43,112 nt of DNA from a virus. The DNA lies in the IMG/VR virus record IMGVR_UViG_3300030419_007499, positions 1 through 43,112 of that record; one strand, given 5' to 3'. The notes below the pieces were generated by a model. It saw only the letters and a program-made list of their open reading frames with translations, had not been told where the DNA came from and made no database searches. Of this stretch, positions 1 through 43,112 are shown piece after piece; position 1 is the stretch's first letter, and each line of letters opens with the position of its first letter. The position numbers were made by a program, and so were the translations under genes.

Positions 1-3000
1 AGTGGCGATGCGAGTATAACAGGGCAACTATCTGTTGAATCATTACATGTTCATGATAGCAATGGCAATGCAGCAAATAGATTTAAAATTGAATATAATG
101 GAACTAATGGAAACGCAACAGTTGGACCTGATAGTGGCGGAGGCAACACTAATCTTCTTTTAGGCACTTCTAATGGTGGAAGCTATAGTACTAAAGTTGC
201 TATAAAAAATGACGGAAATGTTGGTATAGGAACAGACACTCCGCTATCACTGTTTAATGTTTTTGGTGGAGCAGGCCATTTTAATGTTGCAGGCGCTTCA
301 ACCACTGGGCATCATTTAATAGTTAGTGATGGAGATCCTACTGATTGGAGGCCATACGCAGGAAGCACTACTGCATCTGTACAAATTCAATCTTCTTCTT
401 CAAGAGGAATGTTGTTTGCCGCTAAAGATCAGGGAAATCAAGACCTTATTTTCACCAACGGACTTAATATCAGTGTTGGTGCAACTGTTGGTACAAATAG
501 GGGAACTGATATTATAAGTATTACCGAAGGTGGTGATGTTGGTATAACAGGAGAGTTGAAAATAGATGATAATGTTGGAATTGGAACAAGCACGCCAGAG
601 TCTTACAGTAATTATAAAGCTCTTACTATTTCTGACTCAGTGGGAGGACAAATTTACTTTAAGTCAACGTCTAGTTCTGTAACCGCTTATGCAGGTGCGG
701 ACAGTAACGGAGCTTATTTAGCTGCCAAGACTAACCACCCTTTAAGATTAAGAACTAATAACGGGGACAAGTTGGTCATAGCAGCGGGTGGCAATGTTGG
801 AATAGGAACAACAAGTCCAGATACACAATTAGACCTAAGTCAAAGCGTAGATGCCCCATTAGCAATAAACATCCACAATCAATCTACCAATGCTGCGGCA
901 GACTCGGCAATATCATTTGAAACGCAAGGACAAATTGATTTTTCAATAGGTCTTGATCGTTCTCTTTCTGCATTTACTATGTGCAGAAGCGCTACATTGG
1001 GAAGTAATGAAATAATTAGAATAGAGCCAGCTGGAACTATATCTGCTACTACAATGCTAATAGACGCAGATCAAGGAGATGTAAAGATCGCTGGCGATTT
1101 ACAAGTTTCTGGTGATCTTTCTGCTGTTACTTCGGGTATTGTTGCTGATGAAGGTGGATATGTTTCTGGAAGTAGTGGTTTCTTTGGAAAAGTTGGAATT
1201 GGTTATACTGAAAATGTTTCTGATGATATTGGATATGATGCTAGATTAAGAGTCGGCCAAAATCCAACCAACGGATGGGCAATTATTGCTGGATCTGATA
1301 ATGTTGGCGCAGCACCGCAATTAACAAACTCTTTAACGAAAGTTGTTAGAATTGGCATGCCTCATTATACTAATGCAGAAGAACCATTTACTTTATTAAC
1401 AGCAACAAGTGACTCTTCTAAAAATGATCTTCATCTTGGCGGTGGAACTTCGTACGGAAATGCTGCAGAAAATATATATCTTAGAACCGCTCCGCTGCAT
1501 GATTCCGTTAAGGGAATTACCGCTCTATATATTAACAAAGAAGGACAAGTATTAGCTGGTGCTGACGCTGGTCTTACTACTGCCGCGGGACTTGGTGCAA
1601 CGTTTACTGTTTCTGGTGATGCCAGTATAACAGGAGAAACAAGAATAGCTGGAAACGTTGGTATTGGCGTGGCGCCAAGTAATAAGCTGCACGTTGAGGG
1701 CTCCGCATCTAGTGCATATATGGCATATATCAAGAATACTCATGCATCTGCAGGATATGGTTTGCTAATTGACGCTGGAGACGATAATAATGTAAGTGCG
1801 CTTGCAGTGCGAGATAAAGACGGAACCGCGAGGATGGTTGTCAGGGGTGGCGGAAATGTTGGAATAGGAACAGGAAGTCCTGGTGTAAAGCTACATCTCT
1901 ATGGCGCTGGCTCTCCTCAATTTAGAATACAAGACTCAACAAACAATTGTATTCTAAAAGCTTACGCTCAAGATTCGGACGCTTTTCTTGGTACACATAG
2001 TAATCATAATTTAAACATAGGAACAAATAATGCCACAAATATTACTGTAGAAGCTGGTGGTAATGTCGGTATAGGAACAAGCGCTCCAGATCGTTACCTT
2101 CATGTTCACAGTGGCAGTGCTGGTTCGGTTACCGCACTTAGTAATTCGACCGCCGTTCTTGAAAGCAGTTCGCATGCTGCATTAGAGTTTCTTTCTCCTA
2201 ATGCTAAAAATTCAATTATTTATATGAGAGAAGTGGGTGGGGCATATGGTTATATAAACTATGTTCACTCAACTCCTGCAATGAATTTTAGTGTTGGTGG
2301 CGGCGCTAACATGATTACTTTAGACGCAGCTGGCCATGTTGGAATTGGAGAAGAGACTCCCGAGGCAACGCTTCAAGTTGATGGTGATGCTAGTATAACA
2401 GGAGAGTTAAAAACAAAAGAAATTGTTGTAAAAGATACTGTCCCTGTTATCAAGCTGGAATCTTCTAATAGTCAGAGCCGAATAGATTTCAAAGATGGAA
2501 CTAATACTCAAGCAACTATCGGATTAAACGACACTCATGGTGATTCGTTTAATATAGCACTTAGCTCCAGTTCAGCTTCCCTTACAAATGACGTTAAATT
2601 GATAGTAAAGCAAGATGGCAAAGTTGGTATCGGAACAACTGGTCCAGGCTCGTTATTAAACGTCAGCGGCTCAAATCCCACTGTACGAATAAACTGTAAT
2701 GGCGCTGAACTTGGTGACGGTAATGACACTGCGATGTATAGCTTCGGAATAGACAGCAATTTTGACTTTGCTGGAATAAAGTTTGATTATACTGACAGGG
2801 TCGCTAGTGGCTTAGCTCTATTTACTTCCCCTGCGTACGGTTACCCGATCAGTATTACTCCTAGCACCGACAAAGATATATTTTTAAATGTAACCGACGG
2901 TGGTCATGTTGGTGTAGCAACAGCAAGTCCAGAAGCAAAACTTCATGTTAATGGTGACGCCAGTATAACAGGAGAATTAAGAGTAAACGGTGAAATAGTA

Positions 3001-6000
3001 GTTGCAGACCATTTAGTTCATAAAGGTGACACGGATACTTATCTGGACTTTACTGTAGATAGGTTTAGATTTTTTGCGGGTGGTGTTCAATTGATTGACG
3101 CCCGAGAAGCTAGTACAGATTATGTTAAGATTGGTGATGGTGGTGAGGATGTAAACTTTGTCGTTACTAGTGCCTCAGCAGGAATAGATTATACTCTTGA
3201 GGTAGACGCAGGAAGTTCCACCGTGGGAATCAACTGTGATCCTTTAGATGCTAAAGGTGCTGCGCTTGTTGTTAGTGGAGATGCCAGCATAACGGGCCAA
3301 TTAAAAGCACATTTAGGCATGGGCTTGAAAAATGCCTATTCTCTACACTGGGATAATGAAAACACTAGAATTATAGCGAACCACTCTGCCGATTATATGA
3401 ATTTTGATGTTGGCGGTTACAGTGAAATTCTACATATAGAAGGTGACGGCAGAAAAGTTGGTATTGGTGGTCCATGGAATACAAATCCTGAAGCAAATTT
3501 ACAAGTAAGCGGTGATGCTAGTATAACAGGAGAATTAAAAGTAGCGGGTGGGCCGTTAGGCGTGGTTATAGGATCAAGCGCTAGTACTCCATCTGATACC
3601 TCCAGGACTTTGATGATGTATAGGCAAAATGCTGACTATTACCCTGGCACAGACACTCACTTTGCAGCTTATGTAAAACAGAATACTTTCGGCACTTATG
3701 AAGGGGTCCATTTTAGGTCTCGTGGATATAGATTTGAAAGGCACGATGGCAGTCATTTTGCGTCTATAAACAGAGACGGCGAAATGTTGATCGGTGAGGG
3801 TATTGGCCAGGCTGGCTCGATGCTCACAGTTAGCGGTGATGCTAGTATAACAGGAGAATTAAAAGTTGATGGTAATTTAGTTCTCGTTACCTCTGACCAA
3901 TATTTAGACAATAACTATTTTGTGCATGGGAAAGAAACGGGAGGTACTAACCGACAGCTAATCGGCTTAAATTCTAGCGACAAGGTTAGTATAGACGGAG
4001 CAGGAATTGGTGCTATTTTTGGTGGCTCGGTTGATTGTACGCATTTAACTGTAGACAGTAATCTTAATCATGATGGTGATGCTGATACTTATATTGGTTT
4101 TACAGAGGACAGAATTCGATTAAATGCTGGCGGACTCGAACTGATTGACGCTCGAGAGGCTGGCACAAATTATGTTGCAATCGGAGGGCTAGATGCTAAT
4201 CAAGATGTAAACTTCTTGGTTGGTAGCGCGGTAAACGGCATAGACTACGTTCTTGAAGTGGACGCAGGAAGTTCCACCGTGGGAATCAACTGTGATCCTT
4301 TGGATGCTAAAGGCTCTGCTCTTGTTGTTTCTGGTGACGCTAGTGTAACAGGCGAATTAAATATAGTTGGGCCTCTTACTGCATCTGTAGCAAATGCATC
4401 TCAATTTTATGCTTTAAAAGTTACGCGCTCTAGCTCTACTTTTGTTAGCCCAGATATTTGGGATGGAAACAGTCATGGTGTTGTAGTTGGCGCAAACAGT
4501 AGTCAGCCGACTTTAGTGGTTCACCATGGGGACGAATCAGCTCATGGTGGCCAAGTTGGTATAGGGGATTTTAGGGCTTCTGGTCCAGAGGCAAAATTTG
4601 TTGTAAGTGGCGATGCTAGTATAACAGGAGATTTGAGCATAGGTTCTACGAAAACTATTAAGCACGGTGGCGACGCTGATACTTATATACAATTTGGTAG
4701 TGATTATTTTGCTTTTATTGCTGGTGCTTCTAATTTATTTTCAATAGATGAAGATAATAGTGAGGTTGTTGTCAATGAAGCGGGTGGAAATTTTAATTTC
4801 CGCGTTGAAAGTGATAACGAGGATCATTCATTATATGTCAGGGGTGCGGATGGATATGTTGGAATTGGCACGTCGAATCCAGATGGATCCATGCTTCGAG
4901 TTAATGGTGATGTTGGTATATCGGGACAATTAAGGGTTTACTCAACTAACAACGATGCCGTAAAATTTCAAGGCGACGACCACTGTCGGGTTCAGATTGA
5001 CGGAACGGACAACTCGGAAAAATCTTTAATCTTTAGTGAGGCAGGTACTTATAGGTGGTTAGTGGGCATGGATAATGTAAACCCTGCTGCCGCTTTAGAC
5101 TCTTTTGTCATTAAGCAGGCTGCTGATGGAGCGGAAAGCTTTGTAATAGACACTTCAAATAATGTTGGAATTAGCAATGGCAAACTATTAGTAGGAGAAG
5201 GGAACGGCGCAGAAGCTTTGCTCACTGTTTCTGGCGATGCTAGCATATCAGGAGAACTTAGAACAAAAACTCCTCTTAAAGTTGAAGCAGATACTCCAAC
5301 TTCAGATGCTCATTATTTTAAAATGTCGTATGATAATTCTGTGGGCATTCTTGATGCAAATAGAGGAAAGATGCGGCTACAATCAAATGATGGAGTTATT
5401 TATACAGATGGTGATTCGATTGGGATTGGAACAGCAACTCCAACGCATGAGCTTCATGTCTCTGGCAATACTACTATTGGCAACGCTGACACAGCAAACA
5501 CAACTATAAAAATCGGCCCAGCTTTAGGTACATCAAACAATTATTTCGGCGGAGGAACATTAAGCACAGATTATAGATCGCAAATAACAATTGGTGGACC
5601 TAACCATACGCCAGGAATTAGATTTCAAAATGATCGCTTGAGCAGTTCATATGAAATTTATGCTGATAGCACCGCGTTACATTTTCAATCAATGAATAGT
5701 AACAGGGATTTTGCTTTTAATGGTCATCAAGATTTAAGTAATTCAGTTTGGATAACGCAAGGAGAAGGTCAATTAGGGCTTGGAGTTAGAGAGCCAGAGG
5801 CCAGATTGCATGTTAGCGGCGACGCTAGTATAACAGGAGCGCTAGATGTTGGCGGTGCAACTACTATTGATGATAATCTCACAATAACAGCTAGTAACCA
5901 TTTGTTTGTTAGTCAATATATCAAGCATCTCGGAGACGATGATACATTCATTAATTTTACTTCTGATGAAGTACGAATAGACGCTGGCGGCATTGAGATG

Positions 6001-6546
6001 ATAACATGCAAAGAAGCTGGCACAGATGCTGTTGTTATAAACTCGGCTGGTGTAGACATGGATTTCCGAGTTGAATCCCAAGGCAATGAGAACATGTTTT
6101 ATGTGGATGGCGGAAGCAATCTTGTTGGCTTTGGTACTTCTAGTCCAAGCGCGTCATACACAGTCACAGTAAGTGGTGGACTTGCGGCAGATTATAAGAG
6201 CTTTATTATTAGCCATCCAGACCCCGCAAAACCAGACAAAGATCTTGCATACGGATCATCAGAAACAGACGAACATAATGTATTTGTTCGTGGCAGAGCG
6301 CAAAGCAAAATTATTGACTTGCCAGATTACTGGCCACACTTAATACATGAAGAAAGTATAACGGTTCAATTAACTCCAATAGGAGAACATCAAGAACTAT
6401 ACGTCGAATCAATAAAAGATAATAGAATTTTAATAAATAATAAAAAAGAAAACAAGATAAACTGTTTTTATCTAGTACATGCAGAAAGAAAAGACATTGG
6501 CAAATTAGAAGTAGAACCAGACAAAGGAGGAAAAAGTGCCCAGTAA
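1..6546 (+). CDS. Giant repetitive tail-fibre/adhesin protein, 5'-partial
   Basis: The reading frame is open from base 1 with no start visible, so the gene begins left of the window; at least 2181 residues are present. It consists almost entirely of two alternating motifs: about 15 copies of a VGIGT-like unit (typically NVGIGTxxPxxxLHV) and about 12 copies of SGDASITGEL-like units. In phages such units form long beta-structured fibre stalks. Four copies of a module of about 95 residues (DTYIxF...IDAREAG...VNF...GIDYxLEVDAGSSTVG) are embedded. The last 118 or so residues (from 6190) differ: KSFIISHP, VFVRGR, LPDYWPHLIHEESITVQLTP and a YLVHAERKD tail, a terminal domain I recall from cyanophage structural proteins. 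No peptidase S74 auto-cleavage domain is seen. Likely a host-recognition fibre; the role is inferred from composition and context. Confidence 0.85.
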   Translation, partial: SGDASITGQLSVESLHVHDSNGNAANRFKIEYNGTNGNATVGPDSGGGNTNLLLGTSNGGSYSTKVAIKNDGNVGIGTDTPLSLFNVFGGAGHFNVAGASTTGHHLIVSDGDPTDWRPYAGSTTASVQIQSSSSRGMLFAAKDQGNQDLIFTNGLNISVGATVGTNRGTDIISITEGGDVGITGELKIDDNVGIGTSTPESYSNYKALTISDSVGGQIYFKSTSSSVTAYAGADSNGAYLAAKTNHPLRLRTNNGDKLVIAAGGNVGIGTTSPDTQLDLSQSVDAPLAINIHNQSTNAAADSAISFETQGQIDFSIGLDRSLSAFTMCRSATLGSNEIIRIEPAGTISATTMLIDADQGDVKIAGDLQVSGDLSAVTSGIVADEGGYVSGSSGFFGKVGIGYTENVSDDIGYDARLRVGQNPTNGWAIIAGSDNVGAAPQLTNSLTKVVRIGMPHYTNAEEPFTLLTATSDSSKNDLHLGGGTSYGNAAENIYLRTAPLHDSVKGITALYINKEGQVLAGADAGLTTAAGLGATFTVSGDASITGETRIAGNVGIGVAPSNKLHVEGSASSAYMAYIKNTHASAGYGLLIDAGDDNNVSALAVRDKDGTARMVVRGGGNVGIGTGSPGVKLHLYGAGSPQFRIQDSTNNCILKAYAQDSDAFLGTHSNHNLNIGTNNATNITVEAGGNVGIGTSAPDRYLHVHSGSAGSVTALSNSTAVLESSSHAALEFLSPNAKNSIIYMREVGGAYGYINYVHSTPAMNFSVGGGANMITLDAAGHVGIGEETPEATLQVDGDASITGELKTKEIVVKDTVPVIKLESSNSQSRIDFKDGTNTQATIGLNDTHGDSFNIALSSSSASLTNDVKLIVKQDGKVGIGTTGPGSLLNVSGSNPTVRINCNGAELGDGNDTAMYSFGIDSNFDFAGIKFDYTDRVASGLALFTSPAYGYPISITPSTDKDIFLNVTDGGHVGVATASPEAKLHVNGDASITGELRVNGEIVVADHLVHKGDTDTYLDFTVDRFRFFAGGVQLIDAREASTDYVKIGDGGEDVNFVVTSASAGIDYTLEVDAGSSTVGINCDPLDAKGAALVVSGDASITGQLKAHLGMGLKNAYSLHWDNENTRIIANHSADYMNFDVGGYSEILHIEGDGRKVGIGGPWNTNPEANLQVSGDASITGELKVAGGPLGVVIGSSASTPSDTSRTLMMYRQNADYYPGTDTHFAAYVKQNTFGTYEGVHFRSRGYRFERHDGSHFASINRDGEMLIGEGIGQAGSMLTVSGDASITGELKVDGNLVLVTSDQYLDNNYFVHGKETGGTNRQLIGLNSSDKVSIDGAGIGAIFGGSVDCTHLTVDSNLNHDGDADTYIGFTEDRIRLNAGGLELIDAREAGTNYVAIGGLDANQDVNFLVGSAVNGIDYVLEVDAGSSTVGINCDPLDAKGSALVVSGDASVTGELNIVGPLTASVANASQFYALKVTRSSSTFVSPDIWDGNSHGVVVGANSSQPTLVVHHGDESAHGGQVGIGDFRASGPEAKFVVSGDASITGDLSIGSTKTIKHGGDADTYIQFGSDYFAFIAGASNLFSIDEDNSEVVVNEAGGNFNFRVESDNEDHSLYVRGADGYVGIGTSNPDGSMLRVNGDVGISGQLRVYSTNNDAVKFQGDDHCRVQIDGTDNSEKSLIFSEAGTYRWLVGMDNVNPAAALDSFVIKQAADGAESFVIDTSNNVGISNGKLLVGEGNGAEALLTVSGDASISGELRTKTPLKVEADTPTSDAHYFKMSYDNSVGILDANRGKMRLQSNDGVIYTDGDSIGIGTATPTHELHVSGNTTIGNADTANTTIKIGPALGTSNNYFGGGTLSTDYRSQITIGGPNHTPGIRFQNDRLSSSYEIYADSTALHFQSMNSNRDFAFNGHQDLSNSVWITQGEGQLGLGVREPEARLHVSGDASITGALDVGGATTIDDNLTITASNHLFVSQYIKHLGDDDTFINFTSDEVRIDAGGIEMITCKEAGTDAVVINSAGVDMDFRVESQGNENMFYVDGGSNLVGFGTSSPSASYTVTVSGGLAADYKSFIISHPDPAKPDKDLAYGSSETDEHNVFVRGRAQSKIIDLPDYWPHLIHEESITVQLTPIGEHQELYVESIKDNRILINNKKENKINCFYLVHAERKDIGKLEVEPDKGGKSAQ
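3019..3303 (+). repeat. Fibre module copy 1 (about 95 aa)
   Basis: Encodes HKGDTDTYLDFT through SGDASITGQL. Bases 3205-3245 are identical over 41 nt to 4261-4301 in copy 2, and bases 3250-3287 are identical over 38 nt to 16628-16665 in the second giant gene. Confidence 0.85.
4069..4359 (+). repeat. Fibre module copy 2
   Basis: Encodes HDGDADTYIGFT through SGDASVTGEL. The core LEVDAGSSTVGINCDPLDAKG is the same as in copy 1, with a 41-nt identical DNA block at 4261-4301. Confidence 0.85.
4663..4932 (+). repeat. Fibre module copy 3, diverged
   Basis: Encodes HGGDADTYIQF through NGDVGISGQL. The first half matches the other copies; the second half has FRVESDNEDHSLYVRGADG in place of the DAGSSTVG core, then VGIGTSNP. 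Confidence 0.75.
5926..6177 (+). repeat. Fibre module copy 4, diverged
   Basis: Encodes HLGDDDTFINFTSDEVRI through TVTVSGG. This is the last module before the C-terminal domain and resembles copy 3 (FRVESQGNENMFYVDGG). Confidence 0.75.
6525..6530 (+). promoter_or_regulatory. Strong Shine-Dalgarno that sets a GTG start
   Basis: AGGAGG lies five bases before GTG at 6536, inside the 3' end of the upstream fibre gene. It supports initiation at GTG, 11 bp before the upstream stop ends. It is one of the few clear Shine-Dalgarno sites in the window. Confidence 0.75.
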
Positions 6547-7336
6547 TATAGTATATGGACCTCAAGTGGTTGTAGATAGTGATTTAGCTTTATGGTATGA
6601 TATGGCAAGTCCAAAATGTTGGAATGGAAATTCTAATATAACTACTGAAATATATAATTTAGCTCCACAACGTGATACTTATCCCAAAATGGGATGGGAT
6701 GCTACAAGTACTGACAGAACAGGATTTGGATTTTATATAAGTCCAAATGTTCCTCTTAGCGGAAATACTTTTCAGACAATTTATGGTGCCACAGTTGCTA
6801 ATAATAATAATTATGTTGGAAACTTTATGGAAGGAGCAGGAAACTTAAGTTTGACTGTTAATAATAACTTCACAACAATGGCCTGGCATGCCAGCACGTT
6901 TCCTAGGCAATCAACATTACTAGCATACAGAAGAGCAAGTACTACGCTGCGATTTAGCGTCGACAGTGACAGCATGGATTTTTATCAAAGGCATACTTCG
7001 AGTCCTTATGCTACACAGAATGTCACTGTTAGTCATAGTCAGCCAAATAACGTTTTTGCTCATTATGCATTAGTAAAAGCTGGACTTCCTAATGCTCAAC
7101 AGGCAGATTTCTCTTTTTATAAAAACGGAGAACATATGGGCACAAGCAGCCTGACTTTGTCTGAACAAATAGCTGCTGGAAACTATTATGACATTGGGCA
7201 AGATTGGTCTGATGACGATTATTATAGTAATAACTCAGAAGGATTTTATGGGCCAACAATGCATTACACCAGAGCATTATCCCATGCAGAAATTAGGCAA
7301 AATTTTAACGCATTAAGAAGTAGATTCGACGTATGA
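6536..7336 (+). CDS. LamG-like (concanavalin A-like) lectin protein, 266 aa
   Basis: A single concanavalin A/LamG-like beta-sandwich appears to fill nearly the whole protein. It starts with DLALWYDMASP and NLAPQ, has a hydrophobic and aromatic beta-strand pattern and a YKNGEHMG turn, and ends FYGPTMHYTRALSHAEIRQNFNALRSRF. That closing segment (small-residue strand, then an amphipathic helix ending Q-N-x-N-A-x-x-x-R) recurs in the neighbouring LamG proteins. No signal peptide or catalytic motif is visible. The GTG start at 6536 has a strong AGGAGG. It overlaps the fibre gene by 11 bp, so the two are probably co-translated. A virion-borne carbohydrate-binding accessory of the fibre is the likely role; an internal virion protein is also possible. 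Confidence 0.75.
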   Translation: MPSNIVYGPQVVVDSDLALWYDMASPKCWNGNSNITTEIYNLAPQRDTYPKMGWDATSTDRTGFGFYISPNVPLSGNTFQTIYGATVANNNNYVGNFMEGAGNLSLTVNNNFTTMAWHASTFPRQSTLLAYRRASTTLRFSVDSDSMDFYQRHTSSPYATQNVTVSHSQPNNVFAHYALVKAGLPNAQQADFSFYKNGEHMGTSSLTLSEQIAAGNYYDIGQDWSDDDYYSNNSEGFYGPTMHYTRALSHAEIRQNFNALRSRFDV

Positions 7337-7352
7337 AAAAGAAAGGAAAAAT

Positions 7353-9269
7353 ATGGGCGTAAGTGTCGGGCCAAAAATGCCAGTCATTAGATCTCTTGGG
7401 CCTACATCAGCAGGAACCCAAGACGGAACATTTAATGATTCCACAAATTGGGGTGTAACTCCTGGCAGTTTGGGAGATAGCGATAATTGGGCTATCAGTG
7501 GAGGAGTGGCCTCTATAGATGGATCGCAAGACAATACGCGATGGTTAATAATTCAACTAACACAAAACAAATATTATAAAATTAAGTTGGATATAGTCAG
7601 TTACAGCAAAGGAACATTAAGCCTTTCTTACGCTACTGGCAACACTACTTCAGGCACAGAAATGTATAAAAAGGGCTCTTATGTTTTTACTGGGCAGGTT
7701 ACGGGAAATTCAATTTGTTATATTAGAGCTGCGGGTGGGAGTGGCGCTTTTATAGGTAGTATAGATAATGTTGAAATAGAAGAAGTTGACGAAAATGGCA
7801 ACCCAATATCTCCCCTTATATTATCTTTAGATGCAGCAAATGCTAAAAGCTATGCTGGCGAGCCTACCGTAAACTTCGCAGGTTATTATCGTGAAGCATT
7901 GTCCAGCGTTGGAACAGAAACTGCTTCAAGTGGTAAAGTCAGATCAGGAAAAGTAAGAGACGGATACAATGCTACTACTGATTATACTCAGGGTACTGCA
8001 GTATGGGATAACAATCATCCAAAAGCAAGAGTAGCTTATGAAATCCGAGGTACTCCCACTGCAGTCGCATCTTATATAAACAGTGGAGTTGATTCTGGCG
8101 GTTGGGAAGACGAAGCTCATGCTATTTATGTTTTTGATGAAATTTTAAAAAAACCTGTTATACAAGTGGCGCCAATAGATAGCACTTATGGAACATCTGG
8201 CTTTGGCGGCTGGCGAGCAAAATCTTTTAACATAGGAAGCACATGGACTCAAATGGGCATAGATGCTGGAAGCACTTACACGATTTCCTGGTTACAATGG
8301 TCAAATTATGTTGGAGCATATTGGAGGATCGGGCTTTATGATACCGTAGAAGGCGGCAGTTCAAACGGCTTTCAAGATGGCTTATCCGATTCTTCGAATG
8401 GTCAAATAGTAGCAGGAGTATGGGAAAGAAAAAGCCACACAGTCAGCTCTGCTGCGGATTGGACGCAAACTTCTGCTCCAAATATATATTGTTATGGACA
8501 TTATACTCCAGCGGTATACTCGACAATGAGAATTACTGACATTCAGGTAGAGGTAAAAGGATATCGAACTCCAATGGTCGAAGGGGTCGCAGTAACAAAT
8601 ACTTATGAAGGTGCTAGGTCTGCAACTAATGGATGGAAAGATCTTTCTAGAAAAGGCAATCACGGAACACTAACAAACATGGTTGGTACGGGAGTTGCAC
8701 ATTATAAAAAAGGAAAAACAATACATTTAGAAGGCAATAACACTTCTGCGTATTTAGATTTTGATGGAAGTAACGATTATGTCGCTGTAAGTCATACTAG
8801 CGATTTTACTACTGCTAAAACATGGGTCTGTTGGTTTAAATTAGATTCTATTCCAGCTAGCGGTACTTATGATAGTATATTTCAATCTTCTGACAACTGG
8901 AATAGTGCTGGTGGAATATCCTTGCAGATGATTTATGGCAATTTTACGTGGAGTTGGGGAAGTAGCTGGAGCGGGTCTTGCTCGATTGCAAATAGTACAT
9001 TGTCAACTGGAGTTTGGTATCATTTTGTAGGAACCAGCGGAGGAGATACTGAGTCTGGTGCAATTAAAATGTATCTTAATGGTGAACTTAAAGACACTGG
9101 CACAGCGAATCAAATACCTGATGACACTCCGACTTATGTGACGATTGGAAGTGGTGATGGAGGAGGATTTGATGGAAAAATTGCGGTCTTTCAAGTTTAC
9201 ACTGAAGAGTTAACGCATAAACAAATTAAAGAGATGTATGAATCTCAAAAATCAAGATTTGGATTATAA
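7353..9269 (+). CDS. Multi-domain carbohydrate-binding-like structural protein (jelly roll + LamG), 638 aa
   Basis: Residues about 30-145 have the pattern of a CBM4/9-like jelly roll (WAISGG, then YYKIKLDIVS, GTLSLSYATG, YVFTGQV, GAFIGSIDNVEIEEVD). A second beta-sandwich-like stretch spans about 155-400 (TYTISWLQWS, YWRIGLYD, MRITDIQVEVKGY). After DLSRKGNHGTLTNM, a LamG domain begins near residue 466 (YLDFDGSNDYVAV), includes WYHFVGTSGG and MYLNGELKDTG, and ends EMYESQKSRFGL. AAAGGA at 7342-7347 serves as a ribosome site. The gene sits 16 bp after the preceding LamG gene. Probably part of the adsorption apparatus; the sugar ligand cannot be inferred. Confidence 0.75.
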   Translation: MGVSVGPKMPVIRSLGPTSAGTQDGTFNDSTNWGVTPGSLGDSDNWAISGGVASIDGSQDNTRWLIIQLTQNKYYKIKLDIVSYSKGTLSLSYATGNTTSGTEMYKKGSYVFTGQVTGNSICYIRAAGGSGAFIGSIDNVEIEEVDENGNPISPLILSLDAANAKSYAGEPTVNFAGYYREALSSVGTETASSGKVRSGKVRDGYNATTDYTQGTAVWDNNHPKARVAYEIRGTPTAVASYINSGVDSGGWEDEAHAIYVFDEILKKPVIQVAPIDSTYGTSGFGGWRAKSFNIGSTWTQMGIDAGSTYTISWLQWSNYVGAYWRIGLYDTVEGGSSNGFQDGLSDSSNGQIVAGVWERKSHTVSSAADWTQTSAPNIYCYGHYTPAVYSTMRITDIQVEVKGYRTPMVEGVAVTNTYEGARSATNGWKDLSRKGNHGTLTNMVGTGVAHYKKGKTIHLEGNNTSAYLDFDGSNDYVAVSHTSDFTTAKTWVCWFKLDSIPASGTYDSIFQSSDNWNSAGGISLQMIYGNFTWSWGSSWSGSCSIANSTLSTGVWYHFVGTSGGDTESGAIKMYLNGELKDTGTANQIPDDTPTYVTIGSGDGGGFDGKIAVFQVYTEELTHKQIKEMYESQKSRFGL

Positions 9270-9303
9270 TGGAAAAAAATAAAAAAATTTAAAAAATAAT
9301 AGT

Positions 9304-9801
9304 ATGAAAAATAGATTTCCAAACAGAAGATGGTGCATTATCAATAGCGGTGATGCCGCAAATGTAAACTTTAATCAAGTTATGGAAAATAGTGTCGAAA
9401 CATTAAGATATTCGGTTGATAAAAGCAAAACCTTTGTAAAATATAACGTATCGACGCATCCAATTCCAAGAGGAACCAATGATCAAGGCGATATAATCTA
9501 CGGAGATAATGTTGATAGTCAAGGCAGAACATATACTTTATACTACGAAACAATAGAACAAGTTGTTGACTTTTATTCTGATCAACCTGGTCAGGGACAT
9601 GTTGTAACTGGCAGCGGAATAGTGAACTTTCCAACAGAAAATGTTACTGGGTCGGGAATATTGTATGAATCTGGTGTTACTGTTGGTAGGCCTGACATTT
9701 TTTCAAGCGCATTAACTGTATCAGGAAAAACTGAGTTTAATCATCCAGAAATTTTAGGGATATTGGCGACAGAAGAATGGTCGTCAACAGGAATATTTTA
9801 A
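9304..9801 (+). CDS. Conserved-looking small phage structural protein, 165 aa
   Basis: Function not recognised with certainty. The N-terminal part (RWCIINSGDAANVNFNQVM, then SVETLRYSVDKSKTFVKY) matches a pattern I recall from small proteins beside fibre genes in marine myophages, which suggests an adaptor or fibre-attachment role; this is memory, not a search. The middle and C-terminus carry VTGSG and SALTVSGKTEFNHPE, reminiscent of the fibre repeats. The last residues, ILATEEWSSTGIF, read like a terminal peptide. No membrane segment or signal peptide. The 34-bp leader (9270-9303) is A-rich and has no clear Shine-Dalgarno. The next gene starts one base after its stop. Confidence 0.6.
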   Translation: MKNRFPNRRWCIINSGDAANVNFNQVMENSVETLRYSVDKSKTFVKYNVSTHPIPRGTNDQGDIIYGDNVDSQGRTYTLYYETIEQVVDFYSDQPGQGHVVTGSGIVNFPTENVTGSGILYESGVTVGRPDIFSSALTVSGKTEFNHPEILGILATEEWSSTGIF

Positions 9802-9802
9802 T

Positions 9803-12043
9803 ATGGCGCAGAATATACAACCAAAAATTGTTACTGACGGTTTAGTTTACAATCTAGATACGTTGGGTGGTCGTGGTCCGAATAAAATTATTACAAAGCC
9901 TACACAGATTGACGACTGCGTGCTGTGGTTGGATGCAGCAGATGAATCAACAGTAACAGGAAGCGGAACAAATATATATACTTGGAATGATAAAAGTGGA
10001 AATGGTAATGATGCGTACAATCATGGAAGTGAGTATCCGCAATATGACGGAACAACTATAAACGGACGTAAGGTTGTTCATTTCATTGCAACTGGAAGTA
10101 GTGCTAATGGTGATGTTTTAAAAGGAGCTTTTGCAGCTGGATCACAACCGTTTTCTGGTTCCACGGGCGGAACTATTATTATAGTATTCAAGCAAAAATC
10201 TTTTGTTGGTACTGAATTTGCTGCAGTTTTAGAATTAGCTGAAGGAGCATACGCTTCTAGTAGTTATGGTGACAGACTTATTACTAACATCTTTGGTTCT
10301 GCTTATAGTGGCGGCGGCAGCATCAACGCAGTTAGGATGGCTAGTGGCGCAGGAACCACTAACTATACCGCAAGAATCGAAAACGGCGCAGCAATAATAA
10401 TGTCTTATACTAATGATGGCACCACAACAACAACATATGCAAATGGTAAAAAAGTTGGTACTGCTTCTGAAGATGAAGCAGATAATGCCCGAACACATTT
10501 TTGTTTAGGCGATGATATGACAAGTGGAGATCATTTTAACGGCTACATATGCGAAGTTATTGTCTTTAACAGGACTATTACAACAAATGAAAGACAGCAA
10601 GTTGATTTATATTTGTCGAGAAAGTGGAATATAGCTATTTACACAGCAACAAGAAACCAAACCACACCAAACAATCTATACAGCAGTAATCTTCCTGCAA
10701 CTGGACATAAAAACGGTGAGTTGTTTCAAGTTGGAAACGCTTTATATTTTAAAGGTGGGACAAATACACTAGTTAGCGGCAGTCAGGCTGATTGGATAAA
10801 TTGCGGCACTGTGCTAGGAAAGGGGAATACATATAACTCGGGAAACAACTTTACTCTTGAAGCTTGGGCATGTAGCAAATCTCCAACAAGAGACGGCTCA
10901 AACTGGAAAACTATTATAGGAAGCAGCAGTTTGGCACAAATAAATTTTTACGGCGCTAGCACTGTTTATCTTATAAAAAACGGAGGACAGCCAGGTGGTA
11001 ACGCACTTAGCTCGAGCTCAGTAACCCTGCATGATTGGCATCATATAGTTGGAACATACAACGGAGAAGGCTTAAGCCAAGGATTTAGCGGCAACAGAGA
11101 CACGGGCCCAGACAGAAGACAATTATATGTTGATGGTCAAATGGTTGCTAGCGACAAAGAAAGTATGTATGGAGGAAGCATTGATAACAGCTTTATAGCT
11201 TCATATCACGCAAACGGTCTTGAGCGTGGGCCTATGGAATTAGCTGTAGCGAGAATTTACAACAAAGAACTAAGCCGCGCAGAAATTCAGCAAAATTATA
11301 ATGCCCAAAAAGCTCGAATAGATGCGATACCAAAAATACCAGCACCAGCAAATTTGCAATTATATCTAGACGCTGGAAACTTTGAGAGCTATCGTGGAAC
11401 TGGCAGTGGGACAACTTTTAAGGATCTAAGCGGAAATAGTAAAGATGGAACAATATATGGCGCAACTTATGCTTCAACTTTGCCAGAAAATGACATGGGC
11501 AAGTTTTTCAGCTTTGACGGAACCGATGATTATGTGAATATAACAAGTATAGATCTAAGTGATAAGCCTTATATTAGTATGGCTGTTTGGTTTAGAACAA
11601 CACACTCGGATAGCACGATAAACTATGGACTGTTCATGATAGGAAACGCTGCCAATGAGGGTGGAGCAGGTATAAGCATTGATGCTTCGGATCGACTTTA
11701 TGTTTTTTACAGAGACGCTGCTTACAGTAGTGGTTCTTACCCAACGCTTACAGTAACAAGCCCTACTGTAACAGATGGCGAGTGGCATTTTGCTACGTTT
11801 ACATACGACTCAGTCGGAGCGTCATTATATTTAGACGGAGTAAAGCAGGCTTCAACTGCAAGATCATCTACTATGTCGGATCTCACAAGCGAGTTAGTTC
11901 ATCTTGGTCATTTAACTAATCATGATCCTGGAAACTATCATTGGGGCGGCGATATATCTGCTGCGATGATGTGGAATAAAGGGTTAAGCGAAAAAGAAGT
12001 ACAACAAGCATACGACTATTTTAAGCATAGATACGGAAAATAA
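9803..12043 (+). CDS. Triple LamG-like lectin structural protein, 746 aa
   Basis: Three concanavalin A/LamG-like domains in tandem. Domain 1 (about 35-280) has VLWLDAADESTVTGSG, WNDKSGNGNDA and ends ERQQVDLYLSRKWNI. Domain 2 (about 300-510) has NFTLEAWACSK, HDWHHIVGTYNGE and QLYVDGQMV and ends IQQNYNAQKARI. Domain 3 (about 515-746) has LQLYLDAGNFESY, DLSGNSKDGTIYGAT, FDGTDDYVNI, WHFATFTYDS and LYLDGVKQA and ends VQQAYDYFKHRYGK. The repeated xLDAgN...LSGNgxxG opening and amphipathic closing helix mark each unit. Starts one base after the preceding stop, so probably translationally coupled. Likely a virion carbohydrate-binding protein. No glycanase catalytic motif was recognised. Confidence 0.8.
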   Translation: MAQNIQPKIVTDGLVYNLDTLGGRGPNKIITKPTQIDDCVLWLDAADESTVTGSGTNIYTWNDKSGNGNDAYNHGSEYPQYDGTTINGRKVVHFIATGSSANGDVLKGAFAAGSQPFSGSTGGTIIIVFKQKSFVGTEFAAVLELAEGAYASSSYGDRLITNIFGSAYSGGGSINAVRMASGAGTTNYTARIENGAAIIMSYTNDGTTTTTYANGKKVGTASEDEADNARTHFCLGDDMTSGDHFNGYICEVIVFNRTITTNERQQVDLYLSRKWNIAIYTATRNQTTPNNLYSSNLPATGHKNGELFQVGNALYFKGGTNTLVSGSQADWINCGTVLGKGNTYNSGNNFTLEAWACSKSPTRDGSNWKTIIGSSSLAQINFYGASTVYLIKNGGQPGGNALSSSSVTLHDWHHIVGTYNGEGLSQGFSGNRDTGPDRRQLYVDGQMVASDKESMYGGSIDNSFIASYHANGLERGPMELAVARIYNKELSRAEIQQNYNAQKARIDAIPKIPAPANLQLYLDAGNFESYRGTGSGTTFKDLSGNSKDGTIYGATYASTLPENDMGKFFSFDGTDDYVNITSIDLSDKPYISMAVWFRTTHSDSTINYGLFMIGNAANEGGAGISIDASDRLYVFYRDAAYSSGSYPTLTVTSPTVTDGEWHFATFTYDSVGASLYLDGVKQASTARSSTMSDLTSELVHLGHLTNHDPGNYHWGGDISAAMMWNKGLSEKEVQQAYDYFKHRYGK

Positions 12044-12067
12044 CAAGTGTAATATAATACAAGGCAT

Positions 12068-15000
12068 ATGGCAACTCCAGACATACTAATTACCCCAAGC
12101 AAAGGACTTATTGAGTTTACTGGCTCAAATACTGGAACTATAAGCTTAAGAGTCGCGGAAAGTGGCGATTTGCACTTCGAGGGCGACCAAGGATCTTTGT
12201 TGAGTATTTCAGATGACCTTTCAGATAGTTTATTCAGCGTAAATGATGCCGCGGGCATGCCTGTTTTTGAGGTTTTTTCAGATGATACCATAAGAGCTTA
12301 TCACCTAAATGAGCCAAAGCTTGAAATAGACCCAGAAAACCAACAAATAAGATTAAGAGATAATACATATGTTTCTGGTGACTTGTATGTTTCTGGATCA
12401 GTTATAACTGCTGATGGAACCAGTCCAGATCATGTTAGCGGGTTGAGCGGCTATTTTGGAAAAGTTGGAATTGGTACCTCGGTATATACCCATCCAGACC
12501 GACCATTAGTGATTCACGGAACAAATATGGGAGGAATGCCCCAGGGCGGGATAATCAGGCTTGCAGACGGGACTGCTGATGGAGCTGGGGCTATAGCTTA
12601 TCTAGAGTTTGGCGGAGCGGGCACCTCATGGAACAGGCATTCTTATATTGGAAATGCTGGTGGAGGCGACAGTCATTTGTGGATTGCAAATGAAGAAACG
12701 CACGGAGACGTTGTATTTCATGCTGGTAATAGTGAGAAGGCACGTATATATGCTGGTGGAGACTTTAGTATAACAGGAGAGCTTAAAGCAGCTGGCCCAA
12801 TTATTGTTACTTCTACTTCCAGAGTTCAAGCTGATACGCTTAACAATGCAGCTAACTCTGCAAATATAATTTATCGAAGCGATAATTTTACTATTGTTGG
12901 TAATCATGCTTCAGGGATTGTCATACAAGACGATGGCAGTATTGGAATAGGTACAGCGGCACCTAAGTATCCTTTCCATTGGCAGTCGGGAACTTATAGA
13001 AACATTAGATTTGAAAAACGTACATCTCCAGCAACATCTAGTAGCACATATACTCCATGTATAAACATTGGAAGAAATGATGCTACATCATATCTTGCTA
13101 TTGCATACGACTCACAAGGTACTGAACATGCATACATAACAAGAAATTATGCTAATGCCAGATTATTTTTTATGGGAGGTAGTGCTGGTGCTGATCATCA
13201 TATGCACATAGATAAAGAAGGCAAAGTATATATTGGGTCGTTGGTGTCATCAATGAGCGCGCAAGTTAACGAAGCTTTGTTTACTGTGAGCGGAGATGCC
13301 AGTATATCGGGACGATTGAATTGTAACAACAGCATACAGCTAACTGCTAATGACACTTCACTGCAATCTGCGGATGGAGATACGTACATTAGATTTTTAG
13401 ACGATAGAATGATTCATTATTGCGGCAATACTACAATGATTGATGCTCGAGAAATGGGCACGGATTATGTCGCTATCGGGGGAGTGGGCGATGACCCAGA
13501 TGTAAACTTATTAGTTGGTAGCGCTGCAGCTGGAATAGACTACGTTCTTGAGGTGGATGCTGGAACTTCCACCGTCGGGATTAACTGCGATCCTTTGGAT
13601 GCTAAAGGTTCTGCACTTGTTGTTAGTGGCGATGTTAGTGTAACGGGAAGCTTGAGGACTTCTGATTATGTTCAGACTGATCGTGTTTATTTTACTTCCT
13701 GGAGTAGTTCTGTTATTACTAATGACAGTTCTATACTTGGTCTTTACGGAGACGCGGGAATATCTATTAGGACTTATGATGGAGGATGGAAAGAGCATAT
13801 AGGTATTTCAGACGGAGGAGATGTTGCAATATACGGACCTAATCTTACTGTGAGTGGAGACACTAGTATAACAGGATTTACGCAAACAAAAACAATTTAT
13901 GCAAACACTACAAAAACGAATACTCTTCTAGTAGGCTCTGTGGTGGGTACGGCAACTCATAATATTATTGGTTCCGATGGCTATTGGGGTATTCGTACTG
14001 CAAATGGTGGAGACCGACTTGGAGCTTTTGATCTTGATGTTTATAATGGCGGTAGTATAAAAACCGCTTTCACTATCGCAAATAGTGGCAATGTTGGAAT
14101 TGGACAGACCACGCCAAAATCATATTTACATATCGGCGGAGATTTTAGTGATGCAGTCAACGATATAAACGGTACCCTTGCAATAGCAATAAAAGAAGCC
14201 ACTGCAGATTCTCGTTATGGAATATATATGGAGAGGGCTGGAGAACGCAGAGGTTATTACGTTGGAATTGGAGGGTCAAAGGACTCACTAACATTTGAAC
14301 GTAATAATGTTGGAACTAAGTCTGATGTAATGTCTCTGACGAGAGATGGATATGTTGGAATAGGGACAACAGATCCAAGTGGATTACTACAGGTGCATGG
14401 TGGTTCAAGTGCAGGAAGCTTGTATATTCAAGGCGCAGGAGCAAACGTTGCCGCAAATTTAAAATTTCGCCATAATGGTGGAGGTGGCAGAACTAATATC
14501 GATGGAGAGTGGAATATAAGCTTTGGCTCCGACCAAACTAATTTTGCAGATGGAATATCTTCAAGTATGGATGGAGGTTTGGTAGTTTGGCATCAAAAAG
14601 GAGATGGCTCGTATTTAGATCTTGTAAGATTTAAAGATGATGGAAGAACTATTTTTAACAACTATGGAGTTGGAATTGGCACATCGGTGTTTGCGGGTTC
14701 CATGCTGGGGGTTGGTGGTGATGTTGGTATATCAGGAGCATTAAGACTTAAGGCAAACGGAGCCTCCACTGCTCACGTTTTTGACACCCAAGATTCTGCT
14801 GGAAATCAAACTTTTTATATACAGGATGGAGGCAGAGTCGGGGTTCGGTATTATCCTTTTGTTGTGGGGGCCACTACGTCTACTGCGACAACATCGGCAT
14901 GTAGAATGGAGGTATTTGGCACCTCTTCTAAACTAACAATAAGTAATAGTGGTCATCTTGGAATTGATAAGGTTGACCCAATAGCGCTGTGGCATGTTGG

Positions 15001-18000
15001 CGCACCTACTAGAAATGCGGGAGCAGCCGTGCAAACGCAAGCTGGGTATTTTGCTGGAGCCAAAAGTGCATTTTCTAGTTCTTCGTATTTAGGGTTATGG
15101 CAAAATCAACTTCATATAGCTGATACTTCAGCCTGCGCTGCTGGCATAGGCGGTGCTATTACATTTGGCGCTACGCAGAATAATGCAGACGGAACCTTTT
15201 TAGCGTCAATTGAAGCTTACAGAGATAATGGCGAAACTTCAGAATATGGCGGAGGCATGGTTTTTAGAACCAGAACTCATGGAAGCGCAGTAATGGGCGC
15301 TCACATGTTTATTAGTTCTGTGGGTCAAGTTGGAATTGGCACAACAGGTTGTGATGGATCCAAGCTGCGCGTTAATGGTGATGTTGGTATATCAGGAGAG
15401 GTAAGCATCCAATATGCAGGCGGAGCACCAAACGGCCTTCGTGTTAAAGGAACTTCAAACAGATCAAAAATTGTAGTCAGTGATAATGATACTTCTGCTT
15501 ATATGATTGCTGAAGATGCCCTGGCAAGCTTCGGAAGGCAGGATCATTTAGACCCTGCTAACATTAATATAAGTAATGGCGGAAATGTTGGAATGGGAAC
15601 AACAAATCCAGACACCAAACTCCATTTATCTACTGCAACAGGAGCCGTTTTAAGGATTGAAAGAAATGACACATCTATTGCTGCGGATGATTTTTATGGA
15701 GAAATACAATTTGAAGGCCAAGACAATAGTGCCGCTTCATCTGCTGGCGTAAGAGGAAAAATAGTAGGCGTTGCAGAAGGCGGTGATGGAACCATGGGTT
15801 TAGCTTTATATCCTAGCGCTGGTTACAGTGAGCCCGCAGAGGCGATGCGAATTGCTGGTGGAGGAAATGTTGGAATAGGAACAACAGACCCCGACTATAG
15901 ATTGACTGTTAACGCAGGAACCACTAACGAGATAGCGCGTTTTAAATCTACTGATAACGATGCTTTGATATCTATATCAGATAATACTGATACTGTCTAT
16001 GTAGGTCTAGATGCTTCTGCTGACATAATGTCACTTGGCTTTAGCAACTCTTTTGCCTCTACAAATTTAAGTATAGATACGGCGGGTAATGTTGGCATTG
16101 GAACAACAAATCCTGATAGTGCGTTACATATTTATAAAACTGCGCCAATAATTTCTCTTACTGATACTAATAGTTTCAGTGATTCAGATGATAGATTTAT
16201 ATTTAGAGCTGGAACTCCAGACGGAGGATTTTTTCAGTGGTATGACGACAGCGCAAGTACTACTACAAATTTAATGTTTATTGGTGCTGATGGCAATGTT
16301 GGAATAGGAACAACGACTCCACACGCAAAATTTACAGTAAATGGCGAAGCTAGTATATCAGGAGAACTAAGAATTGAGCGATATATTTCGCATGGAGGAG
16401 ACACTGACACTTTTCTTGACTTTTCCACAGATCGAATACTGACATATGCTGGAAATACTGTAATGATTGATGCCCGAGAAGCTGGCACAAATTATGTTGC
16501 GATTGGGGGAGTGGGTGATAACCCAGATGTAAACTTGTTGGTTGGTAGTGCCGTAAACGGTATAGATTATACTCTTGAAGTAGACGCTGGAAGCTCTACA
16601 GTTGGCATCAACTGTGATCCTTTGAATGCTAAAGGTGCTGCGCTTGTTGTTAGTGGAGATGCCAGTATAACAGGAGAATTAGTAGTCGGGGAAGAAGCCG
16701 CTGGCGCTTCAATGACACTGCTGCGAAGTAATGACTCTCCATACATAGGATTTAACTCTGCAAGAGCTTCAAGAGAAGGTTATATACAAGCTACAACAAG
16801 CTATTTTTATGTTGTGAATGACAATGCTAGTGACATTCGATTCATGACAAATAATACCACCAACTTAAATCTTAATAACGCAGGGAGTATTACGAGTGCA
16901 AGAAGAGGTGATGTTGGGGCATATAACATGAGATGGGGACAAGTGTTTGCTAATAGTGGTAGTTTTGGAACAGATACTGTTCACCAACACGGAGCTTCTG
17001 GAGCTCTTCATGTAGATAGTAATGGCACAGGATTGATAGTAGCTAATAGATCAGTAACAGGAAACGTACTTGAGGTATTTGGCTCGCAAGGCAATCTTCT
17101 TACTGTAACAGATGATTTGTCTGATTCGTTATTTAGTGTTGGTGATGCTGCTGGTATGCCAGTATTTGAAGTTTTCTCAGATGATACAGTTAAAGCTTAT
17201 CATATGAACGAAGCCAAATTCGAAATTAATCCAGAAAATCAACAAATAAGACTAAGGGACAATGTAGATGTTTCTGGAAATTTAACGGTTAGTGGCCTAG
17301 TTGGAATTGGGATGAATGGACTTAATGGATCATTTACCCCATCAGGACTCTTACATGTAAAAGGCACTAATACAGCTAAAATCATTTTAGAAAATACTGA
17401 CAATGCTACCAGCATCGACATTGACTACTATAATAATGCAAACGCTGTCCAAAGTAGAATTCGCTATGATGAAGGACCAGGACAATTTAGTATTCAACCA
17501 AATGTATCGAGTACTAGTAGTCACACATATTTTAATTACGCTGGTCAGGTTGCTTTGGGAACAAGTACTACTAGTGGTAGACTTTATATCTTGGACCCTA
17601 CAGACGGAGGGGCAAGCTTGAGCACTGCTATAAGACTTGGTAGGCGTAATGGAAATCACACAAATGAATTCGAACTAAAAACCCTACACGACGGAAGTGA
17701 TGAAGTTGATGCGATTGCTTTTTTCTTTAACGATCATGAGTCTTTAAGATTTAATGACGCGACTGCCGCCTCTAAAGCTGTAATAGATATTGGATCAAAT
17801 AACTTAGACCTTGATTTAATCAGAGTAACTAGCAATGGATCAGGACCAAAGGCAACTGATTATTATGGCGGATCACTAAGGTACGTGGGGTCAAGAAGTG
17901 ACGATGGAAACTCTTTGTCGTTTTTTATGCATCAGGCATCTGCCGAACAGGCAAAGGAGATGTTCTCCATAAGCCAATACGGTAACGTGTTAGTTGGTGA

Positions 18001-18898
18001 AGGAGTTGGAACTAATCAAGGAGCATTATTTACCGTGAGTGGTGACGCTCAAGTAACAGGGAACTTGCAAGTTGGAAGTCAGATTGGAGTAAATACACCC
18101 GCAGATGGAACTATAACAGCTAAAGCTGCATCAGATGGAACTAATGTTCTAAATTTAGTATCCAGCGCTAGTGATGCACTATTTAACGTGCGGCAATCTG
18201 CTAATGACTGCTTAATTCGTGGTTATAAAGTTGGGGGAGCGCAAACTATTCAGATAGCTACAGACGCTGACACTACATATTTTAATGGCGGTAATGTTGG
18301 TATGGGAACTGCCACCCCATCATCGCGTCTTCATGTTGTTGGGGATGTGCAAGTAGAAGGAACTATAAGTGGTCATTTAGGAACGCATGCTTATGCAAGA
18401 TATGGACATATGGAAACTGCTGGAGGTGACGGCGGCTCTGCAACTGCAGATTCATACACTGATAAAGAAGTTAGTCATGCATTACATCTTGAGCAAACTG
18501 GATGTGCGTATTCTGGGTTTTCGTCTTTTAATAGTGCAAATTATATTATGACTTTGGACAAAGGACAATATTATGTCAAATGGACTTGTCCAGGTTGGAA
18601 TGTTGGGTATCATCATACAAGATTAAGAGATTCTGATGTATCAACCACTTACTTAGTTGGAACTACCGCAAAAAATAATTCATCTAGTTATTCGACCAAT
18701 AGCTATGGAGCTGGAACAATTTATTTAGAACGAGAAACAAATCTTAAAATGCAACACTTTACCACTAAAGGAGGCTATTCTTACAACTTTGGTTATTCTA
18801 TTGACACTGATGGTAGTGTTTCTGCTAGTGATTATGATGATGACATTTATTGGTGGATAGAATTTTGGAAGGTTTCAAGCGATGGAGTTGAACCATAA
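12068..18898 (+). CDS. Second giant repetitive tail-fibre/adhesin protein, 2276 aa
   Basis: Complete gene. The N-terminus (MATPDILITPSKGLIEFTG) leads into a block of about 58 residues (LSDSLFSVNDAAGMPVFEVF and flanks, residues 41-98) that reappears near residue 1674. Between and after them lie VGIGT units, about nine SGDASITGEL-like units (SGDASISG, NGDVGISG and others) and two copies of the module shared with the first giant gene. The last 170 or so residues (from about 18380) lose the repeats and look like a globular beta-sandwich tip: YARYGHMETAGGDGG, YIMTLDKGQYYVKWTCPGW, GAGTIYLERETNLKM, DDDIYWWIEFWKV. This resembles C1q/TNF-like or jelly-roll receptor-binding heads in pattern only. A TATAATA sequence at 12053-12059 precedes the gene. 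Probably the main long fibre with a receptor-binding tip. Confidence 0.85.
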   Translation: MATPDILITPSKGLIEFTGSNTGTISLRVAESGDLHFEGDQGSLLSISDDLSDSLFSVNDAAGMPVFEVFSDDTIRAYHLNEPKLEIDPENQQIRLRDNTYVSGDLYVSGSVITADGTSPDHVSGLSGYFGKVGIGTSVYTHPDRPLVIHGTNMGGMPQGGIIRLADGTADGAGAIAYLEFGGAGTSWNRHSYIGNAGGGDSHLWIANEETHGDVVFHAGNSEKARIYAGGDFSITGELKAAGPIIVTSTSRVQADTLNNAANSANIIYRSDNFTIVGNHASGIVIQDDGSIGIGTAAPKYPFHWQSGTYRNIRFEKRTSPATSSSTYTPCINIGRNDATSYLAIAYDSQGTEHAYITRNYANARLFFMGGSAGADHHMHIDKEGKVYIGSLVSSMSAQVNEALFTVSGDASISGRLNCNNSIQLTANDTSLQSADGDTYIRFLDDRMIHYCGNTTMIDAREMGTDYVAIGGVGDDPDVNLLVGSAAAGIDYVLEVDAGTSTVGINCDPLDAKGSALVVSGDVSVTGSLRTSDYVQTDRVYFTSWSSSVITNDSSILGLYGDAGISIRTYDGGWKEHIGISDGGDVAIYGPNLTVSGDTSITGFTQTKTIYANTTKTNTLLVGSVVGTATHNIIGSDGYWGIRTANGGDRLGAFDLDVYNGGSIKTAFTIANSGNVGIGQTTPKSYLHIGGDFSDAVNDINGTLAIAIKEATADSRYGIYMERAGERRGYYVGIGGSKDSLTFERNNVGTKSDVMSLTRDGYVGIGTTDPSGLLQVHGGSSAGSLYIQGAGANVAANLKFRHNGGGGRTNIDGEWNISFGSDQTNFADGISSSMDGGLVVWHQKGDGSYLDLVRFKDDGRTIFNNYGVGIGTSVFAGSMLGVGGDVGISGALRLKANGASTAHVFDTQDSAGNQTFYIQDGGRVGVRYYPFVVGATTSTATTSACRMEVFGTSSKLTISNSGHLGIDKVDPIALWHVGAPTRNAGAAVQTQAGYFAGAKSAFSSSSYLGLWQNQLHIADTSACAAGIGGAITFGATQNNADGTFLASIEAYRDNGETSEYGGGMVFRTRTHGSAVMGAHMFISSVGQVGIGTTGCDGSKLRVNGDVGISGEVSIQYAGGAPNGLRVKGTSNRSKIVVSDNDTSAYMIAEDALASFGRQDHLDPANINISNGGNVGMGTTNPDTKLHLSTATGAVLRIERNDTSIAADDFYGEIQFEGQDNSAASSAGVRGKIVGVAEGGDGTMGLALYPSAGYSEPAEAMRIAGGGNVGIGTTDPDYRLTVNAGTTNEIARFKSTDNDALISISDNTDTVYVGLDASADIMSLGFSNSFASTNLSIDTAGNVGIGTTNPDSALHIYKTAPIISLTDTNSFSDSDDRFIFRAGTPDGGFFQWYDDSASTTTNLMFIGADGNVGIGTTTPHAKFTVNGEASISGELRIERYISHGGDTDTFLDFSTDRILTYAGNTVMIDAREAGTNYVAIGGVGDNPDVNLLVGSAVNGIDYTLEVDAGSSTVGINCDPLNAKGAALVVSGDASITGELVVGEEAAGASMTLLRSNDSPYIGFNSARASREGYIQATTSYFYVVNDNASDIRFMTNNTTNLNLNNAGSITSARRGDVGAYNMRWGQVFANSGSFGTDTVHQHGASGALHVDSNGTGLIVANRSVTGNVLEVFGSQGNLLTVTDDLSDSLFSVGDAAGMPVFEVFSDDTVKAYHMNEAKFEINPENQQIRLRDNVDVSGNLTVSGLVGIGMNGLNGSFTPSGLLHVKGTNTAKIILENTDNATSIDIDYYNNANAVQSRIRYDEGPGQFSIQPNVSSTSSHTYFNYAGQVALGTSTTSGRLYILDPTDGGASLSTAIRLGRRNGNHTNEFELKTLHDGSDEVDAIAFFFNDHESLRFNDATAASKAVIDIGSNNLDLDLIRVTSNGSGPKATDYYGGSLRYVGSRSDDGNSLSFFMHQASAEQAKEMFSISQYGNVLVGEGVGTNQGALFTVSGDAQVTGNLQVGSQIGVNTPADGTITAKAASDGTNVLNLVSSASDALFNVRQSANDCLIRGYKVGGAQTIQIATDADTTYFNGGNVGMGTATPSSRLHVVGDVQVEGTISGHLGTHAYARYGHMETAGGDGGSATADSYTDKEVSHALHLEQTGCAYSGFSSFNSANYIMTLDKGQYYVKWTCPGWNVGYHHTRLRDSDVSTTYLVGTTAKNNSSSYSTNSYGAGTIYLERETNLKMQHFTTKGGYSYNFGYSIDTDGSVSASDYDDDIYWWIEFWKVSSDGVEP
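12188..12361 (+). repeat. 58-residue block, N-terminal copy
   Basis: Encodes QGSLLSISDDLSDSLFSVND to QQIRLRD. It is repeated at 17087-17260 with most amino acids kept but many synonymous codon changes, so this is an old duplication under protein-level constraint. Confidence 0.8.
13364..13654 (+). repeat. Fibre module copy 5 (second giant gene)
   Basis: Encodes DGDTYIRFLDDRM through SGDVSVTGSL. The core LEVDAGTSTVGINCDPLDAK matches copies 1 and 2 in the other giant gene. Confidence 0.85.
16391..16681 (+). repeat. Fibre module copy 6 (second giant gene)
   Basis: Encodes HGGDTDTFLDFSTDRI through SGDASITGEL. Bases 16628-16665 are identical over 38 nt to 3250-3287 in copy 1, about 13 kb away. 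Confidence 0.85.
17087..17260 (+). repeat. 58-residue block, internal copy
   Basis: Encodes QGNLLTVTDDLSDSLFSVGD to QQIRLRD. It is the internal partner of 12188-12361 and may mark a point where an ancestral fibre start was fused into a longer protein. Confidence 0.8.
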
Positions 18899-18907
18899 GA
18901 ACATATT

Positions 18908-19282
18908 ATGAATTTAACAAGAGTATTAACAAAATTAGAGTATCCCGCGCGACAAAGAGAAAGTGGCTTGCCAGTCTTTGAAACTTGTTGTACTTGGAAA
19001 AGTACATACGAACAAATGTCTGGTGCTTGGGTGTCGACTAACGCCCCGCTTTTACCCAAATCTGTATTTGAAGCTGCTTGGGAGGAAATATTAATAGAAG
19101 ATGCCGCAACAGAATACGAAAAATACAGAACGCACGAAACTTCAGGATATGCGCCAATAGCGGATCAGTTAGACATGCTTTATTGGGATGTTGCTTCAGG
19201 AGTCTTTGGAGAACAGGCGAAAGAGTCTACTTGGTTTAAAAGTTGCAGCGGAACAAAAGCTGAGTTCCCAAAACCAAATTAA
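18908..19282 (+). CDS. Small phage protein with IADQLDMLYWD motif, 124 aa
   Basis: Not identified with certainty. Residues about 80-124 contain YAPIADQLDMLYWDV followed by a Trp/Lys segment ending KAEFPKPN. A similar 'IADQLDMLYxD' pattern occurs in small proteins near tail-fibre genes of T4-like and Mu-like phages, often at the C-terminus of tail-assembly proteins; that is recalled, not searched. No membrane segment or signal peptide. It follows the giant fibre gene by 9 bp with no Shine-Dalgarno and is the last gene of the + strand structural block. Its stop overlaps the stop of the convergent gene on the other strand. A fibre-assembly chaperone or small baseplate-associated protein is a reasonable guess. 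Confidence 0.6.
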   Translation: MNLTRVLTKLEYPARQRESGLPVFETCCTWKSTYEQMSGAWVSTNAPLLPKSVFEAAWEEILIEDAATEYEKYRTHETSGYAPIADQLDMLYWDVASGVFGEQAKESTWFKSCSGTKAEFPKPN

Positions 19283-19677
19283 TCAAGCGATATTTTTACG
19301 TTTTTATTTTCGTATGTAGTCTTTTTGTCTGCGACATGCTTAACTCCATGTTTCTTTTCATAATTTTTAAAGTATTTTTGTTTAACTGGGTCTACTCCTC
19401 CGTTTGACTGAGCTCGTTTTTCACTAAGTTCTTTGCTATAATCTAGCATATCGCCAACACTGCCTTTCATTTTGCCCGTGCGCTCCACAAATTCATTTTG
19501 ACTGTATGGATCTAGCTTTGTGGCAGTCGAATTTCTCATACTTATTTGCGGTGCTTCATATACGCGTTCCCAGCAGTCTTCGTCTCCGTTTTTGCCGCGG
19601 TAGGGAGCATAATTTTTCATGCTCATTTCTACTTCTACGTATTCTTCAGTTTCTGTGTTGTAAAATAAATAAATCAT
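19279..19677 (-). CDS. FmdB-like phage protein lacking the zinc-ribbon cysteines, 132 aa
   Basis: The N-terminus (MIYLFYNTETEEYVEVEMSM, then WERVYEAPQIS) follows the layout of FmdB-family zinc-ribbon proteins, in which a CxxC pair lies in the first strand turn and a second pair just before the ERV segment. Here only one Cys remains (in DEDCWERV), so zinc binding is unlikely. The C-terminal part (GSVGDMLDYSKELSEKRA, then GGVDPVKQKYFKNYEKK) is a helical segment I recall from marine phage proteins of this type. Role unknown; it could be a structural or regulatory small protein. It overlaps the upstream glycosyltransferase gene by 4 bp and its stop overlaps the convergent + strand stop. Confidence 0.6.
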   Translation of the reverse strand: MIYLFYNTETEEYVEVEMSMKNYAPYRGKNGDEDCWERVYEAPQISMRNSTATKLDPYSQNEFVERTGKMKGSVGDMLDYSKELSEKRAQSNGGVDPVKQKYFKNYEKKHGVKHVADKKTTYENKNVKISLD

Positions 19678-20351
19678 GGTAATAGTATTTCTGTTTTTTC
19701 GTGACCCACTATAATATTTGGATCTATATAAGTTTCAAAGCCCTTTTCAGCTGCTCTATGCATAAACCCGCAGTCTGTGGTGGTCATTTCGTATATTCCG
19801 TCTTCATCAAACCATGTAGGCTGTACCCATGGATATTCTAAAGATTCAAACACTCCTTTTTTAACTAATAACCAACCAAAACCAGTATACGAAACTTTAA
19901 ATATGTCCTTTCTATTAGCTACACTTTCGGGAGTTAAAAATTTAAAATAACCGTTTTGTTTAAAAAAATCTTTATCCCAGTCTTCTACTGTTGCAAAATA
20001 TTGTCCTCCTTGCATTAAATATAGTCCAGACAGTATATCAACATTTGTTTCTTGGGCTTTTTTTAAAAGATTAAAAAAATCACTAGGATTGAATACTTGA
20101 TCGCTATCAATCCACATTAAGTAATCATAATCAACTTTGCCTTGGAATGGTTTTTGGTTTTTTCCTCCTCTTGAGCTTCCGCCAAGACACGCATTGCATA
20201 CAAAGTATCTGTTAACGTGATATTTTTGAGATAGTCCCCATTGTATGTTGTGCTTTGGCATTTCAACAAGCAAATCAGTCCAGCTTGTTAAAAAATTATT
20301 AGTAAAGCTTCGACCTGGTAAACAAAAAATTACTTTAGTTTTTTTACTCAC
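19674..20351 (-). CDS. GT-A type glycosyltransferase, 225 aa
   Basis: The fold pattern is GT-A (glycosyltransferase family 2-like). An N-terminal strand (KVIFCLPGRSFTNNFLTSW) leads to the metal/nucleotide-sugar site YDYLMWIDSDQVF (D-x-D near residue 82), then DILSGLYLMQGG, a central acceptor region and TTTDCGFMHRAAEKGFETYIDP near the C-terminus, where such enzymes carry the catalytic acid. Short phage enzymes of this type with YLMWIDSD are familiar in marine myophages. No membrane segment, so probably soluble and cytoplasmic. It overlaps both neighbours by 4 bp (ATGA-type junctions), so the three genes are probably co-translated. Donor and acceptor unknown; it may add sugar to a virion protein or to DNA. 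Confidence 0.75.
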   Translation of the reverse strand: MSKKTKVIFCLPGRSFTNNFLTSWTDLLVEMPKHNIQWGLSQKYHVNRYFVCNACLGGSSRGGKNQKPFQGKVDYDYLMWIDSDQVFNPSDFFNLLKKAQETNVDILSGLYLMQGGQYFATVEDWDKDFFKQNGYFKFLTPESVANRKDIFKVSYTGFGWLLVKKGVFESLEYPWVQPTWFDEDGIYEMTTTDCGFMHRAAEKGFETYIDPNIIVGHEKTEILLP

Positions 20352-20617
20352 AAAATATCTTCTATGTCATCAAGCTCTTTTTCAAGTTTGTCGAAGTGTT
20401 CTTGCTCTATCTCTGTCCTTAGTAACACTTCTTTCATCTGTGCAATTATGTCTTTTACGTTGCTTTTAGACTCTGGTAACCACGTGTATTTTGAATAATA
20501 TTCTAATTTGTCCTCTAAGTCGGAAAAGCGTTCTCTGTAAAAGTCAATGCTTTCTTGGACAAGATCAAACTTTTCTGTTATTTTTTTTATTTTTTGATAT
20601 ATTTCGTCGTCAGTCAT
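20348..20617 (-). CDS. Small coiled-coil protein, 89 aa
   Basis: Start chosen at ATG 20617 (MTDDEIYQKIKKITEK). A longer reading would start at GTG 20638, but that lies inside the terminator hairpin and would add only seven residues. The protein is highly charged (Lys/Glu/Asp-rich), has heptad-like hydrophobic spacing for most of its length and ends KLEKELDDIEDIL, so a long coiled coil is likely. No catalytic motif, signal peptide or membrane helix. Its stop overlaps the start of the downstream glycosyltransferase gene. Function unknown; a scaffold or dimeric accessory protein is possible. Confidence 0.6.
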   Translation of the reverse strand: MTDDEIYQKIKKITEKFDLVQESIDFYRERFSDLEDKLEYYSKYTWLPESKSNVKDIIAQMKEVLLRTEIEQEHFDKLEKELDDIEDIL

Positions 20618-20622
20618 TTTAT

Positions 20623-20657
20623 AAAAAAACCCGCACACTTTTTAGGTATGCGGGTTT
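20623..20657 (-). terminator. Rho-independent terminator
   Basis: Perfect 9-bp inverted repeat AAACCCGCA (20627-20635) and TGCGGGTTT (20649-20657) with a 13-nt loop. Read on the - strand the stem is followed by a run of seven T (20629-20623). It lies 22 bp after the stop of the secreted-protein gene at 20679. There is no T-run on the + strand, so it acts on leftward transcription. Confidence 0.85.
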
Positions 20658-20678
20658 ATGCTGTGTCCACCTTATACC

Positions 20679-21026
20679 TTACTTTTTGGACTTTTTCGTC
20701 TTCTTAGATTTGGATCCAGCTGCTTTAACTCCGTGAGCTCCAACGCTAACTTTAGCGCTTTTTACGCCAACTACGGCGTGTGGAAATGGAACGTTAACTG
20801 CAAAAAAAGGAATCTTGAAACCTACGCTTTTGGTTGATAGATTTGCGTCAACTCCTGTTCCTGCTTTTGTTCCTAGAGTTAAAGACGGGATTGGCCATGT
20901 AACCTTTTGGCCTAGTACTGTTGCTGTCGGGGCAGGTTTAATGCCTGCTCCAAACAATTCCGCTCTGGCGCTAGTGGTTACTAGTGCAAAGCATGCTGCC
21001 GCTGTAAGAATAATTAATTTCTTCAT
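20679..21026 (-). CDS. Small secreted Lys-rich protein, 115 aa
   Basis: A clear Sec signal peptide: MKK, hydrophobic core LIILTAAACFALVTT, then SARA before ELF (AxA cleavage near residue 22). The mature part, about 93 residues, is rich in Val, Gly, Ala and Lys, with no Cys after cleavage, several short beta-like stretches (VTWPIPSLTLG, VGFKIPFFAVNVPFP, AKVSVGAHGVKA) and a strongly basic tail (SKSKKTKKSKK). No family recognised. Export in a phage suggests an envelope-acting role such as superinfection exclusion, envelope binding or lysis support. The basic tail could bind anionic LPS, nucleic acid or peptidoglycan. A -10-like TATAAT lies upstream and a terminator directly follows, so it may be an independent transcription unit. 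Confidence 0.65.
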   Translation of the reverse strand: MKKLIILTAAACFALVTTSARAELFGAGIKPAPTATVLGQKVTWPIPSLTLGTKAGTGVDANLSTKSVGFKIPFFAVNVPFPHAVVGVKSAKVSVGAHGVKAAGSKSKKTKKSKK

Positions 21027-21044
21027 GGTTATATTATTACACTA

Positions 21045-21050
21045 ATTATA
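21045..21050 (-). promoter_or_regulatory. Possible -10 element for the secreted-protein gene
   Basis: TATAAT on the - strand, 18 bp before the ATG at 21026. The region 17 bp further upstream (TAGAAA) is a poor -35, so this is only a weak promoter candidate in A+T-rich DNA. Confidence 0.3.
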
Positions 21051-21051
21051 C

Positions 21052-21441
21052 CTATTGAACCTTGATTTTTCTAGGTTTTGATATTTCTTTTTTAGGTAAC
21101 GTTAGTGTTAAAATTCCGTATTCTAGATTAGCTGTAATAGAGTTCGTGTCTACGTCGCTTTTTATAGAAAAAGTATTTTTATAGGCTGTTTTACCTTCTT
21201 TTTCGGCGTTAACAGTAAGAGAATTATTATTCACTTCTAGCTTAATGTCTCCTTTTTTGTATCCAGGTAGCTCGATTGATACTGTATAAACGTCTCCACT
21301 GTCTTTAACGTCTGTGATTCTGCGTTCATCGTCAAAAACTTTGCCGAATGTTGTAAAGAAATCCTTAAAAGGATCGTAATTTTCATTGTCTATTAAAAAC
21401 ATATTTCTAATTGGGTTTAAGTGTCTTGTTAAAGTACTCAT
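21052..21441 (-). CDS. Small heat shock protein Hsp20 (alpha-crystallin family), 129 aa
   Basis: An ATP-independent holdase chaperone of the IbpA/Hsp20 family. An N-terminal arm (NPIRNMFLIDNENYDPFKDFF) is followed by the alpha-crystallin domain: YTVSIELPGYKKGDIKLEV, then NNNSLTVNAEK, and the conserved strand ANLEYGILTLTLPK. The C-terminal extension contains KPRKIKV, an I-x-V type motif that docks subunits into oligomers. Start set at ATG 21441; a longer frame would need TTG at 21459 and adds six residues. Hsp20 genes are common in T4-like cyanophages and marine myophages, where a role in virion or scaffold folding is suspected. It sits between a glycosyltransferase and the secreted-protein gene, with an 81-bp leader upstream. 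Confidence 0.9.
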   Translation of the reverse strand: MSTLTRHLNPIRNMFLIDNENYDPFKDFFTTFGKVFDDERRITDVKDSGDVYTVSIELPGYKKGDIKLEVNNNSLTVNAEKEGKTAYKNTFSIKSDVDTNSITANLEYGILTLTLPKKEISKPRKIKVQ

Positions 21442-21468
21442 GCTTTTATTAAAGCACAAACCGTGCCA
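21442..21468 (-). promoter_or_regulatory. Structured leader of hsp20 (hairpins; sigma54-like sequence)
   Basis: Directly before the ATG the - strand reads GCTTTAATAAAAGC (21455-21442), a 5-bp stem with a 4-nt loop. It overlaps a second inverted repeat GCAC/GTGC (21466-21454). The same bases contain TGGCACG-N4-GTGCT (21468-21453), one mismatch from the sigma54 -24/-12 consensus with correct GG-N10-GC spacing. That promoter would give almost no leader, so chance is likely. A small temperature-sensitive hairpin is a second, unproven reading. Confidence 0.25.
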
Positions 21469-21522
21469 ACTTCGATTTTGAGTATTTACACTGTGTTTTT
21501 TGATTATTAGTCCCAGGTAGGG

Positions 21523-22638
21523 TCAAGGTGTCTCACTAGGTGTGACATCTTGTGTGTCAGATTGTATCACTTCAAGGATTTTGTTTAAGCTTTTTTCGTA
21601 AGTAAATTCTTCTTGAAGTTTTAAACCTTCTGTATTCTCTGTTCCGACTTTTTCTTCAGCGGATTCCATTGCTGAAACGAGTTCATCGGTATCAAAGGTA
21701 TAAATATTCCCTTGATTAAATGGCCCACCTTGATTAAAGAATATTCCGTCTGCCGCTAATTCTTTACCGTTAGGTTCTAGGATTATTGAATTTTTTTCAT
21801 TCGCCCAATCTTTGTGTGATGAGCAGTTTAACACTATGCTCCACTTTCCTAGCGCTGTGGCATTGAAGCTTGGGAGATTCCAGCCTTCTGCTCCACTACA
21901 CCCACTAAGGTCGATTTGGATTGCGTTCATTAAATCATTTACTTCACCATTGGTTTTTAAGTATGGTAAAAAGTTTACGTTCCCAACTCTCTGGTCACCA
22001 AGGGTTTGTTGAATGACTTGCTGCATTTGTTCTCCTTTCATAAAAGGATTTACTACTAAGCAAGATAATTGATATTTATAATTGTTTCCATATTTCTTAA
22101 TCCAAGCTTTGATAATCTCAGAAGTATGTTTTCTTTTTTCAAACTTTCCAATTAATCCAAAATGGATTTTGTCTTTTAAGTACTCTTTATCTGTTTTATG
22201 AAAATCAGAGTCAAAGCCAAGTGGAACACTTTCCACATTATCACAATCAAAAAGTTTAAAAGACTTTCTAGCATAAGTGCTGCTAAAAATAGTTTTGTCT
22301 TGTAGTTTTACTATATTTTTTTCAACTTCAGTTGGAGAGTCTAGCTCATAAAAAGTATAAAGGTATTGCCTTGGTGTGATTCTTTTTTCTGCTCCGTTAA
22401 TGTGCCAAAATTTAAGCGTGGGAGTGTCTTTGTCGAGTTTTTTAAATCGATCATCTGATATAGATTGAAGCCATTTAAGAAAATCTTTATCTAGTTTATT
22501 AAAAGCTTCCAGATCCGCCTGTTCCCCAATGGGGAACAAGGCGATATCCATTTGCTTTTTATACATTTCTCGCAAAAAGTTTACAGAAACATTTCCGAAA
22601 CTTAGCGAGTTAATGGGCGCTTCGACTACTAATTTCAT
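21523..22638 (-). CDS. GT-B type glycosyltransferase (family 1/4-like), 371 aa
   Basis: Two-domain GT-B layout. The N-terminal half has MKLVVEAPINSLSFGNVSVNFL and a Rossmann-like region up to KTIFSSTYARKSF and VPLGFDSDFH. The C-terminal half begins HFGLIGKFEKRKH, followed by FLPYLKTNGEVNDLMNAIQ and the donor-site segment SGCSGAEGWNLPSFNATALGK, where family 4 enzymes carry the E-x7-E nucleotide-sugar motif. The tail (QSDTQDVTPSETP) is low-complexity. Soluble. Its ATG shares one base with the stop of ssb (TAATG), so translation is coupled. It probably acts together with the other phage glycosyltransferases; donor and acceptor are unknown. Confidence 0.75.
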   Translation of the reverse strand: MKLVVEAPINSLSFGNVSVNFLREMYKKQMDIALFPIGEQADLEAFNKLDKDFLKWLQSISDDRFKKLDKDTPTLKFWHINGAEKRITPRQYLYTFYELDSPTEVEKNIVKLQDKTIFSSTYARKSFKLFDCDNVESVPLGFDSDFHKTDKEYLKDKIHFGLIGKFEKRKHTSEIIKAWIKKYGNNYKYQLSCLVVNPFMKGEQMQQVIQQTLGDQRVGNVNFLPYLKTNGEVNDLMNAIQIDLSGCSGAEGWNLPSFNATALGKWSIVLNCSSHKDWANEKNSIILEPNGKELAADGIFFNQGGPFNQGNIYTFDTDELVSAMESAEEKVGTENTEGLKLQEEFTYEKSLNKILEVIQSDTQDVTPSETP

Positions 22639-23066
22639 TAAAATGGAACGGAGTCGAATTCTTCAACCTCTTCTTCAACTTGAGATCGATTCTTTTGGGT
22701 TTTAGAGTTAACTTTAGGCATTGTGGTTGATCCTTGGTCGCTTTCGCCGCCTTCGTTAACTGGACTTAGAAACTGTACTGAGTTAGCAACAACATAAACT
22801 TTGCTGCGGGTATCTCCGTCTTTATTAGTCCAAGTGTTAGTCTTAAGTCTGCCTTCGACTAAAACTCTCTTGCCTTTAGTTAAGTACTTCGAGCAATTTT
22901 CTCCTACTTTGCCCCAAGCTTGAACGTCTGCAAAAAATACTTCGTCCTTGCTTAATGGGTTGTTTACTGCTACAGCTAGGTTAGTAACTGAGTCTCCCGA
23001 ATCATTCACGGGCTTGGTTTCTGGGTCTCTTGTAAGGTTTCCTACACAGATATATTTATTATACAT
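22638..23066 (-). CDS. ssb: Single-stranded DNA-binding protein, bacterial SSB type, 142 aa
   Basis: An OB-fold protein that coats ssDNA during replication and recombination. Residues 1-105 follow the bacterial SSB pattern: YNKYICVGNLTRDPETK, FFADVQAWGKVGENCSKYL, KGKRVLVEGRLKTNTWTNKDG, and a strand ending VQFLSP. A disordered Gly/Ser/Gln/Glu linker leads to the acidic tip EEFDSVPF, the variant of DDDIPF that recruits partner proteins. This is not the gp32 type used by T4. It overlaps the sigma-factor gene by 8 bp and the downstream glycosyltransferase gene by 1 bp. Confidence 0.92.
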   Translation of the reverse strand: MYNKYICVGNLTRDPETKPVNDSGDSVTNLAVAVNNPLSKDEVFFADVQAWGKVGENCSKYLTKGKRVLVEGRLKTNTWTNKDGDTRSKVYVVANSVQFLSPVNEGGESDQGSTTMPKVNSKTQKNRSQVEEEVEEFDSVPF

Positions 23067-23664
23067 AATCTTTATCCTTTAGTTCTATTTTAAATTTTTC
23101 TATCGCAGAGTTATGGATGTTTATACAGCCTTGTATGCTCATCTCAAGCTCTTCGCTTATTTTTTTCCACGGCATTACTTTATTCTTTTCTCCAGTAATA
23201 TATCTCATTTCAAATATTTTTTCAACTCGTTTATCTTTATGTTTTTTCGAAAACTTTATCGCCTCAGAGAAAATCTCAAAATCTTCTTTTTGGAACTTTT
23301 CGTTTTTTGACCGCAGAATATCTGTTTCTTTAATATCGTCGATATTGACTTGCGATTCTTTTTTTCTTTTGTTGTTCCTGTTTAAGCAAATCCATTTTGT
23401 TTCATTACCTAAGAATGTCGGGAACTTTGTTCCTTTATCACTTTTATACTTAAGTGCCGCTTGGTAGATATTATAGTCTTTTTCATCTATCAAGTCAAGC
23501 TTATTTGTTGTGCTTGCGCTTTGGGTGTACTTATTAACTATATCTAAGTAGATTCCTGTGTGCCTGTCAATCAATTCTTGTAAAGAAAAATCTGCTTCTT
23601 TGTCTTCTTGGATATTGTTGACTAGTTGATAGTCTTCTAAATTGTTAATTTTTTCTGACTTCAT
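23059..23664 (-). CDS. Phage RNA polymerase sigma factor (sigma70-like regions 2 and 4), 201 aa
   Basis: Residues about 29-102 resemble sigma region 2: LIDRHTGIYLDIVNKY, then YNIYQAALKYKSDKGTKFPTF and WICLNRNNKRKK (core binding, -10 recognition). Residues about 147-193 resemble region 4.2 with a helix-turn-helix: KIFEMRYI, then WKKISEELEMSIQGCINIHNSAIEKFK. The linker between is short and charged. At about 200 residues it is the size of group 4 sigma factors and of T4 gp55, the late sigma, and it may direct host polymerase to phage late promoters. It overlaps the dNMP kinase gene by 20 bp and ssb by 8 bp, so the three form one co-translated block. The promoter it reads cannot be settled here. 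Confidence 0.75.
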   Translation of the reverse strand: MKSEKINNLEDYQLVNNIQEDKEADFSLQELIDRHTGIYLDIVNKYTQSASTTNKLDLIDEKDYNIYQAALKYKSDKGTKFPTFLGNETKWICLNRNNKRKKESQVNIDDIKETDILRSKNEKFQKEDFEIFSEAIKFSKKHKDKRVEKIFEMRYITGEKNKVMPWKKISEELEMSIQGCINIHNSAIEKFKIELKDKDYV

Positions 23665-24208
23665 TTATAAAATTTTTTACTACGTTTTCTTGTTCGTCTG
23701 CTTGATCTTTTGTATAAGATTTCCAGTCTATTGGAAAATCTGAAGCTTCCCTTAAAAGTCCATCATTATGTTCTTCATTCTTATCAGCAGGAACTATGCC
23801 GTCTCTTTGTAGGTGGATCAATATTCCTCCGTTTCTTTTTAACCAAGAAGCTTCATTGACGAACCTAATGTCGCAAACGGCCGATATTATACCATGATTG
23901 TTGTTAATGTCAATAGTTTTTTGTAGCTTTTTAATCCAATATTCTGGATCTTTTTTTCTCATTAAATCTGTGCCGTAGCATATTAGTAGCGGCCTAATGA
24001 AGTTTTTTTCTTTTGGGTCTTCGGTAAAGGCAGAAATATCAAATTTTTGAGTCAAAAATGAGTCTAGGTCGCTTTTTAACTCAAAAGCCAACGATAGCTT
24101 TTTAGCAGAAAGTCCTACGTTTTTTAGCTCTTTTATTAAAATGCTACCAAACGTATCCTTACCAGTCCTTGCGTATCCCGCGATTCCAATTATATTTGGA
24201 AAAATCAT
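23645..24208 (-). CDS. Deoxynucleoside monophosphate kinase, T4 gp1-like, 187 aa
   Basis: Phosphorylates dNMPs to dNDPs for phage DNA synthesis. Walker A is GYARTGKDT at residues 11-19. Later motifs parallel T4 gp1: LLICYGTDLMRKKDPEYWIKK (gp1 has LGTDL...YWVK), VCDIRFVNEASWLKRNGG (gp1 has PDTRQDHEMDAARAMGA) and LIHLQRDG followed by EHNDGLLREASDFP. Start set at ATG 24208 because the P-loop begins at residue 11; the longer frame from 24295 would add 29 hydrophobic residues translated from the promoter region. First gene of the leftward operon. In T4 the enzyme also handles modified dCMP, so the many glycosyltransferases nearby make sugar-modified DNA a question worth asking. Confidence 0.8.
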   Translation of the reverse strand: MIFPNIIGIAGYARTGKDTFGSILIKELKNVGLSAKKLSLAFELKSDLDSFLTQKFDISAFTEDPKEKNFIRPLLICYGTDLMRKKDPEYWIKKLQKTIDINNNHGIISAVCDIRFVNEASWLKRNGGILIHLQRDGIVPADKNEEHNDGLLREASDFPIDWKSYTKDQADEQENVVKNFINEVRKN

Positions 24209-24215
24209 GCATAGG

Positions 24216-24244
24216 ATTATAACACTAATAGGGATTATATTCAA
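24216..24244 (-). promoter_or_regulatory. sigma70-like promoter for the leftward operon
   Basis: On the - strand: TTGAAT (24244-24239), 17-bp spacer, TATAAT (24221-24216), with TG one base before the -10 (extended -10). Predicted transcription start is about 24209-24210, one or two bases before ATG 24208, so the mRNA would be almost leaderless. Confidence 0.65.
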
Positions 24245-24300
24245 GTATAATATTTGGTTGGTTATAATATACTTCCCAGAGAGATAATACTCCAATCAAA

Positions 24301-24341
24301 TAATATTAATAACATCTAATAATATTACCAATCTAATATTA
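24301..24341. repeat. Three TAATATTA palindromes in the divergent control region
   Basis: Exact copies at 24301-24308, 24320-24327 and 24334-24341, between the two divergent promoters. They may be binding sites for a dimeric regulator or an intrinsically bent A+T-rich tract. The surrounding 24209-24425 holds no gene. Confidence 0.5.
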
Positions 24342-24350
24342 ATGTAGGGG

Positions 24351-24384
24351 TCAAAAAAGATCCGTAGTAGAGATCAAAAAAGAT
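24351..24384 (+). repeat. Pair of 11-bp direct repeats upstream of the -35
   Basis: TCAAAAAAGAT at 24351-24361 and again at 24374-24384, a period of 23 bp or about two helical turns. The second copy ends 5 bp before the -35 of the rightward promoter, a typical place for an activator or repressor. The HTH protein encoded just downstream is a candidate binder. Confidence 0.5.
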
Positions 24385-24389
24385 ACTTC

Positions 24390-24418
24390 TTGACTTTGTG
24401 GTGGTCTAAGAATATAAT
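24390..24418 (+). promoter_or_regulatory. Near-consensus sigma70 promoter for the glycan operon
   Basis: TTGACT (24390-24395), 17-bp spacer, TATAAT (24413-24418): 11 of 12 bases match consensus. Predicted start is about 24425, right at ATG 24426, so the first gene would be leaderless. This is the only promoter-like sequence I see before the right edge of the window. Confidence 0.75.
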
Positions 24419-24425
24419 TCTGCCC

Positions 24426-24689
24426 ATGAACTACTTCATAAAACTTCCAGGAGAAATGGTTGCGGATGTTGTTTCTGGGAACTTAAAAGATTGCGATTTA
24501 AAGGTCTACGCTTACGTAGTCTCTAAGATTGGAAATAAAGACTGTATGTACATGCCTGTAAAGAAAATGTCCGTTGAATTAAATGTCCAAGAAGCTACTA
24601 TTAAAAGAAGTATGTCTAGACTAGAAAAATGTAAGTATATTTCCCGAAGAAGAACTAAAAACTTTAGTCAGACGAAAATTTTAAAATAA
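24426..24689 (+). CDS. Small winged-helix/HTH-like protein, 87 aa
   Basis: Residues about 20-75 fit a winged helix-turn-helix of the kind in the N-terminus of phage replication and regulatory proteins (HTH_36/DnaD-like): LKVYAYVVSKIGNKD, then MPVKKMSVELNVQEATIKRS and MSRLEKCKYISRRR. The N-terminus YFIKLPGEM fits the first strand/helix of such domains, which supports ATG 24426. An in-frame ATG at 24456 has AGGAG only two bases away and is less likely. The basic tail (RRRTKNFSQTKILK) suits DNA contact. First gene of the glycan operon with direct repeats upstream, so it may regulate its own promoter. It could also be a shortened replication protein. Confidence 0.6.
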   Translation: MNYFIKLPGEMVADVVSGNLKDCDLKVYAYVVSKIGNKDCMYMPVKKMSVELNVQEATIKRSMSRLEKCKYISRRRTKNFSQTKILK

Positions 24690-24691
24690 TA

Positions 24692-25687
24692 ATGGACATT
24701 AGTTTTGTAATAATCACTGGAGGCCAAAAGCCAGAACACATAAATCGGCTTCTCAAAAGCATAAAAAAACAAAATATTAAAAATTTTGAATGCATCATTA
24801 TTGGCAACACAAAAGATTTAAAAATAGATTTGTTTTCAATGGGGTTAACAGCTCCGCAATCAAACAAGATTAAAACAATTGAGAACAACGAGGCCGCACA
24901 AAAAGGCGAACTAGGCGTTATGAGAAACACGGGCTGCAGTCACGCCCAGTTTGATCATATAGTGATATTAGATGACGACCTTCTCTTGACAAAAGATTGG
25001 TATAGTAATTTGTTAAAATTTAAAGAAAGCAACCCCGATTTTGATATTGTTACCTGTCAAGTTAGAGTTCCAGATGGTGGAAGATACTGGGATCACGCTT
25101 GCTATCAAAGCCCAAAAAGAGGACATGTAACCTTAGAGGCTAATGAAGATGATGACCATTTATATATGTCTGGAGGCTGCTCTTGGTTAATGAAAAAGCG
25201 TGTTTTTGAAAAAATCCAATACGATTCTTCTGAAATATACAATATGAGCAACTTAAAAGATTACTCAGAGGGTAAGCATAACGAAGATACGTACTTTTCA
25301 AAACGATGCAGAGACTCAGGATTTAAAATAGTACATAACCATGCTTCAGTTTCATTTCACGATGATCCCACATACACAAACTTAGGAAGGTTTGCTAGAC
25401 GAAGGGAAAACGGAAGAACTCAAGAATGGGTCAAGGCAATGGATTTAGATTTTCCGCCAGAAGTTATTGTTCAATTCTCTGCTGCGCTATACAATTCTGG
25501 ATTTCCAGCTGAAGCTGCGGATACACTAAGGATGGGGTTAGAAAGATATATTAAAAACCCCACGCTACAAGACAATTGGCAAAAGCTTTCAGATGCCCAC
25601 GGAGGGCAATTATCTGATTCCAGATGGTCAATGGACGCAGATCCATTGTTTAAAGAAACTTTAAAATGGTTAAAAGATGAGTCGTGA
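24692..25687 (+). CDS. Glycosyltransferase family 2-like, 331 aa
   Basis: Inverting GT-A enzyme by pattern. It has a first strand DISFVIITGGQKPEHINRLLKS, a nucleotide-binding region to IIGNT, then GVMRNTGCSHAQFDHIVILDDDLLL with the metal-binding Asp cluster at residues 94-96. MSGGCSWLMKKRVFE and HNEDTYFSKRCRDSGF follow, with ED as candidate catalytic base. A C-terminal region of about 80 residues after FARRRENG is helical and of unknown role. Soluble. It starts two bases after the HTH gene's stop and overlaps the next gene by 11 bp. Donor and acceptor unknown. Confidence 0.8.
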   Translation: MDISFVIITGGQKPEHINRLLKSIKKQNIKNFECIIIGNTKDLKIDLFSMGLTAPQSNKIKTIENNEAAQKGELGVMRNTGCSHAQFDHIVILDDDLLLTKDWYSNLLKFKESNPDFDIVTCQVRVPDGGRYWDHACYQSPKRGHVTLEANEDDDHLYMSGGCSWLMKKRVFEKIQYDSSEIYNMSNLKDYSEGKHNEDTYFSKRCRDSGFKIVHNHASVSFHDDPTYTNLGRFARRRENGRTQEWVKAMDLDFPPEVIVQFSAALYNSGFPAEAADTLRMGLERYIKNPTLQDNWQKLSDAHGGQLSDSRWSMDADPLFKETLKWLKDES

Positions 25688-26402
25688 AATAATTCAAAGC
25701 TTATGGATAGGAAGCGAGCTTTCCCCAGTCGAAAAGCTTTGTATATCTTCGTATATAAAAAACGATCATGAGTTCCACTTGTATTCCTATAACGATATAG
25801 ACGGTCTACCAGCAGACTGTATCGTTAAAGATGCCTCAGAAATCCTCCCAAGAGAAGATATTTTCTCGTATAACGTTGGATTAGGCAAAGGAAGTTATTC
25901 TGCTTTTTCAAATTATTTCCGCTACAAGCTATTAACCTTAAAAGGAAATTGGTGGACTGATACTGATATTGTTTGTTTAAAAAAGTTTGATTTTGAAGAC
26001 GAATATGTTTTTGCGAGCGAAAAAACATCCTCAGATGGACAACACATAACCTCTGGGATAATAAAAGCCCCCATATCAAGCAATTTCGCTGAGAGATGCT
26101 ACAATTTTTGCCGCGAACAAGATAAAAACACCTTACAATGGGGAGTTGTCGGCCCAAAACTAGTATCTAAAACAGTTAAAGAATTACAAATGGAAAATTT
26201 TGTCAAACCTTGGAAGTTTTTTAACCCTATTGGCTTTGAGCAATTAGGTATGATATTTGATGAAACTTTTGGCGACATGAAATTAAACGATTCATATACA
26301 ATTCATTTATGGAACGAGATGTGGAGAAGATATAACCTAGATAAGAATAAAAAGTATGAGGAAAACTGCTTATTCGAAAAACTTAAGAAAAAATATTTAT
26401 GA
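25677..26402 (+). CDS. GT32-like glycosyltransferase with DXD motif, 241 aa
   Basis: Resembles the DXD-containing sugar transferases (Gly_transf_sug / alpha-1,4-GlcNAc transferase type). IIQSLWIGSELSPVEKLCI opens the protein. The stretch SAFSNYFRYKLLTLKGNWWTDTDIVCL places the DxD at Asp95 and Asp97, with the usual 'yaSDyfRYkiLyeyGGiYlDtDv' layout. HITSGIIKAPISSNF and YTIHLWNEMWRRY near the C-terminus match the conserved His-Trp segment of the family. No membrane helix. It overlaps the preceding gene by 11 bp and the next by 4 bp (ATGA). A retaining enzyme if the family assignment holds. Confidence 0.75.
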   Translation: MSREIIQSLWIGSELSPVEKLCISSYIKNDHEFHLYSYNDIDGLPADCIVKDASEILPREDIFSYNVGLGKGSYSAFSNYFRYKLLTLKGNWWTDTDIVCLKKFDFEDEYVFASEKTSSDGQHITSGIIKAPISSNFAERCYNFCREQDKNTLQWGVVGPKLVSKTVKELQMENFVKPWKFFNPIGFEQLGMIFDETFGDMKLNDSYTIHLWNEMWRRYNLDKNKKYEENCLFEKLKKKYL

Positions 26403-27361
26403 AAATAGCTTATTTATGTGATAAAGAGCATTACTTAAAAAAGATGTCCAGAGTTCGCTTTCATTCAATGGAAGCAGTTCAGAAACTATGCGGCAAAGAT
26501 AATTTTTTATGGACAGGGCCAAATTGGGAAAACTGGGACGATGACCAAACAGTGGATGAAAACTTAAAACAAAACAGCTTTACGCCAGATTTAATCGTAG
26601 GATATAAACCGCTAGAAATTAAAGGATTTTCCGATTCAATATATACTAAATGCGTCAGGTACAATGAAATGTATGACGATGATTGGACTTTAAAAGAAAT
26701 TAATGAATCCGCAGCAGACATTGTTGTTTGCCACCACAAAAATGACTTAGAGGATTGGCAGGGCGTTAAATTTCGCAAACAAGTAAAGCTTATTAATATT
26801 CCCCACTGCGCAGAAAGAACAATTTTCAAAGATTATGAATTACCAAAAACTCATGACGTTTTATTAGTTGGAGCTATCAACGTAACAAGTAAATTAGGAC
26901 AACATTACCCACTACGTCAAAAAATGCTCGAGGTTCTCGCAGATATGTCAGATGACTACAAAGTTTCTGTTTACAGGCATCCAGGATATGTCCTAGGCGA
27001 TGCTCATGAAAATAGATATGCGATAGACTTTGCAAAAGCAATAAATTCTGCAAAAATTTGTGTTACATGTTCTGGCGCACCAAAAAGCAGATTCGGAAAA
27101 TACGTAGAGATACCCGCATGCAAGACAGCAATAGCAGCAGATATACCAAACGAAGAACAGGAAACTTTTAAGAAATTTGTTATTGAAATTAATGTTGACG
27201 ATTCAAATAATACAATTGTCAATAAGCTAAAGAAATATCTAGATAATCAAGAGGAGCTTAAGAAAGTTACAGACAGAGGTTGGCTTTTGATGAATAAGTA
27301 TACCCAAGATTGGTATGCTTCTGTTTTTATTAACAAAATTACAAAAATTTTAAACACATAA
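26399..27361 (+). CDS. GT-B glycosyltransferase-like protein, 320 aa
   Basis: Weakly recognisable two-domain GT-B layout, closest in pattern to proteins ending in a Glyco_trans_1_2 domain. The N-terminal half opens MKIAYLCDKEHYLKKMSRVR and contains PDLIVGYKPLE and DIVVCHHKNDL. The C-terminal half has HDVLLVGAINVTSKLGQHYPLR, then INSAKICVTCSGAPKSRFGKYVEIPACKTAIAADIP, the usual donor-site position with Glu in EIPA, and an ending helix segment with NKYTQDWYASVF. Soluble. ATGA overlap with the gene before and one base to the next. Could be a glycosyltransferase or a related sugar-phosphate transferase. Confidence 0.6.
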   Translation: MKIAYLCDKEHYLKKMSRVRFHSMEAVQKLCGKDNFLWTGPNWENWDDDQTVDENLKQNSFTPDLIVGYKPLEIKGFSDSIYTKCVRYNEMYDDDWTLKEINESAADIVVCHHKNDLEDWQGVKFRKQVKLINIPHCAERTIFKDYELPKTHDVLLVGAINVTSKLGQHYPLRQKMLEVLADMSDDYKVSVYRHPGYVLGDAHENRYAIDFAKAINSAKICVTCSGAPKSRFGKYVEIPACKTAIAADIPNEEQETFKKFVIEINVDDSNNTIVNKLKKYLDNQEELKKVTDRGWLLMNKYTQDWYASVFINKITKILNT

Positions 27362-27362
27362 A

Positions 27363-28646
27363 ATGGAAAACTCGAAGACCACCAAAGAATCAATTAAGAA
27401 AAATATATACGCAAACGTTCAAAAGTACTTTGAAAATATCTCATTTGAAGAATTAAAGCCTTCTAAATGGAAAGTTCCTATTGGTGGTGGATTTTATGAC
27501 CATAATGAGGTTAATTCGGTTATCGAATGCTATCTTAATGGTTCATTATCAATACAAAAACCAGTAGCTAAATTTGAAGAAAATTTTTCTTCTTACATAG
27601 GATGTGAATATGGTATAGCTACCAACTCTGGAACGTCAGCAAATATCCTAGCACTAAACGCTTTGATTGAATCTGGGGAACTTGTGCCAGGAGACAAGGT
27701 CGCTATTCCAGCAACAACTTTTATTAGTGTAGTTACGCCAATTTTACAACTTGGGTTAGTTCCAGTTTATGTAGACATTAAAGAAGACCTAAATATGGAT
27801 ATGGAGGAGTTGCAAAGAGTTTTACTTTTCGAGGACAATATAAAATGCGTTATGGTTGTTCACACATTAGGTTTTCCCGCAGACGTTGAAACATTACTAA
27901 AGCTATCAAAAACTTATAGCTTTAAAATTATTGAAGACTGTTGTGAATCACACGGTGCGGCGATTAATGGAAAAAAAATTGGCAGCTACGGCGACATATC
28001 AACTTGGAGCTTTTATGTAGCACATCACATGACAACCGCTGAGGGCGGGATGGTTCTCACTAACTCAGAGAGGTATAAAACTATATTGTCAGAACTTAGA
28101 GAGTTTGGCAGGCTAAAGAGCTATGAAGGAGAACGCTTTGGTTACACCAAAGACAACCTAGTAGATTTTGATGAGAGATATGTGTTCCACAGAATTGGCT
28201 GGAATTTCAGGATGGCGGATGCTCCCGCTTCCTTCGGTATCGAGCAACTTAGAAAACTTGATAAAATGAACGCTACAAGAAAAAGCAATGCTAAATTCTT
28301 AATAGACAATTTAAAAAAACATAAAGATCTAATACTGCCAGATTACAGCAGCGACGAGCATGAAATTACTTACTACTCATTTCCGATCACGATTAAGCAG
28401 GGCAGTAGAATTAACAGAAAATCATTTGTTCAGCATTTAGAGTCTAATGGGATAGAAACAAGAGCCATAATGTGCGGAACTTTACCAGATCAACCAAGCT
28501 TAAAAAATTCTGTTCATATTATTGCTGGCGATTTAAAAATCAGCAGGCATGTTAGAGATAATGCTTTTTTTATTGGTTGTCATCCAATGTTAAAACAAGA
28601 AGACCTACAGCATGCAGTCGACATTATCGACGAATACTTAAAATAA
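27363..28646 (+). CDS. DegT/DnrJ-family PLP enzyme with catalytic Lys replaced by His (RfbH/ColD-type 3-dehydratase-like), 427 aa
   Basis: Fold type I PLP enzyme acting on a nucleotide-linked 4-keto sugar. Family marks: NSGTSANILALNAL, DKVAIPATTFISV, EDCCESHGA, GSYGDISTWSFYVAHHMTTAEGGM, and FRMADAPASFGIEQLRKL. The Schiff-base Lys of aminotransferases is His221 here. His at this place is known in the C-3 dehydratases RfbH/DdhC/AscC (E1) and ColD, which remove a 3-hydroxyl instead of adding an amino group. Length (427) fits RfbH-type enzymes, but the Cys cluster that holds their [2Fe-2S] centre, expected just after this motif, is absent. A 3-deoxy or 3,6-dideoxy sugar product is inferred. The next gene, an SDR, could be the matching reductase or epimerase. 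Confidence 0.8.
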   Translation: MENSKTTKESIKKNIYANVQKYFENISFEELKPSKWKVPIGGGFYDHNEVNSVIECYLNGSLSIQKPVAKFEENFSSYIGCEYGIATNSGTSANILALNALIESGELVPGDKVAIPATTFISVVTPILQLGLVPVYVDIKEDLNMDMEELQRVLLFEDNIKCVMVVHTLGFPADVETLLKLSKTYSFKIIEDCCESHGAAINGKKIGSYGDISTWSFYVAHHMTTAEGGMVLTNSERYKTILSELREFGRLKSYEGERFGYTKDNLVDFDERYVFHRIGWNFRMADAPASFGIEQLRKLDKMNATRKSNAKFLIDNLKKHKDLILPDYSSDEHEITYYSFPITIKQGSRINRKSFVQHLESNGIETRAIMCGTLPDQPSLKNSVHIIAGDLKISRHVRDNAFFIGCHPMLKQEDLQHAVDIIDEYLK

Positions 28647-28653
28647 TTTAAAA

Positions 28654-29658
28654 ATGAAAAACATATTAGTTACAGGCGGCACAGGCGCTATTGGTTCAAA
28701 TTTAGTAAAAAAATTACTAACAAAAGAAGACACTAATAAATTAGTGATCCTCGATGACAATTCTTCTGGTTACCACAATAACCTAATACAAAATGATAAA
28801 ATAATTTTCGTAAAAGGTAATGTATGTGATAATTGGGTAGTTGAACAAGCTTTTTCTCATGATATTACTCATGTTTATCACCTAGCTGCAAATTTTGCAA
28901 ATCAAAGTTCTGTAGATTTTCCAGAAAAAGACTTAATGACAAACGGTATAGGAATCATTAAACTATTAGAAGCCTCTGTAAACAACAATGTTAAAAAGTT
29001 TTTGTATTCATCATCTTCATGTGTTTATAAGCCTGTCGACTCTCCATTTGTCGAACATGGGCCTATAGCCTTGACAACTCCATATGCAATAACCAAGCTT
29101 TTGTCCGAATATTATGTAACTTTTTATAATAAATTTAAAGGACTACCAGCAGTGGTAGTTAGATATTTCAATAATTATGGCCCTGGAGATTATCCAGGGA
29201 AATTCAGAAGCGTAATATGTAATTTTTTCTGGAAAGCGTTAAGAAATGAACCTCTCGTAATAACTGGAGATGGAAGTGAGACAAGGCCATTTACTTTTGT
29301 TGACGATATTGTGGACGGAACAATAACTGCGATGGAAAAAAGCAAAGACAAAGTTGTTGACAGTTTTTACTCCCACCCAATTGAAGAAGATGACAATTTA
29401 ATTTACAATATAGCTAATCCTGAAGTTATAAAAATTAAAGACTTGGCAGAAAAAGTTAACGATGTCTGCGGAAATACCGCTGGCATAGAGTATCAACCAA
29501 GAAGAAATTGGGACGTAATTCCCAATAGATCTGTTTGTGTAAAAAAAGCAAATGAAGAATTAGGCTTTAGTCCAAAAATCAACATAGACGAGGGATTAAA
29601 AAAGACTTTAGAGTGGTTCTCTAGTCAGGAATTTAAAAACGAAAACACAAGATTTTAA
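28654..29658 (+). CDS. NAD-dependent nucleotide-sugar epimerase (extended SDR), 334 aa
   Basis: Rossmann glycine motif TGGTGAIGS at residues 7-15; VYHLAANF (NAD contact); catalytic Ser in YSSSSCVYKP (119-122); Tyr144 and Lys148 in PYAITK; RYFNNYGPGDYPG; and ETRPFTFVDDIVDG. The absence of a TDEVYG-like segment argues against a 4,6-dehydratase and for a UDP-glucose/GlcNAc 4-epimerase-like or 4-keto-reducing enzyme. Length is normal for the family. It lies 7 bp after the DegT-family gene, with an A-rich gap and no clear Shine-Dalgarno. It may reduce or epimerise the product of that enzyme, or supply galacto-configured UDP-sugars. Confidence 0.85.
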   Translation: MKNILVTGGTGAIGSNLVKKLLTKEDTNKLVILDDNSSGYHNNLIQNDKIIFVKGNVCDNWVVEQAFSHDITHVYHLAANFANQSSVDFPEKDLMTNGIGIIKLLEASVNNNVKKFLYSSSSCVYKPVDSPFVEHGPIALTTPYAITKLLSEYYVTFYNKFKGLPAVVVRYFNNYGPGDYPGKFRSVICNFFWKALRNEPLVITGDGSETRPFTFVDDIVDGTITAMEKSKDKVVDSFYSHPIEEDDNLIYNIANPEVIKIKDLAEKVNDVCGNTAGIEYQPRRNWDVIPNRSVCVKKANEELGFSPKINIDEGLKKTLEWFSSQEFKNENTRF

Positions 29659-29661
29659 ATT

Positions 29662-30219
29662 ATGATTTGGAATGAAATTGTTTGTCTGGGTGACTCATTG
29701 ACATATGGGTCTCGAGATGATTTTGGCAGGTCTTACCCGTTAGAGCTTAATAACATACTTACAGAAAGAACTGGAGAGTATTACATATGCCATAATCATG
29801 GCGTACCCGCAGAAACAAGCTCTGAACTATTAAGGCGAACATGGCAAGCATTAAACTCCCATCAGGCGGCAAGATTATCCTTGATCATGATCGGCACTAA
29901 TGATACTCAAGCAAACATTCCTCCAGACATATACGAAGACAATTTAAAACAAATTATAACAATGTGTAAGATTTGCAAAACTAGACCTATTTTAGCGACG
30001 TTGCCCGATTTAGGATTTACTCCCCTATATTTAAACAACCCAAATAATATAAACTTATACAATAAAAAAATAAACTCTATAGCCGATAAAATGAATTTAG
30101 AAGTTTGTAACATGAGAGGAATGGAAAAATATTATATAGACAATGTCCACGTTAATCATAAAGGCAACTTAGAAATGGCAAAAAGATGGGCAGATACAAT
30201 ACTAAGTATAAATGCGTAA
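29662..30219 (+). CDS. SGNH/GDSL hydrolase (probable sugar O-acyl esterase), 185 aa
   Basis: Block I GDSLTYG (residues 10-16, nucleophile Ser12); block II Gly in NHGVPAETS; block III GTND (78-81, oxyanion Asn80); block V DNVHVNHKG (Asp160, His163). This is a full catalytic set for an SGNH esterase at normal length. No signal peptide, so it acts in the cytoplasm, unlike most bacterial GDSL esterases that work on the envelope. In this operon it probably removes or transfers an O-acetyl group on a sugar intermediate. Three bases separate it from the epimerase gene, and it overlaps wecB by 8 bp. Confidence 0.85.
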   Translation: MIWNEIVCLGDSLTYGSRDDFGRSYPLELNNILTERTGEYYICHNHGVPAETSSELLRRTWQALNSHQAARLSLIMIGTNDTQANIPPDIYEDNLKQIITMCKICKTRPILATLPDLGFTPLYLNNPNNINLYNKKINSIADKMNLEVCNMRGMEKYYIDNVHVNHKGNLEMAKRWADTILSINA

Positions 30220-31330
30220 AATAGTACACATTATAGGGGCCAGACCTAATTTTATGAAGGCCGCTCCATTAATTTCTGAATTAAAAAAGAATCGCAAATT
30301 TCGACAAATAATAGTACATACTGGTCAGCATTTTGATAAAAAAATGTCTGATGTTTTTTTATCTGAATTAAAAATACCAAAACCAAAGTACAAATTTTCC
30401 TTAAAATCAAAAACAGGCAACGCTCAAATTGCTGAAATTATGATTAAGCTAGAGGAAATTTTACTAAAAGAAAAGCCTAAATTAGTTGTTGTTTATGGAG
30501 ACATAAACTCCACATTAGCAGCTTCACTTACAGCCAACAAATTAAAACTCAAACTTTGTCACATAGAGTCAGGACTAAGGAGTTTTGACAAAAATATGCC
30601 CGAAGAAATTAATCGAATAATTACAGACTCTTTGTCTGATTTTCATTTTGTCACAGAGAGGTCAGGCACCCAAAATTTATTAAGAGAAGGTCACAACAAA
30701 AACTCTATTTTTTTTGTTGGAAACACAATGATAGATTCTGTAAAAAAGTTTTTAGATAATAATTCTAGCTCAGATTTTAAGCCTCCGTTTTCGTCTGGTT
30801 GTGCACATGAACCCTTCTTCAAAAAAGATCCGTATGCCATCTGCACTTTCCACCGACCAAGTAACGTAGACACAAAACAAGCACTTTTAAAGATTACAGA
30901 AATCATAAAATGGCTATCACAAGATATAAACTTAGTTTTTCCAATCCACCCAAGAACAGAAAACGCACTCAAGAAGCATAAACTTTTAGAAAATTTGAAA
31001 AAAAATAAGAATATCCTTTTAAGTCCTCCTTGCGATTATGGTAATTTTTTGTTTTTAATAAAACATGCAAATTTAGTAGTTACAGATTCTGGAGGAATAC
31101 AAGAAGAATGCTCATACCTAAACACTCCTTGTCTAACACTAAGAAGAAATACAGAGAGACCTGTAACAATTTCTAGAGGCAGCAATATTTTAGTTGATTC
31201 TCTAGAAGAAATATGCGGGCATTTTGACTCGATAAAAAATGAAACTTTTAAAAAGTCAAAAAATATTAAATTTTGGGATGGCAAGGCTTCAGAACGCATA
31301 GCAAAAATTATATATGAAAAATTATCCTAA
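30212..31330 (+). CDS. wecB: UDP-N-acetylglucosamine 2-epimerase, non-hydrolysing (WecB-like), 372 aa
   Basis: Interconverts UDP-GlcNAc and UDP-ManNAc. The N-terminus IIGARPNFMKAAPLI is of the WecB type, not NeuC. It continues with VHTGQHFDKKMSDVF, VVVYGDINSTLAAS, HIESGLRSFDKNMPEEINR, FFVGNTMIDSV, HPRT and TDSGGIQEECSYLNTPCLTLR. These cover the GT-B-like fold and its UDP site; length is as expected. It could feed a ManNAc or ManNAcA residue (the latter with the dehydrogenase at 42169), or a nonulosonic acid pathway with the NeuB-like enzyme at 37691 if free ManNAc is released. It overlaps both neighbours (8 and 17 bp). Confidence 0.92.
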   Translation: MRKIVHIIGARPNFMKAAPLISELKKNRKFRQIIVHTGQHFDKKMSDVFLSELKIPKPKYKFSLKSKTGNAQIAEIMIKLEEILLKEKPKLVVVYGDINSTLAASLTANKLKLKLCHIESGLRSFDKNMPEEINRIITDSLSDFHFVTERSGTQNLLREGHNKNSIFFVGNTMIDSVKKFLDNNSSSDFKPPFSSGCAHEPFFKKDPYAICTFHRPSNVDTKQALLKITEIIKWLSQDINLVFPIHPRTENALKKHKLLENLKKNKNILLSPPCDYGNFLFLIKHANLVVTDSGGIQEECSYLNTPCLTLRRNTERPVTISRGSNILVDSLEEICGHFDSIKNETFKKSKNIKFWDGKASERIAKIIYEKLS

Positions 31331-32258
31331 AGTATCTTTTGGCATGGTTAATTGCAACAGGCTTTTTTACTTAAAAAGCTGTCTTGAATCATTACTTGAA
31401 TGTACGCAAGATTATCCAAACAAAGAAATTATCATAGTAGACAACGCCTCAACAGAGAAAGGAACTAAAGAATACTTAGATTCGATTAAAGACGAAAATA
31501 TTAAAATACACATCACAAAAGAAAGAGATCCGTCAAATGAATACGCTAGAGGCTTAAACACTATTTACGAACTAAGCGATGGAGATTATGTAATTCCGCT
31601 TGAAGGAGATTTACAATTTATAGTTAAAGGAGGATGGCTAAAGCAGTATGTAGATTTTTTTGAAAACAATAGAGAGCTAACTGGTTCCATGAGCTTAGAC
31701 GCACAGAGAACAATACGACTAAACCGCGGGAGATATCTTTTTCCTAAAAATCAGTCTAAGTATAAATTTGTTTACAATTTATCTAATCATCCTATTAGCG
31801 GAGCTGGAGACGCTGTATATTCTAGAGAAATCTTAGACAAAATGTACCCATGGGTAACCGAAAACTCAAGCCATGAAGGAGGAGGCGACTGTGAGACTAA
31901 AATGTTGGCGAAAATAGACAAGATTTTGGGTGACAAAAAATCTTCAACTTTCTTAGCGGTGCCATTATTCCCAGTATGTACTGCAATATATACAGATCCC
32001 AGGGGCACTAACGCTAGAATAAGAGGCAACAAAAGGTATGGCAAATATTGGGCGCCAAAAGATTCGTTTAAATATTATGAAATTCATGAATACGAAGAGG
32101 CTTTAAAACTCATCTCCGAAAGAGACACTCCTATCGGAATCGAAGTTGTCGCTAACCCAATCGGATGGGATAAACCCTTAGACAACAAAGGAAACTGGTT
32201 AAAAAATCCAATTAGACCAGAAAATTGCACTGAGGATGATTACGAGATTATAGATTAA
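31314..32258 (+). CDS. Glycosyltransferase family 2-like, 314 aa
   Basis: GT-A pattern: KVSFGMVNCNRLFYLKSCL, KEIIIVDNASTEKGTKEY (UDP-binding Asp), NEYARGLNTIYELSDGDYVIPLEGDLQF, and HEGGGDCETKMLAKI later on. The usual D-x-D is replaced by EGD, so metal binding may differ, though some active family 2 enzymes vary here. The C-terminal part holds IGWDKPLDNKG and is probably acceptor-specific. Soluble. It begins 17 bp inside wecB, which implies coupled translation. Confidence 0.75.
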   Translation: MKNYPKVSFGMVNCNRLFYLKSCLESLLECTQDYPNKEIIIVDNASTEKGTKEYLDSIKDENIKIHITKERDPSNEYARGLNTIYELSDGDYVIPLEGDLQFIVKGGWLKQYVDFFENNRELTGSMSLDAQRTIRLNRGRYLFPKNQSKYKFVYNLSNHPISGAGDAVYSREILDKMYPWVTENSSHEGGGDCETKMLAKIDKILGDKKSSTFLAVPLFPVCTAIYTDPRGTNARIRGNKRYGKYWAPKDSFKYYEIHEYEEALKLISERDTPIGIEVVANPIGWDKPLDNKGNWLKNPIRPENCTEDDYEIID

Positions 32259-32266
32259 ATTATATT

Positions 32267-33040
32267 ATGAATTGGTACGATGATCTATGTGAATATTATC
32301 AAGTTTCACCAGAAGAAGCTAATGAGCTTGGCACAAGAAAAAAAGGCAGAAGACCAAACTTGCCAGGCTCAGCAACCTGTCAACCTGTCTCAGGTTTAAC
32401 GTTTGAAGAAATATGGGACAGCAAACCAAGAGAGACGACTGCTCAAATTTTTGATTTTTATAAAGATATAGGCTCTTGGTCTTCATTTCGACAATGCAAA
32501 TATCACGAACATGGACCTGCGTACAATACTGGCCCAATAACAGCTCAACAAATTTCGATCAATCAATTAGATGGAAATATAAAAGTTTTAGAGTACGGCG
32601 CTGGAGTTGCACCAATATCAACTTGGCTGTATGATAACCTAGCCAACTGCAAGTTCGAGTTTTATATAAACGATGTTACATGCGAACATTTAACATTTGG
32701 ACATTGGAGACTAAAAAATAGGGAAGCAAACGTTAAAAAGTTTGAAATTCAGCCAGATGAATTTCCAGATTACGGAGACGTCAAATTTAATTTTATATAC
32801 ATGCTTGACGTGCTAGAACATTTAGATGATCCATTTGGAGCGGTAAATGAAGTAATTAAATATTCAGTTCCAAATGAAACTTTATTTTTTGAGACCTGGG
32901 TAAACCATGAAGAAGGTAAGTCTACCCATTGTGATTTAGACAGAGATAAACAAAAAACAATTAAACTTATTAAACAAAATTTTTCTTTAGTAGTCGACAC
33001 GGGCGGCATGAGAGTCTGGAAGAAGTTATTGCACTTTTAA
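32267..33040 (+). CDS. Class I SAM-dependent methyltransferase, 257 aa
   Basis: The SAM-binding motif I is VLEYGAGVAPISTWL. Motif II-like FEFYINDVTCEHL supplies the acidic ribose contact, and FIYMLDVLEHLDDPFGAVNEV is the typical motif IV/post-IV of class I sugar and small-molecule methyltransferases. The N-terminal 100 residues (WYDDLCEYYQVSPEEANEL, ATCQPVSGLTFEEIW) form an extra domain. Likely O- or N-methylates a sugar of the glycan. The stop shares one base with the next gene's ATG. Confidence 0.8.
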   Translation: MNWYDDLCEYYQVSPEEANELGTRKKGRRPNLPGSATCQPVSGLTFEEIWDSKPRETTAQIFDFYKDIGSWSSFRQCKYHEHGPAYNTGPITAQQISINQLDGNIKVLEYGAGVAPISTWLYDNLANCKFEFYINDVTCEHLTFGHWRLKNREANVKKFEIQPDEFPDYGDVKFNFIYMLDVLEHLDDPFGAVNEVIKYSVPNETLFFETWVNHEEGKSTHCDLDRDKQKTIKLIKQNFSLVVDTGGMRVWKKLLHF

Positions 33041-33957
33041 TGAAAATCTATATAAACAACTCAAATGAAAATTGGATTTGCGATCGCATGCGGCAAGAGT
33101 TTATTGATTATAATTCAGATTATATTACTACTAACGTTTTACAAGCTGATGTCCTATGGCTTTTTTCCAATTGGATCTGGAGAGAAATCCCAGTAGATCT
33201 ATTACATGATAAAAAAGTTATTGCAACGATACACCACATTGACCCAGAAAAACTAAATGTTGAAGATTTCTTATTAAGAGATAAGTTTTGCAATGCGTAT
33301 CATGTTTTTAGCGAAAAAACAATTCCGCACTTTCCAGAAGAAGTTAATAGAAGCAAGATTCACGTAGTCCCCTATTGGTACAACGAGGAGCTTTGGTTTA
33401 ACATGGAAGATAAAAATAGTTTACGTGAAAAGTTTTCTATACCCAAAGACAAACTTGTTATAGGCAGCTTCCAAAGAGACACCGAAGGATCTGATTTAAA
33501 AACCCCAAAACTATCAAAAGGACCAGACGTTTTTTGTGACATAGTTGAAAAAATTAACGAAAAACCACACGTATTATTGTCAGGATGGAGAAGGCAATAT
33601 ATTATATCAAGACTCGAAGCAGCGGGCATCACATATTCGTATTTTGAAATGGCTGATTTTAAAACTTTAAACGAGTTATATAATTGCTTAGATTTATATC
33701 TTGTGACATCAAGACAAGAAGGAGGCCCACAAGCCATCTTAGAATGTGCATCAAATATGACGCCAATACTGTCCACAGATGTCGGATTTGCCAGTAAAGT
33801 CCTTTCAGGCGACTCTATTATAAGCGATGCACAAAAGTTTATTGATAAGATTAATTCTTCAGACTTTGACTACACATTACAGAATCATGAAGCACTACAA
33901 GCCTACTCAATGCAAAATTCAATGCCAAAGTATATTAACGTTTTTAAAGGCTTATGA
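33040..33957 (+). CDS. GT-B glycosyltransferase (group 1/GT4-like), 305 aa
   Basis: Clear C-terminal GT4 half: KLVIGSFQRDTEGSDLKTPK, LSKGPDVFCDIVEKI (donor site), KPHVLLSGWRRQYIISRLEAAG, LNELYNCLDLYLVTSRQEGGPQAILECASNMTPIL (E-x7-E nucleotide-sugar motif) and STDVGFASKVL. The N-terminal domain is short (about 135 residues) and includes FCNAYHVFSEKTIPHFPE and HVVPYWYNEELW. Shorter than typical GT4 enzymes (350-400 residues). Probably retaining. ATGA-type overlap with the next gene, a second GT4-like enzyme, so the two may act in sequence. Confidence 0.85.
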   Translation: MKIYINNSNENWICDRMRQEFIDYNSDYITTNVLQADVLWLFSNWIWREIPVDLLHDKKVIATIHHIDPEKLNVEDFLLRDKFCNAYHVFSEKTIPHFPEEVNRSKIHVVPYWYNEELWFNMEDKNSLREKFSIPKDKLVIGSFQRDTEGSDLKTPKLSKGPDVFCDIVEKINEKPHVLLSGWRRQYIISRLEAAGITYSYFEMADFKTLNELYNCLDLYLVTSRQEGGPQAILECASNMTPILSTDVGFASKVLSGDSIISDAQKFIDKINSSDFDYTLQNHEALQAYSMQNSMPKYINVFKGL

Positions 33958-34847
33958 AAATTTTTATTTCTTTTGGCATAACGGATTCGCCATGGGGCGG
34001 AGGCAATCAATTTTTAAAAAATTTAAAAAAGTGTTTCGCAGAAGAAGGATTGTATACTGAATCGCCAGAATATGCAGATATTATATTATATAACGGACAT
34101 CAATTCATTGAACAAACTTCATTGATTAAAAAAGCTCATCCCAATAAAATTTTTGTTCATAGGATGGACGGACTGCAAAAACTTTATAACAACGCCTCAG
34201 ACACAAGACAAGATTTAGCTATAGACTTTAATAAACTCTCTGATGCAACGATATTTCAGAGTCATTGGTCAAAAGATGAATTTAAAAAATTTAATTTTAA
34301 TCCAGAAAAATCAACAGTTATACCAAACGCCGCAGATCCTGAAATTTTCCATGATACAAACGAGGCGAAAAAAAACCAAAAAATCAATTTGTTGTGCACT
34401 AGTTTTTCAAACAACCTAAACAAAGGGTTTTTATTTTACAAGGAACTAGATGATGCATTAGATTTCGAACAATTTAACTTCACTTTTATAGGAAATAAAC
34501 CAGATGACATAACTTACAAAAATATAAAATGCTCACCACCGAAAACAACAACTGAAATTGCCAAAGAACTAAAACAAACAGATGTTTTTGTTTCTGCCAC
34601 AGTAAATGACTGTTGTTCCAACTCTATTATTGAAGCGTTGACATCTGGAGTCCCTGTTTTAGCTCAAAATAGCGGAGGAAACCCAGAAATAGTAAAAGAT
34701 GGAGGAGAATTATTTGAAGATATAGATGAATTTCTATTTAATCTTCAAAAAATAACATTGAACATTGATTTTTATAAGAAAATGATTAATATCAAAACAA
34801 TGAAACAAATTGCGTCAGATTATGTAGAATTTTTTCAATGTATTTAG
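33954..34847 (+). CDS. GT-B glycosyltransferase (group 1/GT4-like), 297 aa
   Basis: The N-terminal domain opens FISFGITDSPWGGGNQFLKNL (Gly-rich acceptor loop) and has ILYNGHQFIE, KIFVHRMDGLQ and ATIFQSHWSKDEF. The C-terminal domain has VIPNAADPEIFH, INLLCTSFSNNLNKGFLFYKEL and VFVSATVNDCCSNSIIEALTSGVPVLAQNSGGNPEIV, the classical GT4 donor site with E-A-L-T-S-G-x-P-V. Soluble and compact. It overlaps the next gene by 10 bp. Homologous in layout to its upstream neighbour but not a recent duplicate. Confidence 0.85.
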   Translation: MKIFISFGITDSPWGGGNQFLKNLKKCFAEEGLYTESPEYADIILYNGHQFIEQTSLIKKAHPNKIFVHRMDGLQKLYNNASDTRQDLAIDFNKLSDATIFQSHWSKDEFKKFNFNPEKSTVIPNAADPEIFHDTNEAKKNQKINLLCTSFSNNLNKGFLFYKELDDALDFEQFNFTFIGNKPDDITYKNIKCSPPKTTTEIAKELKQTDVFVSATVNDCCSNSIIEALTSGVPVLAQNSGGNPEIVKDGGELFEDIDEFLFNLQKITLNIDFYKKMINIKTMKQIASDYVEFFQCI

Positions 34848-35569
34848 TTAACATTAGCATAGATGATATTTCTCCACACCCACAGTCTTCAACAAAGGTG
34901 CTTGATAGGTGTTATGAGCTCATCGATATTTTTCCAAGTATAAAGTTTACGCTTTTTATACCTTGCGCATATTGGAGAACCATGTCTAACAATCGAGGAG
35001 TAGAAGGATTGCTTACTTGCACAAGCCAACCGCTCTGCCTTGATGATTATCCTGAGTTTTGCCAGGAAATTCTTAGCATTAATAGCAAAAATTTTGAAAT
35101 CGGCTTTCACGGGTTATACCACGGAGTTCCCCATAAAAGCAATAATGATGAATTTAGGGGCGCAAGTTACAACGAGACAGTGAAAATTATAGAAGGCATG
35201 CGCGAGGTCGCGAAAAAAACAAAGATACCATTCAAAAACATACTGCGTCCCCCAGCTTGGAGAATGTCGCCAGAGTCAATAAAAGCGTGCGCGGACCACG
35301 GAATTGAGATATTAGCACTTTCGTCCGACATGTATCATGACGGATCATTAGACTATAAAGGTGAAGATAAAAAATTTAAAAACGTAGTCTATTATAATTG
35401 TTGCCCACCATCTAAAGAGTTAAAATTTTATAAAAAAACAGAAATAGTTTACCACGCATGTGAATGGGATTCAAACTTTTTAAATGAAAAGCTTAAAGAC
35501 GATCTAGTAGATTTCCTCAATAGCGAAAAAGAAAATGTCAAATTTGCATTTATGGACGCAATGCTATAA
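34838..35569 (+). CDS. Polysaccharide deacetylase-like (NodB/CE4-related), 243 aa
   Basis: The motif order of metal-dependent carbohydrate deacetylases: NISIDDISPH with Asp9/Asp10, FEIGFHGLYHGVPH with metal ligands His91 and His95, then LRPPAWRMSPES (the R-P-P motif 3) and KTEIVYHACEW near the end (His of the last motif). It also resembles the DUF2334 branch. No signal peptide, so in contrast to envelope CE4 enzymes it acts in the cytoplasm, presumably on a lipid-free or nucleotide-linked GlcNAc-type substrate. De-N-acetylation followed by the formyltransferase at 38368 would give an N-formyl sugar. Confidence 0.75.
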   Translation: MYLVNISIDDISPHPQSSTKVLDRCYELIDIFPSIKFTLFIPCAYWRTMSNNRGVEGLLTCTSQPLCLDDYPEFCQEILSINSKNFEIGFHGLYHGVPHKSNNDEFRGASYNETVKIIEGMREVAKKTKIPFKNILRPPAWRMSPESIKACADHGIEILALSSDMYHDGSLDYKGEDKKFKNVVYYNCCPPSKELKFYKKTEIVYHACEWDSNFLNEKLKDDLVDFLNSEKENVKFAFMDAML

Positions 35570-35572
35570 GCC

Positions 35573-36175
35573 ATGGGCAGATCAGATCCACACATTTTTA
35601 ATTTTTATAATAACAATATAAAACCTAGAGGTTCAACAGCTTTATTAGGTTTTACCAATAATAATGTTTACCAAGGTGACCTTTATGATTTAAGCTTAGA
35701 CAATTGGAATATAAATTCAGAATGGATGCTCAAAAAAAAGTATGACACAATAATCTGCACAAGGTGTGCTTATTTTGCAGAAGACCCATGGGACTTTACT
35801 GAAAGATGCCATGAGCACTTAAACAAAGATGGTATTTTATATGTTGATTGGGGCTTAGGAGACCATTGGAGGTTTGAAGATTATAAAATTGGCTGGGTTA
35901 AAAATGAACAACAAGAATATGCATACCAAGATAATAACTATTTATGGTCTACAGTTTGGGATAAGCGATTCAAAAGCAATGACCAGTATAAGCTTTTTTG
36001 TAAAAACGTAGAAAAGTTTGGTTACAATAATGTAGAAAAAGCGATAATAAAAGAAGTGCCAAGAGTACTGAAGTTAGATTACATAAAGCTATTTTTTAAC
36101 GTAGAATATGATATACTTTCACTATGGGAAGATTCACCTCAACTTTATATCTTAATTAAGGCAACAAAAAAATGA
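35573..36175 (+). CDS. Methyltransferase-like protein, 200 aa
   Basis: The second half of a class I SAM methyltransferase fold is visible: TALLGFTNNNVYQGDLYDLSL (weak motif I without the usual GxGxG), KYDTIICTRCAYFAEDPWDF and HEHLNKDGILYVDWGLGDHWRFEDY (motif VI-like). The canonical SAM glycine loop is poor, so the enzyme may be diverged or inactive toward SAM. Starts four bases after the deacetylase stop and overlaps the next gene by 4 bp (ATGA). A sugar methyltransferase is the best guess; an unrelated Rossmann protein is possible. Confidence 0.5.
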   Translation: MGRSDPHIFNFYNNNIKPRGSTALLGFTNNNVYQGDLYDLSLDNWNINSEWMLKKKYDTIICTRCAYFAEDPWDFTERCHEHLNKDGILYVDWGLGDHWRFEDYKIGWVKNEQQEYAYQDNNYLWSTVWDKRFKSNDQYKLFCKNVEKFGYNNVEKAIIKEVPRVLKLDYIKLFFNVEYDILSLWEDSPQLYILIKATKK

Positions 36176-37119
36176 ATTTTTTAGCCCTAGAAATGACTTT
36201 TTTGCGCTATTTTCTTCCACTTATTATTTGCGGAAATAAAAGAAACATAAAGTCAACAGTTTTAGTAGAGCGCAATAATAAGTATAACTGCCCGATAAAA
36301 AACGCAAAACACTTAGAATCTTTATCAGATAAATATAATTTTAATGTTCGGTATGCAAGCAAAGCAAACAAGGATATAACTTTCTTAATTGAAGGTGTTG
36401 GCGCCAACCTAACTAATGCCAAAAAAGTTTCAATGACCTACATGACAGACTATACACTTTCATGGAAAAAATATTGGAGCGACATAGACCACTGCATATT
36501 TCCATCAAAATGGTTTGCTGAATTTATTAAAAAAGAAAAAGATGAAAAATCATTGTTCCTAGGAAGTCCGAAGTATGATCTAAAACTCAACAAAGAGGAA
36601 CTTTTTAAAAAATACAACTTAAGTCACGAGTTCAAATACGCGTTTATACCTCTTCCAAGATCTAGAGATTTAAATTTAGTTAATTTATCTTTTGTTTATA
36701 ATTTTTTACGCAACAAAGGATACAAAATTATCACAAAGTCAAGAGGAAAAGATAATTATAAAGGAGATGGCGATTTTAATTTTTCTGATACATCATGGTT
36801 TCCTCATGATTCAATGGAGTTAATAAGCATATCAGACTTGGTAATAAACTTTGATTCTACCTGCATTAAAGAATGCGTAATGGCGAGAAAAAAAGTTATT
36901 AATTTTAACGTTAAGCCTTTTAAGCAATTGTTGCCAGAACTATACAATGAGAAATACTCCGCAAATATAAAATCCGACTTTTGGAACGAAGACAACTTAA
37001 ATAAGCATTATGAAAGAATTTCAACCTCCAACGCTTCAAGCTTTGATCCTGTCATTGAAAAATATTTATTTAAGACTGGAAGTTCTGCCAGAATATTAGA
37101 TTATTTTGGTATAAAGTGA
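36172..37119 (+). CDS. Putative GT-B fold transferase (CDP-glycerol-transferase/epimerase-like C-terminus), 315 aa
   Basis: Not firmly recognised. The C-terminal half has a GT-B look: KYAFIPLPRSRDLNLVNLSF, YKIITKSRGKDNY, then MELISISDLVINFDSTCIKECVMARKKVINFNVKPF, which parallels the 'aDlvi...dSS...Ea...gkpvi' donor segment of CDP-glycerol, KDO and epimerase-like GT-B proteins. The N-terminal half contains TYMTDYTLSWKKYWSDIDHCIFPSKWF. The first 20 residues are hydrophobic but read as a first Rossmann strand/helix rather than a membrane anchor. ATGA overlap upstream and GTGA overlap with neuA. Probably a glycosyl- or polyol-phosphate transferase of the pathway. Confidence 0.5.
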   Translation: MNFLALEMTFLRYFLPLIICGNKRNIKSTVLVERNNKYNCPIKNAKHLESLSDKYNFNVRYASKANKDITFLIEGVGANLTNAKKVSMTYMTDYTLSWKKYWSDIDHCIFPSKWFAEFIKKEKDEKSLFLGSPKYDLKLNKEELFKKYNLSHEFKYAFIPLPRSRDLNLVNLSFVYNFLRNKGYKIITKSRGKDNYKGDGDFNFSDTSWFPHDSMELISISDLVINFDSTCIKECVMARKKVINFNVKPFKQLLPELYNEKYSANIKSDFWNEDNLNKHYERISTSNASSFDPVIEKYLFKTGSSARILDYFGIK

Positions 37120-37679
37120 ACATTTTAGCAATTATCCCCGCAAGAGGCGGAAGCCAAAGACTACGCAACAAAAATATATACCCCTTATGGGGAAAACCAA
37201 TGATTTACTGGGCAATACAAGCCTGTAAACAATCAAAATTTAACATTAAAGTATGTGTAAGCACCGAAAGCGAAGAAATATCGAATATATCTCAAGAACT
37301 TGGGGCTACAGTACATAAAAGAGACCCAAAGCTTGCGGATCACAAAACCTATAAACAGGCAGCGGTTAGATCTGCTGCAGAATGGTATGAAAAGGTAAAT
37401 GGCAAACAAGACATTTTTATATCCTTACAAGCCAATTCTCCACAAATAAAAAATAAAGATCTTGACAAAGGTATAGAGATTTTGCTAGAATACCAAAAAG
37501 ACGAAATATTTAGCGTCGATTCCAATTTAATGCAAAATGCTGCTTTTAGAGTCTTTAAAGGAGACTATGTATACCAAGAAGATCTAAGCACTAATTGTGG
37601 AGCCTGCGTTTGTGAATTACATGATGTGCACACTTTAGATGACATAAAGTATCTAGAGTCAGGCTTAGACACAATATAA
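37116..37679 (+). CDS. neuA: CMP-nonulosonate cytidylyltransferase-like (NeuA family), short, 187 aa
   Basis: Activates a nonulosonic acid (sialic, legionaminic or similar) or Kdo-like sugar with CTP. The N-terminal CTP site IIPARGGSQRLRNKNI and GKPMIYWAIQACKQS are clear, as are VCVSTESEEISNISQELGA and VHKRDPKLADHKTYKQAAV. The 'LQPTSP' motif reads LQANSP. Length 187 is below the usual 225-230, with the C-terminal part shortened. The start is GTG overlapping the upstream TGA. The next gene is a NeuB homologue, which supports a nonulosonic acid over Kdo. Confidence 0.8.
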   Translation: MNILAIIPARGGSQRLRNKNIYPLWGKPMIYWAIQACKQSKFNIKVCVSTESEEISNISQELGATVHKRDPKLADHKTYKQAAVRSAAEWYEKVNGKQDIFISLQANSPQIKNKDLDKGIEILLEYQKDEIFSVDSNLMQNAAFRVFKGDYVYQEDLSTNCGACVCELHDVHTLDDIKYLESGLDTI

Positions 37680-37690
37680 CATAACAACAA

Positions 37691-38371
37691 ATGACAAAAA
37701 CTTACATCATATCAGAGCTTTGCGGACAATGGGGAGGCTCAATGAGTCGAGCTAAAGAAATGATTGACCAATCTAAAATCGGAGGAGCAAATGCGGTAAA
37801 GGTTCAATTATGGGATACTTATAAAATGCCAGGAGACAATAGAGAAAAATGGGAATACCTCGTGATGAGTAAAGATCAGTTTTTTGAATTAAAGGATTAT
37901 GCGGACAAAGTTGGTATTGATTTTTTTGCTTCACCTTTTGACTCCGAAAGGTTTAGTTGGGTGCTAGAAGCTAATCTTAAAATAAACAAAATAGCAAGTT
38001 CTGTATTAGAATGGAATTTTGATTTGTGCGAGAATATGGTTTCATCAGGATTAAGAACTTTTTGTTCACTTGGAAAATGGAATAAAGATAAATTACCGTT
38101 TAATAATGATAACGTAGAATACTTTCACTGTTTAGCTGAATACCCACATTCAGAAGAAAGAGCAATATCAAAAATGCCTACAAACCTAACAGGTTACAGC
38201 GACCATTCAATTGGGATTGGAGCCTGTATCGAAGCAGCGAGTCGTGGAGCTACTTTAATAGAAAAACACTTTACCCTAGATAAAAATTTACAATGTGAAA
38301 CAGAGTCTGCACATTCATGTTCTATGGACTTGGATGAATTAAAAAAACTAACTGAATTCTGTAAAACATGA
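37691..38371 (+). CDS. neuB: N-acetylneuraminate synthase-like (NeuB family) without the SAF domain, 226 aa
   Basis: Condenses PEP with a ManNAc-type aldose to a nonulosonic acid. TIM-barrel marks: IISELCGQWGGSMSRAKEMI, GGANAVKVQLWDTYK, DFFASPFD, KIASS, YFHCLAEYPHSEERA, GYSDHSIGIGACIEAASRGATLIEKHFTLD. These match the NeuB catalytic domain. The family is normally about 340-350 residues and carries a C-terminal antifreeze-like SAF domain that caps the partner's active site. Here the protein stops after the barrel (HSCSMDLDELKKLTEFCKT), so the cap is missing. The intact barrel and tight operon fit argue against random decay. Confidence 0.8.
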   Translation: MTKTYIISELCGQWGGSMSRAKEMIDQSKIGGANAVKVQLWDTYKMPGDNREKWEYLVMSKDQFFELKDYADKVGIDFFASPFDSERFSWVLEANLKINKIASSVLEWNFDLCENMVSSGLRTFCSLGKWNKDKLPFNNDNVEYFHCLAEYPHSEERAISKMPTNLTGYSDHSIGIGACIEAASRGATLIEKHFTLDKNLQCETESAHSCSMDLDELKKLTEFCKT

Positions 38372-39105
38372 AAAACAAGCTAAACATAGCTTTGATCACA
38401 GCTGGCAATCCAAGACATCATTATTTTAAAAAAAAGATTTCTTCGGTAGTTGATGTCGGGCTAGTTATTGAAGAGCCAAAAAAATCAACGCCGCAAGAAA
38501 AAGAAATATCATTTTTTAAAAATTCCTTTTTAGATAATAACTGGAATTCCAAAAGAAACAAGCAAGTTAATATAAGTGATAAAACCCTAAACAACGTTGA
38601 AACACAAAAAATTTTAGAAGATTTTTCCCCTGATTATATTTTTACTTTTGGTTGCGGACTACTTAAAGACAATATTATAAAAACTGCGTCAAAATGCATA
38701 ATAAACATTCATACTGGGCTCACTCAACACCACAGAGGCGTTGAGGGGCCGCTATTTGCAATATATGAAGAAGATGCCAGCATAATAGGCGCGACAATTC
38801 ATCAAGTCACAACAGGAATAGATTCTGGCCAAGTTATTGCACAAGACAGGCCTAAACTAAGACTAGACGATAACTTAGATTTGTTATTTTATAGAGCCTG
38901 CAAATGCGGAATAGATCTTTTACAAAAAAATATTATTGATATAATTTTGGGTAAAGCTAAATTTCAAACCCTAGACAAAGGAAAGTTATACCAAAAGAAA
39001 GATGTCACAAATGAAGTGATGACTTCTGCAAATTCAAAAGTTGGCGCCGTACTCTATAATTATTATGATTTAGATGGCGCGGCAGATCGGTTTATATATT
39101 ATTAA
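38368..39105 (+). CDS. Sugar N-formyltransferase (formyl_trans_N family), 245 aa
   Basis: Transfers a formyl group from N10-formyltetrahydrofolate to an amino sugar. The catalytic triad of the family is present: Asn113 and His115 in IINIHTGLTQHHRG, and Asp152 in TGIDSGQVIAQ. GATIHQVTTG is the family's GxTxH segment. It resembles the N-terminal catalytic domain of methionyl-tRNA and sugar formyltransferases (for example the 4-amino-4,6-dideoxyhexose enzymes) and is too short and too odd in its N-terminus to be Fmt. It implies an N-formyl sugar in the glycan and needs an amine made by deacetylation or by an aminotransferase. ATGA overlap with neuB. Confidence 0.85.
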   Translation: MKNKLNIALITAGNPRHHYFKKKISSVVDVGLVIEEPKKSTPQEKEISFFKNSFLDNNWNSKRNKQVNISDKTLNNVETQKILEDFSPDYIFTFGCGLLKDNIIKTASKCIINIHTGLTQHHRGVEGPLFAIYEEDASIIGATIHQVTTGIDSGQVIAQDRPKLRLDDNLDLLFYRACKCGIDLLQKNIIDIILGKAKFQTLDKGKLYQKKDVTNEVMTSANSKVGAVLYNYYDLDGAADRFIYY

Positions 39106-39106
39106 A

Positions 39107-39961
39107 ATGAAAATTGGAATTTTTTTATCTTGTTATAATAGCGAAGACACAATTCAAGAATGTATTGACTCTATTCTTGAACAAACCTATTCAGATTTTA
39201 ATCTTTATATTTTTGATGATAACAGCAAGGACAATACTGTAGAAAAAATTAAAAAAAATCAAGACCAAAGAATTAATTTGATTTGTTCTAAAAAAAACAT
39301 GGGCACGTATGCATCTAAAAATTTCCTTTTTAAAAAGTATGGGCACCTACATAAGTATATAGCACTGCACGATTCAGATGACATCAGCATAATCAACAGG
39401 CTCGAAGAACAAATTGCTTTTTTAAAAGACAGTTGTGATAAAACTGCTTGCTGCGGAACGAATATTATAGAGTTTTGGAAAGACGATTATTTGCCCCATA
39501 CTGTTTCATCCGAAATGGTTAATAAAAAAAGCAGAAAGAACTTTTACCCAGAAGAACTCCAGAAGTCTATTTTAAAAGATGTTGTAAACTATTTAACTAA
39601 AGAAAGCTCATATCAAAATTATATGAAAACTAAGTTTTGCATGAATGGATCTCTCATGTTTAAAAGTAAGATTATAAAAGAGCTTGGCGGATGGGATGGC
39701 AAAACTCACATAGCAGCCGACACAGATATAATACTTAGAATTTTAGCTAAATATCGTATTTTTAATCTACAAAAGTTTTTATATAAGCGCAGATTCAGCA
39801 ATACATCATTAACTGGCAGCACGAAAGTAGGAGTATGCTCAGAAATCAGAAAACAATACAATTTAAAACGAGTAGACATTGCTCAGTCAGCTCTTGACGG
39901 AAAAGTGTCAAAACAAAATTTTTATTTTCCAGAATTTAATTACGAATGTGTGCAATTATAG
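39107..39961 (+). CDS. Glycosyltransferase family 2, 284 aa
   Basis: Start set at ATG 39107 (MKIGIFLSCYNSEDTI), one base after the upstream stop; a start at 39074 would overlap the formyltransferase gene by 32 bp and add 11 unrelated residues. GT-A marks: FLSCYNSEDTIQECIDSILEQ, YIFDDNSKDNTVEKI, KYIALHDSDDISI (D-x-D) and KELGGWDGKTHIAADTDIILR, with the ED/DTD catalytic region, then the family's LYKRRFSNTSLT segment. Soluble. It overlaps asnB by 16 bp. Confidence 0.88.
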   Translation: MKIGIFLSCYNSEDTIQECIDSILEQTYSDFNLYIFDDNSKDNTVEKIKKNQDQRINLICSKKNMGTYASKNFLFKKYGHLHKYIALHDSDDISIINRLEEQIAFLKDSCDKTACCGTNIIEFWKDDYLPHTVSSEMVNKKSRKNFYPEELQKSILKDVVNYLTKESSYQNYMKTKFCMNGSLMFKSKIIKELGGWDGKTHIAADTDIILRILAKYRIFNLQKFLYKRRFSNTSLTGSTKVGVCSEIRKQYNLKRVDIAQSALDGKVSKQNFYFPEFNYECVQL

Positions 39962-41550
39962 GTACAGTAAATCATGAGTTAAACAGACTTTGCTTATCAA
40001 AGTTATATTCGAGAGGTCCCGATTATAATAGTTTATATAAAAATAAAAACGTAAGTTTTGCTCATGCAAGGCTCTCAGTCATTGATGCAGAAGGAGGAAA
40101 CCAGCCTATGCATTCAATGTCTGGCAATTCAACCATTATCTTTAACGGGGAAATTTATAATGCCAGAGAGTTAGATGCTAGCCATAAGTCAGACACAAGA
40201 GTTCTTTTAGAGTATTATGAGAAACACGGAATTGAGAAGACTTTACAAGATATCAACGGTATGTTTTCTTTTGCAATTCTCGATAAAGAACAAAACAAAA
40301 TTTTTATAGCAAGAGACAGGCTAGGCGTTAAGCCTTTATTTTATTACAATAAAAATAATAAGTTAATTTTTTGCTCTGAAATTAATCCAATCAAAGATGA
40401 AGTAGGAATAAGCAACCTCTCAATTAATAGCACGGCACTTGGAGTTTATTTTAGACTATTTTTCATTCCATCCCCTATTACAATATGGAACGAAATCCAA
40501 AGTCTCAAACAGGGTAGCTATTTGACATACGACTTAAAGTCTAATCAGTTGCAACAAAAAACATATTGGAAGCTTTCTCAACCCGAGAGGTCTGAAACAA
40601 ATATAAATAGACTAGAAGAGTTAATTGAGAATGCGTCAACAATACGAACGAGAAGCGATGTGCCATATAGCGTTTTTCTTTCTGGAGGGATAGATTCAAC
40701 ATTAATTACGAAATATCTATCGACATTTAATCAAAATCTACAAACTTACACTGTTGAGGTACAAGACCCCAACTTAAATGAGGCTGAGTATTCAAGCATA
40801 GTTGCTACAAAATTCAAAACAAAACACTCTTCAATTAAATTAAAATATAAAAATATATTAATTAATCACCTCAGAGAAATGACTACTCATTTTGGCCAGC
40901 CATTTGCAGATTTATCTATAATACCATACGACTTAATTTCAAAACAGATAGGCTCACGTTCAATTGTTGCGCTGGGAGGAGACGGAGCAGACGAATCCTT
41001 TTGTGGCTACGATAGATACAATAACCCCACAGGAACTGTTGAAGATTTGTATAGAAACAAGCAATTTAATCTCATTCCCTCTGAAGATCCAAGAGACTTT
41101 ATGTTAAATAACTTGCCTTATATCCCAACAGATAAAAGCGAATTATTAAGGATTTTGGACATAAGCTATTTTTTAGAGGGCGATATTCTACAAAAAGTTG
41201 ATAGATTAAGCATGAGGCATTCATTAGAAGTGAGGTCGCCACTTTTAGATTATAGAATTGTTGAATTTTCCAATACTTTAGATTATAATCTGATGTTCAA
41301 GATGAGAAAAAAAGAGGCATTAAGGAGACTTTTAGAAAAAGACTTTTCGAAAGATTTTATTGATAGAAAAAAAATAGGCCTCACGCTTACGCCTGAAAAT
41401 CTTAAAGCGACCGTGGACAGCTATCTTGATCAATACAGCTTTAGTCATTCATTAGTTTGTCCAAATTGGCTTAAAAAAGTTGCCTCAAATTATTATTTAA
41501 AATTTGCAATGTTAATGTTTGTTTTATGGCACGAGGAAAACTATGTCTAA
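39946..41550 (+). CDS. asnB: Glutamine-dependent asparagine synthetase-like amidotransferase (AsnB family), 534 aa
   Basis: Two-domain class II amidotransferase. N-terminal glutaminase: Cys2 exposed after Met removal (MCAIIG), SRGPD, HARLSVID, FNGEIYN and ARDRLGVKPLFYY. C-terminal ATP-pyrophosphatase: PP-loop FLSGGIDST (246-252), FADLSIIPYDLI, LGGDGADESFCGYDRY and MRHSLEVRSPLLDY. All key residues are present. Members in O-antigen operons (WbpS type) amidate the carboxyl of uronic acids instead of making asparagine. With UDP-uronate and nonulosonate genes beside it, a sugar-acid amide is more likely here than amino acid supply. It overlaps both neighbours (16 and 8 bp). Confidence 0.9.
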   Translation: MCAIIGTVNHELNRLCLSKLYSRGPDYNSLYKNKNVSFAHARLSVIDAEGGNQPMHSMSGNSTIIFNGEIYNARELDASHKSDTRVLLEYYEKHGIEKTLQDINGMFSFAILDKEQNKIFIARDRLGVKPLFYYNKNNKLIFCSEINPIKDEVGISNLSINSTALGVYFRLFFIPSPITIWNEIQSLKQGSYLTYDLKSNQLQQKTYWKLSQPERSETNINRLEELIENASTIRTRSDVPYSVFLSGGIDSTLITKYLSTFNQNLQTYTVEVQDPNLNEAEYSSIVATKFKTKHSSIKLKYKNILINHLREMTTHFGQPFADLSIIPYDLISKQIGSRSIVALGGDGADESFCGYDRYNNPTGTVEDLYRNKQFNLIPSEDPRDFMLNNLPYIPTDKSELLRILDISYFLEGDILQKVDRLSMRHSLEVRSPLLDYRIVEFSNTLDYNLMFKMRKKEALRRLLEKDFSKDFIDRKKIGLTLTPENLKATVDSYLDQYSFSHSLVCPNWLKKVASNYYLKFAMLMFVLWHEENYV

Positions 41551-42172
41551 CCCAATAGTCTCAATTATAGTTACTAATTACAATTATGGAAAGTTTTTGC
41601 ATCGTTGCCTAAGAAGCTGTTTCTCGCAAAAATTTTTAAACTATGAGGTTTTAGTTGTTGACGACTGCAGTACGGATAATTCAATTGAAATACTTCAGCC
41701 CTTTTTACAATCAAACAACAATTTAAAGCTCATTAATAATCAAGAAAATCTTGGAGTCGCAGAATCCGCAAACCTTGCAATCAACGCCAGTAGAGGCCAA
41801 TTTTTTATCAGAGTTGACTCTGATGATTTTGTAGTATCAGATATGTCTTATATTATGTACAAGTTCCTCGAGGCAAATCATTATAGCTTTGGAGTTTCCT
41901 GTGACTATTATTTAGTCGATAACTATGAAGATAAAATAGAAAGAAAATCTGCCGAGGAATTTCCTATATCTTGCGGAATTATGTACAGAAGAGACCTGTT
42001 TTTAGAATTAGGAGGATATAATCCCAAAATGAGACATAGGGAAGAAGAGGAGTTGAGAAAAAGGCTTGGAGAAAAATATAGAGTAGACTATTTAAAAATG
42101 CCTTTTTACAGATACAGGATGCATGACTGCAATAAAACAAAAACAAAAGAATATTTAGAAACAAAAGTATGA
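41543..42172 (+). CDS. Glycosyltransferase family 2, small, 209 aa
   Basis: Start set at ATG 41543 with GAGG at 41533-41536; a longer frame from 41519 would reach further into asnB. It has the standard GT2 N-terminus: VSIIVTNYNYGKFLHRCLRS, YEVLVVDDCSTDNSIEIL, NLGVAESANLAINASRGQFFIRVDSDD (D-x-D). CGIMYRRDLFLELGGYNPKMRHREEEELRKRL supplies the catalytic E-E region. It is compact and ends YRMHDCNKTKTK. Probably adds a single sugar. ATGA-type overlap with the next gene. Confidence 0.88.
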   Translation: MSNPIVSIIVTNYNYGKFLHRCLRSCFSQKFLNYEVLVVDDCSTDNSIEILQPFLQSNNNLKLINNQENLGVAESANLAINASRGQFFIRVDSDDFVVSDMSYIMYKFLEANHYSFGVSCDYYLVDNYEDKIERKSAEEFPISCGIMYRRDLFLELGGYNPKMRHREEEELRKRLGEKYRVDYLKMPFYRYRMHDCNKTKTKEYLETKV

Positions 42173-43008
42173 ATGTAGGAATTATAGGAAGAGGATTCGT
42201 TGGCAACGCCATATTTCAAGGATTAAACCATTATTATGATATTAAAGTTTATGATGTCGACCCCAAAAAGTCAACGCATAATTTCGACGAGGTAATTAAT
42301 TCTGATGTGGTTTTCTTATCCGTGCCAACCCCCATGCACAAAGACACTGGCGAATGCGACTTGTCTTATATAGAATCCGTCTTTGACAAAGTCAAAGAAA
42401 CAAACGGAAGAAATGAATCTTGCACTTTTGTCATCAAGTCTACCGTGCCAGTTGGAACTACCGAACAGCTAAATGAAAAGTATGATCAAAAGATTAAAAT
42501 TATACACTCTCCAGAGTTTTTAACCGCAAGAACCGCAATAACAGATTTCATATGTCCGTCTCGACATATTATTGGCGGACACCCCGCAAGAGGCACAGAG
42601 AAGTTGAAAGAAATTTATGAGTCGAGATTTCCAGGAGTGCCCTGCTACGTAATGACAAGTAAAGAGTCTGAATTTGTAAAATATTTTGCAAATTGTTTTT
42701 TTGCTACAAAAGTTTCATATTTTAATGAAATGGCTATTTTTGCGAAAGCTCATGGCCTAAATTGGGAAAATGTCATTGAAGGAGTTATGTCTGATGGAAG
42801 AATTGGAATTAGCCATTATCAAGTTCCTGGCCACGACGGAAATCCTGGATTTGGTGGAACCTGTTTCCCCAAAGATATCAATGCTCTAATTAAAAGCTTT
42901 GAAAATGTGGGAACTGAGCCATTACTGTTAAAAGCGGCATGGGAAAGAAATCTTTTAGTAAGAAATGAGAAGGACTGGGAAAGTTCAAAGTCGGCAGTCA
43001 GCGAATAA
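42169..43008 (+). CDS. UDP-sugar 6-dehydrogenase-like without C-terminal domain, 279 aa
   Basis: NAD-dependent oxidation of a UDP-hexose to UDP-uronate (UDP-glucose or UDP-ManNAc dehydrogenase family). Rossmann loop [64 protein letters not shown], and the thiol nucleophile Cys232 in [10 protein letters not shown]. Family members have 390-450 residues; this one ends soon after the central domain and lacks the C-terminal UDP-binding domain. Short versions may bind substrate through the dimer partner or a separate chain. WecB upstream makes a WecC-like role possible; the SDR that follows suggests UDP-GlcA use. Confidence 0.8.
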
Positions 43009-43018
43009 AAAAATAATC

Positions 43019-43112
43019 ATGAAACATTTAGTAACAGGCGGAGCAGGATTCATAGGTAGTCATTTAGTGGATAAGTTAATATCCGAAGGTCACGAAGTCA
43101 CGATTGTCGATG
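43019..43112 (+). CDS. Nucleotide-sugar epimerase/dehydratase or decarboxylase (SDR), 3'-partial
   Basis: Only the first 31 codons are in the window: [20 protein letters not shown] then EGHEVTIVD, the classical [14 protein letters not shown]-binding start of extended SDR sugar enzymes. It starts 10 bp after the dehydrogenase gene. UDP-glucuronate decarboxylase or epimerase is plausible beside a UDP-sugar dehydrogenase but cannot be told from this fragment. Confidence 0.8.

Follow-up and report, generated by a model that had tools for sequence, protein, structure and literature searches.

To our knowledge, only E1, ColD and SpnQ have been well studied among the sugar 3-dehydratases. In these three enzymes a Lys-to-His change accompanies 3-dehydration, and in the first part of the reaction PMP forms a Schiff base and the C3 hydroxyl is lost, the His acting as the base; ColD then finishes by hydrolysis, without a cluster and with glutamate-driven regeneration of PMP, whereas E1 and SpnQ use an iron-sulfur cluster and a reductase (PMC8987622). 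The sugar aminotransferases PseC, LegC, ArnB and GDP-perosamine synthase have the same fold and PLP site but possess the Schiff-base Lys. Here we describe a phage protein that has the His of the 3-dehydratases and lacks three of the four cysteines that bind the cluster in E1.

A DegT-family protein with His221 and without three of the four cluster cysteines

The stretch of DNA analysed (hereafter the window) comprises positions 1 to 43,112 of the virus record IMGVR_UViG_3300030419_007499. The record is 71.7 kb long and contains tail-fibre genes, in agreement with the description of the gene as phage-encoded in an earlier, sequence-only reading. On the forward strand, positions 27,363–28,646 encode a protein of 427 residues with an ATG start and an uninterrupted frame. 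The protein matched the Pfam family DegT_DnrJ_EryC1 (PF01041) over profile positions 5–359 of 360 (268.5 bits; cut-off 19.8). The best NCBIfam model was the RfbH equivalog NF011936, with a score of 323 bits that lies below its cut-off of 423; the best PDB sequence matches were E1 (227 bits), 9WVY (202 bits) and ColD (171 bits). An AlphaFold model, for which 40 sequences served as input, yielded a mean pLDDT of 93.9 and a pTM of 0.92. Foldseek ranked E1 first against this model (TM 0.89, 31% identity), followed by ColD (0.84) and GDP-perosamine synthase (0.80; 26–27% identity), the nearest solved folds thus being those of two experimentally studied 3-dehydratases.

The active-site motif of the protein is TWSFYVAHHMTTAEGG, in which residue 221 is the first His of the HH pair (AHHMTTAEGG; codon at 28,023–28,025, that is, 27363 + 3*220). 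phmmer alignments to PDB sequences placed His221 opposite H220 of E1 (chain 3BCX) and the catalytic His of ColD, H188, and the H220K mutant chain 3BB8 shows a Lys in the same column. The residue that the earlier reading had put at the Schiff-base Lys position is therefore the exact one, and the alignments revealed no other Lys at the PLP site. In an alignment of 40 homologues, residues S89, G90, N94, D138, E191, D192, C194, S216, H221, E227, G228, G229, R246, Q295 and R367 are invariant and N281 is nearly so; accordingly, the cofactor site looks intact. The invariance of His221, the RfbH and Pfam scores, and a relative of 57% identity that shares both the His and the lack of these cysteines demonstrate that the pattern is not due to chance.

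Cysteines occur only at positions 56, 81, 162, 193, 194, 371 and 406, which leaves 176 residues after C194 free of cysteine and bears out the claim that none lies in the roughly 60 residues following His221. Of the RfbH/E1 four-Cys set (C193, C251, C253 and C261), the window protein matches only the C193 position. In the family alignment, K, Y and E stand at the positions of C251, C253 and C261, respectively, and the E1 cluster-loop segment is aligned with REFGRLKSYEGERFGYT. The position of the C-x-C ... C cluster-binding loop of E1/RfbH is thus taken by the cysteine-free segment LKSYEGERFGYTK (residues 251–263; 28,113–28,151, from 27363 + 3*250 onward). The counterpart of the fourth ligand, C194, is not evidence of a cluster because ColD and every cluster-free relative carry a Cys there. 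In all details that can be checked in the sequence, the wording of the earlier reading was right.

Compared with ColD (GDP-4-keto-6-deoxy-D-mannose 3-dehydratase; PDB 2GMS, 2R0T and 3B8X), the window protein shares the DegT fold, the catalytic His and the absence of a [2Fe-2S] cluster (27–28% identity). It differs by an N-terminal extension of about 30 residues and by an Ala at the position preceding the His; the ColD counterpart is Ser187, and PDB 3GR9 carries mutations of both this Ser and H188. E1/RfbH/AscC (CDP-4-keto-6-deoxyglucose 3-dehydrase) has the same fold, His and similar length, but C251, C253 and C261 are missing from the window protein and a Fer2 reductase from its record. The earlier reading had contrasted an RfbH-like length with a ColD-like absence of the cluster. 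Length is not diagnostic of RfbH: cluster-free His proteins on the ColD side also reach 406–437 residues, so that length and cluster are not coupled and no hybrid can be identified. Cluster-free His enzymes are numerous, and an RfbH-like protein without a cluster is not unique, since the combination recurs in several other branches and already has a solved structure in PDB 9WVY, a putative NDP-4-keto-6-deoxyglucose-3-dehydratase that is likewise His-type and cluster-free, with a similar loop length at the cluster-Cys site. A literature search retrieved no publication for this entry.

Relatives and phylogenetic placement

Viral contigs scanned with the single sequence yielded no relative of the protein; relatives were recovered by alignment-based scans. 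The closest, from another phage (L180), is the one with 57% identity. Profile scans yielded further viral relatives with identities of 42–46% (L016, L181–L184 and L189) and five cellular ones with 40–44%, four from Parcubacteria/Patescibacteria (L096, L098, L099 and L100) and one from Methanocellales (L097). All examined members of the clade lack three of the four cluster cysteines. Unexpectedly, Asn follows the catalytic His in the other members (AHN), whereas the window protein and its L180 relative have AHH. The clade profile scored relatives at 528–749 bits and other His-type proteins at about 440 bits or less. Sampling of the phylum to which L098 belongs (380 genomes) and of that of L097 (197 genomes) gave one clade-level match each, in both cases the genome already known, and the next-best genome in these samples scored ∼430 bits. 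The subfamily is therefore rare. Among the best 80 genome loci retrieved, eight were cluster-free and the rest displayed the RfbH cysteine set. L187 was left out of one alignment owing to a stop codon in its stretch.

The careful tree comprised 61 rows, with five Lys aminotransferases as the outgroup; a motif search recovered one of six Lys-type loci retrieved for this purpose, so that the root depends on five Lys sequences. Support for the window clade (10 rows: the window protein, L180–L183 and L096–L100) was 96/83. The clade is placed outside a branch (98/90) in which RfbH with its relatives (97/94) is united with the ColD group (100/98). The window clade was also set apart from the ColD group (98) in a quick tree comprising 77 rows. 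AU tests gave p values of 0.072 for joining the clade with ColD and 0.080 for joining it with RfbH. Since these values stay just above 0.05, placement as a third lineage outside RfbH and ColD is favoured by the rooted tree but not proven; with this caveat, the suggestion of a possibly distinct subfamily has gained support. PDB 9WVY forms a long branch (2.2 changes per site), and its grouping with the window clade (52/14) is unsupported.

Seven further loci (L190, L192, L207, L208, L213, L219 and L220) form a separate cluster-free branch near RfbH. They have SHQ or AHQ at the active site and a one-residue insertion before the GG, as in SHQMTALGTGG, and the branch looks like a case of secondary cluster loss.

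The operon and candidate sugar substrates

The gene is embedded in a glycan cluster. Three glycosyltransferase-like genes (24,692–27,361, forward strand; Pfam Glycos_transf_2, Gb3_synth and, just under the cut-off, Glyco_trans_1_2) run end to start into it. Downstream, on the same strand, follow a 334-residue Mth375/WbmF-type SDR (28,654–29,658; best PDB match 6PMH, 253 bits), a GDSL/SGNH hydrolase that could be a sugar deacylase (29,662–30,219; Pfam Lipase_GDSL_2) and a non-hydrolysing UDP-GlcNAc 2-epimerase of the WecB type (30,212–31,330; TIGR00236, 313.9 bits, cut-off 210). The same four-gene order, from the DegT gene to the 2-epimerase, is present in the L180 phage at 57, 61, 42 and 45% identity, respectively, and the remaining genes of the two records are mostly unmatched. 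This gene context differs from those of both known pathways, E1/RfbH and ColD.

The operon SDR displays Ser-Ser-Cys and Tyr-x3-Lys (YAITK) signatures, with a Cys in place of the Glu of dehydratases and decarboxylases. Mth375 was likened by its authors to the 3,5-epimerase WbmF and its active-site Cys, and the WbmF/Mth375 group is discussed as epimerase and/or oxidoreductase (PMC12820599). Because of the Glu-to-Cys exchange, the SDR is unlikely to produce a 4-ketosugar and would fit a later step, as a candidate epimerase and/or 4-ketoreductase. No dedicated 4,6-dehydratase adjoins the window gene. This sets it apart from ColD, which is paired with GMD and Fcl/ColC. A GMD-like gene is found in the same record, 22 kb from the DegT gene (record positions 50,867–51,922); its best PDB match is the GDP-mannose dehydratase 2Z1M (286 bits), its TIGR01472 score of 341.7 bits is below the cut-off of 415, and it has a Ser in place of the catalytic Thr. 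A clear GMD (429.9 bits) is present in the L180 record. The latter phage carries in addition a second, ColD-like His-type DegT beside another SDR (L280 17,332–18,510, record G007; FSFYFAHHMSTIEGG), and for this reason the GMD is not assignable with confidence to the window-type enzyme.

The relatives provide a different clue. In nine loci (L016, L096, L097, L098, L100 and L181–L184) the DegT gene has a UXS/ArnA-type SDR no more than about 3 kb away, and most of these loci also harbour a UGDH-like dehydrogenase nearby; L099 has neither within its retrieved DNA. The UXS signature (Ser/Thr118, Glu120, Arg144, Tyr147, Lys151, Asn176 and Arg277) is intact in all seven partner SDRs tested (L096, L097, L098, L100, L181, L182 and L183). 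Based on this adjoining SDR with its full signature, the 4-ketosugar of the relatives, a 4-keto pentose, would most likely come from decarboxylation of UDP-glucuronate. A further Fcl-like or related SDR is present in four cellular loci (L097, L098, L099 and L100). For the window enzyme itself, the GMD-like gene makes GDP-4-keto-6-deoxymannose a possible substrate, and a UDP-4-ketosugar, suggested by the relatives' gene context, is equally possible.

Several other features of these records were observed. Directly upstream of three phage DegT genes lies a gene (L183 and L184, each 4,998–6,005; L016, 69–1,082) whose product closely resembles plant GDP-mannose 3,5-epimerase, the L183 protein scoring 306 bits to PDB 2C59. 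Short nucleotide-sugar dehydrogenase-like proteins of 260–280 residues with only the NAD-binding and central domains recur in these phages (L183 7,270–8,073 and 9,950–10,774; L181 4,241–5,023). The one in the window (42,169–43,008, forward strand; 279 residues; Pfam UDPG_MGDP_dh_N and central domain, without the C-terminal UDP-binding domain) is 32–40% identical to the short UGDH-like proteins adjoining the relatives' DegT genes. In the virus record, a GalE/WbpP-like SDR (L002 466–1,386; record 42,965–43,885) contains a stretch of undetermined bases (four X residues) that reflects an assembly gap or masking. The record also encodes a protein with a prepilin-type N-terminal methylation motif (L003 8,717–9,697; record 68,716–69,696), a possible hint to the host, as such proteins are presumably common in Verrucomicrobia and allies.

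In the window's glycan cluster, 37,116–39,105 and 30,212–31,330 together comprise genes for a CMP-sugar transferase, a 226-residue NeuB-like protein, a formyltransferase and the UDP-GlcNAc 2-epimerase, which suggests that a nonulosonate-like route may be present too. The 2-epimerase, NeuB and CMP-transferase genes brought up the idea of a legionaminic/pseudaminic-type route with the window enzyme as LegC or PseC. We set this idea aside: the adjoining SDR is devoid of the dehydratase residues and, on chemical reasoning, loss of the hexose C3 hydroxyl would remove the nonulosonate ring oxygen.

Proposed reaction and competing explanations

The window enzyme is probably a cluster-free, PMP-dependent NDP-4-ketosugar 3-dehydratase with a ColD-type ending, a reading based on the biochemistry of ColD and E1. 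PMP would condense with the C4 ketone of the NDP-4-ketosugar to a Schiff base; His221 would then abstract the cofactor's C4' proton, with departure of the C3 hydroxyl. Hydrolysis of the resulting enamine would yield a 3-deoxy-4-keto sugar and ammonia, and glutamate would restore PMP, so that an iron-sulfur reductase would not be needed. Epimerisation and/or reduction of this 4-keto product would subsequently fall to the SDR, and the adjoining glycosyltransferases would attach the sugar to a surface glycan. Retention of the His together with the other PLP-site residues, and the closeness of the fold to E1 and ColD, argue for a 3-dehydratase; the kept His combined with the absent cluster makes the ColD-type ending the best reading. 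It is also consistent with the operon-partner SDR with its Ser-x-Cys and YxxxK signatures, and with the absence of a Fer2 (2Fe-2S ferredoxin) domain, as in the E3 reductase, from six phage records including that of the window. This last point carries little weight because virus records may be incomplete and the enzyme might draw on a reductase of the host. Against a ColD-like reading stand the position of the subfamily outside the ColD clade, the Ala before His221 and the missing 4,6-dehydratase neighbour. Of the earlier proposal of a C-3 deoxygenase making a 3-deoxy or 3,6-dideoxy sugar, the deoxygenase part is thus the best explanation, while a 3,6-dideoxy product is not favoured over alternatives.

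Alternatively, the enzyme could be an RfbH/E1 that secondarily lost its [2Fe-2S] cluster and now relies on another electron donor or is weak. RfbH is the best single-family match and is favoured by pairwise scores, E1 is the top structural match, the L190–L220 branch beside RfbH seems to show just such a loss, and the AU test does not reject union with RfbH. We nevertheless regard this explanation as unlikely: the RfbH score stays under the equivalog cut-off, the whole window clade is cluster-free, and its place outside RfbH plus ColD in the Lys-rooted tree fits a cluster that was never present. A still smaller probability attaches to an aminotransferase or dual enzyme that makes a 4-amino sugar with His in place of Lys. 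SpnQ, a His enzyme, transaminates with PLP and glutamate when the reductase is absent (PMC8987622), and the AHN of most clade members resembles the Lys-Asn of the aminotransferases in our set (Natronon and Halocat); however, ColD and E1 show no transamination under the same conditions and E1 H220K is non-catalytic (PMC8987622), and the window protein has His-His with no other Lys at the site. Phage genomes do carry decaying cargo, but that the gene is an inactive or functionless passenger is highly improbable in view of its full-length open frame, conserved active site and confident model, and of a four-gene order kept at 42–61% identity in a second, otherwise dissimilar phage.

Two proposals concern the pathway. 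In a GDP-colitose-like route, which is compatible with a cluster-free 3-dehydratase, the product of the GMD-like gene would feed the window enzyme and then the adjoining SDR. GMD-like genes in both the window record and the L180 phage speak for it, as does a cassette of adjacent GMD, Fcl-like SDR and cluster-free His-type DegT genes in the cyanophages S-CAM7 (L005 2,025–5,083) and ACG-2014f (L006 1,975–5,092). The route remains a tentative possibility, because the GMD-like gene is 22 kb away, the L180 GMD could be used by the second His-type DegT, most other clade loci have an ArnA/UXS-like SDR rather than GMD beside the DegT gene, and the operon SDR is not Fcl-like. The cyanophage cassette is itself an apparent phage-borne GDP-colitose-like route; the ACG-2014f GMD scores 559 bits, above the cut-off, the genes are annotated as hypothetical protein, nucleotide-sugar epimerase or aminotransferase, and a literature search on phage colitose routes returned nothing on point. 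Slightly more doubtful is a route in which a third His-type lineage would turn UDP-glucuronate-derived UDP-4-ketopentoses into UDP-3-deoxypentoses, with the window enzyme as a phage branch whose partner SDR has changed. If true, this would be the ArnA/ArnB logic with the Lys aminotransferase swapped for a His dehydratase.

The branch to which the window enzyme belongs was previously unnamed and is found in phages, Patescibacteria and a Methanocellales-type archaeon. Whether the iron-sulfur cluster was gained or lost could be decided by such a cluster-free lineage, placed outside the two main groups; if the lineage is indeed that deep, the ColD-like hydrolytic mechanism would be ancestral and the cluster of E1 a later addition. 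The gene neighbourhood hints at UDP-4-ketopentose or other UDP-ketosugars, substrates not known for 3-dehydration. The locus is, moreover, a further indication that entire rare-sugar cassettes are carried by phages, some of them annotated only as 'hypothetical protein' or 'aminotransferase'.
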